Translations under genes and position numbers: made by a program
IMG/VR virus record: IMGVR_UViG_3300027708_003611
Span: 1 to 58,227 of that record
Length of the DNA: 58,227 nt
Origin: a virus
Strand: one strand, 5' to 3'
The notes under the pieces: generated by a model
The model's input: the letters and a program-made list of their open reading frames with translations, nothing else
The model's database searches: none
Told to the model about the DNA's origin: nothing
Part shown: piece by piece, positions 1 through 58,227 of the stretch
How the letters are laid out: every line of letters starts with the position of its first letter
Numbering within the stretch: the first letter of the stretch is position 1

Positions 1-9
1 AATAAGAAA

Positions 10-738
10 ATGTTTAATTTATTCCCACAGAAGAAGTCAGTTGATGAGATACTAGAAGACTCAAAGCCTAAGATTAATATAACTGCAGAATGGAATGAGC
101 TTTTAAAGGAAGTTTTGCAGTTAAGACCTTTGAAAGAAGAGAATACTGAACTAATAGTAAGATTACAAATTGTTCAGAATGACTATAAAAAGTGTACTGA
201 ACAAAGAGATGAATATAAACATCAGCTCAATGCAGCTAATAAGGAGATTGAAAAGCTAAAGAAAGATATTGTAGATTATGTTTTTGAGAAGGATGATAAA
301 ATTAACAATCTTCAGAAAGAGCTCAATCATATGAAAGCTGTTGCAGAGGGTGCAATTAGTTTATGTGATCTGTCTGATAAGACTGATTATGATTTGTATA
401 AAGCTCAAAAGCATCCTATGTACCCTCTTCACTGGATGGGACTCGATCCATTAATCCATGAACAAGCAAAGGACCTTACTATTGAAGAGACTATAGATAA
501 GGTTAGAAAGAAGACACCTTGGGTTGAAGAGCCTATTAATTGGGGAGGTTATGATGGAGCAGCTTCAGCATACCCAGAGCAGTATTCAAAATGGTTAAAT
601 GAACAAAAAGATAAAACTACTGTTAAACTAGAAGAGTCTTGGGAAGAAGCAGCATCTGATTTAGCTTTGAGAGTTGTGAAGCTTGAAAAGCAAATAAAAG
701 AGCTTACACTTATTAAACTATGCCAGAAGCCATCTTAA
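10..738 (+). CDS. Hypothetical coiled-coil protein
   Basis: A 242-aa protein that I do not recognise. Residues about 30-110 are rich in Lys, Glu, Leu and Gln in a heptad-like pattern that suggests a coiled coil. The middle contains several Trp and Pro residues (HPMYPLHWMGLDP), and the C-terminus returns to charged helix. There is no signal peptide or membrane segment. It starts at the first ATG, only nine bases into the window, and its 3' end overlaps the next gene by 19 nt, which suggests one operon. Its function is unknown. Confidence 0.75.
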   Translation: MFNLFPQKKSVDEILEDSKPKINITAEWNELLKEVLQLRPLKEENTELIVRLQIVQNDYKKCTEQRDEYKHQLNAANKEIEKLKKDIVDYVFEKDDKINNLQKELNHMKAVAEGAISLCDLSDKTDYDLYKAQKHPMYPLHWMGLDPLIHEQAKDLTIEETIDKVRKKTPWVEEPINWGGYDGAASAYPEQYSKWLNEQKDKTTVKLEESWEEAASDLALRVVKLEKQIKELTLIKLCQKPS

Positions 739-950
739 AGTTTAATCTCCCTGAGGAGCAAAGTGATTTTGATACAGCAAATAATGGCGGAAAGTATTAT
801 TTGGTTCTTTGGGATTTAGATCAGTATCTTAGAAACTTTATCAAATACCCATCTGAAGGAGAAGATCCAATTCTTACTGATACTATGGCAAAGGTAAGAG
901 ATGAACTGCACAGCTTAATGAAATCTTATCATATTGATTTTAATATATGA
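720..950 (+). CDS. Small hypothetical acidic protein
   Basis: A 76-aa soluble protein with an acidic middle and the segment YYLVLWDLDQYLRN. It overlaps the gene before it (19 nt) and the small gene after it (ATGA at 947-950), so it is probably translated by coupling. Such short proteins are common near the nucleotide-metabolism genes of T4-like phages, but I can assign no function. Confidence 0.65.
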   Translation: MPEAILKFNLPEEQSDFDTANNGGKYYLVLWDLDQYLRNFIKYPSEGEDPILTDTMAKVRDELHSLMKSYHIDFNI

Positions 951-1063
951 AATTTTATATAACAGAGTTTAAAGTAAAGCCAGACTTTTATTATGTTATG
1001 GATACAAGATGTAATAAGCTAAGAAAATTTATTGAGTGGCTTTGGTTTAGAATTGAATACTAA
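947..1063 (+). CDS. Very small ORF (38 aa)
   Basis: An ORF of 38 codons from ATG 947 to TAA 1061-1063, beginning MKFYITEFKVKPDFYYVMD. It overlaps the upstream stop as ATGA and ends one base before the APS kinase ATG. This tight packing matches the coupled style of its neighbours and is the main support. No domain is recognisable. Confidence 0.5.
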   Translation: MKFYITEFKVKPDFYYVMDTRCNKLRKFIEWLWFRIEY

Positions 1064-1064
1064 T

Positions 1065-1607
1065 ATGAAGCCTACTGTTGTATGGATTACAGGGCTATCT
1101 GGAGCTGGTAAGACAACTTTAGCTAATGCTTTATATGAAAAGTGTAAAGATCAATACAGAGTAGGTATTATAGATGGAGATATAATTAGATCTCAATATG
1201 ATAAACCAAAAGGTTTTGATATAAAAAGCAGAGAAAGAATAGTATCAGAAGCAGTATACATAGCAAAAAATATATTAACCTTTCAAAAGGCTAATCTTGT
1301 TATTGTTGCTATGATTTCACCTCTTCAATATATGAGAGACAATGCTCGTAATATTTTAATAAAATACTGTGATGCAAGATTCATTGAAGTTTATATTAAT
1401 ACACCTCTCGGTCTATGTGAAGTGAGAGATTCAAAAGGTCTTTATAAGAAGGCTCGAGCAGGGGAGATTAAAGAATTTACTGGTATTAGTTCACCTTATG
1501 AGCCTGCATTGAATGCAGAAATTATAATACCTGCTGTTTACCCTGTTGATTATTCAGTAAAAGAAATCTATAATAAGATACATGAAAAAAGTACTACAAC
1601 CAACTAA
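1065..1607 (+). CDS. cysC: Adenylylsulfate (APS) kinase
   Basis: A 180-aa APS kinase, which phosphorylates adenosine 5'-phosphosulfate to PAPS with ATP. The family features are in order: P-loop GLSGAGKT at about residues 10-17, DGD at about 38-40, an ISPLQYMRDNAR segment, and the strongly conserved stretch GLYKKARAGEI followed by FTGISSPYEP. Length matches free-standing CysC. An upstream TTG at 1032 is in frame, but the ATG at 1065 starts right at the family N-terminus and abuts the preceding small ORF. APS/PAPS enzymes do occur in phages, but the purpose here is unclear. A sulfur-carrier-like protein lies at 4778-5053. Confidence 0.9.
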   Translation: MKPTVVWITGLSGAGKTTLANALYEKCKDQYRVGIIDGDIIRSQYDKPKGFDIKSRERIVSEAVYIAKNILTFQKANLVIVAMISPLQYMRDNARNILIKYCDARFIEVYINTPLGLCEVRDSKGLYKKARAGEIKEFTGISSPYEPALNAEIIIPAVYPVDYSVKEIYNKIHEKSTTTN

Positions 1608-2001
1608 TGATGTTTATATTCAGTTTACTGAAGAAGAGCTAAGCTCTATTGGAGCAGGCCCTGGAACTAAATTTGAAACTAAAATACACGATGACGGTTC
1701 TATTGAGCTTCGTCCTTATGCTAAAGTGGAGATTGATATCTCGGATTGGCCCAAAGAGGTTCTTGAGACGATTATTGAGAAGTCTTGTGAAGAAGATATT
1801 TCCGCTAACGATATTATTAATAATATGTTGAAAGATTCTTTAAACAAGTATCCGACAGATGAAGTTTTTTATAGTAAAACTACAAAAAGTTGCTGTGAAA
1901 ACAATACTTTAAATAGCATTTGTGGTACATCTAGTCACGATGTAGTGCTTCCTACAGCTTTTAATTCAAATTACACAGCATCGTCAGGAGATATTCTATG
2001 A
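1582..2001 (+). CDS. Hypothetical protein with possible AbrB-like N-terminus
   Basis: A 139-aa protein overlapping the end of the APS kinase by 26 nt and the next gene by 4 nt. The N-terminal 50 residues read as short beta strands with GAGPGTKFETKIHDDGSIELRPY, loosely like AbrB/MazE swapped-hairpin proteins. Residues 50-90 look helical (SDWPKEVLETIIEKSCEEDI). The Ser/Cys-rich tail is probably disordered. The AbrB resemblance is only an impression, and no function is assigned. Confidence 0.65.
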   Translation: MKKVLQPTNDVYIQFTEEELSSIGAGPGTKFETKIHDDGSIELRPYAKVEIDISDWPKEVLETIIEKSCEEDISANDIINNMLKDSLNKYPTDEVFYSKTTKSCCENNTLNSICGTSSHDVVLPTAFNSNYTASSGDIL

Positions 2002-2297
2002 ATTTTTCAAACCCTTTAGAAATAATTTTAACAGTTATTCTTATTTTTGGTTCTCTTTATATAATTGAACGAGTTATTGCAGGAGCATTTAAGACTGTTA
2101 TTTTTGCACTTGTTATTGTAGTTGTACTAGGAACATATACATATAAGAATCATTTTAAAGTACAACCTCTTCCAAAGATTGAATGGCAAGATTTTACAGA
2201 CTTTAGTCGTTTTGAAAAAAAATACGGGATATATGCTAAACAAACTGTAAAAGATATTAAAGAAGATTTTAAGCAATCTAAAAAGAATTTAAAATAA
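1998..2297 (+). CDS. Small membrane protein
   Basis: A 99-aa protein with one long or two adjacent hydrophobic segments at about residues 8-24 and 30-46 (including FALVIVVVLG), followed by a basic, soluble C-terminal half. The start overlaps the previous stop (ATGA-type, 1998-2001). Probably an inner-membrane protein made early in infection; the role is unknown. Confidence 0.7.
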   Translation: MNFSNPLEIILTVILIFGSLYIIERVIAGAFKTVIFALVIVVVLGTYTYKNHFKVQPLPKIEWQDFTDFSRFEKKYGIYAKQTVKDIKEDFKQSKKNLK

Positions 2298-2300
2298 ATC

Positions 2301-2329
2301 TTGCCTGCAATTTAAATTGCTCTTACTAT
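2301..2329 (+). promoter_or_regulatory. Candidate promoter (TTGCCT-N17-TACTAT)
   Basis: TTGCCT at 2301-2306 and TACTAT at 2324-2329 lie 9 nt before the ATG at 2339. The layout matches several other promoters in the window, here with one extra spacer base. A 14-nt palindrome (2307-2320) fills most of the spacer. Confidence 0.35.
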
Positions 2330-2338
2330 TAATAGGTA

Positions 2339-2611
2339 ATGAAAATACTACCTAAAACAATTAACTCAAAAGGGTTTACATATACACAAATTATTCGCGA
2401 TGGTAAGAAAGCAATTTACCGTCAAGATAAAGAAGGATATACATCACCTTCTTTTGAAGTTATTAAAATCGGGAGTCATAATGGCTATGAACTAAACAAT
2501 ACAAAAATACCTGCAGCTGAAACCTACCCAAGCACTTCGCTTTGGGGTATCCAAGGATGGACATTTCGAAACATTGACGATGCAAAAAAGAAATTTAAAA
2601 AAGTTTCCTAA
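2339..2611 (+). CDS. Small hypothetical phage protein
   Basis: A 90-aa soluble basic protein with alternating short strands (FTYTQIIRDGKKAIYRQD) and a Trp-containing C-terminus (LWGIQGWTFRNIDDAKKKF). Proteins of this look recur in T4-like phages without an assigned role. It has its own candidate promoter and no Shine-Dalgarno sequence. Confidence 0.7.
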   Translation: MKILPKTINSKGFTYTQIIRDGKKAIYRQDKEGYTSPSFEVIKIGSHNGYELNNTKIPAAETYPSTSLWGIQGWTFRNIDDAKKKFKKVS

Positions 2612-2618
2612 ATTCTTC

Positions 2619-2646
2619 TTGCATTCCTAATTTAATTCGCCATAAT
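2619..2646 (+). promoter_or_regulatory. Candidate promoter (TTGCAT-N16-CATAAT)
   Basis: TTGCAT at 2619-2624 and CATAAT at 2641-2646 are separated by 16 nt and lie 10 nt before the ATG of the DUF932-like gene (2657). This is one of about a dozen sites with the same geometry. Confidence 0.45.
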
Positions 2647-2656
2647 CAATAACGAA

Positions 2657-3727
2657 ATGAACACACAACTACTTCAAGACTTTGAGTCAAGGACCACAGT
2701 CATTAATCAGCAAATCGACGAGTATTGCAAAACACCAGTTCAGCTCGGTGAGGTACGTAAGTCAGGTCAAAGTTTTTACTACGGACAGACCCCTGTAGCA
2801 GAAACTGCACTCAAAGATCTTCTTAATATTTTTTCAATTAAGGAGAAGCTTGTTGAAGAAATTAAGGACGACAAGGATCAGTGGGAACCTCTTCAGCATT
2901 GCTTAGCAAATATTAAGAAAGATCGTTCTACTATTACTGCTGTCCGTCACGGAGAAACAAATGGTGGTACTATTGTACGTTTTATTGATTCAGCTATTGA
3001 AGAAGAGCGTCCTCTAGAGCTTAACAAAGGTATTGAGCTGATGCATTCTTATCTTTCTGACAAGAACGACGACATTAAGCTTCAGGGGCTTTATTTTAAT
3101 CCTCAGACTCTTCAAATTGAGACTCAAATTCGTCATCTTGAAAACAAGATTGATACTTTTGGAGACGGTCAAGATCTTTGGGACTCAGGTTTTGGTTTTA
3201 ATTACGGAGAAGGTAAAACCCAGATTCTTCCTTACTTTCTTCGTTTGATTTGTACAAACGGAATGACAGCAACGCATATGGTTAATCAGCGTTACTTTCA
3301 AAGTCGTGAACTTAAGCAGAACTCGTTCACTAAGCTTATTAATAAGGTTCTTGATGAAGATCTTACAGGAACAGTTCGTGCTAATTGCGGACGTCTTAAG
3401 AATACTAACGCATCACTTCGTGAGTTCTATAATGCTCGTAATATCCTTATGGGTCGCTCGGCTGAGCTTGCTAAGACTTATTTTGATGATGGTGAGATTA
3501 AGGAAGCATATCGTGAGGAAAAGCTTCGTTATAAGAACAAGCGCTGGTTGGCTTCTGCTAACTCTAACGTGAATGCTTACGATTTCTTTAATCGTTTGAC
3601 TCATTGCACCTCACACGCATCACTTGATGATACTACTCGTCTTCAGCTCAATCACGGAGCTTCAGAGATCTTCTTTAAAGGGCCTGATTTTGCCTATCGT
3701 GCACCAGATCCATTTGCAAAGAAGTAA
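2657..3727 (+). CDS. DUF932-like phage protein
   Basis: A 356-aa soluble protein. The segment FLRLICTNGMTA at about residues 195-206, followed by a helical C-terminal region with many Arg and Lys, resembles the DUF932 family. That family is found in phages and plasmids and has no established biochemical role. Codon choice is richer in C/G-ending codons than in the nearby accessory genes, which hints at high expression. The start is the ATG 10 nt downstream of a good candidate promoter. The family call rests on one motif and overall look. Confidence 0.6.
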   Translation: MNTQLLQDFESRTTVINQQIDEYCKTPVQLGEVRKSGQSFYYGQTPVAETALKDLLNIFSIKEKLVEEIKDDKDQWEPLQHCLANIKKDRSTITAVRHGETNGGTIVRFIDSAIEEERPLELNKGIELMHSYLSDKNDDIKLQGLYFNPQTLQIETQIRHLENKIDTFGDGQDLWDSGFGFNYGEGKTQILPYFLRLICTNGMTATHMVNQRYFQSRELKQNSFTKLINKVLDEDLTGTVRANCGRLKNTNASLREFYNARNILMGRSAELAKTYFDDGEIKEAYREEKLRYKNKRWLASANSNVNAYDFFNRLTHCTSHASLDDTTRLQLNHGASEIFFKGPDFAYRAPDPFAKK

Positions 3728-3747
3728 TAACTAACATATATAATAAT

Positions 3748-3972
3748 ATGTCTGTAAACGTAATAGTAAAAGTTCGCTCCGGAGAACCTATCGATCGTGC
3801 TCTTAAAAGATTAAAAGGACGAATTGAACAAGAAGGTATTATTGAAGATGTGCGTCGTAAGCGAGCTTTCGAAACTCCTGCTCAAGTTCAAAAACGTAAA
3901 GCTAAAAAACTTACAAAAGCTTGGAAGTTTATGAAAGCTGAAGCTCGAGTAAACCGGGAGCGTAATAACTAA
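3748..3972 (+). CDS. rpsU: Ribosomal protein bS21
   Basis: A 74-aa homologue of small-subunit protein bS21. It shows the family pattern: basic N-terminal strand (NVIVKVRSGEPIDRALKRL), a helix, then EDVRRKRAFETPAQ and a Lys/Arg-rich helical tail. Cellular bS21 is about 70 aa, so it is full length. bS21 sits near the 3' end of 16S rRNA and affects start-site selection. In Bacteroidota ribosomes it takes part in hiding the anti-Shine-Dalgarno sequence. Phage-encoded bS21 is known from several large phage groups. It may replace host bS21 and favour the phage's SD-less mRNAs. It is followed directly by the structured RNA at 3979-4114. Confidence 0.92.
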   Translation: MSVNVIVKVRSGEPIDRALKRLKGRIEQEGIIEDVRRKRAFETPAQVQKRKAKKLTKAWKFMKAEARVNRERNN

Positions 3973-3978
3973 TAATTT

Positions 3979-4114
3979 CTAGACGATTTAAGCGTTCAGT
4001 ATACACTCAATGACGAGGCTCTGGAAAAAGCGGTTGTCCCTTGAAGCTTTTAGGGATTGTCAGAGCCAAGTACTGATACAGTATGCTTATTCAGTAGCGT
4101 TATAAATCGTCTAG
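3979..4114 (+). ncRNA. Structured RNA candidate with an H-type pseudoknot
   Basis: A 136-nt non-coding stretch between rpsU and the phosphoribosyltransferase gene. An 11-bp perfect terminal stem pairs 3979-3989 with 4104-4114 and continues inward with weaker pairs. Inside, a 7-bp stem GGCTCTG/CAGAGCC (4017-4023 with 4061-4067) encloses two interleaved helices: AAAAGC/GCTTTT (4026-4031 with 4046-4051) and TCCCT/AGGGA (4037-4041 with 4052-4056). Interleaving makes a classic H-type pseudoknot with loops of 5 and 4 nt. TACTG (4071-4075) can pair with any of three CAGTA copies (3997, 4079, 4092), so switching is possible. It ends 7 nt before an ATG. It could be a riboswitch-like leader, a small RNA or an unknown ribozyme; I do not recognise a known family. 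Confidence 0.7.
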
Positions 4115-4121
4115 CTCTTTT

Positions 4122-4625
4122 ATGAATAAGACATATATTGATTGGAATCAAATTTATAGAGATATTGACAACCTTTCAATGCTTGTTGCATTAAAAAAGA
4201 AACCTGATGCTATTGTGGCAATCGGTAGAGGTGGTTTAATACCAGCTACTATTTTAAGCTATAATCTTAACATTAAAGTAATTCAAAATTTTCAAATTGA
4301 ATCATATGAAGGAGAAACCAATACTGGTGTTCATAAATTATGGCAAAGTCCTGAATTTCATTTTGTAGAAGCTTTTAGCGGTAAAAATATTCTCGTAGTA
4401 GATGATTTAGCAGATAGTGGTAATACACTACGTCTTGTTAAGCGGTTCTTTGAGTACAAGAACATCAATCTCCTGTTTGCTACTCTTTACACTAAAAAGG
4501 GTACAGCATTCACTCCCGACGTTAGTCTTCGTGAGTATAGTACTGAGGAATGGATTGTTTTTCCGTGGGAAGAGATGAATAGTGCTTGCACTCCATGTAA
4601 TAAGCAGCTATATTTTAATATCTAA
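4122..4625 (+). CDS. Phosphoribosyltransferase
   Basis: A 167-aa type I phosphoribosyltransferase-fold protein. The PRPP-binding loop VVDDLADSGNT is at about residues 92-102, and an earlier VAIGRGGLIPA matches the first substrate loop of this family. The size and motifs fit xanthine/hypoxanthine-type purine salvage enzymes, but the base specificity cannot be read from the sequence. The ATG follows the structured RNA by 7 nt without a Shine-Dalgarno sequence, so the RNA may be its leader. tRNA genes begin 48 nt downstream. Confidence 0.85.
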   Translation: MNKTYIDWNQIYRDIDNLSMLVALKKKPDAIVAIGRGGLIPATILSYNLNIKVIQNFQIESYEGETNTGVHKLWQSPEFHFVEAFSGKNILVVDDLADSGNTLRLVKRFFEYKNINLLFATLYTKKGTAFTPDVSLREYSTEEWIVFPWEEMNSACTPCNKQLYFNI

Positions 4626-4673
4626 CATGATCTGTAGTGAATTCATTATAAGCGATCGAATATGACTTTTTAC

Positions 4674-4764
4674 ACTGGGTTAGTGTAAATGGAAGCACCG
4701 ACAGCCTTATAAACTGTGTTCGCCAGATTAGCGACGAGCGTGGGTTCGATTCCCACACCCAGTA
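4674..4764 (+). tRNA. Class II tRNA, anticodon probably UAU (identity uncertain)
   Basis: Acceptor ACTGGGT (4674-4680) pairs with ACCCAGT (4757-4763), followed by discriminator A. The D stem is GTGT/GCAC, the T arm is GTGGG/CCCAC with TTCGATT, and a long variable arm has stem TCGC/GCGA. A long variable arm is normal for Leu, Ser or bacterial Tyr tRNAs. The anticodon loop CTTATAA (4706-4712) gives UAU, an isoleucine AUA anticodon, with one C-A mismatch closing the loop. Structure and anticodon therefore disagree. CCA is not encoded. Confidence 0.75.
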
Positions 4765-4777
4765 TTAATTTTAAAAT

Positions 4778-5053
4778 ATGCCTACTATAAGAATACCTAC
4801 ACCTTTAAGAAGATTAACAGATGGTCATGAAGAATGGACTGTATGTAATAGTCCAACTTTGAATGGCTGTTTAAACCATTTATGTAATTCATTTCCATCT
4901 ATTAAGGAAAGAATTTTTGACGAAAATAATGAAATAAGAAGATTTATTAATATTTTTGTTAATGATGAAGATATTCGTTTTCTACAAGATCTTAATACAC
5001 CTATTAAATTGAATGATGTTATCTCTATTGTGCCAGCTATAGCAGGAGGCTAG
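4778..5053 (+). CDS. CysO/MoaD/ThiS-like sulfur carrier protein
   Basis: A 91-aa beta-grasp (ubiquitin-like) protein ending in Gly-Gly (SIVPAIAGG), the end that is adenylated and thiocarboxylated in sulfur carriers. It starts with IRIPTPLRRLTDG, then has IKERIFDENNEIRRFINIF, VNDEDIRFL, and a final VISIVPA strand. This order is that of CysO-type carriers used in cysteine synthesis, and of MoaD and ThiS. No activating E1-like enzyme, cysteine synthase or JAMM protease is visible in the window, so the partner is probably from the host or elsewhere in the phage. It lies between two tRNA genes. Confidence 0.85.
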   Translation: MPTIRIPTPLRRLTDGHEEWTVCNSPTLNGCLNHLCNSFPSIKERIFDENNEIRRFINIFVNDEDIRFLQDLNTPIKLNDVISIVPAIAGG

Positions 5054-5060
5054 ATTATGA

Positions 5061-5135
5061 TCCCAAGTAGCTCAACGGTAGAGCAGCGAGCTGTTAACTC
5101 GCATGTTGTTGGTTCGAATCCAGCCTTGGGAGCCA
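5061..5135 (+). tRNA. tRNA-Asn (GUU)
   Basis: Acceptor TCCCAAG pairs with CTTGGGA, anticodon arm GCGAG-CTGTTAA-CTCGC gives anticodon GTT, and the T arm contains GGTTCGAATCC. Discriminator G is followed by an encoded CCA (5133-5135). The gene lies 7 nt after the sulfur-carrier gene. Confidence 0.95.
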
Positions 5136-5151
5136 CTCAACCAGTGCGCCT

Positions 5152-5200
5152 GTCCCGAAAATTAAAAATCTTGCGTCCTTTTTAATTTTCGGGACTTTTT
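5152..5200 (+). terminator. Strong rho-independent terminator
   Basis: A 17-bp perfect stem, GTCCCGAAAATTAAAAA (5152-5168) with its complement (5179-5195), has a 10-nt loop and a following TTTTT run. The A run on the 5' side makes it potentially bidirectional. It ends the rpsU-tRNA-Asn transcription region before the FkbM cassette. Confidence 0.9.
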
Positions 5201-5225
5201 AGCACATTTTTTATAATTAAAATAT

Positions 5226-5825
5226 ATGAATAAATACTTTGATTGCGGTACTCACGAGTTTGAGGGATTTAAAAAAATTACTGATATTCTTAAAGCAGAT
5301 AAAACATGGCAATGCTATTGTTTAGAAGCAAATCCCATAACTTACGTTAAATCTAAAAGTATTTTAGCTAAATTAGTATCTAGCTATAATATTGAACATT
5401 ATAATGTAGCTGTTACTGATTTTAATGGGTATACAAACGTTAATTGTGCTTACAAAATAAAAGACGGTAACGATCCATCTGATTTGTTTAGTTTCACAGA
5501 TGATGCGTCAAATATTCTATCCAACCCTCCTAGAGAGTTTGGTTATGTAAATATGCCGTTTATTGTACATGCAATCGATTTTGCAAAATTTTTAACATCA
5601 AGATGTGTTAAAGAAGATTATATTGCTGTTAAATTAGATATTGAAGGATGCGAATTTGGTGTAATCGATAAACTAATTGAAACAGGTACTATAGAATATA
5701 TTAATGAATTATTTGTAGAGTATCATGAGAGATTTTTTGATATTCCTGATTTTTACGCAGCTAAAAGAAAAAAATACGAAGAGTATTTTGCTGAGCATAA
5801 TATAAAGCATACTATTTGGGAATAA
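5226..5825 (+). CDS. FkbM-family SAM methyltransferase
   Basis: A 199-aa class I methyltransferase of the FkbM type. An N-terminal DCGTHEFEG resembles the SAM-binding glycine motif, CLEANP follows motif I as in FkbM proteins, and KLDIEGCEFGVIDKLIETG is the typical FkbM signature (usually KxDxEGxE). FkbM enzymes methylate hydroxyl groups on sugars or small metabolites. A TATAAT at 5212-5217 lies 8 nt before the ATG, and no Shine-Dalgarno sequence is present. It leads a three-gene run with an acetyltransferase and a SemiSWEET-like protein, so surface-sugar modification is a reasonable guess. Confidence 0.8.
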   Translation: MNKYFDCGTHEFEGFKKITDILKADKTWQCYCLEANPITYVKSKSILAKLVSSYNIEHYNVAVTDFNGYTNVNCAYKIKDGNDPSDLFSFTDDASNILSNPPREFGYVNMPFIVHAIDFAKFLTSRCVKEDYIAVKLDIEGCEFGVIDKLIETGTIEYINELFVEYHERFFDIPDFYAAKRKKYEEYFAEHNIKHTIWE

Positions 5826-5826
5826 T

Positions 5827-6354
5827 ATGAATGTTGGTAAGCATACGTACGGTTTAGAACACATACGTACAAAAAATTGGGGCGAAAAAGCAGAGCTTCA
5901 TATTGGTGCTTTTTGTAGTATAGCAGAAGGACTAGTAGTATATTTAGGAGGTAATCATCGCACAGAATGGGTGTCTACGTTTCCGTTTCATACCTGGAAT
6001 TTACCTGGGTATGATCCTGCTACCTCACATACTGCTAACGGCGATGTTATTATAGGTAACGATGTATGGATAGGGGCTAATGCAACAATTATGTCAGGTA
6101 TCACTATCGGGGACGGTGCTGTAATTGGTGCTAATAGTAATATTACAAAAAATGTTGATCCTTATACTATTGTTGGTGGTAATCCTGCAAAATTAATCCG
6201 CAAAAGGTTTACAGATGAACAAATAAAAAAACTTTTAAAGTTAGCCTGGTGGAATAAAACAGATGACGTAATAAAACATCTTACACCTTACTTGCTTTCT
6301 ACTAATATTGAAGAGCTTTTTATTTTTGTACAAGAAAGAGGATTTAAATTTTAA
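5827..6354 (+). CDS. Hexapeptide-repeat acetyltransferase (CatB/Vat-like)
   Basis: A 175-aa left-handed beta-helix acetyltransferase. The hexapeptide repeats are visible from GDVIIGNDVWIGANATIMSG through ITIGDGAVIGANSNI. The ending VGGNPAKLIRKRF is the hallmark of the xenobiotic/antibiotic and sugar O-acetyltransferase group. Such enzymes move acetyl from acetyl-CoA to a hydroxyl. It starts 1 nt after the FkbM gene and runs directly into the next ATG. The substrate is probably a sugar, given the neighbour; antibiotic acetylation is possible but less likely in a phage. Confidence 0.88.
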   Translation: MNVGKHTYGLEHIRTKNWGEKAELHIGAFCSIAEGLVVYLGGNHRTEWVSTFPFHTWNLPGYDPATSHTANGDVIIGNDVWIGANATIMSGITIGDGAVIGANSNITKNVDPYTIVGGNPAKLIRKRFTDEQIKKLLKLAWWNKTDDVIKHLTPYLLSTNIEELFIFVQERGFKF

Positions 6355-6624
6355 ATGAAAGAAATTATTAAAGAAATATCAGGAGCGATAATGACTATAT
6401 CGTTTATGCTTTGTTATGTACCACAAATACATAAAATTATTAAGCATGAAAGTTCAAAAGATATTTCACCGTGGATGATTATACTTGGTATGTTGGGTTA
6501 TATTTTTGGTATGGTATATATGTATGCAAATATTTTTGGTATTTGGTGGTTTTTGAATTATTTTACTGGCATCGTTACGTCTTCGGTATTATTATATTAC
6601 TGGTATAAGCACAAAAATGATTAA
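6355..6624 (+). CDS. SemiSWEET/PQ-loop family membrane protein
   Basis: An 89-aa protein with three predicted transmembrane helices (about residues 11-28, 39-58 and 65-82). The PQ-loop sequence CYVPQIHKIIKHESSKDISP sits at the end of helix 1. This three-helix, single-PQ-loop build is that of bacterial SemiSWEET sugar transporters, which work as homodimers. The gene follows the acetyltransferase with no gap and overlaps the next small gene. A transport role for sugars is an inference from family. Confidence 0.85.
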   Translation: MKEIIKEISGAIMTISFMLCYVPQIHKIIKHESSKDISPWMIILGMLGYIFGMVYMYANIFGIWWFLNYFTGIVTSSVLLYYWYKHKND

Positions 6625-6742
6625 ACTAAATCCCATTCGTATTTTTTTACAAAATGTGTTTTTTCGTATTTGGAACAGTTTTATTCCAAATTTTATATTT
6701 ATTTGCTTGCTTATTTACGTAATTTGGTCTTTAATAGCGTAG
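6617..6742 (+). CDS. Small membrane protein (41 aa)
   Basis: A 41-codon ORF from ATG 6617 to TAG 6740-6742, overlapping the end of the SemiSWEET-like gene by 8 nt. It starts MIKLNPIRIFLQNVFFRIW and ends in one strongly hydrophobic helix (FIFICLLIYVIWSLIA). The coupled overlap and clean membrane segment support it as a real gene. Function is unknown. Confidence 0.55.
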   Translation: MIKLNPIRIFLQNVFFRIWNSFIPNFIFICLLIYVIWSLIA

Positions 6743-6778
6743 TAATGAATAAAAAGATATTAAACAAATAACAATTTC

Positions 6779-6854
6779 GGGCTTGTAGCTCAATGGTCAG
6801 AGCAGTCGGCTCATAACTGATTGGTTGTAGGTTCGAATCCTACCGGGCCCACCA
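6779..6854 (+). tRNA. tRNA with CAU anticodon (Met, or Ile2)
   Basis: Acceptor GGGCTTG pairs with CGGGCCC (two G-U pairs). The anticodon loop CTCATAA gives CAU, the T arm is GTAGG-TTCGAAT-CCTAC, and A plus CCA are encoded. CAU can be elongator Met or, after lysidine modification, Ile for AUA codons, which are abundant here. The initiator type is unlikely, since the first acceptor pair is a normal G-C. Confidence 0.92.
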
Positions 6855-6867
6855 AATAAAAAAAATT

Positions 6868-7038
6868 ATGAATGAAATAATAACATCAACTGAAGCAAAA
6901 GTATTTCAACTCTGTATTGATTTAGAAGAAATGAAAACTCGTAAGAAAGCATCTGCGAAAAGCTTTAACGAAGAGATTAAGAGGATACAAGCTGAAATTA
7001 AAGATTTAATTAATCCACCTGAAGAAGAGCTTCCTTAA
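6868..7038 (+). CDS. Small helical protein (56 aa)
   Basis: A 56-aa ORF starting MNEIITSTEAKVFQLCIDL and continuing with a Lys/Glu-rich helix to EEELP. It sits alone between two tRNA genes (13 nt after one, 7 nt before the next). The composition suggests a short coiled coil. No function is recognised. Confidence 0.6.
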   Translation: MNEIITSTEAKVFQLCIDLEEMKTRKKASAKSFNEEIKRIQAEIKDLINPPEEELP

Positions 7039-7045
7039 CGAATAT

Positions 7046-7121
7046 GCCTGTGTAGTCCAACGGCAGAGACAAGCGACTTAAAATCGCTCCAGTATCGGTT
7101 CGAATCCGATCACAGGTACCA
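7046..7121 (+). tRNA. tRNA with UAA anticodon (Leu), class I shape
   Basis: Acceptor GCCTGTG pairs with CACAGGT (first pair G-U), and A plus CCA follow. The anticodon arm AGCGA-CTTAAAA-TCGCT gives UAA, which reads Leu UUA/UUG. The variable loop is only CCAGT, a class I shape, while bacterial and T4 tRNA-Leu have a long variable arm. Either a divergent Leu tRNA or a changed-identity tRNA. Confidence 0.88.
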
Positions 7122-7130
7122 ATTTTAAAA

Positions 7131-7343
7131 ATGAAACAACATTCTGATTACGCATTTTGGATAAAATTTAAAGGTCACGAATTTGTCTGCAATGTAGAAG
7201 GTACAAACGTAGCTATCGAGAGTAAAGGTATTATAGAAGAAACAGAATACGAAGTTCTTCGTAATTATCTTGAAGATGAGGGCTTTATACAAGAAATTGA
7301 TCGCCAAAAAGGCATTTTAAATCTTTTTAATAAGCACTCGTAG
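7131..7343 (+). CDS. Small hypothetical protein overlapping a tRNA gene
   Basis: A 70-aa acidic protein with HSDYAFWIKFKGHEFVCNVE at the N-terminus, a probable small alpha/beta domain. Its TAG stop (7341-7343) is supplied by tRNA positions 8-10, so its last 10 nt lie inside the tRNA-Arg gene. Cutting out the tRNA would remove the stop codon from the message. No function is recognised. Confidence 0.65.
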   Translation: MKQHSDYAFWIKFKGHEFVCNVEGTNVAIESKGIIEETEYEVLRNYLEDEGFIQEIDRQKGILNLFNKHS

Positions 7344-7409
7344 CTCAGTGGATAGAGCAGGGGTTTTCTAAACCCTTGGTCGCAGGTTCAATCCCTGCCG
7401 GGTGTACCA
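7334..7409 (+). tRNA. tRNA-Arg (UCU)
   Basis: Acceptor GCACTCG pairs with CGGGTGT. The anticodon loop TTTCTAA gives UCU, for AGA/AGG codons. The T arm is GCAGG-TTCAATC-CCTGC, and A plus CCA are encoded. AGA is a common Arg codon in this AT-rich genome, so the tRNA probably compensates for host codon bias. Confidence 0.94.
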
Positions 7410-7418
7410 CAAATTTAT

Positions 7419-7492
7419 GGAGTTGTAGCTCAGTTGGTTAGAGCATCTGACTGTCACTTAGAAGGTCGCGGGTTCGAGCCCCGTCAACTCCG
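7419..7492 (+). tRNA. tRNA-Asp (GUC)
   Basis: Acceptor GGAGTTG pairs with CAACTCC. The anticodon loop CTGTCAC gives GUC, and the T arm contains GGTTCGAGCC. Discriminator G is at 7492 and CCA is not encoded. It is separated by 9 nt from tRNA-Arg and 5 nt from tRNA-Lys. Confidence 0.94.
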
Positions 7493-7497
7493 GAAAA

Positions 7498-7569
<72 letters not shown>

Positions 7570-7579
7570 CTTCTTTTAC

Positions 7580-8218
7580 CTACCACCCCGCTGCTTCTGA
7601 GATGTTAGGAAAGTTTTGTCTAAATATATTTTTAATATCATTAGCTATAACCCTATGCTCTTTTTGCGTATCATCTTTACATCTTATCTCAAGATAATGA
7701 AGCCAAGAACGGACTGTCCCATTCATGTAGAGCGTTGTAGATGTGTTAAGAGGAAGAATCATTCTCGCACACTCTTTTGCAATACCACTATTAATAAGAT
7801 TATTATAAAGAAGTAGATTATCTTGCTGCATTTTAGCAAGTTGTATAGCAACATCAGGAAATAAACTAACTATCTCGTCACTAATTTGACGATTTGTTTT
7901 ACCTTGTTTTCTCCACTCAATTTCTTCTAATTCTGTGGCAGTAGAATATCGTTGACTAAATTCTTGAAAAGAAAAACTACGATGTCGAAGAATTTGTGCT
8001 GCAATAGCTCTACTAGTTTTAATTTCAAATGTCATCGAGACCATTTCAAATGGACTCCAATGTTTATGTAAAATTAAATATTTTAATAGCTTTGGAGCTG
8101 TTTCAGTATTAAGTTGATTAGCTGGATTACTAACTCTAGCGCAGTATGTAATTAAATCTTCTGCGCTAGAAATTCCATCGATAACTGGTTTAGTTATCGA
8201 AACAATTTTTACTGACAC
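7580..8218 (-). CDS. thyX: Flavin-dependent thymidylate synthase
   Basis: A 212-aa ThyX, which makes dTMP from dUMP with methylene-tetrahydrofolate, FAD and NADPH. The ThyX motif RHRSFSFQEFSQRYS is at about residues 78-92 (family RHR-x7-S), and HWSPFEMVSMTFEI precedes it as expected. Length fits the family. The start is a GTG (8216-8218) 2 nt after the stop of the Hc1-like gene, so the two form an operon. It supplies thymidine for an AT-rich genome. Confidence 0.96.
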   Translation of the reverse strand: MSVKIVSITKPVIDGISSAEDLITYCARVSNPANQLNTETAPKLLKYLILHKHWSPFEMVSMTFEIKTSRAIAAQILRHRSFSFQEFSQRYSTATELEEIEWRKQGKTNRQISDEIVSLFPDVAIQLAKMQQDNLLLYNNLINSGIAKECARMILPLNTSTTLYMNGTVRSWLHYLEIRCKDDTQKEHRVIANDIKNIFRQNFPNISEAAGW

Positions 8219-8220
8219 TT

Positions 8221-8409
8221 TTACTTAGCTGCCTTACGACTGTTCTTTTCTTCTTGAATACGCTTACGTTCTTCGCGACCGTACTTAATAATCTCCTGAA
8301 GAGATTTGCGCGCGCGCGCACCTGCTGCGTTATTACCTTCATAGAATTTACCTGCTTCTATAGTAAATGTATTAACGAGTTCTGTTAGGGTGGATGATGT
8401 ATTTGGCAT
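8221..8409 (-). CDS. Histone H1-like (Hc1-type) small protein
   Basis: A 62-aa Lys/Arg/Ala-rich helical protein. The pattern EAGKFYEGNNAAGARARKSL followed by QEIIKYGREERKRIQEEK resembles the short Hc1/histone-H1-like proteins that are common in Bacteroidota chromosomes and also seen in chlamydiae. Those proteins bind DNA without sequence preference. It precedes thyX in one operon. The GCGCGCGCGC run in this gene encodes the Ala-Arg-Ala-Arg segment. The family call is from pattern memory. Confidence 0.65.
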   Translation of the reverse strand: MPNTSSTLTELVNTFTIEAGKFYEGNNAAGARARKSLQEIIKYGREERKRIQEEKNSRKAAK

Positions 8410-8417
8410 AATAAGAT

Positions 8418-8446
8418 TATTTAAATAAGTATAAATAATATATCAA
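8418..8446 (-). promoter_or_regulatory. Candidate promoter (TTGATA-N17-TAAATA)
   Basis: On the minus strand TTGATA (8446 to 8441) and TAAATA (8423 to 8418) lie 8 nt before the ATG of the Hc1-like gene. It resembles the other TTG-type promoters, with a 17-nt spacer. Confidence 0.4.
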
Positions 8447-8497
8447 CAGTAAAAAATACTGGTAAAATAATAAATTAATAATAATATATAGCTTGTA

Positions 8498-8680
8498 ATG
8501 AACGAAAGTGAAAAAAGTTGGGAAGAACACCTCTTTAACGAAGAGGTTGAAACACATGTTAAAAAGTCATTGCAGTACTTGCTAGATGAAGGCGTAATTG
8601 TTAAAATTAACGACAAATACCGTTTAAAAACAAAAAAAGAAATTGATAAAGAGTTGCAGAATATATTAAATTCTAAATGA
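8498..8680 (+). CDS. Small hypothetical protein
   Basis: A 60-aa charged protein (MNESEKSWEEHLFNEEVETH) with the look of a small winged-helix fragment: a helix, then LLDEGVIVKINDKYRLKTKKE. It overlaps the next gene by 4 nt (ATGA). No function is recognised. Confidence 0.6.
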   Translation: MNESEKSWEEHLFNEEVETHVKKSLQYLLDEGVIVKINDKYRLKTKKEIDKELQNILNSK

Positions 8681-8901
8681 ACGATATAACTAAGTATATC
8701 TATAAAGAATCAGATGAATGTGAAAAATTTTACGCTGATTTTGAAAACTACGAAACAGGTACCGTAAATACACAAGGTTATGAAAACGGTGATATGGTAC
8801 TATGGGTATGGAAAGATATAAAATATAGAGGGGTACTGAGACAGCAAGGTAGTCCTATAGATGGTTTATTTGAGCTTACTTCTGTTAAAGTACGTTCTTA
8901 A
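8677..8901 (+). CDS. Small hypothetical protein
   Basis: A 74-aa acidic protein with a probable beta-rich C-terminal half (GDMVLWVWKDIKYRGVLRQ). Its start overlaps the previous stop, and its end overlaps the lipoprotein gene on the other strand by 4 nt. No function is recognised. Confidence 0.6.
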   Translation: MNDITKYIYKESDECEKFYADFENYETGTVNTQGYENGDMVLWVWKDIKYRGVLRQQGSPIDGLFELTSVKVRS

Positions 8902-9089
8902 AAAATAATAGATACAGCATTATCTAAACCGGGTGGTTTCTGAGGCGTTATACGTATATCTTCGGTATTTACTATACCTTTGAGTGTAATATTTTTGTAC
9001 CTAAAACACTTTAAATGATTTTCGTCTTCTTGTAAAGAGAAGCAACTAGTAAAAAGTAAAGTGGATAAAATACAAATATATTTTAACAT
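8898..9089 (-). CDS. Small lipoprotein
   Basis: A 63-aa protein with a lipoprotein signal: MLKYICILSTLLFTSC has a short basic start, a hydrophobic core and a lipobox with Cys at residue 16. The mature part (about 47 aa) has no known domain. Phage lipoproteins of this size are often made early and can block superinfection, but that role is only a guess. It faces the preceding plus-strand gene and is transcribed divergently from the AAA ATPase. Confidence 0.7.
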   Translation of the reverse strand: MLKYICILSTLLFTSCFSLQEDENHLKCFRYKNITLKGIVNTEDIRITPQKPPGLDNAVSIIF

Positions 9090-9103
9090 ATCACTAATAA
9101 ATT

Positions 9104-10285
9104 ATGTCTAAAATTAAAAAAAAATCTACACCTATAGATAATGTTAAAGTAAATAAAATTGTACCGCATTATTTACCTACCGGTAATAGCAAATATTACG
9201 AGGCTTCACAGAGTCAAAATCATTTTCCTGTTGGAGTATATTTTGAAAATAAGTTTAATACTGCGCCTTGTACATACGAGGTAGATAAGGAAATATCTAA
9301 AGATATTGTACCGTTTTTAGAAGAAAATGGCGAGCTCATTTACGAACACATACATGTACCTTCTAATAAGCCTGGTTCAGCTGTTTATGATACAGGTAAT
9401 TTTTGGGATGAATCTGAAATAACAGAGAATAAGGTATTTGCATATAAAGATACGGTTGTTTATCTGCGAACCGCTACATCTCGCAGAATCAAAAAAGAAG
9501 ATAGTCATTACACTATATGTATAACGTATAAACCTGGCAATTCAAACCATATTGAGGACTTTGATAGATTTTTTATTAAAGAAGAAATTAAAAACGTTAT
9601 CTTTACAATTATGAAAGATGATCACGGAGGTATTCGTTTTGATCCTTTTGAAGTTACTATACCAGATGATTATAGTATTAAAGAGTGTTATGAACCGGAG
9701 TTTGAGTCTATACACAATACAATTGTCAGTAATTTAAATCAAAACGATTCAGGTCTTTATCTATTTCATGGGGACCCAGGTACTGGCAAGACAACATATA
9801 TTAAATATCTCTCATCTCTTATTAAGCGTGATCTTATCTATGTACCAACGAGCTTTGTAGACTGTATTGCTGATCCTTCTTTTCTTCCTGCTTTATTACA
9901 TAAGAAGCATTCAGTTCTTATTATAGAAGATGCAGAAAAGGCTCTTCTTGCTCGAGAGCCTGGTGATAGTTCCTCATCCTTAGTTTCTACTATTTTAAAT
10001 TTAACAGACGGTATTATGGCGAATGTGTTTAAACTTTCTATTATTGCTACTTATAATTCCCCGCGTCAAACTATTGATAAGGCTCTTCTTCGTAAAGGAC
10101 GTTTAAAAATGGAGTATAGATTTGATAAGCTTTCTATTGAAACAGCTCAAAAAATTATGAATAGTGTAAAACCTGATTATAAAGTTACAGAGCCAATGTC
10201 GTTAGCTGAAATATACAATATAAATGTTACTGATCATTGTAATACAAAAGATTTAGTAGAAGAAAAAAGAATGGGTTTCTTTTAA
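9104..10285 (+). CDS. AAA-family ATPase
   Basis: A 393-aa protein. The C-terminal half is an AAA domain with Walker A GDPGTGKT at about residues 223-230, Walker B VLIIEDAEKALL, and a sensor/arginine-finger region (ATYNSPRQTIDKALLRKGRL). The N-terminal 200 residues form an unknown, probably substrate-binding domain. The nearest general match is BCS1/FtsH-type AAA proteins, which remodel or unfold proteins. Similar ATPases occur in marine T4-like phages without a proven role. No classical Shine-Dalgarno sequence precedes the ATG. Confidence 0.8.
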   Translation: MSKIKKKSTPIDNVKVNKIVPHYLPTGNSKYYEASQSQNHFPVGVYFENKFNTAPCTYEVDKEISKDIVPFLEENGELIYEHIHVPSNKPGSAVYDTGNFWDESEITENKVFAYKDTVVYLRTATSRRIKKEDSHYTICITYKPGNSNHIEDFDRFFIKEEIKNVIFTIMKDDHGGIRFDPFEVTIPDDYSIKECYEPEFESIHNTIVSNLNQNDSGLYLFHGDPGTGKTTYIKYLSSLIKRDLIYVPTSFVDCIADPSFLPALLHKKHSVLIIEDAEKALLAREPGDSSSSLVSTILNLTDGIMANVFKLSIIATYNSPRQTIDKALLRKGRLKMEYRFDKLSIETAQKIMNSVKPDYKVTEPMSLAEIYNINVTDHCNTKDLVEEKRMGFF

Positions 10286-10292
10286 GAAAGAG

Positions 10293-10320
10293 TTGCAAAT
10301 AATAAAACAGCTGCTAATAT
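10293..10320 (+). promoter_or_regulatory. Candidate promoter (TTGCAA-N16-TAATAT)
   Basis: TTGCAA at 10293-10298 and TAATAT at 10315-10320 are 16 nt apart and lie 10 nt before the ATG at 10331. The geometry is the same as at uvsX and gp43. Confidence 0.5.
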
Positions 10321-10330
10321 AAAACTCGTT

Positions 10331-10567
10331 ATGACAACCAACACAACAATGACAGTAAAAAATATCGGTGAAATTGCCGATTTTAGCATTCCAACAATGG
10401 CTCCTCGCTCCATCAAGGAGAACATTATTGAGAATTATCTTAACCCTTCAAAGTACGAGTTTCTCGGCTTTGTTGATCGCTCTAACGACGTTCTTCTTCG
10501 CGCGCGTTTTCACAACGTTCGGGATAATAAGGGTCGTTTTGCTCGTGTTAGGGGAAATCGTCGCTAA
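10331..10567 (+). CDS. Small basic hypothetical protein
   Basis: A 78-aa protein with a basic C-terminus (DNKGRFARVRGNRR), perhaps binding nucleic acid. It uses C/G-ending codons more than its neighbours (many CTT, CGC and TTC), like the DUF932-like and bS21 genes, which suggests strong expression. It has its own promoter and terminator, so it is a one-gene unit. Function is unknown. Confidence 0.65.
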   Translation: MTTNTTMTVKNIGEIADFSIPTMAPRSIKENIIENYLNPSKYEFLGFVDRSNDVLLRARFHNVRDNKGRFARVRGNRR

Positions 10568-10592
10568 TTTTATATATTAGCAATAAAAGAAG

Positions 10593-10624
10593 ACGGCCGA
10601 TTGTAAAAGATCGGCCGTTTTTTT
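10593..10624. terminator. Bidirectional terminator
   Basis: Stem ACGGCCGAT (10593-10601) with ATCGGCCGT (10610-10618), an 8-nt loop and a run of T to 10624. It lies between the convergent genes ending at 10567 (plus) and 10623 (minus) and probably ends the plus-strand unit. The A-rich 5' flank (AATAAAAGAAG) would help termination on the other strand. Confidence 0.88.
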
Positions 10625-10802
10625 ATTCTAAAATACTATTAATAATAGAATCAAAAGATTCTTTTTTAAGAAAGTGTTTAATTACTTTTTCGGGCATTTC
10701 TTTAGCTGTTTTTTTAGCAGCACCAGTTACACCCTTTTTACCCTTTTTAGCACTCATGACAGCGCCAAAGAATTTGCGTTGTTTTTCTGATTTAGCTGGC
10801 AT
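10623..10802 (-). CDS. Small basic phage protein with a C-terminal FDSIINSILE motif
   Basis: A 59-aa protein (start CAT 10800-10802, stop TTA 10623-10625) beginning MPAKSEKQRKFFGAVMSAKK and containing a Lys/Gly/Ala-rich stretch. Proteins starting like this recur in phages. Its last ten residues, FDSIINSILE, nearly repeat the N-terminal signal of the gene at 23023-23262 (FDSIVNSILNE). That signal is proposed here to be a capsid-targeting peptide. It may therefore be a virion or prohead-core protein. Confidence 0.75.
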   Translation of the reverse strand: MPAKSEKQRKFFGAVMSAKKGKKGVTGAAKKTAKEMPEKVIKHFLKKESFDSIINSILE

Positions 10803-10834
10803 ATTATATATTTATTAATAAACTCTTAAAGAAT

Positions 10835-11371
10835 ATGATGGCAACAAAAAAGAAAGCTATTAAACGTCCTCGTCGTCCAGTAGCAGTTTGTATACTTACA
10901 GATCAAACATTTAAGGTGAGTATAGCTATGCTTGAACGACAAGCTAAAAAATACAAATTCCCTACCGTTCAGGATTATCTTCAATATTACGTATGTAAAG
11001 ATGCTATTAAATCTTTAAAAGAAGGATATACTGATATCGAGATTCGTAATAAACATAATTGTAAAAATAAAATAGATCTACCGATGAAATACCTTAAGGG
11101 GTATGCTCCTAGAATTAAAAACCGTGCTAGAATTAAAAGAAGAGAGCAAAGAAAAGCACTTAATGAATTTATTAATGATACAACACCTGGTAAATATATG
11201 CTTAAGCCTAAGGAAGAAGCTAAGTTTTTAGATATGACTAATCCTGAGCACGTTCGATCATTAACAAGTTTTTCTTGCGCGCGACCTCATATTTTTCTTG
11301 ATAACGACAGAAACTGTAATGGTTGTAATATATATAATCTATGCTGTTGCCCAATTAAGAGACGAAAATAA
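10835..11371 (+). CDS. Hypothetical basic protein with a Cys-rich C-terminus
   Basis: A 178-aa protein. It is very basic at the N-terminus (KKKAIKRPRRP) and in the middle. It ends in a possible zinc-binding cluster, CNGCNIYNLCCCPIKRRK, with further Cys residues nearby. It may bind DNA or RNA. It starts ATG ATG, so the second ATG (10838) is equally possible. It ends at the first base of the next gene (ATAATG), which suggests coupling with the nuclease. Confidence 0.65.
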   Translation: MMATKKKAIKRPRRPVAVCILTDQTFKVSIAMLERQAKKYKFPTVQDYLQYYVCKDAIKSLKEGYTDIEIRNKHNCKNKIDLPMKYLKGYAPRIKNRARIKRREQRKALNEFINDTTPGKYMLKPKEEAKFLDMTNPEHVRSLTSFSCARPHIFLDNDRNCNGCNIYNLCCCPIKRRK

Positions 11372-12189
11372 TGCTTAATAAACTTCCAGAATTAACCATA
11401 TTTAACTGTATAACATTTTTAAGTATTACGCACAAATATCTTATTAATAATGCCCCTAGTGCACCTATCTCAGTAACAGGGTTACTCAATCTTTATAAAG
11501 AAAAATTTGATAAAGAAAAATGGGCCGCAATAACCGCTAAAAAACAAAACACAACACCAGATACTATTTTAAGTATTTGGGATTTAAACAATTTGTATTC
11601 TACTACAAAGGGTACGATGCTTCATAATTATATTGAAAATTATTATAATAATAAAATTATACAATATAATAAAGATCAAGTAGAGAGAGAATTGGGTACC
11701 GAAGAACATCTTAAATTAAGAGAAGAAATACAAATTCTTATTAAACAATTTAACAATTTTTATAACGATCATCAACATATCTTACCGATAAAGAGTGAGT
11801 TACCAGTAGGAGACATTAACGGTACTAAGATTTGTGGTATGCTTGATATGTTAGCTTTTAATACAAAAAATAATACTTACGAAATTTACGATTATAAAAC
11901 TAATAAAGAAATTAGATCGAATAACAAATACGGTAAATATATGTTATCTCCTCTTGAGCATCTTTTTGAATGTGAACGTAATACATATAGTCTTCAATTA
12001 AGTATTTACAAATATTTTATTGAAAAATATACATCAATAAAAATTGATAAGCTTAATGTTATATGGTTTAATCAAAAAAATGATAATTATGAAATGATAC
12101 CGTTAGACTATCTAAACGAGGAAGTAGAGTTAATTTTAAATGATTTTTTAATCAACAAACTTACACAATTGAAAGTAGACAAAAAGTGA
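11371..12189 (+). CDS. PD-(D/E)XK-type nuclease
   Basis: A 272-aa protein whose C-terminal half has the PD-(D/E)XK nuclease order: GDINGTKICGMLDMLAF (motif with the catalytic Asp) at about residues 150-165, then YEIYDYKTNKE (the E/D-x-K) and a downstream Gln (SLQLSIYKYFIEK), as in RecB/Cas4-like exonucleases. It would cut or resect DNA in recombination or host DNA breakdown. The N-terminal half is helical and unassigned. It overlaps the convergent membrane-protein gene. Confidence 0.72.
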   Translation: MLNKLPELTIFNCITFLSITHKYLINNAPSAPISVTGLLNLYKEKFDKEKWAAITAKKQNTTPDTILSIWDLNNLYSTTKGTMLHNYIENYYNNKIIQYNKDQVERELGTEEHLKLREEIQILIKQFNNFYNDHQHILPIKSELPVGDINGTKICGMLDMLAFNTKNNTYEIYDYKTNKEIRSNNKYGKYMLSPLEHLFECERNTYSLQLSIYKYFIEKYTSIKIDKLNVIWFNQKNDNYEMIPLDYLNEEVELILNDFLINKLTQLKVDKK

Positions 12190-12498
12190 TATAATAAAAA
12201 TAAAAGGTATTGTTAAAAAATAACCAAATATTATACACGATATAAACGTTAACCACATACATAAACATATAGGACAGGTTATTACTTTAAGTAAAAACAG
12301 TGTTAAATTGCTTTTTGTACTATCTTTATAGGTAACGTATAAAAACTGTGGAAAACTTAATGTGTTAGTAAGTTTATAGTTAGTTATTGTTTGTTTATTT
12401 ACATTAAAAAGAATGCAATATTCTACAAAAGCGTTGGTTTTAAACCAAATAAAGAGAATACTTACAATAAAGGCTATTAAATTACAAAAAACAAGCAT
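12148..12498 (-). CDS. Membrane protein with a CPxC motif
   Basis: A 116-aa protein from the ATG at 12498; an upstream TTG at 12522 is in frame but weaker. Hydrophobic helices are at about residues 1-18, 72-92 and 95-112. A CPICLCMW motif sits at the start of the second helix and could bind metal or form a disulfide. Its 3' end overlaps the nuclease gene by 42 nt. Role unknown. Confidence 0.55.
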   Translation of the reverse strand: MLVFCNLIAFIVSILFIWFKTNAFVEYCILFNVNKQTITNYKLTNTLSFPQFLYVTYKDSTKSNLTLFLLKVITCPICLCMWLTFISCIIFGYFLTIPFIFIISLFVYFQLCKFVD

Positions 12499-12504
12499 AA
12501 CTAC

Positions 12505-12512
12505 TATAAATA
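12505..12512 (+). promoter_or_regulatory. T4-type late promoter (TATAAATA)
   Basis: An exact copy of the T4 late -10 element, 15 nt before the ATG of the putative capsid-internal protein gene at 12528. The phage encodes the matching sigma factor gp55 (25233-25802). Confidence 0.7.
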
Positions 12513-12527
12513 TATTATACAATAATT

Positions 12528-12989
12528 ATGAAATTTGATTTACTTTTCAACCAAGTGTTTTTAACTGAAGCAGACAATATTAATATGCTTAGTGAAGACG
12601 ATCGCTCTAGTGTGGCTACTGCTGATACTGATATACCTGAAGTCGATCCTACACACAGTGATGTTGAAGGTGTACCTACTCCTGATAACTACGGTGTTGA
12701 AGACGCTCCAGTTATTACTCCCGCTGGTAATGCTGAAACACTTCTTAATTACGCTGAAAAAATTGAGCAATTTATTAAGGAGCTTAATGATCCTAGTGAA
12801 GGTTCTTTAAATAAGCTTATTACAGATTTAGATTATAAAGGTAGTTTGTTTGATGGAATTACTAGAACATTATCTGCTGATATTATTAATGCAGCAAAAC
12901 AATTATCTGAAATATCTCAAGCTCTTAACGGTTTTGCAATTAATTCAAAAAAGCGCGCTAAAGATTTAGCTATTAATCAAGGACAGTAA
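12528..12989 (+). CDS. Putative virion (prohead-processed) protein
   Basis: A 153-aa acidic protein. The N-terminus MKFDLLFNQVFLTEADN resembles a T4 capsid-targeting sequence. FLTE-A matches the gp21 prohead protease rule (L/I-x-E followed by a small residue) and equals the FLTE-A site of T4 gp23. Cleavage would fall after Glu14. The middle is Asp/Pro/Thr-rich and probably disordered; the C-terminal half is helical. A late promoter precedes it. Inference: an internal capsid or core protein. Confidence 0.65.
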   Translation: MKFDLLFNQVFLTEADNINMLSEDDRSSVATADTDIPEVDPTHSDVEGVPTPDNYGVEDAPVITPAGNAETLLNYAEKIEQFIKELNDPSEGSLNKLITDLDYKGSLFDGITRTLSADIINAAKQLSEISQALNGFAINSKKRAKDLAINQGQ

Positions 12990-13031
12990 TAAAAGCTTTA
13001 TTTTTATAAAAGTATAGCGTATAATATATAG

Positions 13032-14042
13032 GTGGAAGGACTACCTATAGATTACGTAATACAGAACGTTTATAGTTACTGTAAACGTCCAACATATAAA
13101 AAGTATCAGGGTACTTATAACGCTGAGTGCTGTATTTGTAATGAAGGTTCGTCAGCGGGTAGTAAGAGAAGATTGTTTTATTTTCCGGCTGAACATTATT
13201 TCTACTGTTTTAATTGTAGTAAGTCATGGAATGAGATTAACTGGTTACAGGAAGTAACGAAAAAAACATATCATGAAATTTTAAAAGATTCTAAACAATT
13301 TGATAATTCTGTTAATTTAGTAACAATGCTATCAAGTCAAGAAAATAAAAAAGAATATAATATACCGACTATTCCTGAAGATAGTGTAGACCTATTAGAT
13401 ACACAACAATGTGATTATTATAAGGGGACAAGTCAATATAAACTTATTTCTAAAGCATTAGAATATTGCTGTAATAGAAGGCTGTTTACATCTATAAACA
13501 GACCGAAATCGTTTTATATATCTTTTAATGATTATGTTCATAAAAACAGACTTATTATACCCTTTTATTCAGAGTCGAGTAAAATAGAATCTTATCAAAG
13601 TAGAAGCTTAACTGGGGATGATTATCCAAAATATCTTACAAAGTATGGAGATAAATGCTTATATGGGGAAAATAATATAGATAATTCTATACCATATATT
13701 TTTATTTTTGAAGGCCCGATTGATGCTATGTTTGTAAAAAACGGTGTAGCTGTAGGCGGTAGTTCGATAACTAATAAACAAGAAACATTTTTAAACAAAT
13801 GTCTTGGTCAAGAAATTATTTACGTCTATGATAACGATAAAGACAATAAAGAAATGGACAAAAAGATTAAACATCTTATTGATCAAAATAAAAAAATATT
13901 TATATGGCCTAAGGAATTACAAAAATTTAAAGATATAAACGAAATATGTAGTCAATTAAAAATTGATGAATTTCCCTACAAGTTTATTGTAGATAATAGT
14001 TTTAGCGGTATAGAAGCTAGACTTAAATTTAAAGCGATCTAA
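13032..14042 (+). CDS. DNA primase (T4 gp61-like)
   Basis: A 336-aa primase. The N-terminal zinc-binding domain has CCIC at about residues 33-36 and CFNC at about 59-62. A TOPRIM domain follows: FIFEGPIDAMFVKNG gives the catalytic Glu, and VYDNDKD gives the DxD metal site. T4 gp61 has the same order and size (342 aa). It makes RNA primers with the gp41 helicase encoded at 45492. The start is GTG, 6 nt after a TATAAT at 13020-13025, without a Shine-Dalgarno sequence. Confidence 0.9.
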   Translation: MEGLPIDYVIQNVYSYCKRPTYKKYQGTYNAECCICNEGSSAGSKRRLFYFPAEHYFYCFNCSKSWNEINWLQEVTKKTYHEILKDSKQFDNSVNLVTMLSSQENKKEYNIPTIPEDSVDLLDTQQCDYYKGTSQYKLISKALEYCCNRRLFTSINRPKSFYISFNDYVHKNRLIIPFYSESSKIESYQSRSLTGDDYPKYLTKYGDKCLYGENNIDNSIPYIFIFEGPIDAMFVKNGVAVGGSSITNKQETFLNKCLGQEIIYVYDNDKDNKEMDKKIKHLIDQNKKIFIWPKELQKFKDINEICSQLKIDEFPYKFIVDNSFSGIEARLKFKAI

Positions 14043-14265
14043 TACAAAAATTAACAGCCTTTAAGAATTTATCTCTATAATTTCTAATAGGTAAAGATTG
14101 TTCATCTTCATTTTCTTCAAGTGTTTGAAGACGTTGAAATTCTTTTTTTAAAGCAATATGAAACTCTTCACTAAATTGAATTTGCTTTGGGTAGCGAACT
14201 CTTGTAATAAGTTTCATTGTTGTAGGATAAAAACTTTCAACTATATTATTAAATTTATTGTTCAT
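14029..14265 (-). CDS. Small hypothetical protein
   Basis: A 78-aa helical, charged protein (FHIALKKEFQRLQTLEENED). It follows the 657-aa gene with one base between and converges on the primase gene (14-nt overlap). It may share the late promoter of its upstream neighbour and be a small virion or assembly protein, but nothing specific is recognisable. Confidence 0.6.
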   Translation of the reverse strand: MNNKFNNIVESFYPTTMKLITRVRYPKQIQFSEEFHIALKKEFQRLQTLEENEDEQSLPIRNYRDKFLKAVNFCIRSL

Positions 14266-14266
14266 G

Positions 14267-16240
14267 TTATCTTGGTCCAGCGTTTAAGAAGTTTCCGGCT
14301 CCAGCAAAATTTAAACCTTGTTGTGCTGCAGCTCCCAAGCTATTCATTCTCTGCATAACACCGGGAGATTCTTTTTGATAATCACATAAACGTTTAATAT
14401 TATCAATTAATCTTTTTGCTTCATTTGCGGCTCTAGCTTCTTTTATTAAAGATATTTCTTTTAAATTATAAATTGTATCAGGCTTGGTATCTTTTATATT
14501 ATCTACTTCGTAAAGTAAGTTACTTATATATGTTTGTAAACTAAAACTCTGATTAAGCTGTGTAGGTGCTGGTAGAGCTAATTGTTTTGAAGGCTCAGGT
14601 AAGGCTAATTTTTCAGGTGGTTCAGGCAATTTAAGTTGTTTATTAGCAGGCGCAGTTAGCACTACTTTCCACTGTTGCGCTGATTGTTGAGGGTTAATTT
14701 CTACTATTTGACCGTCTGGACGAATAGCTAATGGATATTTACCACCGTATGTTAATTTAGGATACTCACTGTATCCAAGCTCCGGTGTTAGTACTTCTCC
14801 TCGCTCTGGAGAAAGAGCTGTAGATGAAGGAGGTATAGGAGCACCTGGTTCTGGATTATCAGCTTTAGTAGGTAAGATTCCCTTAGTTACAAAATCTATA
14901 AATCCTTGATCAACTGCTGTGTCTTTTATCCAACTAAATTTAGAAACATCGACCGCTCTCTTAACAGCAGCAGCTATTTCTTTTGATATATCAACAACAT
15001 TAGCTTCAGTTATTAAATCTCCAAATATATTATTAAATATATTATAACATTCAGGTAAGCTAGGTTTTAAATTGCTTAAACCAGGTATTAATACTTCCCA
15101 GTTATCAGGTGTTACGCCGTGTTCAACTCTAAGTAAAGCACCATCGTAGCGAACAGCTAATGGAAATTGCTCTACCTGAACAAGTGTTTGATCTATCTTT
15201 CGCCACATTTGAGGCGGTACCCCGCTTTTTATTACCGCTAAAGTTAAATCTGGAAAAACAGCTAAGAAATTTAAATCTTTTGTTATAATTAAATCCCAAT
15301 CTTTACCAACGGTTACAATTTGAGCGTCAGGGCGAAGTTCTAAAGTACCGTCAGGGCGAAGTGCTAGTGGATATTTATCTCCCTCTGGTAGTTCAGGTGT
15401 ATTACCACCAGGTAATTGAGGTTGGTTTGGTCTACCGGGTAGTTGAGGAGGAGTACCGGGCCCTGGTTGAGGTGTACCTGACTCTGTAGTAGGGTGTATT
15501 AAGGCATCATATAACTCTCTAGCATATATAGCAATAAGAATTATATCTCTTATATGTAAATTACCTTCAACTAATTCAGCAAAATCTGATGTAATGGGTA
15601 AATTACCAGAAGCATACTGAGCTGTTTTATTAAAAATATTATACAATAAAGTTGTAAATGGTTGAGATGGATTTTTAAGAGCTAACACTCTTTTTACAAT
15701 ATCTGTACGCTTTTTTACAATATCCTGTACAGCGGGTAAAATGCATAAATTTTCTATAGTTGTATAAGCTGTACTTGCTAATTTATTTGTATCTGCGGTT
15801 CTTTTAGCTTCAGATGCTATAATACTTTTATTTACAGGGCTATAAATACTATAATCTAAATCGCTATTTTTCCATTCAGTAATAACTTTTAAACACTCAC
15901 TTTTGTTCGCTCCGGTATTAATATACGACTCTACGGCATTTATAAATGTAATAACATCGCTTGCATTAATACCTTTTGTATCTGTACTACGAATTCGTCT
16001 AAATAGATCAACTAATGGTGCAAGCTTAACATCATACTCATTAGGTGAAGGTGCAGGGTTTGAGCTTATACCAACATTAAGAGCTTTAAATAATGGCTCT
16101 CCTGGTTTAGGTAAACCTGTAGATAATTGAATAGATTGATTTTTATTATTATAAGCAGCAATTACTTCTTTATACCAAGAAGGTACTATACCTTCAGCTT
16201 CAATAAGTAAATTGTTTACAATATTATCAAAATTAAACAT
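14267..16240 (-). CDS. Large Pro/Gly-rich virion protein, possible polyprotein
   Basis: A 657-aa protein. The N-terminus MFNFDNIVNNLLIEAEG looks like a capsid-targeting peptide with cleavage after Glu14. The same type of motif recurs inside: IFNNIFGDLITEANV (Glu about 412) and YISNLLYEVDN (Glu about 578), with a weaker ELVEG near 226. Three copies of a roughly 30-residue unit, YPLA(L/V/I)R-x-DG followed by W-x-(V/L), are at about 289-320, 358-387 and 501-529. Pro-rich linkers (LPEPPEKLALPEPS and PGPGTPPQLPGRP) separate the parts. A late promoter lies 10 nt upstream. Inference: an internal head protein cut by the prohead protease at several sites. Confidence 0.7.
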   Translation of the reverse strand: MFNFDNIVNNLLIEAEGIVPSWYKEVIAAYNNKNQSIQLSTGLPKPGEPLFKALNVGISSNPAPSPNEYDVKLAPLVDLFRRIRSTDTKGINASDVITFINAVESYINTGANKSECLKVITEWKNSDLDYSIYSPVNKSIIASEAKRTADTNKLASTAYTTIENLCILPAVQDIVKKRTDIVKRVLALKNPSQPFTTLLYNIFNKTAQYASGNLPITSDFAELVEGNLHIRDIILIAIYARELYDALIHPTTESGTPQPGPGTPPQLPGRPNQPQLPGGNTPELPEGDKYPLALRPDGTLELRPDAQIVTVGKDWDLIITKDLNFLAVFPDLTLAVIKSGVPPQMWRKIDQTLVQVEQFPLAVRYDGALLRVEHGVTPDNWEVLIPGLSNLKPSLPECYNIFNNIFGDLITEANVVDISKEIAAAVKRAVDVSKFSWIKDTAVDQGFIDFVTKGILPTKADNPEPGAPIPPSSTALSPERGEVLTPELGYSEYPKLTYGGKYPLAIRPDGQIVEINPQQSAQQWKVVLTAPANKQLKLPEPPEKLALPEPSKQLALPAPTQLNQSFSLQTYISNLLYEVDNIKDTKPDTIYNLKEISLIKEARAANEAKRLIDNIKRLCDYQKESPGVMQRMNSLGAAAQQGLNFAGAGNFLNAGPR

Positions 16241-16250
16241 AACTGTATAT

Positions 16251-16258
16251 TATTTATA
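16251..16258 (-). promoter_or_regulatory. T4-type late promoter (TATAAATA)
   Basis: Reads TATAAATA on the minus strand (16258 to 16251), with 10 nt between it and the ATG at 16240. The predicted transcript would carry only a few untranslated bases. Confidence 0.75.
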
Positions 16259-16264
16259 CAGTTT

Positions 16265-16897
16265 TTAAGGCATAGTAATTAAAGAGGGTGTATCTTCACC
16301 GTAAGCATTACCGTTTTCTTGAATATAGAGTTTAATTTGATGTATTCTTGTATCTGGAGGACCTTCTAAAGCTATTAATGGAGGACAATCTTCCTTAGGA
16401 AGAAAAGCTGATTTTCCTTTTTCATATGATGAAACAATAGCTTTAAAGATGTTATCAATTTCCTGACGATAGATTGGGTCGATATCTCTTCCTTTACGTT
16501 TCTCTAAAGGTATTTCAGGTCTTAAAGGTAGATAAAAGACTACATCATAACTTTTAAGAGTTTCAGTCGCCAGAAACTTACTATCGATAATAAAATTATC
16601 GCTAACTTTCTGGTTAGCATTTAACCAAAGACTGTAAACGATATTATCTAATACACAACGATCAAATACTATGTGTTTTTCTTCAGAAACACTAGCAAGT
16701 TGAATTTCATCAATTAACGCATTAAGAATACATTTTTGACTCTTCTCATCACCCTTTTTATTAAGCTTAATTTTTTTCTCAGCAATAATATCTCTGTAGG
16801 TTTTTTCTGGTCGCTTATACATCGGCCATGTTTTAAGAAATTCATTAATGAGGGTTGTTTTTCCATTACACTGGGTACCTATGAAGGCAATTTTCAT
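16265..16897 (-). CDS. P-loop kinase (NadR/AAA_28-like), next to queE
   Basis: A 210-aa P-loop protein. MKIAFIGTQCNGKTTLINEF gives Walker A (GTQCNGKT, about residues 7-14). VFDRCVLDNIVYSLW is a DR-containing motif typical of NadR-like and deoxynucleoside kinases, and VVFYLPLRPEIPLE follows. It is paralogous to the kinase at 42458-43015. Both sit beside 7-deazaguanine genes: this one is immediately downstream of queE with 1 nt between. The substrate may be a nucleoside, base or nicotinamide-type compound; a link to base modification is inferred from position only. Confidence 0.75.
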   Translation of the reverse strand: MKIAFIGTQCNGKTTLINEFLKTWPMYKRPEKTYRDIIAEKKIKLNKKGDEKSQKCILNALIDEIQLASVSEEKHIVFDRCVLDNIVYSLWLNANQKVSDNFIIDSKFLATETLKSYDVVFYLPLRPEIPLEKRKGRDIDPIYRQEIDNIFKAIVSSYEKGKSAFLPKEDCPPLIALEGPPDTRIHQIKLYIQENGNAYGEDTPSLITMP

Positions 16898-16898
16898 A

Positions 16899-17654
16899 TT
16901 ATACTTTAAGTGCCTTGTTCCAAATTAACAACTGTAATCTAGGACTAAAATTAACGTGCATAGCTTTAGCATATTCAGCTACAGCAGGTGCTTTTTCAAC
17001 GTGTTCTTCCCTAGACCCACAACAGGGCATAAACCATATACGATTTAAAGGTATATTAATTCCTTCTTCATCTTTTACATACTTGCGCCAAATCTCATCA
17101 ATATCCTCTGATCGGTTAATAACAAATTTAAACCCTGAGCCTTCAGCTACGTGCCATTTAAGAACATCAGGCTTGTATGTTTTTTCCTCTGGATCACCAT
17201 TTGATGTAAGCTTTGGTGATGTCGTAAAAGTAACTAAATATTGCTCCCATTCAGATGACGGAATGAGTGTAGCGTTAGTCTCAAAATCAATACGTGGTAC
17301 AAAATTATAACGTTCTTGAAATGCTGCAATAAATTTAAGAAGTTGCTTTTCTTGAATTAACGGTTCACCACCTGTAAGTTTTAAGATTGCATTGTTACGC
17401 AGATATTCAATGTAATTATTATCTTCCATGAGTTTAAATATTTCATCAAACGTCATTTTATTCTTCACGGACCAAGAAATAAATGAATCACATCCATTAG
17501 GTGAGTCTTCTGAAGCAAACCCTTTACAAGTAAGATTACACATTGACATGCGCATAAAAACAGAAGGTACACCTACGTATTCTCCCTCTCCTTCAATAGT
17601 ATAAAATATTTTATCGTCAGATAAAAATAATGTTTCTGTGTCAGTTGATATCAT
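16899..17654 (-). CDS. queE: 7-carboxy-7-deazaguanine synthase
   Basis: A 251-aa radical-SAM enzyme that turns 6-carboxy-tetrahydropterin into 7-carboxy-7-deazaguanine. FYTIEGEGEYVGVPSVFMRM is the typical QueE N-terminus, and KLTGGEPLIQ is the SAM-binding GGE motif. The iron-sulfur cysteines appear as CNLTC followed 11 residues later by another Cys (PNGCDSF). This is wider than the usual CX3CX2C, and such variants are known in QueE. The ATG at 17654 fits best; an in-frame TTG lies at 17663. It follows queD by 1 nt, an operon for modified guanine. Confidence 0.93.
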   Translation of the reverse strand: MISTDTETLFLSDDKIFYTIEGEGEYVGVPSVFMRMSMCNLTCKGFASEDSPNGCDSFISWSVKNKMTFDEIFKLMEDNNYIEYLRNNAILKLTGGEPLIQEKQLLKFIAAFQERYNFVPRIDFETNATLIPSSEWEQYLVTFTTSPKLTSNGDPEEKTYKPDVLKWHVAEGSGFKFVINRSEDIDEIWRKYVKDEEGINIPLNRIWFMPCCGSREEHVEKAPAVAEYAKAMHVNFSPRLQLLIWNKALKV

Positions 17655-17655
17655 A

Positions 17656-18108
17656 TTATTCAAAATAAATTGCTGAGTTATTCTCGTGTTCGAACACTTC
17701 TACTTTTTCAACCCAACAGCGACCGTTTGTTTCGAGTTTAATAAAATCATTAGCAGTATTATAGCACCATTCAGCAGTCTTTTCAATACCTACTGCTTCC
17801 ATAATTCTAAGCTGACAACCTCTTTGATTGTTAAGCTCCTGCCAAAAAGGAAGAAGCGGATCGTCTTGTGCTATACATAGAGTATGATCAAACTGTTCAG
17901 TAAGTTTTTTCTTTAAAGATTTAAGGTTACCAAAATCTACAATCCAGTTTTTATCATCAAGTTCTTTACCTGCAAAATAAAATTTTGCTTTAAGCTGATA
18001 ACCGTGAATAAATTGACAATGACTATGTACAGCTCTCCATTGTCGAAAAGCACATGATCCTAATTCAATTAATTTAGTACTCTGCCAAGTAGGTTGTTTA
18101 ATTCTCAT
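17656..18108 (-). CDS. queD: 6-carboxy-5,6,7,8-tetrahydropterin synthase
   Basis: A 150-aa QueD/PTPS-family enzyme, which acts on 7,8-dihydroneopterin triphosphate. Family features: FRQWRAVHSHCQFIHGY, giving the zinc-binding His residues and the catalytic Cys, then VDFGNLK, and FDHTLCIAQDDP with the catalytic-triad His. It overlaps the preceding small gene by 4 nt and sits 1 nt from queE. FolE2 (48800-49633) would supply its substrate. Confidence 0.93.
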   Translation of the reverse strand: MRIKQPTWQSTKLIELGSCAFRQWRAVHSHCQFIHGYQLKAKFYFAGKELDDKNWIVDFGNLKSLKKKLTEQFDHTLCIAQDDPLLPFWQELNNQRGCQLRIMEAVGIEKTAEWCYNTANDFIKLETNGRCWVEKVEVFEHENNSAIYFE

Positions 18109-18407
18109 ACTTGTTCTAATTTTATTGTCTTTATATTCTTTTTAAAATTTTTAAGTAAATCTTGAGACCAATCGTCTTCATAATTTTCTTCTTTATAGAA
18201 ACAAATTTTATTTAATTCTATATCATTATTACAATAATGTTTTAATTCTTTTGCTAAGGCAAGCATTTCTGTATAATCGTTTGTTTCCCATTCTGCACCT
18301 ATATTAACAGAAGTAGAAAAAAGAAGTGCCTCAATAAGTCGATTAATTTTATTCTTATCAAGGTTTAAATTAACAGAGCTCGTATTATTTAATGTTGTAT
18401 TGCTCAT
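18105..18407 (-). CDS. Small hypothetical protein leading the queD-queE operon
   Basis: A 100-aa helical protein. An Asn/Ser-rich N-terminus is followed by KINRLIEALLFSTSVNIG and an acidic region (YKEENYEDDWSQDLL). It is translationally coupled to queD (4-nt overlap) and has a promoter with a palindromic spacer just upstream. It could be a regulator or just an accessory protein; nothing is recognised. Confidence 0.6.
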   Translation of the reverse strand: MSNTTLNNTSSVNLNLDKNKINRLIEALLFSTSVNIGAEWETNDYTEMLALAKELKHYCNNDIELNKICFYKEENYEDDWSQDLLKNFKKNIKTIKLEQV

Positions 18408-18413
18408 ACAACT

Positions 18414-18441
18414 ATAATACTATACTTTGAGTATAGTTCAA
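18414..18441 (-). promoter_or_regulatory. Promoter of the que operon with a palindromic spacer
   Basis: On the minus strand TTGAAC (18441 to 18436), a 16-nt spacer and TATTAT (18419 to 18414) lie 6 nt before the ATG at 18407. The inverted repeat ACTATACT-TTG-AGTATAGT (18419-18437) fills the spacer and touches both boxes. This is the position expected of an operator. The transcript would be leaderless or nearly so. Confidence 0.6.
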
Positions 18442-19848
18442 CTATTTAGCAAGATATTGCTTGAGTTCATTAATGCCTTTTGGACCGATAAAAATTTTAG
18501 CAAGTTCAGTATAAAATTTACCCGTATCTTTTAAATCGTAAGCGTTTTTTGCTGTTCGATAAAAATCAAACACTCTATTTTTTTCTATATCTAACTCCAT
18601 TTTTGCCTTAGCAACAGCATCTATATTATTAGGATCAATACTATCAATTACTTTGTCACACTCTTCAAGATGCTGTTGTACAGCTTGCTTAATACTATTA
18701 AAAGTTTTATCAAAATTCTTACCTTCATAGGCAAGTTTTAGCTCTGGTGTTTCATTAAACGCGTCTTGAAATAGAACATTAATAATTTCATCAATTGTTT
18801 TATATTGCTTTTCTGTTTCAACAACTTTACTAACTCTTTTTAAAGCAGAAAACGAATCCGAAGAGTGTAGTATTATATCTATTTTATCCTTAAAAATAGA
18901 TTTTAAATTTTTAAGAAAATCTGATCCTGCGTGCAACTCTTCACGCTGACGAGCAAATTCTGGGTCAACAAACTTAGCTATAGCTCCGTTTTTAATGTTT
19001 CTAACAATAACTCCTTCAAGTTTATCACTGCCAAGGCTTGATGGCACTTGAGTAACCTGGTTAATAAGTGAATTACTATACTTAGATAATAGAGAGCGTA
19101 GCTCTTCATCAGCTAAAGCTCTATTTTTTACAGTATCTGCATCGCGTTTTTTATTTAAAAACAATTCTTTATTAATAGATAAAAATGTTTTAATTTTGTT
19201 TTTTAAATTGTTTGAATTAAGATTAACATCAAGTACTGTTTTAATATAAATTTTCCATCCGTCTTTATTATCAAAAAAAGTTTTAAATTGCTTTAATATA
19301 TTCATACCAACTTTAGTGTTGGTAATATTAATACCTTTTTTATCGTTAGGACTATTCAAGAACAGAAAAAATAAATAAATAGCACCGCGTCCAATTTTTT
19401 CTTTCTTGTATTGAAGTACATTTGCTTTTTCGTCACCAGAAAACAACTCACCAAAAATTTGTAAACCTGTAAAATTTGAGTTTAACTGTTTTAATTCGCT
19501 GTTATTTTTTCTTACAATCTGTTCGTACCAATCTTGAAACGAATTATCTTCGAGATAATTAAAAAGCTTAGCAAAAACTATATTATGAGGATATACTTTA
19601 GCTAATTCTTCAAAATGCTTAGTATCGACTTGAGGTTCTTGTGTTTTTGATTTAACAAACATCTGACCACTTTCATCTAAACCAAATGAAACGTTATAAC
19701 CGTCTACTTTTTCAGTAACATCCCACTCTTCATCTTCTGAAAGGAAAAAATCAATAGCTTGTACCGGTGTCATTTTAATAAGATGCGGTATAGAAGGCAT
19801 TTTTATAGCTTCTTTTACTAACATGTAATTACTAAATGATAAATTCAT
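18442..19848 (-). CDS. Polynucleotide ligase-like nucleotidyltransferase
   Basis: A 468-aa protein with the covalent nucleotidyltransferase (ligase) motifs in order: motif I TEKVDGYNVSFG with candidate nucleotidyl Lys47, motif III QIFGELFSG, motif IV LEGVIVRN and motif V GAIAKFVDPEF. The overall look is closer to RNA ligases of the Rnl2 type than to DNA ligases. The C-terminal 180 residues are an unknown helical domain. The N-terminus (FSNYMLVKEAIK) ends like a prohead-protease site after Glu13. It overlaps the nucleotidyltransferase gene by 4 nt, so the two are coupled. Inference: seals RNA or DNA and may be packaged in the head. Confidence 0.72.
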   Translation of the reverse strand: MNLSFSNYMLVKEAIKMPSIPHLIKMTPVQAIDFFLSEDEEWDVTEKVDGYNVSFGLDESGQMFVKSKTQEPQVDTKHFEELAKVYPHNIVFAKLFNYLEDNSFQDWYEQIVRKNNSELKQLNSNFTGLQIFGELFSGDEKANVLQYKKEKIGRGAIYLFFLFLNSPNDKKGINITNTKVGMNILKQFKTFFDNKDGWKIYIKTVLDVNLNSNNLKNKIKTFLSINKELFLNKKRDADTVKNRALADEELRSLLSKYSNSLINQVTQVPSSLGSDKLEGVIVRNIKNGAIAKFVDPEFARQREELHAGSDFLKNLKSIFKDKIDIILHSSDSFSALKRVSKVVETEKQYKTIDEIINVLFQDAFNETPELKLAYEGKNFDKTFNSIKQAVQQHLEECDKVIDSIDPNNIDAVAKAKMELDIEKNRVFDFYRTAKNAYDLKDTGKFYTELAKIFIGPKGINELKQYLAK

Positions 19849-21023
19849 ATTTTAACGTTTTTAGATTCTAGTTCTTTTATTTTTATTTGATTAATTCCGG
19901 GTACATGTGCTAAGAAAAACTTAATACCAGTAGCTGCACTATCAGGTTTTACTTGATTTGGTACTTTTTGTTTTAAACCGTCTATATATTTGTCAAAAAT
20001 GTGCTGTTTTCTTGTAGAGTCTTCTAAACTTGATACAAATTCAATCATTTTTACAAAATGTTTGATACTTCTGGTATCTTTAAAGCCAAGAAGCTTAGTA
20101 ATTATATTCATAGCGTTGTAAGGAATTACCTGCGGTATACCATTTTTAGACATATCAACGATTTTACTAATTCTATCGTAAGTTATACCACCTTTAGAAT
20201 AACTAGAGGGTTTTCCGTCTTTTAAAAATATAACTCTATATGTAAAACCGTCACCAGTTAATGAAGGTTTTATTTGAAAATCTAATTTAAATTTATTTCC
20301 GTTTTTTTCTTTAAAATTTTTATAAATTAATGAATTTTCAACTTCTTTGCGTATTAAATCTTCAACGTTTTTATCAACAGGGTGAGTGGCGATGATAGCA
20401 GATTCAAGTAAATCTCGTTGAGCACCGTTAATTCCGTGAGCTGTATCAGCTGCACTACTGAATTGTTTATGAGCGAAGAAATCTCCCTTCTTTGTCATAT
20501 TAACAATGTCAATTTGAATTATTTGTTCAGAATCCGTTAACACTACTGCTGTGAAAACTTCATTAGTAGCTTGTTCAGCAGCGTATTTTTTAGGATTATC
20601 ATCCATAAGTGTACGAGCTATCATTTCAGCAGTTACTCCTTCCTTATATTTTACGTCTAAATCAATATCGCCAAATACTTTCTTGTTGTTTAGTGCATGT
20701 TTTACAGTTTCGATATCTTCGATTTCATCAACAATTTCGTTTATATGTTTTTTACCAGAAGCTACAGCAAAAAGTCGTGATGAACCTAATATATATTGCG
20801 GTTCATCTTCTTCGATTAAATTATGAGTTAATAATATTTGACGAATTTTATCAATTTCAGATAAAACTGCCTTATTGGGCTGAGCTGGAGCGTAAAACAA
20901 ATTAGAGTTTCCAGATAACTCTCTTAATTTTTGAGTTTGATTAATAGCTGATTGACCACCTTCAACTAAAAGAGATGAAATGTGTTTTTTATTAAAAAAA
21001 TTACTAAAGGACTCCTGTAACAT
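19845..21023 (-). CDS. Pol-beta-type nucleotidyltransferase
   Basis: A 392-aa protein with the pol-beta nucleotidyltransferase signature: GSSRLF at about residues 80-85 (the hG[GS] motif), then FGDIDLDV with the two catalytic Asp at about 119-123, and a third carboxylate in IIQIDIVNM (Asp172). The motif spacing is longer than usual, so an insertion is present. The rest is unassigned. The N-terminus contains ISSLLVEGG, which resembles a prohead-protease cleavage site (after Glu21). It is coupled to the downstream ligase gene. Possible roles include RNA end repair, nucleotide addition to RNA or protein, or DNA repair. Confidence 0.68.
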   Translation of the reverse strand: MLQESFSNFFNKKHISSLLVEGGQSAINQTQKLRELSGNSNLFYAPAQPNKAVLSEIDKIRQILLTHNLIEEDEPQYILGSSRLFAVASGKKHINEIVDEIEDIETVKHALNNKKVFGDIDLDVKYKEGVTAEMIARTLMDDNPKKYAAEQATNEVFTAVVLTDSEQIIQIDIVNMTKKGDFFAHKQFSSAADTAHGINGAQRDLLESAIIATHPVDKNVEDLIRKEVENSLIYKNFKEKNGNKFKLDFQIKPSLTGDGFTYRVIFLKDGKPSSYSKGGITYDRISKIVDMSKNGIPQVIPYNAMNIITKLLGFKDTRSIKHFVKMIEFVSSLEDSTRKQHIFDKYIDGLKQKVPNQVKPDSAATGIKFFLAHVPGINQIKIKELESKNVKI

Positions 21024-21031
21024 ACATAGTG

Positions 21032-21421
21032 TTACTTGGCAGGTGTAGAGGGAGTATTAACGTGATTAATATAACCTGTAATGATCTTCTGATGATTGGG
21101 ATCAGCTAGTACTTTAGTGACGTCTGCTGCAGACTTAGTATCTGCTAAAGCATTTATAGTGGTAGCAGTTTGAGGAGAAGTTAAGCTAAAAGGAGTAGCT
21201 GTATTAGGAGCTGTTCCAGGCTTTGGAGGTTGCTGTTGATTAGTAGGATTACCAACATTAGCAGGGTTAGCAGAAGAAGTTGCTGTAGCAGGGTTAGCTG
21301 TATTTGTTACATTTGTATTAGTAGTTGGAGCTGTAGTACTATTAATAGATGGTGCGCTTTGAGGGGTAACAGGTCCGAGCTCTGTTAACATTGTATTTAA
21401 AAGGGATTCAAATTTAGACAT
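21032..21421 (-). CDS. Low-complexity putative internal virion protein
   Basis: A 129-aa protein made largely of Thr, Asn, Ala and Pro, probably disordered. It starts MSKFESLLNTMLTELGP, fitting the same signal pattern as the gene at 12528 (cleavage after Glu14). A short folded segment may exist at the C-terminus (SAADVTKVLADPNHQKIITG). It is the first gene of a unit with the nucleotidyltransferase and ligase (8 nt upstream of the former). Only a degenerate late box (TAAATA core, 21433 to 21428) is seen upstream. Confidence 0.65.
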   Translation of the reverse strand: MSKFESLLNTMLTELGPVTPQSAPSINSTTAPTTNTNVTNTANPATATSSANPANVGNPTNQQQPPKPGTAPNTATPFSLTSPQTATTINALADTKSAADVTKVLADPNHQKIITGYINHVNTPSTPAK

Positions 21422-21496
21422 ATATTGTATTTAATCTTAAACTCTATATTTTTATAGAACATTTGTAAGGTGCCGTAAAGGCTTTTAATTCATTTA

Positions 21497-21991
21497 TTAT
21501 AAGTTGTCTGAAAAATCTACTGTTCCTGAAGAAAAAGTTTTACTTTTTTTATAATTTTTAATAAAAGTGTATAACATGTTTTTATTAGCAAACTTATCAA
21601 TATTTTGATTGTTTATTTTATTTTTATTAATTGCACTTAAAACAGACATTTCAATATCCGGAGAATTAAATGATGTACATTCACACCACGGCGATGGAAA
21701 TACATTAAGTACTTTTTTTAATTTAATATTTGTAAACGGTATGCCTTTGGTAATGGGATAAACAACCAGAGCTTTATTATACTTACTAGGGCACTCCTTA
21801 AGAGCTGCACAAAATTTTTCTAAACAATAATGATAAAAAAATCTAGTTACATCTGTTGAACCTTTACCATTAACTTTTAATGGTATATTGTATTTTTTAC
21901 ATACAAAAAGTGTTTCTCTTATAGCTTGTATTAAAAGCGGTTCAAAGTCAATAGCACACACTCTACTACCGTGAAATTCTTTATAATTCAT
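21497..21991 (-). CDS. Hypothetical protein
   Basis: A 164-aa protein from the ATG at 21991, 1 nt after the stop of the preceding gene; a start further upstream would overlap that gene. Features: FHGSRVCAIDFEPLLIQAIRE near the N-terminus, a Cys/Phe-rich middle and a Lys/Asn-rich tail. No known domain is recognised. It is in a run with a zinc-finger-like protein and a GIY-YIG nuclease. Confidence 0.55.
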   Translation of the reverse strand: MNYKEFHGSRVCAIDFEPLLIQAIRETLFVCKKYNIPLKVNGKGSTDVTRFFYHYCLEKFCAALKECPSKYNKALVVYPITKGIPFTNIKLKKVLNVFPSPWCECTSFNSPDIEMSVLSAINKNKINNQNIDKFANKNMLYTFIKNYKKSKTFSSGTVDFSDNL

Positions 21992-21992
21992 A

Positions 21993-22604
21993 TTACTGAA
22001 GCATTGTTTCAATTTGTTCTAATGTAAGTCCGTCATGTAATGCTTCTTCTGTTATTTGATGTAACTGATTAAAAACATTTTTTATCTTTTCTTCGTATTC
22101 TAAAACTTGTAAATGGTTATTTTTATTGTAATTTAACTTATTTTGATTTTCAAGTAATGAAGTTTGATTAATAAGATCTAATTTTGAACCGAGATACTTT
22201 TTAATTTTTAAAATGTTTCTAACATAAGGAGAATAAGCAACTTTTTCTTGTTCAGTTAAAGGTTCTTTAATTTTATTACCGTTATTATCGATTATACCTA
22301 ACTTAAAGGCAATAAAATTTTCATAATTCTTGTTTAATTCTTTTATTAAAAATTGATTTTGTATGTTTTGTTGTAATGTTTCACCAAACATAGAATTAAA
22401 ATTAATACCGTGCATATGAATTTTATCAAACGGGTTTAAATGACAGCCTCTACCGTAATTTGGAGAACCGCAATATGAGCACTTTTTTGGATCATCCGGG
22501 TGAAAGTGAACTCCGTTTGGTGCATATTTACACCCCTTACCGTAGCTTGTTGAACCACAATACAAACAGCGATTAACTTTTTTAGCTACTAGATTCTTAT
22601 TCAT
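21993..22604 (-). CDS. Protein with two tandem zinc-binding modules
   Basis: A 203-aa protein with two near-identical modules at the N-terminus: CLYCGSTSYGKGC...HFH and CSYCGSPNYGRGC...HMH. Each has three Cys and two His in the form CxYCGSxxYGxGC-x(8-9)-HxH. The other two thirds are helical and charged. Modules of this type occur in T4-like phage proteins of unknown role and look like nucleic-acid-binding zinc ribbons. The start overlaps the end of the GIY-YIG gene by 4 nt. Confidence 0.7.
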   Translation of the reverse strand: MNKNLVAKKVNRCLYCGSTSYGKGCKYAPNGVHFHPDDPKKCSYCGSPNYGRGCHLNPFDKIHMHGINFNSMFGETLQQNIQNQFLIKELNKNYENFIAFKLGIIDNNGNKIKEPLTEQEKVAYSPYVRNILKIKKYLGSKLDLINQTSLLENQNKLNYNKNNHLQVLEYEEKIKNVFNQLHQITEEALHDGLTLEQIETMLQ

Positions 22605-23023
22605 TTCTTTATATTTAATAGATTTTTTGGAGGTCTACCGATTCTTAAATTTAAAATACCGTTATAATAATCATCTTTTAACAAGACTTCTCTACCTATT
22701 TGTTCTTTGACTTCCTCGTAAGCCAATTCCCATTTTGAGCCGCAAGTTTTAAGTATCTCAAACTTAAAATTCTCTTTTCCAATTTTAATGATATCATTAT
22801 TTAAATCAACTGAAGAACTTGTATAAAACTTCCAATCCGACTCTTTAAACTCAATTCTTTTGTTTTTTTTACCTTTTAGCGGTTTCCGCTTAAATTTTGA
22901 AATACATTGTTTTTTACCAATATATTTCTTGTTATTTGTAATATTTGTTATTAGGTAAATAAAACCAAATATTTTTTCGTTTATTTCAACATCTTTCCAC
23001 AGAACCCAGTGACCTGTATCCAT
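22601..23023 (-). CDS. GIY-YIG-like endonuclease (SegE-type)
   Basis: A 140-aa protein with a GIY-YIG-like beginning (FGFIYLITNITNNKKYIGKK), where IYLI and YIGKK stand for the two signature strands. A basic linker follows, then SDWKFYTSS and KENFKFEIL as in SegE-like phage homing nucleases. It may be a free-standing homing endonuclease or a repair nuclease. It overlaps the next gene by 4 nt. Confidence 0.7.
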   Translation of the reverse strand: MDTGHWVLWKDVEINEKIFGFIYLITNITNNKKYIGKKQCISKFKRKPLKGKKNKRIEFKESDWKFYTSSSVDLNNDIIKIGKENFKFEILKTCGSKWELAYEEVKEQIGREVLLKDDYYNGILNLRIGRPPKNLLNIKK

Positions 23024-23262
23024 TATTTTTTACGTTTGCGACGTTTTGATTTAGATTTACTACCGTAAATTGAGTTTGAAATCCTACTTCTTGTAATAAC
23101 TTTAGAACCTAAAGGTTTAGCTACTCTAATGTCTTTATTGGCATATGTATCTGCTGAAAGCTGTGAAGCTGTGGATGTGACACCGGCTCCAAGTACACTA
23201 CCTGCACCACCAGCTACATTCATATTTTCATTTAAAATGCTGTTAACAATGCTATCAAACAT
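23023..23262 (-). CDS. Small basic putative internal virion protein
   Basis: A 79-aa protein starting at ATG 23262, MFDSIVNSILNENMNVAGG. The open frame extends upstream, but this ATG lies 11 nt from a perfect late box. The first 12 residues match the capsid-targeting pattern (ILNE, cut after Glu12). The C-terminus is very basic (GSKSKSKRRKRKK), fitting a DNA-binding protein packed with the genome, like the T4 internal proteins. The stop overlaps the GIY-YIG start by one base. Confidence 0.7.
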   Translation of the reverse strand: MFDSIVNSILNENMNVAGGAGSVLGAGVTSTASQLSADTYANKDIRVAKPLGSKVITRSRISNSIYGSKSKSKRRKRKK

Positions 23263-23273
23263 ATTCACATTAA

Positions 23274-23281
23274 TATTTATA
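23274..23281 (-). promoter_or_regulatory. T4-type late promoter (TATAAATA)
   Basis: Reads TATAAATA on the minus strand (23281 to 23274), 11 nt before ATG 23262. It lies back to back with the plus-strand uvsY promoter, so late and early/middle transcription diverge here. Confidence 0.75.
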
Positions 23282-23282
23282 G

Positions 23283-23310
23283 TTGTTTTATTGCAATTAA
23301 TAGCTAAAAT
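23283..23310 (+). promoter_or_regulatory. Candidate uvsY promoter (TTGTTT-N16-TAAAAT)
   Basis: TTGTTT at 23283-23288 and TAAAAT at 23305-23310 are 16 nt apart, 6 nt before the uvsY ATG (23317). The transcript would be leaderless or nearly so. Confidence 0.45.
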
Positions 23311-23316
23311 GGGGTT

Positions 23317-23739
23317 ATGGATGTAACCCCTGAAGAAATTAAAGAATCTCTTTTTGAAAAATATAACGAAGAGATTAAAAAGTATGTAGCTGTAGACGAG
23401 TTCAATATGAAGCAAATTCAAATGGATTTACCCGGTGCTCGTCATTATTGGGTAGGACGTTTAATGTTTCATAAACAAGAAATTTTAAAACTTGTAAAAT
23501 TACGTAAACAAGCAGTTATTAAACTTTCAGATAAAATTCAAGCTGAGTTACCCGTAGGTACTAGTATCAGGACTAGGGAAATGGCAGCTGATAATCATCC
23601 AACTATTCAGAAAATAGATGAATTAATTGCTGAAAATGAAATGCTAGTTGAGTATCTAGGTAAAATTGAATCAAACTTTAGAAGTATAAGTTATGATATT
23701 AAAAATTTAATTGAAATTGTAAAGCTTGAAACAACATAA
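23317..23739 (+). CDS. uvsY: UvsY-like recombination mediator
   Basis: A 140-aa helical protein placed directly before uvsW, as in T4, and of UvsY size (T4: 137 aa). It has a W-x-G-R-L helix (HYWVGRLMFHKQEILKLVKL), then TREMAADNHPTIQKIDELI and a final helix YDIKNLIEIVKLE, the usual pattern of UvsY in marine T4-like phages. UvsY loads UvsX recombinase onto gp32-coated ssDNA. Its stop overlaps the uvsW start (ATAATG). Confidence 0.78.
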   Translation: MDVTPEEIKESLFEKYNEEIKKYVAVDEFNMKQIQMDLPGARHYWVGRLMFHKQEILKLVKLRKQAVIKLSDKIQAELPVGTSIRTREMAADNHPTIQKIDELIAENEMLVEYLGKIESNFRSISYDIKNLIEIVKLETT

Positions 23740-25196
23740 TGATAAATGTTACTATAGATTTTGATTCCGGTAGAAAGAAAGGTATTTTAATAACAGATTA
23801 TATTTCTAATATACGCGAATATTTTTCTGTAGAAGATAAAAATCAAGCTTTTAAAAGACGATTTAGTGTTGGTTATAGACCACCGTCAAGACAGTATGCA
23901 ATCACTCCTCAAGGAAGATTTGAACCTAGACTAGTTTATACTATCTTAGAATATTTACAAACATTAGAAGTACCGCTTAATATTCAAATAACAGATAAGT
24001 TTAAAGATTTTATACATACTCCACATTTATGGGATGAGGACAAAGATATAGTTACTTTAGGTATGTCTCTGAGAGACTATCAGTATGAAACTGTTAAAGC
24101 TGCTTTAAAGAATAAAAATGGTGTAATAATTTTACCTACTTCTGCCGGTAAGACATTTGTTATGGCAACAATTGTTAGATCTATTCAATTACAACAAAAT
24201 AAACTAAAAACACTAATACTAGTACCCGACATTCAATTAGTTACACAATCTTATTCAGATTTTATTGAGTATGGAATACCGAAAAACGAAATAACTAAAT
24301 GGACAGGAAGTTATGAGCCTGATTTTAACGCTTCTATTATAATAGCTAATATACAAATTCTTCAATCTGAAAAACAAGACTTATCTTTACTTAAAGATGT
24401 AGAATTACTAATCATAGACGAAGTTCATAAACTTAAACACGGTAATAAGGTAAATAAAATAGTAGATCAGATAACAGCAAAATATCGCTTCGGTCTTACA
24501 GGTACAATGCCCGATAATAAAATAGATGAATGGAATATTCTGGGTAAACTCGGAAGAGTAATTTACAAAAAACAATCAATTGATCTTAGAGAACTAAATT
24601 ACATATCTCAAGTTCATGTTGCCATACTAAAAGTTACATATAGTAATCTTCCTAAATTTACTAAATCAAACGGAGCATCACCTACAGCAGGATACGAGGA
24701 AGAAATACAATTTTTACAAACAAATATTTTTAGAAACAGCTTAATTACAAAAATAATAAACGGTGTTAATAAAAACACACTTATTATGGTTGATAGAATA
24801 GCACATGGTGAAGAATTATTAAGAGTGCTTTCTAGTAATACAAAGAAGAAAGTATATTTTGTTCACGGAGATATTGAAATAGAGGAAAGAGAAAATATAC
24901 GTAAACTTATGGAAAAAGAAGACAATATAATCTGTATAGCTATATCTAAAATTTTTAGTACAGGTATTAATATTAAAAATCTTCATAATATAGTTTTTGC
25001 GGCTATAGGTAAAGCTAAGATAAAAATTATACAATCTATAGGCAGAAGCCTACGTAAGCACACCAGTAAGAAGAGAGCAACTATTTTTGATATTGGTGAT
25101 AATTTACGGTATGGTAACGCTCATTTAGACGAACGTATAAGATTATACGATAACGAACAAATACCTTACACTATTACAGACATAAATCAAAGTTGA
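23739..25196 (+). CDS. uvsW: UvsW-like DNA/RNA helicase
   Basis: A 485-aa superfamily 2 helicase. Walker A is LPTSAGKT at about residues 132-139, the DEVH box is at about 226-229, motif III is LTGTMP, and motif VI is QSIGRSLRKH. A small N-terminal domain of about 100 residues precedes the core as in T4 UvsW. UvsW unwinds recombination and replication intermediates and R-loops, shutting off early origins. Neighbours uvsY and gp55 fit. Confidence 0.92.
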   Translation: MINVTIDFDSGRKKGILITDYISNIREYFSVEDKNQAFKRRFSVGYRPPSRQYAITPQGRFEPRLVYTILEYLQTLEVPLNIQITDKFKDFIHTPHLWDEDKDIVTLGMSLRDYQYETVKAALKNKNGVIILPTSAGKTFVMATIVRSIQLQQNKLKTLILVPDIQLVTQSYSDFIEYGIPKNEITKWTGSYEPDFNASIIIANIQILQSEKQDLSLLKDVELLIIDEVHKLKHGNKVNKIVDQITAKYRFGLTGTMPDNKIDEWNILGKLGRVIYKKQSIDLRELNYISQVHVAILKVTYSNLPKFTKSNGASPTAGYEEEIQFLQTNIFRNSLITKIINGVNKNTLIMVDRIAHGEELLRVLSSNTKKKVYFVHGDIEIEERENIRKLMEKEDNIICIAISKIFSTGINIKNLHNIVFAAIGKAKIKIIQSIGRSLRKHTSKKRATIFDIGDNLRYGNAHLDERIRLYDNEQIPYTITDINQS

Positions 25197-25220
25197 TTAT
25201 TAAAAATATTAATATATTAT
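25193..25220 (+). promoter_or_regulatory. Candidate gp55 promoter (TTGATT-N16-TATTAT)
   Basis: TTGATT (25193-25198) overlaps the uvsW stop; TATTAT is at 25215-25220, 12 nt before the ATG at 25233. Spacing is identical to the gp46 and gp43 sites. Confidence 0.5.
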
Positions 25221-25232
25221 AACTAGTAGTTT

Positions 25233-25802
25233 ATGGCCACCAAAAAAAATAATGATGAAGATTTTTACATGGATGATTTATCTTTAGAAATAGATGATAT
25301 AAAACCAAAAAAAGACCCTAAGAAGAGAGTAAGACGTACAAAGGAAGAATTAAAACCTAATTATGTAGACCCTATTTATATGGAGGTATGTATTAAAAAG
25401 TATTACGAAACAGGTGTACTTGACAACGAATTAGCTGATATGATTCAGAAAATCGGTACACGGCTAGGCTACGCGCAAAATTTTATTAACTATTCTTATA
25501 AAAGTGAAATGATTGGTGATGCAGTAATTAAAATGATTACTGCTTTAACACGTCATAGGTTTAAATGTGATAGTGGTTATAATCCTTTTTCCTATTTTAC
25601 AAAAGTAGCGTATAGAGCGTTTCAGAACAGAATAAAGAAAGAAAAGAAAGAGCATGACACTATTCATCGATATCAAAACGAAGTATATAGTTTATTAGAG
25701 GAATCAGGTCAGCTGCCCTCGAGAAAAAATTCTCACTTAGAAGACGATAGTAATAGTTCCCTCTACGACGAAAGCCTTTCTACTGAAAGCAGTAATGATT
25801 AA
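25233..25802 (+). CDS. Late-transcription sigma factor gp55-like
   Basis: A 189-aa sigma-family protein. A basic, charged leader is followed by a region-2-like domain: LADMIQKIGTRLGYAQNFIN, then YSYKSEMIGDAVIKMITAL and NPFSYFTKVAYRAFQNRIKK. This is the signature of T4 gp55 homologues. It directs host RNA polymerase to late promoters with TATAAATA. Such boxes precede head and tail genes in this window. It overlaps the gp47 start by 8 nt. Confidence 0.88.
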   Translation: MATKKNNDEDFYMDDLSLEIDDIKPKKDPKKRVRRTKEELKPNYVDPIYMEVCIKKYYETGVLDNELADMIQKIGTRLGYAQNFINYSYKSEMIGDAVIKMITALTRHRFKCDSGYNPFSYFTKVAYRAFQNRIKKEKKEHDTIHRYQNEVYSLLEESGQLPSRKNSHLEDDSNSSLYDESLSTESSND

Positions 25803-26853
25803 TTTTTCTAGCAACAAAGTAGCCTGTATTAGTGATTTACATCTAGGTGTACATCAAGATTCAGCTGTCTGGCATGATATAGCCATTAACTTTGCTCACT
25901 GGCTTAATAATACGTTAAGAGATAAAAATATTAATGACATTATTATTGCCGGTGATATATTTCACAATAGACACGAAATAGGTGTTAATACTATTCACGC
26001 TACACATAAATTTTTCGATATATTAAAAGATTATAACATTATAGCTATAACCGGTAATCATGATTGTTTTTATAAAGATAAGTCTGATGTTAATTCTATA
26101 TCTATTCTTAATAATAAAAATATAACCGTATATCAAGACTTAAGAACTTATTTTATTAATAATAAATCATTTACATTCTGCCCTTGGGGCACTACACTTG
26201 ACAGTATACCTAAAAGTGATGTAGTAATAGGTCATTTTGAAATTACAAATTTCAAAATGAATCAACATAAGATATGTGATCACGGCTTTGATACTGAGAA
26301 ATTAATTGATAAAGGTAAAATTATTATTACGGGTCATTTTCACTACCGTGAGCATAGAAAATACTCAAACAATAGAAGTATTCTTTATCTTGGTTCACCA
26401 TACGAACTAGATTTTGGTGATAGAGATCAAGTGAAGGGTATATCTATTCTTGATACTGATACTCTTGAAATTGAATTAATTGAAAATAATATAACACCTA
26501 AGCATAAAAAAGTTAAAATTTCAGAACTTACAGATGGTTCTGTTAAGTTAGAAGATTTATCATTAATAGTTTCTAATAACTTTATAGATCTTAGTATTGA
26601 TAAAAATCTTAACTCACAAGCATTAGATTTAATTTTATCAAAATTTAATCAATGTAAACCGCTACATGTAAGAACAAATTTTAATATTTTTGAAAATATT
26701 CAATTATCAGCTACAGATATGGAAAACTTCAGTTTTGATATTGAATCTTCGTTACATGAATTTGTAAACTTACTTGAAACTAAAGTAAACAAAAAAGATA
26801 TTTTAGATAAATGTTTAGATCTCTACAAACAATCTTTAATTACAAATGAATAA
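25795..26853 (+). CDS. gp47-like recombination nuclease subunit (SbcD/Mre11)
   Basis: A 352-aa metallophosphoesterase with the Mre11/SbcD motifs: SDLHLG near residue 14, AGDIFHNRHE, TGNHDCF, and later GHFHYREHR. It is the nuclease partner of the gp46 ATPase (35223-37016) and processes DNA ends for recombination-dependent replication. In T4, genes 47 and 46 are adjacent; here an 8.3-kb sugar-modifying cassette separates them. The 3' end overlaps the first glycosyltransferase by 8 nt. Confidence 0.93.
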   Translation: MINFSSNKVACISDLHLGVHQDSAVWHDIAINFAHWLNNTLRDKNINDIIIAGDIFHNRHEIGVNTIHATHKFFDILKDYNIIAITGNHDCFYKDKSDVNSISILNNKNITVYQDLRTYFINNKSFTFCPWGTTLDSIPKSDVVIGHFEITNFKMNQHKICDHGFDTEKLIDKGKIIITGHFHYREHRKYSNNRSILYLGSPYELDFGDRDQVKGISILDTDTLEIELIENNITPKHKKVKISELTDGSVKLEDLSLIVSNNFIDLSIDKNLNSQALDLILSKFNQCKPLHVRTNFNIFENIQLSATDMENFSFDIESSLHEFVNLLETKVNKKDILDKCLDLYKQSLITNE

Positions 26854-27658
26854 AATAGGAATTGGAATTATAACTTGCGATAGACCCAAATATTTAACAG
26901 AGTTGTTAAATACACTTAACACTCAAGCTTCTAATATTAATGAGGTAATAATTGTTGATGATGGTGAGACTTCATCTGTTGAAAACATTAACAAAACAAA
27001 TTGGAACGTTTACAAAACTACAGGTAAAATCGGTGTCGGTAAATCAAAAAATATTGCATTTGATTATCTTTTAAAAAAAGACTGTGAATATTTATTTTTA
27101 TTAGAAGATGATATTATTATAAAAGATACAAATATTTTTCAAAAATATATAGAAGCATCTAATTTATCAGGTATACAGCATTTTAATTTTGCATTTCACG
27201 GTAATGATAACTATTTACCAAATGGAGCGCCCGCTATAAGACTAAAAGTAGAATATAGTAAAGATATAGCTGTCTGCTTCTACCCGAATGTATATGGTGC
27301 TTTTAGTTTTTACACTAAAAAGTGCTTAGAAACTGTTGGATTAATGGACCCGATATACTATAACGCTATGGAACACGTTGATCATACATTTTTTATAGCT
27401 CAGGCAGGCATGACATCACCATTTAGATGGTTTGCTGATATAGCTGATAGTAACAAGTATATTGAAGAATTAGATAAGAATCATTCTGGTAGTGAAATTA
27501 GACGAGATGAAAAATGGGCATCTAATTTTCAAAAAGCAGTAGCAATATTTGCAAATAAATCTAAAATTAATGTAACAGGTCCTACAGATGTCTTTTGGAC
27601 TAAAGAACAAACTATTGATATTGTAAAACAAATAAGAAAGAAATATAGAAAAAAATGA
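26846..27658 (+). CDS. Family-2-like glycosyltransferase
   Basis: A 270-aa GT-A fold protein. N-terminal IGIGIITCDRPKYLTELL, EVIIVDDG at about residues 33-40, and LFLLEDDIII with the metal-binding acidic motif at about 84-92 are typical of GT2 enzymes. It is similar to the next gene (27755), probably a duplication. It is translationally coupled to gp47. The donor sugar and acceptor are unknown; the target could be host surface, virion or modified DNA. Confidence 0.85.
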   Translation: MNKIGIGIITCDRPKYLTELLNTLNTQASNINEVIIVDDGETSSVENINKTNWNVYKTTGKIGVGKSKNIAFDYLLKKDCEYLFLLEDDIIIKDTNIFQKYIEASNLSGIQHFNFAFHGNDNYLPNGAPAIRLKVEYSKDIAVCFYPNVYGAFSFYTKKCLETVGLMDPIYYNAMEHVDHTFFIAQAGMTSPFRWFADIADSNKYIEELDKNHSGSEIRRDEKWASNFQKAVAIFANKSKINVTGPTDVFWTKEQTIDIVKQIRKKYRKK

Positions 27659-27765
27659 ATGAAGCACTTATACATAAAACATATAATATATTTTTAGATA
27701 ATCTACCTCACTGTGATAATCTCACACAAGAACATCTTAAAGTAGTTTCCCGTGATGAAAAATAA
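27655..27765 (+). CDS. Very small ORF (36 aa)
   Basis: Runs from ATG 27655 (ATGA overlap with the preceding stop) to TAA 27763-27765 and encodes MNEALIHKTYNIFLDNLPH and more. It overlaps the next glycosyltransferase start by 11 nt. Only this tight coupling supports it; it could also be spacer sequence. Confidence 0.4.
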   Translation: MNEALIHKTYNIFLDNLPHCDNLTQEHLKVVSRDEK

Positions 27766-28558
27766 TATGGAAAAAGGTAAAATTGGTATAGGTATTGTAA
27801 CATACAATTCAGAAGATTATTTTAAATCTCTTTATAAATCTATTCCACTTAATAAAATTAATGAATTAGTAGTTGTTAATGGTGGTGATCATTATAAAGA
27901 AGACTACAAGTGTCATTGGATTCAACATAGCGTTAATTGTTACCCTGCTATTTGTAGAAACGACGCTATTAATTTTTTAATGAATAGAGGCTGTGAACAT
28001 ATTTTTCTTATTGAAGATGATATGATTATTAAAGATTTTAGTATTTTTGAAAAATATATTAAAGCATCAGAAATTTCTGGATTGAAATATTTTTCCTATG
28101 TTAGTACTTCTTGGGAATCTGGAAAACCAGGTAGCAGAACCCCTAGACTCACTATAGAATATACACCAGAAATAAGTATTTCATTTTATAAAAATATGTG
28201 CAATGAATTTACGTATCATCATTATACAGCTTTTGAGAGTACTGGTCTGTATGACACACAATTTAGAGATCCATTTGATATTGATATGGCGTATAGAGAG
28301 TCTAAAGAAGGTCATGCAGCTCCCTTTTGGTGGTTTGCAGATGTAACAGGGTCAGATGTTTTGATTGAGAATAATCCCGTTGCCGTTAGTCGCTTACAAT
28401 CTGCAAATCGCTCAGACGGTTCTAGAGAACAAAGAATTCAAGAACAATGGTCAAAATTTGTTGATAAACACGGACATCATGTAACACAAATCCCTGATTT
28501 GTCTAAAGATAAAACTCTTCAACAGCTTATTATGAGAAGTAAAAATTACGGAAAATGA
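27755..28558 (+). CDS. Family-2-like glycosyltransferase
   Basis: A 267-aa GT-A protein, paralogous to 26846-27658: IGIGIVTYNSEDYFKSLY, ELVVVNGG and IFLIEDDMII give the same motif order. Possible starts are GTG 27752, ATG 27755 and ATG 27767; the last is closest to the paralogue's N-terminus. Its end overlaps the next gene by 4 nt. The substrate is unknown. Confidence 0.82.
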   Translation: MKNNMEKGKIGIGIVTYNSEDYFKSLYKSIPLNKINELVVVNGGDHYKEDYKCHWIQHSVNCYPAICRNDAINFLMNRGCEHIFLIEDDMIIKDFSIFEKYIKASEISGLKYFSYVSTSWESGKPGSRTPRLTIEYTPEISISFYKNMCNEFTYHHYTAFESTGLYDTQFRDPFDIDMAYRESKEGHAAPFWWFADVTGSDVLIENNPVAVSRLQSANRSDGSREQRIQEQWSKFVDKHGHHVTQIPDLSKDKTLQQLIMRSKNYGK

Positions 28559-30201
28559 AAATATCTATTGGTATAAACGGGTTTAAGAATTTAAGTCTTC
28601 TTAATAAGAGAGAGTTATTCTGTATTGAAAGCTTATTAAAGATAAAAAAAGACAATATTAATTTATATAATATTTGTTTTGAGAATGAAAATGTTAACTA
28701 CGATGGTTTTACCACTCTCAATAATCTTAAAGTAAAATCAAACACTCTAATACATGAATATTTTCAACACGAAGGATTAACAAACGAATATAATGCTAGA
28801 AAAAACGAGATAGATAATAACAATAAAGCTTTACCATCTGTAAAAGAAATATTTGATGTACTAGCTAGTACAGACTGTGATTATTTTTTGTTTTTAAACA
28901 ACGACATTATTGTTTCAAATAGACTCTTAAAAGAAATTGACGATTCTGAAGCTTACGTTATTAGCCGTATGCATATATATGATATTGAATCTTTAAACGA
29001 AACACCTAAAATTGAATCATATTCTGTACACGGTTTTGATGTGTTTCTTATAAAAAAAGATATTTGGTTACAAATAAGAAATAGTTTTGAAGATCTTATC
29101 TTAGGACGCTTTTATTGGGATACGTATTATGCAACAATGCTTGCTACCCTCGTTAAAACGAAATTTATTAATAAACTACCCCCTGTATGTTTTCATATAG
29201 AACATAACAGCACATCAAGTCAAGATACAATTGAAAATTATTATAATGAAGATGTGTTTAAGCGTAATACTTTAATTGGTCAACTATGGTTTAGTTATGT
29301 ACAGCAAGTATTAATGAAGCGACCTACAGTAAACAACTGTAAGTGGTATCAACCTTTTTCTAATGAAATCGAACTAGAACAAAAATGTTTTAATCCGTTT
29401 CCTGAGACAACGATAACTTTTAATAATAGTTTTACAAGGTATAAGGATGTACCTAACGACGGGTACGATATTTTTATACCCGTCGCACCAAAAGATGAAT
29501 GTAAGATACCTTATTTACTCGAAAGCATTTACAAGTATCAGACATTTAATAAAATATACATTGTATCTCCAAACAAGATAGAATCATTTAAAGACAGTAA
29601 AGTTAATTTTTACTTAGATAAAGATATATTACCTAATATAAATAGAAATAGTTTTTCATATAGACCGAACTGGATGTACCAGCAAATGTTAAAACTTTTT
29701 CAAAATATAACTGAAAAAGATTATTATCTAGTCCTAGATAGTGATACTGTTTTATTAAAATCATTAGCGACATTTGATAAAAATCAACCAATTTGGCATT
29801 ACGGTTGGAAACAAAATCATTTTCCTTATTTTTTATATCTTAAAAAAATTTTTAATATATCTAAAGCGTTAGATCATACAGGCATTGGAGATATTGGTTT
29901 TTTTAATAAAACTATTATTAATTCGTTTTTAAGTTATTGTAGTTGCTCTTCTTCAGAAGAATTAATTAATAAAATACAAAGTAATATGAATTTACTATAT
30001 CATTTTTCTGAATATGAAATGTATTGTAATTTTACAAAAACATATTACCCTAATTTATACCAGTACAAACAAATAAAACAGTATAACACTGGTAAAGATT
30101 CTAACATCGGTCAAACATGGAATGATAGTGAAATTATCAAAACTATTAACAATGCAAAACAAACAGACTCTGATTTACTTTTAATGCATACTTGGAATTA
30201 A
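28555..30201 (+). CDS. Two-domain glycosyltransferase
   Basis: A 548-aa protein with two GT-A-like halves. The first has YFLFLNNDIIVSNRLL (about residues 117-132). The second starts near DGYDIFIPVAPKDECKIPYL and has YYLVLDSDTVLLKSL at about residue 390-405, where DSD is the metal site. The halves may add two sugars or one may be inactive. It is coupled to the upstream GT (4-nt overlap) and sits 1 nt before the next gene. Confidence 0.75.
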   Translation: MKISIGINGFKNLSLLNKRELFCIESLLKIKKDNINLYNICFENENVNYDGFTTLNNLKVKSNTLIHEYFQHEGLTNEYNARKNEIDNNNKALPSVKEIFDVLASTDCDYFLFLNNDIIVSNRLLKEIDDSEAYVISRMHIYDIESLNETPKIESYSVHGFDVFLIKKDIWLQIRNSFEDLILGRFYWDTYYATMLATLVKTKFINKLPPVCFHIEHNSTSSQDTIENYYNEDVFKRNTLIGQLWFSYVQQVLMKRPTVNNCKWYQPFSNEIELEQKCFNPFPETTITFNNSFTRYKDVPNDGYDIFIPVAPKDECKIPYLLESIYKYQTFNKIYIVSPNKIESFKDSKVNFYLDKDILPNINRNSFSYRPNWMYQQMLKLFQNITEKDYYLVLDSDTVLLKSLATFDKNQPIWHYGWKQNHFPYFLYLKKIFNISKALDHTGIGDIGFFNKTIINSFLSYCSCSSSEELINKIQSNMNLLYHFSEYEMYCNFTKTYYPNLYQYKQIKQYNTGKDSNIGQTWNDSEIIKTINNAKQTDSDLLLMHTWN

Positions 30202-30202
30202 T

Positions 30203-30940
30203 ATGAATAAAAAAATTATTTTAAATTTAGATGTATGGGGAGGTTTAGGAGATAATTTACAAATGTCTACTATACCAAGACGTTTTTTTGAAAAATTTGG
30301 CTACAAAGGAGTTTATATTTCTAATAGTATTCCTTGGCGTAATAACGAAATAAAAAACCTCGTTTGGGATAAAAATCCCTATATAGCTGGTTTTACCAAT
30401 AAAAAAGGTATTAATATCGCTGATAACAATCTTATTAGATACGACGGCTCTACTCATTGGATAGCTCTCATGGAAAAAATATTTAAATTTGAAGCACCGT
30501 ACGGGAAAATACCTGAACTGTATTATGATTTTAATAAAGAAGATATCTTTAATGTTAAAAATAAGATAATTGTTGACATTACCTGTAGTAACGAAAATAA
30601 TACAATGGATAAAATTTATCATCGTCAAAATATGAAAAAATATTTTGACAGTTTTAAAGAGCAATTAACAGTTGTTAAATTTAATAATTTAAAAAACGAT
30701 AAAACATTTACAGATTATACTAAAGAAATTATTAACAAACCGGTAGAGTATATTGAAATAAACAATATTAATGAATACTGTGAAATAATACGTAACTGTA
30801 AAAAATATATTTGCTCTCTTTCAGGAAATCATTGTCTAGCTGCAGCTATAAGAAATAATTTAACTTGTTTTATACCTGAAATATATTATAATATGAAATA
30901 TTTTGTCTTTGAAGGTGACTTTGAGTACATAAAAATTTAA
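30203..30940 (+). CDS. Putative GT-B-like glycosyltransferase
   Basis: A 245-aa protein with an N-terminal WGGLGDNLQMSTIPRRF, a glycine-rich motif seen in heptosyltransferase-like (GT9-type) folds. It ends with YICSLSGNHCLAAAIRNNL, resembling the C-terminal nucleotide-sugar site of such enzymes. It is paralogous to 32483-33208 (same WGGLGDNL, RNN and VW-x-NPYI words). The family assignment is tentative. Confidence 0.6.
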   Translation: MNKKIILNLDVWGGLGDNLQMSTIPRRFFEKFGYKGVYISNSIPWRNNEIKNLVWDKNPYIAGFTNKKGINIADNNLIRYDGSTHWIALMEKIFKFEAPYGKIPELYYDFNKEDIFNVKNKIIVDITCSNENNTMDKIYHRQNMKKYFDSFKEQLTVVKFNNLKNDKTFTDYTKEIINKPVEYIEINNINEYCEIIRNCKKYICSLSGNHCLAAAIRNNLTCFIPEIYYNMKYFVFEGDFEYIKI

Positions 30941-30944
30941 TAAA

Positions 30945-31808
30945 ATGAAAGCTATATACGTACATATTGATTATAAAAAATTACCTTACGGTCACGAATT
31001 TACCCCTGTTCAGTGGGTATTTGAACAGATTCCTTCTTACGCTCAAGTCAGCATAAATCAAACTAAAAAGTATTTAAACACAGAGCCAATTATTTTATCT
31101 AATGATTATATTGATAATCATATGAAAGAAGAGTCAATTGAATTTTATAGAAAGTGTAAGGAGTATTTTACCTATCTTGTTTGGTGTCCTTTTTGGTATA
31201 CTTCTCTTTTTAGATTATTTGTACTTTATACATATTGTAAGAAAAACAATATAGATAAGTTTATTCACCTTGAATACGACAATCTTATATATTCTGATTT
31301 TAAACATTTAGACTGTTTATCACCGTCAATTTACTTTACTCGAGTTGGATATCAGCAAAGCTCAGCAGGGTTTGTTTATTGCAATAGTTTAGAACATTTT
31401 ACAAAATTTAATAAATGCTTAGATCAGTTATTAAGAAAAGGGCATAGTTATGTTATACAGGCAACTAAATATCCGCATTTATCGGAAATGCAATTAATTG
31501 ATATTATCTACAATTACAAACCAGGTACGATAGATTATTTACCAATTCTACCATTTAAGCCAGGAAATGATAATTTTGATAACTTAGGTACATTATTTGA
31601 TGGAGCATCTTACGGTCAATACGTAGGAGGTACAAATCACAACCACCCGCCAGGATATGCTGAAAGAGCTCACTATATTGGGGACGCTATAATTGATAAA
31701 AAGATAGAAGTTGTTTTTGATAAAAAACCTTATACGATTTATAACGGAATAAAAATACCTATTTGTAATTTACATATACATTCTAAGAAATTACATTTAT
31801 ATGTTTAA
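30945..31808 (+). CDS. Putative glycosyltransferase
   Basis: A 287-aa protein. KFIHLEYDNLIYSDF at about residues 105-119 resembles a GT-A acidic metal motif, and many aromatic residues follow. The ending PYTIYNGIKIPICNLHIHSK resembles that of capsular-type transferases. It has no membrane segment. It sits in the run of sugar genes with gaps of only 3-4 nt. The specific family is not recognised. Confidence 0.6.
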   Translation: MKAIYVHIDYKKLPYGHEFTPVQWVFEQIPSYAQVSINQTKKYLNTEPIILSNDYIDNHMKEESIEFYRKCKEYFTYLVWCPFWYTSLFRLFVLYTYCKKNNIDKFIHLEYDNLIYSDFKHLDCLSPSIYFTRVGYQQSSAGFVYCNSLEHFTKFNKCLDQLLRKGHSYVIQATKYPHLSEMQLIDIIYNYKPGTIDYLPILPFKPGNDNFDNLGTLFDGASYGQYVGGTNHNHPPGYAERAHYIGDAIIDKKIEVVFDKKPYTIYNGIKIPICNLHIHSKKLHLYV

Positions 31809-31811
31809 AAT

Positions 31812-32498
31812 ATGTTAAGGCTCTTACAAATAGAAGGTACACGTCTTGGAAATCATATATTTCAAAATGTTGGATTAGCTTTATTAGCTAAAAAATACGA
31901 TTATAAAGTACATGAATATTATAGTGTAGAAGAATGTAAAACTCTTAATTTTAATTTTTACTCTGGTACAAAAATAAATAAAACGTTTATTCATTATAAA
32001 GATGAACATCTTATACCCTTATTACAATATAATGGGGATTTAAATCACGGTATTTTATATGAAGGTTTTTTTCAAAATTTAGATTTTATAAAATTATATA
32101 AACAAGATATTAAGTATTTATTTAAATTAGATAAACATGAAAATAATGATTTGTTTATTCATATAAGATTAGATGATGCAACACGCTTTAACCCTGGCAT
32201 AGAGTATTATCGGAAATGTATATCAAAATTAACATACGATAAAATTTATATAGCTAGTGACTCACCAAATAGTGATTTTATTCAAACACTTATAAAAGAG
32301 TATAATATGAATCTTTATGAAGATTCAGCAATTAACACGATTAATTTTGGCAGGAAATGTAATAATATTATTATTAGTAATGGTACATTTAGCTGGTGGA
32401 TAGCATTTTTAAGTAATGCTAAAAACATTTTTTATCCTACCAAACATTGTACAAGCTTTCACCCCTTTATATATTTACCAGAATGGAACGGAATATAG
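31812..32498 (+). CDS. GT11-like (alpha-1,2-fucosyltransferase-type) glycosyltransferase
   Basis: A 228-aa protein with the GT11 motif order: EGTRLGNHIFQNVGL (family GRLGNQ-x-FQ), YEGFFQNLDFI, LFIHIRLDDA (family HIRRGDY), IYIASDSP and IIISNGTFSWWIAFLS (family NSSFSWW). Known members transfer fucose or galactose from GDP/UDP donors. Typical length is 280-300 aa, so this one is compact. The acceptor is unknown. Confidence 0.75.
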   Translation: MLRLLQIEGTRLGNHIFQNVGLALLAKKYDYKVHEYYSVEECKTLNFNFYSGTKINKTFIHYKDEHLIPLLQYNGDLNHGILYEGFFQNLDFIKLYKQDIKYLFKLDKHENNDLFIHIRLDDATRFNPGIEYYRKCISKLTYDKIYIASDSPNSDFIQTLIKEYNMNLYEDSAINTINFGRKCNNIIISNGTFSWWIAFLSNAKNIFYPTKHCTSFHPFIYLPEWNGI

Positions 32499-33208
32499 TC
32501 ATTTATCAGCCCTGGGGCGGTTTAGGGGATAATTTAGCGCATTCTATTATACCGGAGTTATGCTTTCAAAATAATATAAAATGTTATCTATCTAAACAGA
32601 ATGCCTGTAGAAACAACGATATTAATAACTTTGTATGGGAATTAAACCCGTATATTGAAAAAGAAAAGATAGATTTTACAGACTTAACGTGGTTAGATAG
32701 ATGTAAACAATTTGAAAATACGTCTGTTAACCACATACAAGTTTTACAAAAAGTATACGGGTTTAATACTGTTTATGAATATCCTAAAATTTATTATACA
32801 CCAAAGTATATAGAAGAATATAAAGATAAAATTTTAATTAATTTTACAACACATAGTATTCAACACGAATATGATCTTCAAAAGATCAAAAACGCCGTAA
32901 CAAGTCTTGGTATTAAAAAACAAGATATAATTTATATTACTCATACTAAAGTAGATTATAGTAAAGATTTTTGTAAAAATGAAAATATACCTACAATAGA
33001 TATTAATGATTTAAAAACATTTTCAGATGCTATAGCTTCTGCTAAACAGTTTATTGCACTATTTTCAGGTCAATCAGTTTTAGCATCAACAATAAAACAT
33101 CAAACAGGTAGTGATGTTAAAATAGATATTATTACTCCTACAAAATACTTACCGCATAAAAGCTACACCTATACATTTTCTAATACAAATTACATTGAAA
33201 TAATTTGA
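32483..33208 (+). CDS. Putative GT-B-like glycosyltransferase (paralogue)
   Basis: A 241-aa protein from ATG 32483; an in-frame TTG lies at 32447. It starts MERNIVIYQPWGGLGDNLAH and shares the key words of the gene at 30203, including a C-terminal FIALFSGQSVLAST segment. The two copies flank two other transferases, so one probably arose by duplication. It overlaps the upstream gene by 16 nt. Function is inferred only from the shared pattern and neighbours. Confidence 0.6.
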   Translation: MERNIVIYQPWGGLGDNLAHSIIPELCFQNNIKCYLSKQNACRNNDINNFVWELNPYIEKEKIDFTDLTWLDRCKQFENTSVNHIQVLQKVYGFNTVYEYPKIYYTPKYIEEYKDKILINFTTHSIQHEYDLQKIKNAVTSLGIKKQDIIYITHTKVDYSKDFCKNENIPTIDINDLKTFSDAIASAKQFIALFSGQSVLASTIKHQTGSDVKIDIITPTKYLPHKSYTYTFSNTNYIEII

Positions 33209-33232
33209 TTTTTTGTTACATTATAATATAAT
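33205..33232 (+). promoter_or_regulatory. Candidate promoter (TTGATT-N16-TATAAT)
   Basis: TTGATT at 33205-33210 and TATAAT at 33227-33232 lie 9 nt before ATG 33242. It gives the methyltransferase part of the cassette its own near-leaderless transcript. Confidence 0.55.
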
Positions 33233-33241
33233 ACGTAATAT

Positions 33242-33856
33242 ATGATAGATAATTATGAAACAGATGAATGTGGTATTATTCATCAACAAAATTTTAATGT
33301 TATTACCTATGATGTAGATTATATTAAAAATAGTTATTATAAGTATCCTAAAACTCTAAGTATGGGGTACCTTAGACTTGGATACTTAATAGGCAGTATA
33401 GGACATATACCTACATCTATTTTAGATGTAGGGTACGGGTCAGGTGATTTTTTAAAAGTGTGTAAAGAAATTATACCCGAGTGTTACGGATATGATATCA
33501 CTACACTTCCTCCACCTGAAGGTACTAAACAAGTAACATCCTTAATAGACAGACACTATGATGTTGTTTCATTTTTTGATGTATTAGAACATTTTGAAGA
33601 TATTTACGAAATATGTAGTATTAAATGTAATTACGTTTATATAAGTTTACCTTGGTGTCACTATCATTCAGACGAATGGTTTTCTAACTGGAAGCATAGA
33701 AAACCAAATGAACATTTACACCACTTTAATGATAAGTCTTTAATATCTTTTTTTAAAAAGATAGGTTTTAGTTGTTTAAATTTTTCTGAAATAGAAGATA
33801 CTATACGTAAAGGAGAAAATAAAAATATACTTACAGCGGTGTTTAAAAAACAATAA
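33242..33856 (+). CDS. Class I SAM-dependent methyltransferase
   Basis: A 204-aa methyltransferase: SILDVGYGSGDFLKVC is motif I for SAM, and YDVVSFFDVLEHFEDIYE is the post-motif region typical of small-molecule or sugar methyltransferases (the EH pair). YISLPWCHYHS and HLHHFND follow. It sits inside the sugar cassette, so it probably methylates a sugar. It is followed at 6 nt by a second, broken methyltransferase gene. Confidence 0.83.
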   Translation: MIDNYETDECGIIHQQNFNVITYDVDYIKNSYYKYPKTLSMGYLRLGYLIGSIGHIPTSILDVGYGSGDFLKVCKEIIPECYGYDITTLPPPEGTKQVTSLIDRHYDVVSFFDVLEHFEDIYEICSIKCNYVYISLPWCHYHSDEWFSNWKHRKPNEHLHHFNDKSLISFFKKIGFSCLNFSEIEDTIRKGENKNILTAVFKKQ

Positions 33857-33862
33857 ATTATT

Positions 33863-34354
33863 ATGAATAAAAATATATTTAAATATAACAACAATCTTTA
33901 TCCTTCTTATATTAAGAAAGGAAATGCATGCTCGTTTATACTACCTCTTGCACAACATTTTTGTACTGGAGAAGGAATAGATATTGGCGGTTTTAATAAG
34001 TGGACATTACCTGGTGCTAAGCCGATTAATATTGTTATTGACGATGAATATGATGCATTTAATTTACCTAAAAGAAAATACGACTATATTTTTAGTAGTC
34101 ACACTCTCGAACATTTAGCAGATTATGTTGGAGCTTTAGAATATTGAAAAAAGCATCTTAAAAAAGGTGGTGTTTTATTTTTATACTTACCACACCCTGA
34201 CATGGAATACTGGAACTCACAAAACAATAGAAAACATTATCATTTATTTTACCCGTCTCATATTAAAGATGTTTTACATAAATTAAAATATAAAGATATT
34301 ATTCATAGCGAAAGAGATTTGTATTGGGCTTTTTCAGTTGTAGCTTTTAATTAA
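33863..34354 (+). pseudogene. Methyltransferase gene interrupted by an in-frame TGA
   Basis: One reading frame of 163 codons is split by TGA at 34145-34147. The first part (94 aa) has IDIGGFNKWTLPG and YDYIFSSHTLEHLADYVGALEY. After the TGA the frame continues KKHLKKGGVLFLYLPHPDME and WNSQNNRKHYHLFYPSH to TAA 34352-34354. In this family a Trp often stands before K-x-LKxGG, so TGG to TGA is likely. TGA is a normal stop elsewhere in the window, so recoding is unlikely. Readthrough, a split gene or a sequencing error remain possible. Confidence 0.7.
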
Positions 34355-34357
34355 AAA

Positions 34358-35188
34358 ATGAATATTATTTCAGGTGAAGAGTTTCAAAGTTTAACTGAAG
34401 TAAGTTTTTTTAGTGAAAATAACTGCATTATTGATGATCAAATTAAAAATAAACAACAAAACCTCTTACGTATAGCAGATACATCAGTAGAAATAATTAA
34501 ACAATTTAAAACGATTTTTGTTTATTCTCATTTTGTTCATGACTTTATGAACAAATTTTTACCATACTTACAAAAAGGTACTATTATTGTTACACATAAT
34601 TCTGACCATGATATTAACGAACAACATTTAAAATATCTTGAATCTACAAATATTAAAAAATGGTTTTGTCAAAACAGATATATAAATCATCCTAAACTAT
34701 ATTCATTACCAATAGGTATTGCTAACGGTCAATGGCCTCATGGCAATCAACAGCTTATTAACAATATTCGTAGTGAAAATAATATTAAAAATAATTTAGT
34801 GTTTAAAAATTTTGATTCAGGTACAAATTTTTCTAAGCAATTTTCTAAGCGCAGTATATGCGATCAAGTTACAAGAAAAAACGGTATTCTTATGCGGAGT
34901 AAAAAGCCTAATAATGAATATTGGAGAGACATATCTAAGAGTTATTTTACAATTTGTCCACACGGAAATGGAGTAGATAGTCATCGAATTTGGGAATGTC
35001 TATATCTACAGTCTGTTCCTATTGTTGAAGATCATGAATGTTTTAGTCAATTTAAACATTTACCTATTATTTTTACAAAAGACTGGAATAAAATTACAAT
35101 TGAATATTTAAATAGACAGTTATTACACTGTAGTAAAATTAACTGGAATATAAAAGAATTATATACACAAAATTGGAAACTTGTTTAG
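34358..35188 (+). CDS. Exostosin-like glycosyltransferase
   Basis: A 276-aa protein. Its C-terminal part, FTICPHGNGVDSHRIWECLY followed by LQSVPIV, is the nucleotide-sugar-binding motif of the exostosin/GT47-type GT-B fold. The N-terminal half is only loosely conserved. It is the last gene of the cassette before gp46. The substrate is unknown. Confidence 0.75.
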   Translation: MNIISGEEFQSLTEVSFFSENNCIIDDQIKNKQQNLLRIADTSVEIIKQFKTIFVYSHFVHDFMNKFLPYLQKGTIIVTHNSDHDINEQHLKYLESTNIKKWFCQNRYINHPKLYSLPIGIANGQWPHGNQQLINNIRSENNIKNNLVFKNFDSGTNFSKQFSKRSICDQVTRKNGILMRSKKPNNEYWRDISKSYFTICPHGNGVDSHRIWECLYLQSVPIVEDHECFSQFKHLPIIFTKDWNKITIEYLNRQLLHCSKINWNIKELYTQNWKLV

Positions 35189-35216
35189 TTGATTCTTAAC
35201 ATATTTTTATTATACT
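35189..35216 (+). promoter_or_regulatory. Candidate gp46 promoter (TTGATT-N16-TATACT)
   Basis: TTGATT at 35189-35194 and TATACT at 35211-35216 lie 6 nt before the GTG start at 35223. It would produce a leaderless gp46 message and separates gp46 from the sugar cassette. Confidence 0.55.
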
Positions 35217-35222
35217 AAACTA

Positions 35223-37016
35223 GTGCGGTTAATTAATTTTAAAACATTAACAATTAAGAATTTTCTTTCTGTAGGTAATACACCCGCTGTAGTTAATTTT
35301 CAGCCTGGTGTAAACGTAATTACTGGTATTAATTACGATAAAGAAGATTCAAAAAACGGTGTAGGTAAATCTACTATTATAGACGCCTTATATTTTGCTT
35401 TGTTTGGAACAACAATTAGAGAAATTAATAAAGATCTTATTACAAACTCTTTTACTAAAAAAATTTGTGAAGTTAAATTAGAATTACAAATTATTAACAA
35501 CGGTAATACAAATACATATCAAATTGTTAGAACACTATCTCCTACTAAGTGTTTTTTATCTAAAAATGGTGTAGATATAACACACTCTACAATGGCGAAA
35601 ACAAATGAGTTTATACAAAAACTTTTACGCTCTACAGGAAAAATATTTCAAAATTCCGTTATAATGACAATTAATAACACTGTACCGTTTATGGCACAGA
35701 GTAAAATTGATAAACGCAAATTTATTGAAAGCGTTTTAAATCTTGAAGCGTTCTCTGATATGCTCTCTCTAACAAGAGATGAATATAACAATCTTAAAAA
35801 AGATTATGAAATTATATATTCAAAAAATGAAGTTATAGAAAAAAATTATAACACTAATAAGCAGCAATTAGATCAATTTGAAGAGAATAAAAATAGTAGA
35901 ATACAGACAATTGCAGATAAAATTGCTCTTAATATAGTAAAAATAGATAGTTTAAAAGAACAAATAGTTGTGCTACCTAAAAACGTAGACGACCTTTTAA
36001 TTAAAAAAATAGATATTCTTAACAACGAACTTAATGATATTCAAGATAATCGTAGAGATGCTGATAATACATTAACAACAATACGTACTAACATTAGTAT
36101 GCTTGAAAAACAGCTTAAAGATCTTGAAAATGTTGGATCGAGCTGTACAACATGTAAGCGACCTTTTCCAGAAGACGACATTAAACATAAGGAACAAAAT
36201 AAAAAAGAAATTAATGATCAGCTAAGTTTACTCTTACAGGATAGACAAACTGCTATTAATATTGTTGATTCATTTAAAGATAAAGAAACAAATAAAAAAT
36301 TAGAAATAAAAACTTTTGAATCTAAGAAAGAAGGTCTTAACAAAATTAAAACTAATAATATTAATTTACAAACAAAAATTACCTTACTAACTGATAATAA
36401 CGATGAATCTTTAAAAGAACAGCAAAGTATAGCTTACGAAACAAATTTTATTTTAGAACAAAGTGTCTCTGAGCTCGAAAATGAATGCAATATTAATAAG
36501 GCTGAGATAAACAATTTAGATCATCAACTTTCCGTTCTTGAATGTGTAAAGTTTGTAGTTTCAGAAGAAGGAGTAAAATCTTATATTGTTAAAAAAATAT
36601 TACAGATTCTTAATTCTCGTCTTGGTTATTATCTTGAAGCTTTGCACGCTAATTGTCTTTGTCAATTTAATGAATATTTTGATGAAACAATCACTGATGA
36701 AAAAGGCGAAGAAAAGTCATATTTTAATTTTTCAGGTGGAGAACGTAAGCGTATAGATTTAGCATGCTTATTTGCGTTTTTAGATATTAGAAGAATGCAG
36801 GGAGACGTACACTTTAGTACCATATTTTATGATGAATTACTCGATTCTTCTTTAGATGATAAAGGTGTTGAGTTAGTATTAAGAATACTACGGGAAAGAA
36901 CAGAAAAATATAACGAAAATTGTTATATTATTACTCATCGTGGTACAGCAATAACTGCTAAAGTTGACAATACAATTTTCCTGGAAAAAAAGAATAATTT
37001 TACTTATATATTATAA
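35223..37016 (+). CDS. gp46-like recombination nuclease ATPase (SbcC/Rad50)
   Basis: A 597-aa SMC/Rad50-type ATPase. Walker A NGVGKST is at about residues 45-51, followed by two coiled-coil arms. The zinc hook is CTTC at about 308-311, the signature motif FSGGERKRIDLA is near 500, and Walker B (IFYDELLDSSLD) follows. It pairs with gp47 to resect DNA ends. The GTG start is chosen because it fits the family N-terminus (LTIKNFLSVGN). Confidence 0.95.
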   Translation: MRLINFKTLTIKNFLSVGNTPAVVNFQPGVNVITGINYDKEDSKNGVGKSTIIDALYFALFGTTIREINKDLITNSFTKKICEVKLELQIINNGNTNTYQIVRTLSPTKCFLSKNGVDITHSTMAKTNEFIQKLLRSTGKIFQNSVIMTINNTVPFMAQSKIDKRKFIESVLNLEAFSDMLSLTRDEYNNLKKDYEIIYSKNEVIEKNYNTNKQQLDQFEENKNSRIQTIADKIALNIVKIDSLKEQIVVLPKNVDDLLIKKIDILNNELNDIQDNRRDADNTLTTIRTNISMLEKQLKDLENVGSSCTTCKRPFPEDDIKHKEQNKKEINDQLSLLLQDRQTAINIVDSFKDKETNKKLEIKTFESKKEGLNKIKTNNINLQTKITLLTDNNDESLKEQQSIAYETNFILEQSVSELENECNINKAEINNLDHQLSVLECVKFVVSEEGVKSYIVKKILQILNSRLGYYLEALHANCLCQFNEYFDETITDEKGEEKSYFNFSGGERKRIDLACLFAFLDIRRMQGDVHFSTIFYDELLDSSLDDKGVELVLRILRERTEKYNENCYIITHRGTAITAKVDNTIFLEKKNNFTYIL

Positions 37017-37021
37017 ACCCT

Positions 37022-38269
37022 ATGCAATTATCATTTTTAACTAATCACTCCGGTATAGCACATAACATGGGTGCACCATTAGGACTACCACCAGGGCTAC
37101 CTAATACGTGTCAAGTCTTGCCATTACCTCCAAACACCGAATTACCTCCTCCTGAAATACCGGGACAAGGTTTACCAAGAGCCATTAACTATTTAGCTGA
37201 CTATGGCGGCTGTAGCTGGTATCGCTGTATGGCTCCAAACATGATGCTTAATCTCTATAATAAAGCCGTTATTTCCGAGCTTACTACAATGGTATTAGAT
37301 CCAAGGTTTTATCAAGGCATCTCTGCTGTAAAAATTCAACGTCAAGCTACACCTATTCAGAGAGAATTTGTTAAGATGCTTAAAGAAATTTCTAAGCAAG
37401 TTGGTTTTAGACTTATTTACGAAATTGATGATATTGTCTTTCGTGAAGATATACCTGATTTTAATCGCAATAAAGACGCTTTTACATCAGATGAAATTCG
37501 CGGTAGCATATTAGATATTATGGGTATGTGTGATGAAATTACTGTTACATGTGATTTCATGCGTGATTACTTTATTGATAAAACTGGTAATAAAAATACT
37601 ACAGTTATACCTAATTACCTTTCCAGAGGGTGGTTTGATCGTTTTTACAATCTCAATAGTCTTATCAAGAATTACGATAAAAATAAAAAGAAGCCAGTTA
37701 TATCAATCTTTGCCTCCGGTACACATGTCGATGTTACTAACAGAACTGGTCAACGAGATGATTTTTCTGCTATAGTCGATGCTGTTATTAAAACACGTAC
37801 TATGTTTAAGTGGCAGTTTTACGGTTGCTACCCACTCCCACTTAAACCACTTATTGACGCTGGTCAAATTGTATATAAAGAGTGGGCACAGCTTCCAGAC
37901 TTTCCTAGCGTAATGGCTAACTCAGGTACACAGCTTTGTTTTGCTGCTCTTGAAGACAATAATTTTAATCGTGCTAAGAGTAATATTAAACTTATTGAGT
38001 CAGGTGCAATTGGATTACCCTGTATTTGTCCTGATATGGTTACGTATAAAGACGCCACTCTTAAATACAAGACCGGAGATGAGTTTATCGATCAAATCAA
38101 ATATGCTCTTAAGGATCAAGATAGATATACAAAACTTTGCAAGCGTTCTAGAGAGCATGCAGAGAGGTTTTGGCTCGAAGATGAAAGAAATCTCAATAAA
38201 CATCTCGAAGCTTACACTACACCGTTTGGTTCACCAGATAGAAAATATCTTAAAGAGTGTAATTTATAA
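37022..38269 (+). CDS. GT4/GT1-type glycosyltransferase
   Basis: A 415-aa protein. A Pro-rich leader (LPPGLPNTCQVLPLPPNTEL) is followed by YGGCSWYRCMAPNMML and YEIDDIVFREDIPD. The C-terminal GT-B nucleotide-sugar domain has FYGCYP, KEWAQLPDFPSVMA and KSNIKLIESGAIGLPCIC (the E-x7-E-like region). Such transferases occur next to replication genes in several T4-like phages. It could glycosylate modified bases in DNA or a surface; position next to gp43 and dpdA makes DNA worth considering. Confidence 0.8.
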   Translation: MQLSFLTNHSGIAHNMGAPLGLPPGLPNTCQVLPLPPNTELPPPEIPGQGLPRAINYLADYGGCSWYRCMAPNMMLNLYNKAVISELTTMVLDPRFYQGISAVKIQRQATPIQREFVKMLKEISKQVGFRLIYEIDDIVFREDIPDFNRNKDAFTSDEIRGSILDIMGMCDEITVTCDFMRDYFIDKTGNKNTTVIPNYLSRGWFDRFYNLNSLIKNYDKNKKKPVISIFASGTHVDVTNRTGQRDDFSAIVDAVIKTRTMFKWQFYGCYPLPLKPLIDAGQIVYKEWAQLPDFPSVMANSGTQLCFAALEDNNFNRAKSNIKLIESGAIGLPCICPDMVTYKDATLKYKTGDEFIDQIKYALKDQDRYTKLCKRSREHAERFWLEDERNLNKHLEAYTTPFGSPDRKYLKECNL

Positions 38270-38274
38270 TTTGC

Positions 38275-38302
38275 TTGATAAACAATTACCAGTATATAGA
38301 AT
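38275..38302 (+). promoter_or_regulatory. Candidate gp43 promoter (TTGATA-N16-TAGAAT)
   Basis: TTGATA at 38275-38280 and TAGAAT at 38297-38302 lie 6 nt before the GTG start of the DNA polymerase gene, giving a leaderless message. Confidence 0.5.
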
Positions 38303-38308
38303 ATAGGT

Positions 38309-40852
38309 GTGTATAGAAACGCTTACTATAATTCTAGAGAAGGTGTGGTACACCTCCGTACTTGGACGGAAGAGGGAGATAGAATAGATACAGATTTTCC
38401 GTTTACTCCTTATCTATATACAGAAAAAGATGGAGCTGCTGATGCTATATCTATTTTTAAAACACCCTTAAAGAAGTATTATTTTAAAAATTCTTTTGAT
38501 CGTAATAGATTTGTTACTGATACAAAAACAAACCGACTCTTCGGTAACCTACCCGTTGATCAACAATTCCTTATTGATTCTTTTAAAGAAGAAGTACATA
38601 AAGAAGAGTTTAGTAAGTTTCCGTTAAAAGTATATTTTATTGATATTGAAACTTACTCACCTAATGAGTTTCCAGTTCCTACTAAAGCTAAAGACCCTGT
38701 AACATTAATCACTATACTTGATACTATTACAGGTAAGATTCATACCTGGGGATTAAAGAAAGATTACAAACCTACATTGAGCAATGTTACATATTATAAA
38801 TGTAAAGATGAATGTGAGTTATTTGAAAAGTTTATAGATTTTTGGAAAAAGGACCCTCCAGATATTCTTACAGGGTGGAATACTGAACATTTTGATATCC
38901 CGTATATTATTAACCGTGCTAAAAAATTACTTGGTGAAGAATTTATTCGTCAATTATCCCCGGTAAGAGAAATTAACTATAGAGAAAATTTTCAAAAATT
39001 TGGTAAAGACATTGGACGTTGGTATATATCCGGTGTTAGTTGTCTTGATTATATGGAAATTTACAAAACATATTCAAAAGGTGATAGAGAGTCCTACTCT
39101 TTAAATTACATTGCTGAATATGAACTTAATGAAGGTAAATTAGCAATTAACGCAACAAATTTGTCTACACTAGCTGATACAGACTGGGATAATTTTGTTG
39201 ATTATAATATTCAGGATGTTGATCTTCTTCGTAAACTTGAAGATAAATTAAATTATCTTAAAATTATTCGTTTACTTGCATACAAAGGCTGTACAAACTT
39301 TGAAAGAGCTTTAGGTAAAGTATCAATCGTAACAGGTGCGATGTCACTACAAGCCTTAAAACAAGGATATATTATTCCTACGTTTAAGAATGATGTAACG
39401 AGAGAAGCTTTAGAAGGCGGATACGTGAGAGAACCTGTTAGAGGCCTCAAAGAATCGATTGTAAGCTTTGACGTTAATTCTCTATACCCAAACACAATTA
39501 TAACTCTTAATATCTCTCCAGAAACAAAATTAGGAAAGATTGTTACAGGAGATCTAGAAGTAGATAATGAGTTAGAAATAAAGCTCGCTAATGGTAAGCT
39601 TTCAACAATCAGTACAGATAAGTTTCGAAAATTTATAAAAGAAGAAAAGATAGCCGTATCTAAAGCAGGTGTATTATATTCACAAAAATTTAAAGGTGTT
39701 TGTCCTAACTTAATTAATAGTATCTACGATGAACGTGTGTATGCACGTAATCGAATGATAGAGCTCAAAAAATCTAAGAAAAAAGATAAAGATACAATTG
39801 ATTCAATTCAATATTTTGATACACTACAATACACACTAAAAATTCTTCTTAATTCCATTTACGGTACATTTGCTAATAAACATTCAGCGTTTATGGATAT
39901 TGATAACGCTTCATCTATTACTTTAACGGGACAAGCAGTAGCTAAGGCTGGAGGCAATATTATTGATCAATACGCAAAAGATATTTTCAATGTTAATGAA
40001 ACATTAATCTTAAGCGGTGATACTGATTCTTTATATATAACCATACAGCCTATTTTAGATAAGCTTGGCATTAATTTAGCTAAAGAATGTATCATAGTAC
40101 CTGAAGTACATACTATTGTAGATTCTATTGATAAACATCTAAGTATTAAAATTCTCGAATGGGCAAAAGAAGAATTAAATTCTATCGACCCACGATTTGT
40201 CTTCAAGCGCGAAGCTATAGCTGATGTAGGTTCTTTTTTACAAAAGAAACGTTACATCCTTCGTATTCTTGATGAAGAAGGTGTTACTACAAATAAATTT
40301 AAATATGTCGGAGTAGAGCTTGCTAGATCTACAACTCCAAAAGAAGTTAAAGCTATTATTCAAAAAACAATTGAAACAGCATTTCTTACAAAAGATGTAA
40401 AAAAGACAAATGAAATCTATAGAGAGGCTTATGATCTTTTTAGAAATTTAAGTATATCAGAAGCTTCGTTTAGAAGATCTGTTAAAGAGCCAGAAAAATA
40501 TGCTGAAGGAGCTTCTTTAAACAAATTTAATAAAGGTACCCCGGGCCATGTTAAAGCCGCTCTTGCTTATAATTTACTTTTAGAAAAATTTAATTTACAG
40601 AATAAATACGAATTAATCAGACCAGGTCAAAAAGTTAAGTATTTTTATGCTAGTAAAAACCCTTACGGTTTAGAAGCAGTAGCGTTTATTACTGAGTATC
40701 CAAAAGAATTTAGTGAAATAAAAATTGATTATGATAAAATGTTTGAAAAAATTGTAGCACCACCAATAGAGAGTGTTTACGAAGCTATTGGATGGTATTT
40801 ACCAATTATAGGTAAAGAAGTTCAAACAGATTTATTTGAATTATTTTCTTGA
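38309..40852 (+). CDS. Family B DNA polymerase (gp43-like)
   Basis: An 847-aa replicative DNA polymerase. Exonuclease motif I YFIDIETY is at about residues 109-116 and exo II (TGWNTEHFDIPY) follows. The polymerase motifs are SFDVNSLYPNTI (A), KILLNSIYGTFANK (B) and SGDTDSLYI near 569-577 (C, with the two catalytic Asp). T4 gp43 is 898 aa, so it is slightly shorter. The start is GTG. Its 3' end overlaps the convergent small gene by 31 nt. Confidence 0.97.
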   Translation: MYRNAYYNSREGVVHLRTWTEEGDRIDTDFPFTPYLYTEKDGAADAISIFKTPLKKYYFKNSFDRNRFVTDTKTNRLFGNLPVDQQFLIDSFKEEVHKEEFSKFPLKVYFIDIETYSPNEFPVPTKAKDPVTLITILDTITGKIHTWGLKKDYKPTLSNVTYYKCKDECELFEKFIDFWKKDPPDILTGWNTEHFDIPYIINRAKKLLGEEFIRQLSPVREINYRENFQKFGKDIGRWYISGVSCLDYMEIYKTYSKGDRESYSLNYIAEYELNEGKLAINATNLSTLADTDWDNFVDYNIQDVDLLRKLEDKLNYLKIIRLLAYKGCTNFERALGKVSIVTGAMSLQALKQGYIIPTFKNDVTREALEGGYVREPVRGLKESIVSFDVNSLYPNTIITLNISPETKLGKIVTGDLEVDNELEIKLANGKLSTISTDKFRKFIKEEKIAVSKAGVLYSQKFKGVCPNLINSIYDERVYARNRMIELKKSKKKDKDTIDSIQYFDTLQYTLKILLNSIYGTFANKHSAFMDIDNASSITLTGQAVAKAGGNIIDQYAKDIFNVNETLILSGDTDSLYITIQPILDKLGINLAKECIIVPEVHTIVDSIDKHLSIKILEWAKEELNSIDPRFVFKREAIADVGSFLQKKRYILRILDEEGVTTNKFKYVGVELARSTTPKEVKAIIQKTIETAFLTKDVKKTNEIYREAYDLFRNLSISEASFRRSVKEPEKYAEGASLNKFNKGTPGHVKAALAYNLLLEKFNLQNKYELIRPGQKVKYFYASKNPYGLEAVAFITEYPKEFSEIKIDYDKMFEKIVAPPIESVYEAIGWYLPIIGKEVQTDLFELFS

Positions 40853-41061
40853 ACTCTTATTTCTTTAATAAAAAGTTTAATAATTTCAGCTCCTTTAAAT
40901 TTTAAAAAACGCTCTGATTTTATTTTGAAATGTTTTAAAGCTTTGTCTATACAATCGCTTTTTGTAGTGGAGGCTGTATTCCAAATATATATCGGGCCCA
41001 CTTTTATTACATGAACCATTCTTTTATAAACAAAATACTTGATATTATCTGCATTTGACAT
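40822..41061 (-). CDS. Small hypothetical protein
   Basis: A 79-aa basic protein from ATG 41061; the frame extends upstream to 41094, but this would run into the dpdA start. It has YFVYKRMVHVIKVGPIYIWN followed by a helical Lys-rich end. It lies divergently from dpdA and converges on gp43. No known domain. Confidence 0.5.
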   Translation of the reverse strand: MSNADNIKYFVYKRMVHVIKVGPIYIWNTASTTKSDCIDKALKHFKIKSERFLKFKGAEIIKLFIKEIRVQENNSNKSV

Positions 41062-41079
41062 TATTATTGTACAATATTT

Positions 41080-41925
41080 ATGCTTATAAGTCACGAAACA
41101 CCTATCAGTCTTCTAGAAACATCTAGAGGTTATAACGATTATGATTATTGTTTAGTACACTTATTACCTGAACAACCAGAATATCTTAAATTTTATAAGG
41201 AATCTGTTGATATGGGTAGACATGTATTGCTTGATAATAGTATTTTTGAACTTGGAACTTCCTACAACCCTAAAGAGTTTGCTTTTTGGGTTAAAGAGCT
41301 TTGTCCAACCGAGTATATTATACCTGATGTATTAGAAAGTGCTGAAGGCACTATTGAAAGTTTTAAAAAGTTTAGTAGTGACTATTCTCTTCCAGGTAGA
41401 AAGATTGGTGTGGTTCAAGGTAAGACATATAAGGAAATTGCTGATTGTTACAACTATATTGCACCTCGTGTCGATAAAATAGCTATATCTTTTGATTATT
41501 CGTTTTATCTTAATGAATGGAATACACGGGATGATTATATGAAGGATACTGATCCACTACCTATTTGGGCTCAAGGACTTGAGTTAAATAAGTGGGTACG
41601 GTATACCCTTGGTAGAGCAGCATTATTATACCGTCTTTATAATGATAAGATATTACTACCTAATAAAAAGCATCACCTTTTAGGTTGTGCAACTCCTTGG
41701 GAGTTTATACTCTATAATAATGCACCCTTTAAGAAAGATATTACAACAATTGATACATCTAACCCTATTGTAGCAGCTATTCTTTATAAAAAGTACAATC
41801 CTGTTTACGGTTTACATGAAAAATGGTCAGTAAAGCTTGTTGATTATATCGGAGCTAATATAACCCGTGAACAGCTCGAATTAGCTTTTTATAATACATC
41901 GCTCTTTAGAAAGTTCTGTTCATGA
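41080..41925 (+). CDS. dpdA: DpdA-type DNA 7-deazaguanine transglycosylase
   Basis: A 281-aa TIM-barrel protein related to tRNA-guanine transglycosylase. VLLDNSIFELG (Asp52) and YIIPDVL (Asp83) match the two catalytic Asp regions, KIGVVQG follows, and HLLGCATPWEF at about 199-209 matches the conserved HxLGxG region. DpdA enzymes swap guanine in phage DNA for a 7-deazaguanine, protecting it from restriction. The size is like phage DpdA rather than bacterial TGT (about 375 aa). It overlaps the formyltransferase by 4 nt and shares the block with queF. Confidence 0.85.
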   Translation: MLISHETPISLLETSRGYNDYDYCLVHLLPEQPEYLKFYKESVDMGRHVLLDNSIFELGTSYNPKEFAFWVKELCPTEYIIPDVLESAEGTIESFKKFSSDYSLPGRKIGVVQGKTYKEIADCYNYIAPRVDKIAISFDYSFYLNEWNTRDDYMKDTDPLPIWAQGLELNKWVRYTLGRAALLYRLYNDKILLPNKKHHLLGCATPWEFILYNNAPFKKDITTIDTSNPIVAAILYKKYNPVYGLHEKWSVKLVDYIGANITREQLELAFYNTSLFRKFCS

Positions 41926-42461
41926 AAAAATGGATAGCGTTTTTTAGTCAGACAGGATCAGAAATTTATAGAGTTTCTAAAAAACTCAATAAAGTACCAG
42001 ATCTTATTATTACTAATAAACAGGATTTAACGGGTATTAATTCATCTCTTTTAGAAGAGTACGGGTCAGTAATATTTCAGATTAATAAAAACCCTTCAGC
42101 TGGAGAATATTTACATTTTATTTCTGATAATTCTCTTGTAACACTTCACGGTTGGTTAAGAATTATTCCACCTATTGTTTGTGAACGTCATGAAATATAT
42201 AATCTTCACCCTGCTAATCTTATACATAATCCAGAATTAAAAGGTAAGGACCCTCAAAAGATGGCTTATGAACAAAAACTTGTTTTTTCAGGTAATACAA
42301 TTCATCGTTGTATAGCAGAACTTGATGCTGGGGAAATATTTGAACATAGTTATATTTCTATTGAAGGATTAACTTTAGATAAAACTATTAAAACATTACA
42401 TGATGATGCTACGAATTTATGGTTTACTTTTTTGAATAAGCATTTAATATATAGTGCATGA
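41922..42461 (+). CDS. Formyltransferase, candidate DpdN (dPreQ1 formyltransferase)
   Basis: A 179-aa folate-dependent formyltransferase-fold protein. YNLHP at about residues 93-97 gives the catalytic Asn and His, and AELDAGEIFEH supplies the catalytic Asp (about 135), in the order of PurN and methionyl-tRNA formyltransferase. LHGWLRIIPP is the family strand before it. It is coupled by 4-nt overlaps to dpdA and to the kinase, with queF two genes on. A phage dPreQ1 formyltransferase, DpdN, has been proposed for making formylated preQ1 in DNA; this gene fits. A general purine formyltransferase is the alternative. Confidence 0.75.
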   Translation: MKKWIAFFSQTGSEIYRVSKKLNKVPDLIITNKQDLTGINSSLLEEYGSVIFQINKNPSAGEYLHFISDNSLVTLHGWLRIIPPIVCERHEIYNLHPANLIHNPELKGKDPQKMAYEQKLVFSGNTIHRCIAELDAGEIFEHSYISIEGLTLDKTIKTLHDDATNLWFTFLNKHLIYSA

Positions 42462-43015
42462 AGATAGCTATTTCAGGAGCTCATAGTCAAGGTAAAACTA
42501 CTCTTGTAAAGTATTTACAAGATATAAATGTACTTACTGATTTTAAGTTTAAAACTTCTTTAACAAGAGGTATGCAGAAAGCGGGGTATAATATTAATGA
42601 AGACGGTGATGAAGTAACTCAGCTTGCAATTATGACTAAACATCTTCAACGTCTTAACGAAAAAGGTGATAGGATTTACGACCGTTGTGCTTTAGATGGT
42701 TATGCTTATTCAATGGCTTTAATAAAAGATCTTAAAGTGTTAGATATTATTAGAGATTTGTTTTTGGTAATGATTGATAGATACGATATCATTTTCTATG
42801 TTGAGCCGGAATTACCTCTTATAGAGGATGGTCAACGAACGGTTAATAAAGATTTTTTCGATAGTGTAGTGCAATCTTTTGATTGTATTATTAAATCATA
42901 TGCAATACCTGTTGTAAGGCTTAGTGGCTCTGTTGAAGAACGTGCTAGACAATTCTTTGTAGCTTTACAAGATAAAGAGGTAGAAATACACAACAACGAT
43001 TTTTACGAATTATGA
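42458..43015 (+). CDS. P-loop kinase (NadR/AAA_28-like) in the dpdA block
   Basis: A 185-aa P-loop protein: MKIAISGAHSQGKTTLVKYL with Walker A GAHSQGKT at about residues 7-14, IYDRCALDGYAYSMAL, and IIFYVEPELPL. It is paralogous to 16265-16897. It overlaps both neighbours by 4 nt, between the formyltransferase and queF. That position suggests a job in making or handling the modified base or its nucleotide, but no such step is established. Confidence 0.75.
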   Translation: MKIAISGAHSQGKTTLVKYLQDINVLTDFKFKTSLTRGMQKAGYNINEDGDEVTQLAIMTKHLQRLNEKGDRIYDRCALDGYAYSMALIKDLKVLDIIRDLFLVMIDRYDIIFYVEPELPLIEDGQRTVNKDFFDSVVQSFDCIIKSYAIPVVRLSGSVEERARQFFVALQDKEVEIHNNDFYEL

Positions 43016-43923
43016 GTACAACTAACATGAATGACATTGCATCGAAGTCTTTAGGATCTTCGGCTTCGTATGCAGTATACACCGATACGTTTGATCCATC
43101 ATTGCTTAACCCAATGCCTCGTTCTCTTGCACGAGACGATTGGAATATTAAAGCAGATAGTTTTGTTGGGTACGATACCTGGCATTGTCACGAAGCTACA
43201 TTCCTTCTTAATAGTGGAGTACCAGTAGCAGGTACCCTCAAGTATGTTTATTCATGCGATTCAGAGTTCATGGTAGAGTCAAAGTCTGCTAAGCTTTACT
43301 GTAATTCATTTGATATGTGTAAGATGGGAGAAACATACGCTCAAGCTATTGACAATTATGAGAATCAGATTCGTACAGATCTTGAGAACGTTCTTAAGAC
43401 ACCTGTTTCAGTTAAATTTTTCCGCTCCGGAGCTGATACTAGCGCCGCTGATCCTGTTTACGGTTATGTAGATCTTACTGATAAGATTCATTTTAGTACA
43501 GAAATTACAGATTACGCTTCAAAGGAAGAGCATCTTAAATTCTACTCTCTTACAGACGGTGAAGAGATTGTTGAGTGTAAGTATTTTACAAACGCTTTGA
43601 GATCGCGTTGCAGACATACAAAGCAGAAAGATACAGGTACGGCCTATATTCGCATTGTAACGAAGGGTTGTGAAGTTAACCCTGTTTCACTCTTCAAGCA
43701 AGTTGTTTCTTTGAGAGAAGTAAATGAGTTTCATGAATTTTGTGCTGAAAAGCTTTATACAAGCATTATGGGTCATCCAGCTGTAATTGACTGTGCTGTA
43801 ACTCTTCTTTACGCTCGTCGTGGATCTCTTGATATTAATCCTACAAGAGCCAGTAGAGTAGAGCTTCTACCATCTGCTCTTATTAACCATACCCTTTATA
43901 CAAAAAAAGCAATGGGTCAGTAA
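43012..43923 (+). CDS. queF: NADPH-dependent preQ0 reductase
   Basis: A 303-aa long-form (unimodular) QueF, which reduces the nitrile of preQ0 to the aminomethyl of preQ1. Seen: VESKSAKLYCNSFDM (NADPH-binding E-S-K-S region, about residues 88-102), SRCRHTKQKDTGTAYI with the catalytic Cys at about 200 and Asp at about 207, FHEFCAEKL (about 240) and ARRGSLDINPTR (about 268-279). It ends the dpdA-formyltransferase-kinase-queF operon. Confidence 0.93.
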   Translation: MSTTNMNDIASKSLGSSASYAVYTDTFDPSLLNPMPRSLARDDWNIKADSFVGYDTWHCHEATFLLNSGVPVAGTLKYVYSCDSEFMVESKSAKLYCNSFDMCKMGETYAQAIDNYENQIRTDLENVLKTPVSVKFFRSGADTSAADPVYGYVDLTDKIHFSTEITDYASKEEHLKFYSLTDGEEIVECKYFTNALRSRCRHTKQKDTGTAYIRIVTKGCEVNPVSLFKQVVSLREVNEFHEFCAEKLYTSIMGHPAVIDCAVTLLYARRGSLDINPTRASRVELLPSALINHTLYTKKAMGQ

Positions 43924-43969
43924 ATTAACCCTAGCACAAACTATAAATCTATAATAATATATTAACGAT

Positions 43970-44359
43970 ATGAGCGAAACCACAAACACAATAGCAGTAT
44001 TCTTCGACTCTGTAGGACGTACAATCCTTGGAGAACGCATTGATGCTGATACATCAGATAAGGTTCTTACCATTAAGAACCCAGCCGTAGTACACATTAT
44101 GCCTAATCAGCAGACTGGTCAACTATCGTTACAGATTCTTCCTCTGTTCTTCAGAGAGTTTCTTGCCGATAAGACTGAGCCTACTGTTTGGAAGTATAAT
44201 CGTGAGCTTATTACCGAATGTAAAGATGTTGCATTTGATTTTAAGCTTCAGGCTCAGTACCAGCAAATCTTTAACCCTAGCCCGATTATCACACCGACTA
44301 ATCCGGGTGTAGCTCCTGCTGGAGCTGGTGATGTTGTTCGTCTTTTTGACGAAGAATAA
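43970..44359 (+). CDS. Hypothetical protein upstream of uvsX
   Basis: A 129-aa protein with a compact, beta-rich N-terminal domain (NTIAVFFDSVGRTILGERID and VVHIMPNQQTGQLSLQILPL) and a Pro/Gly/Ala-rich linker near the C-terminus (PTNPGVAPAGAGD). Similar genes sit before uvsX in other marine T4-like phages as far as I recall. Codon use suggests high expression. Function is unknown. Confidence 0.7.
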   Translation: MSETTNTIAVFFDSVGRTILGERIDADTSDKVLTIKNPAVVHIMPNQQTGQLSLQILPLFFREFLADKTEPTVWKYNRELITECKDVAFDFKLQAQYQQIFNPSPIITPTNPGVAPAGAGDVVRLFDEE

Positions 44360-44360
44360 T

Positions 44361-44388
44361 TTGCTTTAATAGAAGCAGCATCTAATAT
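44361..44388 (+). promoter_or_regulatory. Candidate uvsX promoter (TTGCTT-N16-TAATAT)
   Basis: TTGCTT at 44361-44366 and TAATAT at 44383-44388 lie 6 nt before ATG 44395, giving a leaderless message. Confidence 0.5.
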
Positions 44389-44394
44389 TTCGGT

Positions 44395-45492
44395 ATGGCT
44401 AAAAACGAACTCTCTTATTTAAAAGACATTTTTAAATCAGTCGACGACTTAAACCCCGACTCCGCAGTATTAGATGCTGCTACTCTATCAACTGCTGACG
44501 ACTGGATTGATACCGGTTCGTATGCATTAAACGCTATTATCTCAGGATCCATGTATAAGGGAATTCCAGGAGGCCGTATTACAGGTTTTGCTGGACCTTC
44601 GATGGCTGGTAAGACTCTTATTATGAATAAGGTTATGGCTAATGCTCAAAAGAAAGGCTATATACCTGTAATTTGGGATTCTGAGGTAGCTGTTGATAAG
44701 AAAAGTGCTGAAGGAGCTGGCATGGATACATCTCGTGTTAAGTACTACCCTGTTGAGACGATTGAAGATTGCCGTAATCAAATGAGTGCATTTCTCGATA
44801 ACGTTATTAAGGCGAATAATCCTGATCTTAAGTTTATCGTAGCAATTGACTCTCTTGGAAATCTTGCAAGTGCTAAGGAAATTAAAGATGCTACAGCTGG
44901 TAAAGATTCAGCAGATGTAGGACAAAGAGCAAAAGCTATTAAATCGATGATGCGTACACTTACCTATAAAGCTGCTAAAGCAAAGGTACCAATTTTATTT
45001 AGTAATCACATTTATGAAGGAATGGAAATGTTCCCTACTCTTGTTAAAACTCAGAGTGGTGGCAAGGGACCGATTTATCTTGCTTCGGTTCTTGTACAAC
45101 TTAGTACGAAGAACGAAAAAGCTAGTGACAACCCTAATGAACAATCTGTGGCTATTGCTCATAATATTTCAGGTGTAACGCTTGGCGCTATGACAGTGAA
45201 AAACCGTTTTGTACCATCTTATCTTAAGACTGAACTTTATTTAAACTTTAAAACAGGTCTTGATAAACATGCTGGTCTTTTTGAAATTGCAGAAGCGTTC
45301 GGTGTTATTGAAAAACCTGGACGTACAGTAATGTATAAAGGTGAAAGTCTTGGTTATAGAAAAGATCTTGAAAAAGATCCTAAATTCTGGGAAAAGATTA
45401 TGCCTGAATTAGAAAAAGTTTTACAAGAAAAACTTTGCTATGGCACTAGTTCTACAGTAGATATTGAAGAAGAAGTCGATAATATCGAATAA
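44395..45492 (+). CDS. uvsX: UvsX-like RecA-family recombinase
   Basis: A 365-aa recombinase. Walker A is GPSMAGKT at about residues 67-74, GGRITGFAG comes before it, VIWDSEVAVD holds the catalytic Glu, and FIVAIDSLGNLAS is Walker B. The acidic C-terminus (VDIEEEVDNIE) fits UvsX/RecA. It catalyses strand exchange on gp32-coated DNA with UvsY. The last base is shared with the next start (TAATG). Confidence 0.95.
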   Translation: MAKNELSYLKDIFKSVDDLNPDSAVLDAATLSTADDWIDTGSYALNAIISGSMYKGIPGGRITGFAGPSMAGKTLIMNKVMANAQKKGYIPVIWDSEVAVDKKSAEGAGMDTSRVKYYPVETIEDCRNQMSAFLDNVIKANNPDLKFIVAIDSLGNLASAKEIKDATAGKDSADVGQRAKAIKSMMRTLTYKAAKAKVPILFSNHIYEGMEMFPTLVKTQSGGKGPIYLASVLVQLSTKNEKASDNPNEQSVAIAHNISGVTLGAMTVKNRFVPSYLKTELYLNFKTGLDKHAGLFEIAEAFGVIEKPGRTVMYKGESLGYRKDLEKDPKFWEKIMPELEKVLQEKLCYGTSSTVDIEEEVDNIE

Positions 45493-46847
45493 TGTCTAAT
45501 CCAGAACCTGGTAAGCTTGATCTCGATTATTACGAGAACATTATTCTTTTTAACTCTCTTTTAAGTCAGGAGTATTTAGCAACAATTATAGAACATGCTG
45601 ATCCCGCTTATTTCAATGATAAGAGTATCCAGACTGTGTTTAAAACAATTGCATTTTTCTTTTCTGAGAGAGGTACCGTACCAACAGCAACTGAAATTAA
45701 GTCAAGATTAACTTCTGAAGAGGAACGAAAAGCGTTTAACGATATTGCTAACCGGTTTAAAGAAATTGATACGAAGTTTAATAAAGAAGAGTTACTTAGT
45801 AATACAGAGAGGTTTCTTAAAGAAAGATGTTTATATAAAACTATTTTAGAAACTGCTGAAAAGTATGCTCAAGGTAAAGCAGACCCCGCTGATGCACTTA
45901 AAGAGTTTGAAAAGGCTTATACTATTAATCTTACTGAAAATTCCGGTCATTGGTATTTTGAGGATGTAGATAACCATATTAAAGAACTCACTACTATATA
46001 TAACCCTATTCCAACAGGTTGGAAATTTTTAGATGAAAAATTAGAAGGTGGGTTGTTTCCTAAAACACTCACCTGTCTTGTTGGTCAGGTAAATATCGGT
46101 AAGAGTATTTTTTTAGGTAATATTGCTACTAATTTTGTTTTAAAAAATAAAAACGTACTTCTTATTTCTTTAGAAATGTCAGAGTATATGTATGCAAAAA
46201 GGATTAGTGCACAGATGACACAAATACCTCACAATCAACTTAAAGTCTTTACAGATGAACTTAAACAACAAGTTAAGCATATTGAAAAGCAAATCGATAG
46301 TAAGCTTATTATTAAAGAATATCCCCCAAAGACAGTTACCGTAAGACATATTGATGCTTATATTACTAAGCTTGGCCATAAAGGTTTCAAACCTGAAGTT
46401 GTAGTTATTGACTATATTAACCTTCTTAAATCTTCTACAAAGAATTTAAACTCTTACGAAACTGTAAAAGAAATAGCTGAGCAACTTCGAGCTCTATCTT
46501 TTAAATATAATATTCCGTTTGTTACAGCTTCTCAACTTAATCGTGGTTCCTTTAATACATCATCACCTGGTATGGAAGGTATATCTGAGAGTATTGGATT
46601 AGCAGCAACTTGTGACGTTATTTGTTCGCTATGGCAAGAAGAAGAAGATAAAGAGCTCGGTATTATTAACCTCGGTATGCAAAAGAATCGATTTGGCGCT
46701 AACTATGGTAGTTGTGCGTTCAAAGTAAAATATGAAACGCTAACTCTTAATGAAGTTAATCCTGATCATTTTAGTACTGAAACACCACAACAAGCTATTG
46801 CAGATGCTCAAAATACTTTAGATAAACTTTCCATTACAGAAACTTGA
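45492..46847 (+). CDS. Replicative DNA helicase (gp41/DnaB-like)
   Basis: A 451-aa hexameric helicase. An N-terminal helical domain is followed by the RecA-like core with Walker A GQVNIGKS at about residues 198-205, VLLISLEMSEYMYAKRISAQ, VVVIDYINLL (Walker B) and the DnaB Q-motif region TASQLNRGSF. It works with the primase encoded at 13032. The order uvsX-gp41 matches T4 (uvsX-40-41). Confidence 0.95.
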   Translation: MSNPEPGKLDLDYYENIILFNSLLSQEYLATIIEHADPAYFNDKSIQTVFKTIAFFFSERGTVPTATEIKSRLTSEEERKAFNDIANRFKEIDTKFNKEELLSNTERFLKERCLYKTILETAEKYAQGKADPADALKEFEKAYTINLTENSGHWYFEDVDNHIKELTTIYNPIPTGWKFLDEKLEGGLFPKTLTCLVGQVNIGKSIFLGNIATNFVLKNKNVLLISLEMSEYMYAKRISAQMTQIPHNQLKVFTDELKQQVKHIEKQIDSKLIIKEYPPKTVTVRHIDAYITKLGHKGFKPEVVVIDYINLLKSSTKNLNSYETVKEIAEQLRALSFKYNIPFVTASQLNRGSFNTSSPGMEGISESIGLAATCDVICSLWQEEEDKELGIINLGMQKNRFGANYGSCAFKVKYETLTLNEVNPDHFSTETPQQAIADAQNTLDKLSITET

Positions 46848-46872
46848 TTAATATACATAAATGCAGTAAATA
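46844..46872 (+). promoter_or_regulatory. Candidate promoter (TTGATT-N17-TAAATA) with a hairpin
   Basis: TTGATT at 46844-46849 overlaps the helicase stop; TAAATA at 46867-46872 lies 10 nt before ATG 46883. A 6-bp inverted repeat ATGCAG/CTGCAT (46861-46866 with 46875-46880) brackets the -10 box. Confidence 0.35.
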
Positions 46873-46882
46873 ATCTGCATAC

Positions 46883-47197
46883 ATGTTTAACGAAAAAGTA
46901 TTAGATGATTTTTTATCAAAAAACGACCCTTTAAAACAAATATGTACAAAGGAATATATACAAGGTGTGTTTAAATTTGGTTCTTTATTATCAATTTTAC
47001 ATAATAAAAAAATAAACCCGTCAACTGTTTTTGTTACAATATTAGAAAATAAAGAAATTAGAGACTTATTTGTCGAAGTTACTCACTCTGATAATGCAAA
47101 AGATGCCTTACTTGGCCTCTTGCAACTTTACCCGCCGCTATTAAAATCAAAGAATACAAAACGATTATTCAAGAAATCAATAACGAGTAAAAAGTGA
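46883..47197 (+). CDS. Small hypothetical protein
   Basis: A 104-aa helical basic protein (FNEKVLDDFLSKNDPLKQIC and a Lys-rich end). It lies between gp41 and the gene at 47194, which it overlaps by 4 nt (GTGA). Its place between helicase and gp32 suggests a replication accessory role, but this is positional only. Confidence 0.6.
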   Translation: MFNEKVLDDFLSKNDPLKQICTKEYIQGVFKFGSLLSILHNKKINPSTVFVTILENKEIRDLFVEVTHSDNAKDALLGLLQLYPPLLKSKNTKRLFKKSITSKK

Positions 47198-47862
47198 CTG
47201 AAACAGAAAAAAGAATATACAATAAACATTTAGCAATATCTCGCTCTTTACGCAATAAACCTTTTAAACTTAAAGGAGATTTTACTGATTTTGAAAATAA
47301 TCCAAAATACGTGTCGTTAAAAAGACTATCCGTATTTTTCAGCAGATATCCTAATATAGATATAGATACATATTTTATAGCTCCGTATAAAATATATAAA
47401 GACGTAGACCATTTTGATTTAAATTACTTTGCTTCACCGAGAGCTATAAAAACTTACACAATTTACAAACAACAACAAGAAATGCTATCTCCCGATAAAC
47501 AAATATCTGATGTAAAGAACTCATTATTTTTTATTGTAAAATTTTGTATTACGAATAAAGTACAACTTCATGATTATCCTAGTTTTAAGTTTACCGGTAT
47601 GTCTCCTGAATGGGTATATCATTTAAAAAATAAAAAAATAAATCCATACTCTCTTATGGAGTTTACAGGTATTTTTCCTTATATAAATGAGATGCCTTTT
47701 GATGAAAGAGAATTACTATTAGGTAATTTTGGTAAAACATACCCCGACTTTAAATCTCGTTATAATAGTTCTAACGAACTTAAATCATTTTTAAGTAAAG
47801 CATTTATAACATTAAAACTTTTTATAGATAAGAGCTTGAATTCTTCAAACTCGTATGTATAA
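47194..47862 (+). CDS. Hypothetical protein, possible helicase-loader (gp59) analogue
   Basis: A 222-aa basic helical protein with a GTG start coupled to the gene before. Sequence includes LAISRSLRNKPFKLKGDF, PNIDIDTYFIAPYKIYKD and SPEWVYHLKNKKINPYSLME. It has gp59 size (217 aa in T4) and lies next to gp32, where T4 also keeps gene 59. I see no decisive gp59 motif, so this is only a positional hypothesis. Confidence 0.6.
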   Translation: MTETEKRIYNKHLAISRSLRNKPFKLKGDFTDFENNPKYVSLKRLSVFFSRYPNIDIDTYFIAPYKIYKDVDHFDLNYFASPRAIKTYTIYKQQQEMLSPDKQISDVKNSLFFIVKFCITNKVQLHDYPSFKFTGMSPEWVYHLKNKKINPYSLMEFTGIFPYINEMPFDERELLLGNFGKTYPDFKSRYNSSNELKSFLSKAFITLKLFIDKSLNSSNSYV

Positions 47863-47863
47863 T
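47836..47863 (+). promoter_or_regulatory. gp32 promoter (TTGAAT-N16-TATAAT)
   Basis: TTGAAT at 47836-47841 and TATAAT at 47858-47863 form the best sigma70-like promoter in the window. Unlike the others it has a 31-nt leader before ATG 47895, made almost only of A and C with little G, so unstructured. That may give efficient SD-independent initiation for an abundant protein. Confidence 0.65.
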
Positions 47864-47894
47864 ACAAACAAATAAACAACCAAACAAACTCATT

Positions 47895-48779
47895 ATGACA
47901 TTAACAAAAAATATATTCGCAGAAATTAAAGCTTCACTCTCTAATAAGAATGATAATTCTTATAAAGATATTATGAAGTTCGAATCTGGTAAGACATACA
48001 CCGTTCGTCTTGTACCGAACATCACTGAACCTAAGAAGACAATCTATAACTACAAGCATCACTCTTGGAAGAGTCATTCTAATGGACAGTTTTTTACATC
48101 TCTTTGCCCTTCTACTTACGGTGAGAATTGCCCTATTGATTCATATGTTATGAAAACATATAATAACGGTACTGATGAAGAGAAGAAGAAGCTCGGTGAT
48201 ATTTCACGTAAGGAAAGCTGGATGGTTAATGCTTACGTTATCTCAGATCCTACTAATCCTGAGAACGAAGGCAAGGTTAAGGTTATTCGTTACGGTAAGG
48301 AGCTCGCTAAGATTATTCAAAGTGCTATTGACGGTGATGATGCTTCTGAGTTTGGTGCTGAGAAAGTATTTGATGTAGCTAATGGTAGCACTCTTCGTAT
48401 TAAGTGTGAGCCCCGTACTGGTAATGCTGGTAATCGGTTATCAGTGACTTACTCCTCATCTAAGTTTTTGTCTACCTCTAAACTTGAACTTAATGATAAT
48501 CAACTTCGTGCAATTTACGAAGGTGTACATGATCTTGAAAAGTTTAATAAAGCTAAGACATCTGCCGAGCTTCAACGTGGACTCGATCAACATTTCTTCT
48601 GTATTGAAGATGTAACAACCGAAGAGGCTGTTGACGAAGATACTGTACCGGAACCTGTAAAGCAAGTATCTACAAAGAAGGACCCTATTAATGAAATTTT
48701 TCAGGGCGTAGATGAAGCTAAGGTCCCTGCTGAAGATGATACTGATGCCAAGCTTAAGGAGTTACTTGCCGGTCTTTAA
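47895..48779 (+). CDS. Single-stranded DNA-binding protein (gp32-like)
   Basis: A 294-aa SSB (T4 gp32: 301 aa). A basic N-terminus is followed by an OB-fold core with KFESGKTYTVRLVPN, YNYKHHSWKSH, and SLCPSTYGENCPID, which resembles the gp32 core zinc region. An acidic C-terminal tail ends in DDTDAKLKELLAGL, the protein-interaction tail. It coats ssDNA and organises UvsX, UvsY, gp41 and gp43. Codon use and promoter fit high expression. Confidence 0.92.
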   Translation: MTLTKNIFAEIKASLSNKNDNSYKDIMKFESGKTYTVRLVPNITEPKKTIYNYKHHSWKSHSNGQFFTSLCPSTYGENCPIDSYVMKTYNNGTDEEKKKLGDISRKESWMVNAYVISDPTNPENEGKVKVIRYGKELAKIIQSAIDGDDASEFGAEKVFDVANGSTLRIKCEPRTGNAGNRLSVTYSSSKFLSTSKLELNDNQLRAIYEGVHDLEKFNKAKTSAELQRGLDQHFFCIEDVTTEEAVDEDTVPEPVKQVSTKKDPINEIFQGVDEAKVPAEDDTDAKLKELLAGL

Positions 48780-48793
48780 TTTTAATTTATAAT
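48766..48793 (+). promoter_or_regulatory. Candidate folE2 promoter (TTGCCG-N16-TATAAT)
   Basis: TTGCCG at 48766-48771 (inside the end of gp32) and TATAAT at 48788-48793 lie 6 nt before ATG 48800. It would give an extra leaderless folE2 message besides readthrough from gp32. Confidence 0.5.
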
Positions 48794-48799
48794 AATTTT

Positions 48800-49633
48800 A
48801 TGCCAAGAATAAAAACTAACGCCGATATTCCCGATATTCAGAATACTATAGACGGGTTTCCTAAGAAGTACATTCCAAAAGTAGGTACTCGTGATGCAAC
48901 ACTTCCCGTTAAAATTATTCGTAAAGACGGTACTACTAATGAAGGCTCAGGTAAGTTTTCAATGTATACTGACCTTACTTCTGAGAATAAAGGTACGAAC
49001 ATGAGTCGTTATCGTATTCTTATTGAAGAAGTAGTAAAGAAAGACGGTTATTATGTTCATGAGGTTATTAAGGATCTTCTTCACGAGTGTAAGGCTAGAT
49101 TAAAATCTGATAATGCCTATGTTAAGATTAAGTTTGATTATTTCCTTAAGCGTAAGGCACCTGTCTCCGGTATTGAGTCTCACATGGATTATCGCGGTAA
49201 TATGGAGGGACGTCTTATTGACGGTAAGGAGAGACTCTATCTTACAGTTCACGTTATGTACGCTTCTCTTTGCCCGTGCTCTAAAGAGATTAGTGATTAC
49301 GGAGCTCATAATCAACGCTCAGTAGCTGACGTTACTGTTGAGATTGATGAATCAAAGGGTATTATGTGGATTGAAGATATTATTGATATTGTTGAAAATG
49401 CTTCTTCTGCTCCTATTATTAACGCTCTTAAGCGTGTTGATGAAGCTTATCAAACTGAGCTTATGTACGAGAACCCGGTCTTTGTTGAAGATATGGTTCG
49501 TAAGATAGCAGTTGAGCTTGATAAGGAGCTCGATAACCGTATTAAGGATTATTCTGTAGTAGTTAATCACTTTGAGTCAATTCATACTGCAGTTGCAGTT
49601 GCTGTTATTAACGCTGGTCGCGAATTAAAGTAA
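48800..49633 (+). CDS. folE2: GTP cyclohydrolase IB
   Basis: A 277-aa FolE2. Family words in order: DIQNTI near the N-terminus, VGTRDATLPVKI, NKGTNMSRYRILIEE, CPCSKEISDYGAHNQRS (metal-binding Cys and His), and ENPVFVEDMVR near the C-terminus. It opens GTP to 7,8-dihydroneopterin triphosphate, the first step of both folate and 7-deazaguanine synthesis. It feeds QueD. Its place between gp32 and the clamp ties base modification to replication. Confidence 0.94.
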   Translation: MPRIKTNADIPDIQNTIDGFPKKYIPKVGTRDATLPVKIIRKDGTTNEGSGKFSMYTDLTSENKGTNMSRYRILIEEVVKKDGYYVHEVIKDLLHECKARLKSDNAYVKIKFDYFLKRKAPVSGIESHMDYRGNMEGRLIDGKERLYLTVHVMYASLCPCSKEISDYGAHNQRSVADVTVEIDESKGIMWIEDIIDIVENASSAPIINALKRVDEAYQTELMYENPVFVEDMVRKIAVELDKELDNRIKDYSVVVNHFESIHTAVAVAVINAGRELK

Positions 49634-49634
49634 T

Positions 49635-50075
49635 ATGGCTGTATCAGAAGAACAACTTGCAGCAGCCATAATGGCTAAAATAACCGGTAATACTCTTAAA
49701 AAAGTAGACGAAAGTACACTTGTACCGGTTGGTATGGGTCCTGCTAATAAAGTAGACCCTATGAAGTTTGTTTCTTCTAATAACAACGTTATTATTACTC
49801 AGCAACAACAAAAAGAAATTGAAGAGCGTAATAGAGAAGCTGAAAGGTTGTACCCTTTACCTTCTCAGCCTTTAACACCACCATTACCTTCTCTTCCTAG
49901 TGTTACCTCTGCACCTGTACTGCAGCAAGAATACGATCCTCAATTATTTTTACCCTTAACGTATGATATACCTGTAGCTAAAGCAGCTACTACTGAATTA
50001 ATTGATACGCTTAAATCAGTTAATAATAACCTTAGTAAGCTTGCAAATTTATTTGAAGAGTGGCTAACACGCTAA
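49635..50075 (+). CDS. Hypothetical Pro-rich protein
   Basis: A 146-aa protein one base after folE2. An N-terminal helix (VSEEQLAAAIMAKITGNTL) is followed by a Gln/Glu-rich stretch, a Pro/Leu-rich linker (LPSQPLTPPLPSLPS) and a C-terminal coiled-coil-like helix (ELIDTLKSVNNNLSKLANLF). It is coupled to the clamp gene by a 16-nt overlap. Perhaps a replisome linker; function is unknown. Confidence 0.65.
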   Translation: MAVSEEQLAAAIMAKITGNTLKKVDESTLVPVGMGPANKVDPMKFVSSNNNVIITQQQQKEIEERNREAERLYPLPSQPLTPPLPSLPSVTSAPVLQQEYDPQLFLPLTYDIPVAKAATTELIDTLKSVNNNLSKLANLFEEWLTR

Positions 50076-50797
50076 ACATTAATAAAGAAAGCTTTGTACA
50101 AAAGTTTTTACAGCCAATTAGTAAAATAGCTGATAATATATCATTAATACCTAATGATAATGAGTTGTATGCTGTATGTTCATCTCAAGACGGTAGTATT
50201 GTTTTACTTGCTACTCTTAAACATAATAGTTTATTAGATAACATTGTAAAAATTAATTTACCAGATGTTAAAAAATTTGTTAGGTTATTAGATTGTGTTG
50301 ATGATAATGACGTAGTTATATCTTTAGAAAATAATCATTTAAAGTATAATACTGTTAATTTTAAATTTAACTATTATTTGCTTGAAGATAGTTATATGCA
50401 AAGATGTCCAATAAACCCTGATAAAATTAAATTATTAAAATACGATTCGGAGTTTATATTATCTAATATTAAGTTTAATGAAATATTAAAAGGTAGTTCT
50501 ATAGCTACTGATTCTGATAAACTTTATTTTTTTACTAAAAATGATGAAGTATATGCTGAATTAAATGACTATAATCGTCAAAATATTAACAATATTACAT
50601 ATCTTGTGACAGATAAGTTCAGTGGTGAACCGATTAAAAATGCGTTACCTTTAAATCTTGAAAACGTAAGAATGTTAGCTGGTCTTCGAACTGAAAATAT
50701 TACTGTAAAAATTAATAATTCCTTAAAGGTTACATTATTTGAAATAGAAGATAAGCATGTTTCTATAAAATTTATTATATCCGCTCTTGTAAAATAA
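50060..50797 (+). CDS. Probable sliding clamp (gp45-like)
   Basis: A 245-aa protein with a clamp-like look. An opening helix (FVQKFLQPISKIADNISLI) is followed by ELYAVCSSQDGSIVLLATL, then LPDVKKFVRLLDCVDDNDVV and LENNHLKYNTVNFKFNYYLL. Two repeated alpha/beta halves would fit gp45 (228 aa). The GTG start overlaps the previous gene, and no nearby ATG fits. Its location after gp32 and before the late genes supports it. Clamp-loader genes (gp44/62) are not in the window. In T4, gp45 also activates late transcription together with gp55. Confidence 0.65.
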   Translation: MANTLNINKESFVQKFLQPISKIADNISLIPNDNELYAVCSSQDGSIVLLATLKHNSLLDNIVKINLPDVKKFVRLLDCVDDNDVVISLENNHLKYNTVNFKFNYYLLEDSYMQRCPINPDKIKLLKYDSEFILSNIKFNEILKGSSIATDSDKLYFFTKNDEVYAELNDYNRQNINNITYLVTDKFSGEPIKNALPLNLENVRMLAGLRTENITVKINNSLKVTLFEIEDKHVSIKFIISALVK

Positions 50798-50814
50798 CAA
50801 ATACGAGATAAATC
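50787..50814 (+). promoter_or_regulatory. Candidate promoter (TTGTAA-N16-TAAATC)
   Basis: TTGTAA at 50787-50792 and TAAATC at 50809-50814 lie 7 nt before ATG 50822. The -10 box is weaker than in the other examples. Confidence 0.3.
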
Positions 50815-50821
50815 TTTATAT

Positions 50822-51139
50822 ATGTCTAACAAATTAACAACCTTAGGTTATACAGTTAAGAGATTACGTGATAGTGGTTACTATACACATAAAATATTTA
50901 CAGAGTATAATGATTCTGATCCTCGAGCTTGGACAATTGTAATTGACCCGGGTGTATCGTCTATTTTTTGTACGTGTGTTGTTAATGATCCGTATATTGG
51001 GGAATCGTATTTTGAATTATTTGATGGTGGTCAATTTATACCGGGACGTCTTAAAATTAAAACTTCTTCTTATGAAGTTTTAATTGAGCATCTTGTTAAG
51101 TACGGTATTAATAATAAAGCTTCAGGTTATAATAGTTGA
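50822..51139 (+). CDS. Hypothetical protein
   Basis: A 105-aa beta-rich protein (YTVKRLRDSGYYTHKIFTEY, WTIVIDPGVSSIFCTC, and FELFDGGQFIPGRLKIKTSS). Comparable small genes precede terminase genes in T4-like phages. No function is known to me. Confidence 0.7.
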   Translation: MSNKLTTLGYTVKRLRDSGYYTHKIFTEYNDSDPRAWTIVIDPGVSSIFCTCVVNDPYIGESYFELFDGGQFIPGRLKIKTSSYEVLIEHLVKYGINNKASGYNS

Positions 51140-51161
51140 TATATATCTACATCTGTAGATG

Positions 51162-51169
51162 AATAAATA
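51162..51169 (+). promoter_or_regulatory. Late-type promoter box (AATAAATA)
   Basis: AATAAATA ends 10 nt before ATG 51180. A 6-bp hairpin ATCTAC/GTAGAT (51145-51150 with 51155-51160) lies just upstream. Confidence 0.45.
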
Positions 51170-51179
51170 ATATATATAT

Positions 51180-51560
51180 ATGGCTACCGGTGATCAAGAT
51201 AAAAAAAAGGCAGCCTCTAAAAAAATATCAAAAAAAATAAAAACAAACACACTTAATTTAAGTGGTGTTGATATTGATGATACTTTTAAAAAGGTAGTAG
51301 AGTCAAATTTGTTAATTGAAGATGTAATTAAACAAGCATTTCTTAGATTTTATGACACTGCTTCTATAAAACATTCTAAGGTTAAAGATCTCGAACAACT
51401 TGATCATTTAACTGAAGAGTATCTTCAATCATATATGATTCTTGGTTACGATCTAAACGGAGAAAAAGTTTCTATTATACACGCTATTAATCCACACGAT
51501 AGAGACGCATTAGTAGAACATTTAAGAACAACTCTTTTAAATTTTATTGGTGACCGATAA
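51180..51560 (+). CDS. Hypothetical protein, small-terminase position
   Basis: A 126-aa protein with a very basic N-terminus (DKKKAASKKISKKIKTNTL) and a helical, acidic rest (DTFKKVVESNLLIEDVIKQA, LDHLTEEYLQSYMILG). It lies directly before gp17, where T4-like phages keep gene 16 (small terminase), which is also small and helical. No motif confirms it. Confidence 0.6.
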   Translation: MATGDQDKKKAASKKISKKIKTNTLNLSGVDIDDTFKKVVESNLLIEDVIKQAFLRFYDTASIKHSKVKDLEQLDHLTEEYLQSYMILGYDLNGEKVSIIHAINPHDRDALVEHLRTTLLNFIGDR

Positions 51561-51563
51561 ATA
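51556..51563 (+). promoter_or_regulatory. Late-type promoter box (GATAAATA)
   Basis: GATAAATA ends 10 nt before the terminase ATG at 51574 and overlaps the previous stop codon. Confidence 0.5.
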
Positions 51564-51573
51564 AGGTTACTTC

Positions 51574-53325
51574 ATGAACGATGAGATATTAGAGAAACCC
51601 ATTGACGATAATCAATTTTATCGTGGTGATAAAAACATCCCTAAAGAGGATGCTCAATTTGAATGGACCCCGAAAATGGTTCGGGAAATTAAAAAATGCA
51701 AAGAGAGTATTATTCATTTTGCTGAGAGTCATTTTTATATTGTAGAAGCCGATCGAGGTAAACAAAAAATAGAACTTTATAAAGCACAAAAGCGCGCTCT
51801 CAAGAGTCTTGCTGATAATCGATTTGTCTGTGTACTAGCCTCTCGTCAAGTAGGTAAGACAACTATTACTACTATATACGCTCTTTGGAATACATGTTTT
51901 TTTGATGATAAGCGTGTTATTATTGTAGCTAATAAAGAATCAACAGCTATTAATATTTTTAAAAAAATACGTTTAGCTTATGAAATGTTACCAAACTATC
52001 TTAAACCTGGTGTTAAAGAATATGGTAAAACAGGTTGTACGTTTGCAAATGGATCTAGTATAGGTATTAGTACTACTACGTCGACAGCAGCAAGAGGTGA
52101 TACTGCAAATATTCTCTGTATTGACGAAGCTGCGTTTATCGATCAAAACTTTATGGAAGAATTTTGGAAATCAGTTATTCCTATTATTTCATCAGGTAAG
52201 ACAACAAAAATTTTTATGGTTAGTACCCCTAACGGTACTAATAATAAATTTTACGAGATATATTCAGGAGCTGAAAAAGAAGTTAACGGGTGGCATGCCG
52301 AAAGAATTGATTGGTGGGATGTACCAGGTAGAGGTGAAAAATGGCGTAAGCAAATGGCATCTGCGTTAGGCTCTGATGAAGCATTTCAACAAGAGTTTGG
52401 AAATACATTTCTTGATCCGGGTAATTCAGCTGTTGGTGCTTCTGTTATTGAAAGATTTAAAGAAAAAAAGAAACCAATAATATGGACTTGTGATGAAGGA
52501 CATTATAAAGTTTTTGAAGCACCGGATCCATCTAAATTATATGTAATAGGCGTCGATGTAGGTGAAGGTATTGGTAGAGCAGCAACAGTATCTCAAGTAC
52601 TAGATATAACCGATTTAAAAGAAATAAAAGAAGTAGCGGTATACGGTACTAATATTATTGAACCGTATCATTACGCTAATAATTTAGTTAATCTCGCCTG
52701 TCAATGGGGTAACCCACCACTACTAGTCGAGAGAAATAATTGCGGTGCACAAATTATCGATACCCTATTTCATAAACACTTTTATGAAAAAATAGTTAGT
52801 TGCTCAAAACTTGCTAACACCGGCTCTTTTTCTAATACAAGACATTTAGGTATATTAAGTCATAACAATCTGAGGTTTGCTGGAGTTGCTAATATGCGTT
52901 ACTGGATTAACTTTTTACAGGTTGTTCATATTAATGATATGGATACGATTAAAGAGCTTGAAACGTTTATTAGATACCCAAACGGAACGTATAGAAAAAA
53001 GAATGATAACTTCTATGATGATAGAGTTATGTCCCTTGTTTGGGGATTATTTGCGCTTGAACCTGAAATATGCGAACAATATTTTCAAGTAGATGAGTAT
53101 GATGAGCAAAATAAACCATTAAAAATTTCTAGCTTAGATTACAATGAAATTGATCCTAAGCTTTATGTATTAAAAGATTTAAGTACAGGTATATCAACAA
53201 ATATAGGAGGAGAGATAAAAGAAAAATACGAACCTTTATTATCTGAAGCAGAATATAATAAAGCAATGGACAATTCTGACTACTGGGATCTAATAAATAA
53301 TGGTTGGATGAACATTCACAATTAA
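51574..53325 (+). CDS. Terminase large subunit (gp17-like)
   Basis: A 583-aa DNA-packaging motor protein. Walker A is SRQVGKTT at about residues 90-97 and Walker B with the catalytic Glu is ILCIDEAAF at about 180-188, followed by the coupling motif VSTPNG. The C-terminal RNase-H-like nuclease begins VIGVDVGEGIG (Asp about 328). T4 gp17 is 610 aa. It cuts concatemers and pumps DNA into proheads. Its stop codon overlaps the next ATG by one base. Confidence 0.96.
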   Translation: MNDEILEKPIDDNQFYRGDKNIPKEDAQFEWTPKMVREIKKCKESIIHFAESHFYIVEADRGKQKIELYKAQKRALKSLADNRFVCVLASRQVGKTTITTIYALWNTCFFDDKRVIIVANKESTAINIFKKIRLAYEMLPNYLKPGVKEYGKTGCTFANGSSIGISTTTSTAARGDTANILCIDEAAFIDQNFMEEFWKSVIPIISSGKTTKIFMVSTPNGTNNKFYEIYSGAEKEVNGWHAERIDWWDVPGRGEKWRKQMASALGSDEAFQQEFGNTFLDPGNSAVGASVIERFKEKKKPIIWTCDEGHYKVFEAPDPSKLYVIGVDVGEGIGRAATVSQVLDITDLKEIKEVAVYGTNIIEPYHYANNLVNLACQWGNPPLLVERNNCGAQIIDTLFHKHFYEKIVSCSKLANTGSFSNTRHLGILSHNNLRFAGVANMRYWINFLQVVHINDMDTIKELETFIRYPNGTYRKKNDNFYDDRVMSLVWGLFALEPEICEQYFQVDEYDEQNKPLKISSLDYNEIDPKLYVLKDLSTGISTNIGGEIKEKYEPLLSEAEYNKAMDNSDYWDLINNGWMNIHN

Positions 53326-53900
53326 TGACAACTAACCCTACTCAACAGTCTATTCTTAATAGAGCAAGTGACGATAAATTTTTACTTGTTTTAAATTTAC
53401 CTAAATACTTAAAACAACAATCTCTAACAGATAATTCAATTGATATTGAGCCGTTACAATTAAGTGTACATGGCACTATTGTACCCGCTATACAAGTACC
53501 ACCTGTTGAATTACGTTTTGGAGGTCAATCACATCATGTATCTAGCTACAGCCGCCCAAGTTATCCTCCTCTTGATATTAATTTTATGGTTGATAATAAT
53601 TTTAAGAATTATTGGCTGTTATGGAAATGGTTATCTATAATGAATGACCCGTTAGGTAGTTATTACGCAGGTACGCCTACTAATGCTCAAAGTGACATAT
53701 CTTCAGGTGTAAATACAGAGTATCAAACTGATTTTTCTATTTTTGGTTTAGATGAATATAATAATCAAGTGATAGAATTTATCTATCATAACGCATTTAT
53801 AACTAACTTAGGAGCAATTAATTACGAGTATAGAAATAATAATTTTATTGAATCAACAGCACAGTTTCAATTTAGTCAACTTGAAATAAATTTATTATAA
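53325..53900 (+). CDS. Tail tube/baseplate-like protein
   Basis: A 191-aa protein; the ATG at 53325 (TAATG overlap) is preferred over an in-frame TTG at 53304. It has FLLVLNLPKYLK, LSVHGTIVPAIQVPPVELRF, and a final INYEYRNNNFIESTAQFQFS, a beta-rich pattern like tail-tube-fold proteins of the gp19 type. It sits between gp17 and gp18, where T4 has no gene. Candidates: a gp54-like tube initiator or a second tube protein. Confidence 0.65.
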   Translation: MTTNPTQQSILNRASDDKFLLVLNLPKYLKQQSLTDNSIDIEPLQLSVHGTIVPAIQVPPVELRFGGQSHHVSSYSRPSYPPLDINFMVDNNFKNYWLLWKWLSIMNDPLGSYYAGTPTNAQSDISSGVNTEYQTDFSIFGLDEYNNQVIEFIYHNAFITNLGAINYEYRNNNFIESTAQFQFSQLEINLL

Positions 53901-53923
53901 CTTAAAAAAATAATCTACTAGAG

Positions 53924-53931
53924 CATAAATA
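53924..53931 (+). promoter_or_regulatory. Late-type promoter box (CATAAATA)
   Basis: CATAAATA ends 11 nt before the sheath ATG at 53943, with the same spacing as the other late boxes. Confidence 0.55.
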
Positions 53932-53942
53932 ATAATACACAT

Positions 53943-56309
53943 ATGGCACTTACAATACAATCTCCAGGAGTACAGATCATCGAAACAGATTTGTCTCAGA
54001 CAATAGCAATACCAGGAGGTACATCCGTTTTAGTACCTGGTTTTGCAGCTCAAGGTCCAACCGACGAAATTTTACAGATTACATCAATTTCTGAATTTGA
54101 ACAAATTTTCGGTCTACCTGCTTCTCCAGCAGAACGTTATTTTTACTACTCTAGCGCCGCTGTTCTTAATTCTAACGGTAATCTTTTAGCAACACGTCTT
54201 CCTTACGGTTCTGGAGCTGGGGCCGGGTTTGCTCCTCAATATAGCGGTCTTTTCTATCCTGCTGCTTCTGCAGGAACAGCTGTATATTATACATCATCAA
54301 CTCCTATAACAGGGGGTGTTTTACAGCTCTCTGCTAATACAACAGCGCAAGCATTTTTAGCTTTTGAAACTTTAAGTTCTGTTAATATTAATACAGCTGT
54401 ATTAAGTTCCTACTCTACAACTACTATAGGAGGAAGTTCATTATGGACATTCGCATACGTTAATCAAACTTTCTTAAGTGCTTCTAATTCACAGATTGTT
54501 TTCGGTGCTCCTACTCACGTTACCTTTAGTGAAGACGTTTATAATAACCTACTTCATAATAACTTTGTATGGAAGACAACTTTACCTACTTATACAGGCT
54601 CTACACCAACGTTTAGCTTTACTCCTAATACAGGATCCGTATTTACAATAGTAAATGGTGTTAATACACTTGAAGGTGGTTTAGTTATACTAAATCAAGC
54701 ACAAACTACTATTGATGAAGCTTTTCAAGGTTATTACGTTAATATTTCTGACAATAGCGGTTTTGGTCTCAACGTACCATTTACTCAAGCAAATGCAATT
54801 ATTAGCTTATCAGGTAATGACTTATATAGTCAGCTTCCTACATCAAATCTTTCATTCGCTCTTACCGGAGCAGCTGGAACATTCGGTTCACTCTCTGAAC
54901 AAATTGAGTCTATACCAAACTTTAGTTTTGGTAATCCGTTCTATAACGATTCGCTTGTTGTTACAGTATTCAAGCTTCGTAATTCTTCATATCAACCTAA
55001 CGTCTTAACAAATGCTCTAGCAGAAGCCTTCGTTGGTTCTTTAGACTCAACAAAGAAAGATATTGCTCGTGTTGGTGGTATACCTAAGACAGCCTATATT
55101 GGTGATATTCTTAATAATAACTCTTCTAATATTAATGTTAATATTAATCCTGTAATATCAAGAGCTAATTACCATACAAGCAACGGTTCACCAAATCCAA
55201 CTACTAACGTAAGAGTAGCTGCTAATGCTCTATATCCATTAGGTATTTATTCCCCTACTTACGATCAAGTTAATGCCAATACAATTGGAGACGTTAATGC
55301 AAAACTTAATAGAGTTTTAACATTAATTGATTCACCTGATAAATCAAAGTTAGATCTCGTACTTGATGCAGGTCTTTCAACAATATTTGCTAATACATCT
55401 GGTGGCTCGATCGCTACATTTAATGATCAGCTAGTAGCTGATACAGCATCATTAAGCTCACAACCGACTTCCAGCACTATTCAGTACTGGCAAACAATCT
55501 TTAATACATTCAATAACTTCGTACAGAATACACGTAAGGATTGTATGTATATTGCTGACCCGCTTAGACAAATATTTGTTAACGGGACTAATCTTAAAAC
55601 ACTTGAAGTAAGAACTAATAATTTTACACAAAATATTTACACTCCATTACAGCAGCTATTTACTGGTATTGATACTAACTATTCAGCTACTTATGCTAAC
55701 TGGGTTAAAGTTTACGATAGCTTCAGTGATAATTTTGCATGGGTACCTGCTTCCGGTTACGTAGCTGGTATTTACGCTAATAATGACACACTCACTCAAC
55801 CTTGGATTGCTCCAGCAGGACTTAACCGCGGTATAATTAGAAACATTGTTGATATTGGATTTAATCCAAATCAAAAACAGCGTGATTATCTTTATACCCT
55901 ATCGATGAACCCGATTTGCCTGTTCCCTGGAGATGGATATGTAGTATTCGGTCAAAAGACATTACAAGCTAAACCATCTGCTTTTGATAGAGTTAATGTT
56001 CGTCGCTTATTCTTAACACTTGAGCGCGCCGTACAAAGAGCCGTTAAATACTTTGTATTCGAACCTAACACTACATTCACACGTACAAGATTAGTTAATA
56101 CAATTAAGCCAATCTTTTCATTAGCTCAAAATACTGAAGGGTTATATGATTACAAGATCGTTTGCGATACTCGTAATAATACACCTGACACTATTGATCG
56201 TAATCAGCTTAACGTTGATATCTACATTAAACCAACCCGCGCAGCAGAGTTTATCTTAGTAAACTTCATAGCTACACGAACAAGTCAAGATTTCAACGAA
56301 TTAATCTAA
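53943..56309 (+). CDS. Tail sheath protein (gp18-like)
   Basis: A 788-aa contractile sheath subunit. The N-terminus ALTIQSPGVQIIETDLSQTI and TSVLVPGFAAQGPTDEIL are typical of sheath proteins. The C-terminal core has QKQRDYLYTLSMNPICLFPG, VNVRRLFLTLERAVQRAVKY and FVFEPN. T4 gp18 is 659 aa, so this one has a larger variable outer domain in the middle (about residues 100-350, Ser/Thr/Asn-rich). It surrounds the gp19 tube. Confidence 0.95.
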   Translation: MALTIQSPGVQIIETDLSQTIAIPGGTSVLVPGFAAQGPTDEILQITSISEFEQIFGLPASPAERYFYYSSAAVLNSNGNLLATRLPYGSGAGAGFAPQYSGLFYPAASAGTAVYYTSSTPITGGVLQLSANTTAQAFLAFETLSSVNINTAVLSSYSTTTIGGSSLWTFAYVNQTFLSASNSQIVFGAPTHVTFSEDVYNNLLHNNFVWKTTLPTYTGSTPTFSFTPNTGSVFTIVNGVNTLEGGLVILNQAQTTIDEAFQGYYVNISDNSGFGLNVPFTQANAIISLSGNDLYSQLPTSNLSFALTGAAGTFGSLSEQIESIPNFSFGNPFYNDSLVVTVFKLRNSSYQPNVLTNALAEAFVGSLDSTKKDIARVGGIPKTAYIGDILNNNSSNINVNINPVISRANYHTSNGSPNPTTNVRVAANALYPLGIYSPTYDQVNANTIGDVNAKLNRVLTLIDSPDKSKLDLVLDAGLSTIFANTSGGSIATFNDQLVADTASLSSQPTSSTIQYWQTIFNTFNNFVQNTRKDCMYIADPLRQIFVNGTNLKTLEVRTNNFTQNIYTPLQQLFTGIDTNYSATYANWVKVYDSFSDNFAWVPASGYVAGIYANNDTLTQPWIAPAGLNRGIIRNIVDIGFNPNQKQRDYLYTLSMNPICLFPGDGYVVFGQKTLQAKPSAFDRVNVRRLFLTLERAVQRAVKYFVFEPNTTFTRTRLVNTIKPIFSLAQNTEGLYDYKIVCDTRNNTPDTIDRNQLNVDIYIKPTRAAEFILVNFIATRTSQDFNELI

Positions 56310-56327
56310 CAACAATAAAATAAAATT

Positions 56328-56885
56328 ATGTCACAAAATATATCAGACTTCTACACATCAGTAAAGAGTAACGACTTTGCACGTCAATTTCAATTTCGAG
56401 TACAGCAATTAGCTAATATTTCTTTTACAGAAACTAATTTAGTTTATCTTGAAACTGCTAATTTACCCGGACGAACAATTGCTAATATACCTGTACCTTT
56501 TATGGGATTACAGTTCAACGTACCTGGTACAGCTAGTTACCCTGGATCTGACGCTTGGGCCGTAACATTTCGTTGCGATCAAAGCTACAATATACGTACA
56601 GCTCTTGAAGATGCTACTATTGCAACATTTGATGACAGCTCCTCAACCGGTAATTACAATATTGCCAGAACACCTAGTAATATTATTCTCGACTTACTTG
56701 ATAAAGGTATGGATACAGTTCGTCAGTATACTCTCTACGGTGCTTACGTACAGTCAATTGGAGATATAGCTTATAATATCGGAGATAACGGTTCAATTGT
56801 AACAGTACCTACTACTCTTGCTTATCAATACTGGAGAGTTACCGGCGGTGCTCAGGGTGCTACTGCAGCATTATATGCTGATTAA
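56328..56885 (+). CDS. Tail tube protein (gp19-like)
   Basis: A 185-aa tube subunit directly after the sheath gene, as in T4 (gp19: 163 aa). Features: FARQFQFRVQQLANISFTET, TANLPGRTIANIPVPFMGLQ, then the core strands and GAYVQSIGDIAYNIGDNGSI. It is probably very abundant; no separate late box is visible in the 18-nt gap, so it is likely cotranscribed with gp18. Confidence 0.9.
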   Translation: MSQNISDFYTSVKSNDFARQFQFRVQQLANISFTETNLVYLETANLPGRTIANIPVPFMGLQFNVPGTASYPGSDAWAVTFRCDQSYNIRTALEDATIATFDDSSSTGNYNIARTPSNIILDLLDKGMDTVRQYTLYGAYVQSIGDIAYNIGDNGSIVTVPTTLAYQYWRVTGGAQGATAALYAD

Positions 56886-56894
56886 TTCTAATTA

Positions 56895-56917
56895 ACAGCA
56901 ATAAATAATATTGCTGT
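56895..56917 (+). promoter_or_regulatory. Late-type box inside a perfect 9-bp hairpin abutting the start codon
   Basis: ACAGCAATA (56895-56903) pairs perfectly with TATTGCTGT (56909-56917), with loop AATAA. The late-type box AATAAATA (56900-56907) lies across the upstream arm and loop, and the ATG begins at 56918, the very next base. It could act in DNA as a protein site, or in RNA transcribed from upstream as a block to initiation. Confidence 0.5.
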
Positions 56918-58227
56918 ATGGAATTTACTCAACAAATACCGTTTTTTTTAGAAAATTTTTTAAGTAAACCAGCCAGTGCGTTACCGAAAGGTGCGCAGTG
57001 GCTTTTACTTTTTAGTAGTGATAGTGATAGTAATGGTTCGCCGAGTTATTCAGAAGTTTTACCAGTTCAAGCTATAAAAAAAGGTATTAGTTACGAACCT
57101 GAAAGTTGGGATATAGATAAAGCAATAGAAATAACACTTCAAAGCGATTATCAGGATATTAAAGGTTGTCTATTTGTACAAGCTGTACAAATACCTGGTG
57201 AATCAAACGTTGTTAACCCCGAAGGTATACAGCAAAACGGTTTTATACGATCTCAAATTGGTGGAGGTAGAGATGCATACAGTGGTATGCAAATAGTATT
57301 TTTAGAAACTAATATAAGTTTTGTTGATAATGTTATTAGACCTTGGGTTATTGCTACATCTCATCTAGGTATGATTGCACGAAAAGGAGCTGATAATTAC
57401 CGCTGTAGAATTACAGCATATAAATTGGGGCTTTTAGGTAATAACGAACCTCCAACAGTTGTACAAAAATATACTTTTTACGGTGCTTGCCCGATATCTA
57501 TTGAAGGAGAAGAATATAACTACTCACCAGCAAGTAGTCCTATAAATCGTTCAACAACTTTTACATATCATTATTATAGCTTAGAGTCTGTAAAAAGTTT
57601 AAATAATAACAAATTACCTAATTCAACAATAAGTATTAGTACTACAACACCTGAAATAAATCAACCTACAATAGTACCAAGTACTATAACACCTGAAATA
57701 AATCAACCTACAATAGTACCAAGTACTATAACACCTGAAATAAATCAACCTACAATAGCACCAAGTCCTCCAATACCTGAAAACTCTGCACCGTTTATAG
57801 CACCAAGTACTATAACACCTGAAATAAATCAACCTACAATAGCACCAAGTCCTCCAATACCTGAAAACTCTGCACCGTCTATAGCACCAAGTCTTCCAAT
57901 ACCTGAAAACTCTGCACCGTTTATAGCACCAAGTCTTCCAATACCTGAAAACTCTGCACCGTTTATAGCACCAAGTACTACAACACCTGAAATAAATCAA
58001 CCTACAATAGTACCAAGTCTTCCAATACCTGAAGATCCTACACCACTTATAGCACCGAACCTTCCAATACCTGAAGATCCTGCATTGATTATAGCACCGA
58101 ACCTTCCAATACCTGAAGATCCTACACCACTTATAGTACCAAGTCTTCCAATACCTGAAGATCCTACACCACTTATAGTACCAAGTCTTCCAATACCTGA
58201 AGATCCTACACCACTTATAGTACCAAG
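56918..58227 (+). CDS. Tube-like tail protein with a Pro-rich tandem-repeat C-terminus (partial)
   Basis: Open to the window end; at least 436 codons. Residues 1-235 resemble a tail-tube/gp54-type fold (FTQQIPFFLENFLSKPASAL, MQIVFLETNISFVDN, and VVQKYTFYGACPISIEGEEY). From residue 241 it becomes 14-residue Pro-rich repeats, 14 of them complete before the window ends. The start is the ATG next to the hairpin/late box. Inference: a tube-associated protein with a long extended or elastic part, perhaps a tape-measure-like or fibre-like extension. Confidence 0.75.
   Translation, partial: MEFTQQIPFFLENFLSKPASALPKGAQWLLLFSSDSDSNGSPSYSEVLPVQAIKKGISYEPESWDIDKAIEITLQSDYQDIKGCLFVQAVQIPGESNVVNPEGIQQNGFIRSQIGGGRDAYSGMQIVFLETNISFVDNVIRPWVIATSHLGMIARKGADNYRCRITAYKLGLLGNNEPPTVVQKYTFYGACPISIEGEEYNYSPASSPINRSTTFTYHYYSLESVKSLNNNKLPNSTISISTTTPEINQPTIVPSTITPEINQPTIVPSTITPEINQPTIAPSPPIPENSAPFIAPSTITPEINQPTIAPSPPIPENSAPSIAPSLPIPENSAPFIAPSLPIPENSAPFIAPSTTTPEINQPTIVPSLPIPEDPTPLIAPNLPIPEDPALIIAPNLPIPEDPTPLIVPSLPIPEDPTPLIVPSLPIPEDPTPLIVP
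57638..58225 (+). repeat. 14 tandem 42-bp coding repeats
   Basis: Fourteen consecutive 42-bp units, each coding 14 residues of the form (S/N)xxxPExxxPxIxP. Three sub-types occur: TPEINQPTI, IPENSAPFI and IPEDPTPLI. Sub-types are shuffled, which suggests unequal recombination. The last two units (58142-58225) are nearly or fully identical, as expected after recent duplication, and the array runs past the window end. Confidence 0.92.

Follow-up and report, generated by a model that had tools for sequence, protein, structure and literature searches.

The element described here lies in a 58,227-nt virus record with T4-type genes (hereafter the window, meaning the whole stretch of DNA analysed), whose UvsX is ~35% identical to cyanophage UvsX. 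In this record, rpsU and a phosphoribosyltransferase gene follow one another on the same strand at an intergenic distance of 149 nt, and almost the entire gap is taken up by a 136-nt structured element that runs from 6 nt past the rpsU stop to 7 nt short of the phosphoribosyltransferase ATG (Table 1), as the initial annotation had placed it. The G+C content of the element is 0.42, compared to 0.31 for the window. Seven tRNA genes are clustered in the window, with the element adjoining the cluster, and the record also encodes QueD-like, QueE-like and GTP-cyclohydrolase-like proteins.

The tRNA cluster (4674-7570) is itself a site of gene turnover; ~1.6 kb, with genes for a methyltransferase, a hexapeptide transferase and others, stands in place of the ~150 bp found in a related contig. 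After tRNA-Asn, a 17-bp perfect hairpin (5136-5195) stands behind a conserved flank, CTCAACCAGTGCGCC. The relative (around 4043-4106 of locus L002) keeps both the flank CTCAACCAGTGCGCC and the loop TCTTGCGTC, and its stem, almost all different in sequence, still pairs; across these two sequences the pattern suggests that structure and loop are under selection.

Table 1. Features of the rpsU-phosphoribosyltransferase intercistronic region (window coordinates)
Feature	Position	Strand	Details
rpsU, encoding phage bS21, 74 aa	3748..3972	+	Pfam PF01165, E 3.7e-15; PHROG 21469
Tandem stop of rpsU, TAA TAA	3970-3975	+	
Structured intercistronic element	3979..4114	+	MFE -45.8 kcal/mol, z -4.93; absent from relative G001 (L002)
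Closing stem, perfect 12 bp	5' arm 3979..3990, 3' arm 4103..4114	+	Pair probability 0.95-1.0 in 351-nt context
3' arm of closing stem	4103..4114	+	Occludes phosphoribosyltransferase start region (computed)
Imperfect extension of closing stem	5' arm 3991..4004, bulged pairing with 4081-4101	+	MFE structure
GC-rich inner stem	5' arm 4017..4024 (GGCUCUGG), 3' arm 4060..4067	+	Pair probability 0.99-1.0, 7 outer pairs
Competing helix AAAAGC/GCUUUU	4026..4051 (4026-4031/4046-4051)	+	Pair probability ~0.002, nested-only model
Apical hairpin GUCCCU/AGGGAU, 10-nt loop	4036..4057 (4036-4041/4052-4057)	+	Pair probability 0.83-0.99
Phosphoribosyltransferase, 167 aa	4122..4625	+	Pfam PF00156, E 2.8e-18; start conserved with relative G001

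The element is predicted to fold considerably more stably than shuffled versions of itself (-29.2 kcal/mol), none of the 200 shuffles reaching an equally good energy. The minus strand also folds stably (z = -4.08), and part of the fold signal therefore reflects an inverted repeat in the DNA; on the plus strand, G-U accounts for five of the 45 predicted pairs. In a G+C-corrected scan of the whole window, the fold lies at -3.8 sd, a level that about seven other places reach as well. Terminators, tRNA regions and coding sequence account for some of these places, which include the tRNA-Asn region, the repeat at the uvsX start and the terminator at 10589-10622. Inverted repeats that are perfect over 12 bp, contain five or more G/C and lie within 150 nt occur three times in the window, against 0.2 expected. 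Based on the outlying fold and the excess of such repeats, the modelled structure is probably not due to chance, if less extreme than the initial annotation took it to be. The sequence at 10589-10622, a strong hairpin flanked by T and A runs where two convergent genes end, is by its look a bidirectional terminator.

The closing and inner stems both form with a probability near 1 (Table 1), in agreement with the proposal of a stable structured RNA beside the phosphoribosyltransferase start and of a GC-rich inner stem; the closing stem, put at 11 bp before, is one pair longer. One TACTG segment (4071) and three CAGTA copies (3997, 4079 and 4092) were located as described. The loop of the apical hairpin holds the palindrome AAGCUU, through which a kissing dimer is conceivable.

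The initial annotation had further suggested an H-type pseudoknot at the apex. Its two interleaved Watson-Crick helices, AAAAGC/GCUUUU (6 bp) and UCCCU/AGGGA (5 bp), are indeed present. When the loop was shuffled 5000 times by mononucleotide, no Watson-Crick combination of 6 + 5 bp arose; with G-U pairs allowed, 23% of the shuffles gave one. An H-type knot with a 6-bp first stem requires some nucleotides in the loop crossing that stem. Here, the GCUUUU and AGGGA strands abut, leaving a third loop of 0 nt. Taken together with the inner stem, the nested hairpin GUCCCU/AGGGAU reaches -16.3, compared to -12.7 for the AAAAGC/GCUUUU helix. Cutting the latter to 3-4 bp makes the knot feasible, with little gain over the simple hairpin. 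Because of the missing loop nucleotides and the competition from the simple hairpin, we consider the modelled pseudoknot doubtful.

A viral contig of 54.7 kb (G001) carries the same gene neighbourhood, with 96% identity in the upstream gene, 81% amino acid identity in rpsU and 58% in the phosphoribosyltransferase. In this contig, rpsU and the phosphoribosyltransferase gene are adjacent and co-directional but only 2 nt apart, and the element is absent. On the sequences compared, either the element is therefore a lineage-specific insertion or G001 has lost it. Two further contigs, G011 and G012, keep rpsU beside tRNA genes, in G011 also with a thyX-like ORF; the phosphoribosyltransferase and the element were matched in neither contig, G012 being assessed by sequence matches. 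Searches by the phosphoribosyltransferase and by the tRNA neighbourhood recovered G001 as the single relative with the region.

Searches with the element itself were likewise negative. It has no Rfam match at the gathering threshold and no riboswitch family match even at E <= 10, blastn against phages and plasmids yielded no homologue, and a covariance model run on 50 related viral records and 26 loci returned nothing credible. Exact words of 17-18 bases gave 15 matches in viral contigs and bacterial genomes, all extending barely past the word. One 20/22-nt match (G040) was rejected, as it lies within a coding gene, sugar-nucleotide-epimerase-like by eye, and lacks the structure of the element. 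A reading of the element as a gene remnant is unsupported, two of its reading frames being without Pfam match and a 31-aa ORF without PHROG match.

We computed the cost of opening the start regions of 49 genes in the window. The phosphoribosyltransferase start costs 17.2 kcal/mol, the third highest value (rank 47/49; median 6.4), and 5.6 kcal/mol with the element left out of its context; in this computation the structure thus occludes the downstream start, as coupling by RNA unfolding calls for. Based on this model, the hairpin probably prevents free translation of the phosphoribosyltransferase. The uvsX start ranks fourth highest, at 15.9; it is enclosed by a 23-nt inverted repeat (87%; 44371-44393/44462-44484), the 5' arm of which is kept in seven aligned relatives, with the neighbouring 4 nt varying. 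TAATAT in the arm of this repeat could also be a promoter box.

The phage encodes bS21 though a Shine-Dalgarno (SD)-like motif is found in only 4 of the 49 checked genes. In Bacteroidia, where bS21 helps to hide the anti-SD, initiation calls for little structure around the start and for A at -3, -6, -12 and -13 (PMC9976891), and phages carrying bS21 often infect Bacteroidetes (PMC9723584). From the weak SD use only, we infer a Bacteroidota host. The phosphoribosyltransferase start has the favoured A at none of these four positions.

Taken together, the element is a genuine hairpin, restricted to its lineage and occluding a start in our models; it is of an ordinary kind and familiar in mechanism, and not a recognisable new riboswitch. 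As the best explanation, though one that we put forward tentatively, we suggest that this intercistronic hairpin makes the phosphoribosyltransferase depend on rpsU translation, as in rpmI-rplT. The element would act in cis within the rpsU-phosphoribosyltransferase message, its closing stem masking the ribosome start region of the downstream gene. With genes mostly lacking a Shine-Dalgarno sequence, reliance on unstructured start sites would be expected. The 5' arm begins 6 nt past the rpsU stop, and a terminating ribosome should therefore cover part of it; by occupying the first nucleotides of the arm, the ribosome would loosen the stem. Consistent with partial relief, placing the ribosome edge at 3982-3990 lowers the computed start-opening cost from ~17 to 9-10.5 kcal/mol. 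With the edge at 3984, which a terminating ribosome would pay ~14 kcal/mol to reach, the cost is ~9 kcal/mol, still above the median. The phosphoribosyltransferase might then be translated mainly, and weakly, during rpsU translation, through coupling by RNA unfolding, for which this geometry is known from rpmI-rplT and f1 VII-IX (PMC12548453).

The co-directional arrangement of the two genes in G001 also counts for coupling, whereas the lack of any homologue, and hence of covariation or conservation behind the element, counts against it. The 149-nt spacing is a further argument against, given that in f1 VII-IX, where a long hairpin precedes the start, coupling is lost at +89 nt (PMC12548453). 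Insulation of the phosphoribosyltransferase from rpsU, or plain repression, would fit the same data. Structure, occlusion, partial relief and absence from a relative are results of computation; coupling, along with any importance that it may have for the phage, we infer from them.

Among the rival explanations, we give most weight to a neutral or recent insertion, an inverted repeat without selected function that sits between the genes by happenstance. Such an origin, unlikely but to be taken seriously, would agree with the absence of the element from the only close relative having the gene pair and from two further relatives having rpsU, with the failure of every search to find a homologue, and with the similarly strong folds elsewhere in the window, some of which are coding; it is at odds with the rarity of GC-holding 12-bp inverted repeats, the gene density of the phage and the close framing of the element by stop and start codons. 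The perfect 12-bp terminal inverted repeat, the clean presence/absence difference to the relative and the stable folding of both strands could also be reconciled with a MITE-like mobile-element remnant, whose CTAG ends could hide a 4-bp target duplication. We regard this origin as improbable, since a single copy is present in the window, neither phages and plasmids nor, on exact-word scans, viral and bacterial genomes yielded another, and there is no unambiguous direct target repeat. A small free-standing RNA, either processed out of the message or produced independently, is a somewhat better candidate than a mobile remnant, yet still rather unlikely. By analogy, it would correspond to T4 RNAs C and D (139 and 119 nt) at the edge of a tRNA cluster, and the size of the element, its position next to seven tRNA genes, its raised G+C content and its closed rod shape would suit such an RNA. 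Promoter-like and terminator-like sites are not above chance, however, sequence, covariance-model and Rfam searches are without match, and relatives with a similar tRNA cluster lack the element.

Other regulatory roles appear less probable. We see only a slim chance that the element is a new, narrowly distributed phage RNA linking bS21 to the phosphoribosyltransferase, either by acting in trans or as a regulated switch in which CAGUA and UACUG pair in alternative ways and the apex forms a kissing loop or pseudoknot. An insulator or ribosome termination structure blocking re-initiation after rpsU is very unlikely; a stable fold starts 6 nt past the stop, in a gap longer than 25 nt, but the lowest 40-nt window reaches only -5.3 kcal/mol, against the required <= -6, because the stem is long-range. 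The initial annotation had considered a ligand-sensing leader (PRPP, purine or preQ1) or a bS21 feedback site, both of which we find barely credible. The position ahead of a phosphoribosyltransferase gene and the QueD-like, QueE-like and GTP-cyclohydrolase-like genes of the window would be in keeping with a riboswitch; against it stand the Rfam result, the weakness of the pseudoknot and the G001 gene pair without the element. The proposed ligands rest on the name of the neighbouring gene only, and when it comes from one metagenomic contig that lacks relatives, a stable fold argues only weakly for a riboswitch. Feedback by bS21 is disfavoured because the element is located 3' of rpsU and is missing from all three relatives with rpsU.

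These assessments are mirrored in comparisons with known systems. The element shares with preQ1 riboswitches the H-type pseudoknot, as proposed, and the queuosine-type genes in the same window, but it is far larger, has a third loop of 0 nt and has no Rfam match. It resembles T4 RNAs C and D in size and in its position at the side of a tRNA cluster; RNA C, unlike the element, ends in a tRNA-like T arm, the covariance model found no match on the T4 stretch, and no shared sequence or structure was detected. Ribosome termination structures, defined by a 40-nt window at <= -6 kcal/mol near the stop, likewise feature a stable structure right past the stop and an intergenic distance above 25 nt (PMC7518266), but the stem of the element is long-range. 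Escherichia coli rpmI-rplT, in which coupling by RNA unfolding operates at a spacing of +52 nt (PMC12548453), differs in its shorter gap (52 versus 149 nt), the whole hairpin being intergenic here, and also in that the element is not conserved and gives no evidence of ribosomal-protein repression. In both cases, however, a ribosomal-protein gene lies upstream and a long-range structure covers the downstream start; here too, the upstream ribosome might disturb that structure. If coupling is true, the phage would tie a nucleotide-metabolism gene to the synthesis of its own bS21 by an intercistronic hairpin, seemingly without SD use, a neat but expected use of the principle known from rpmI-rplT.
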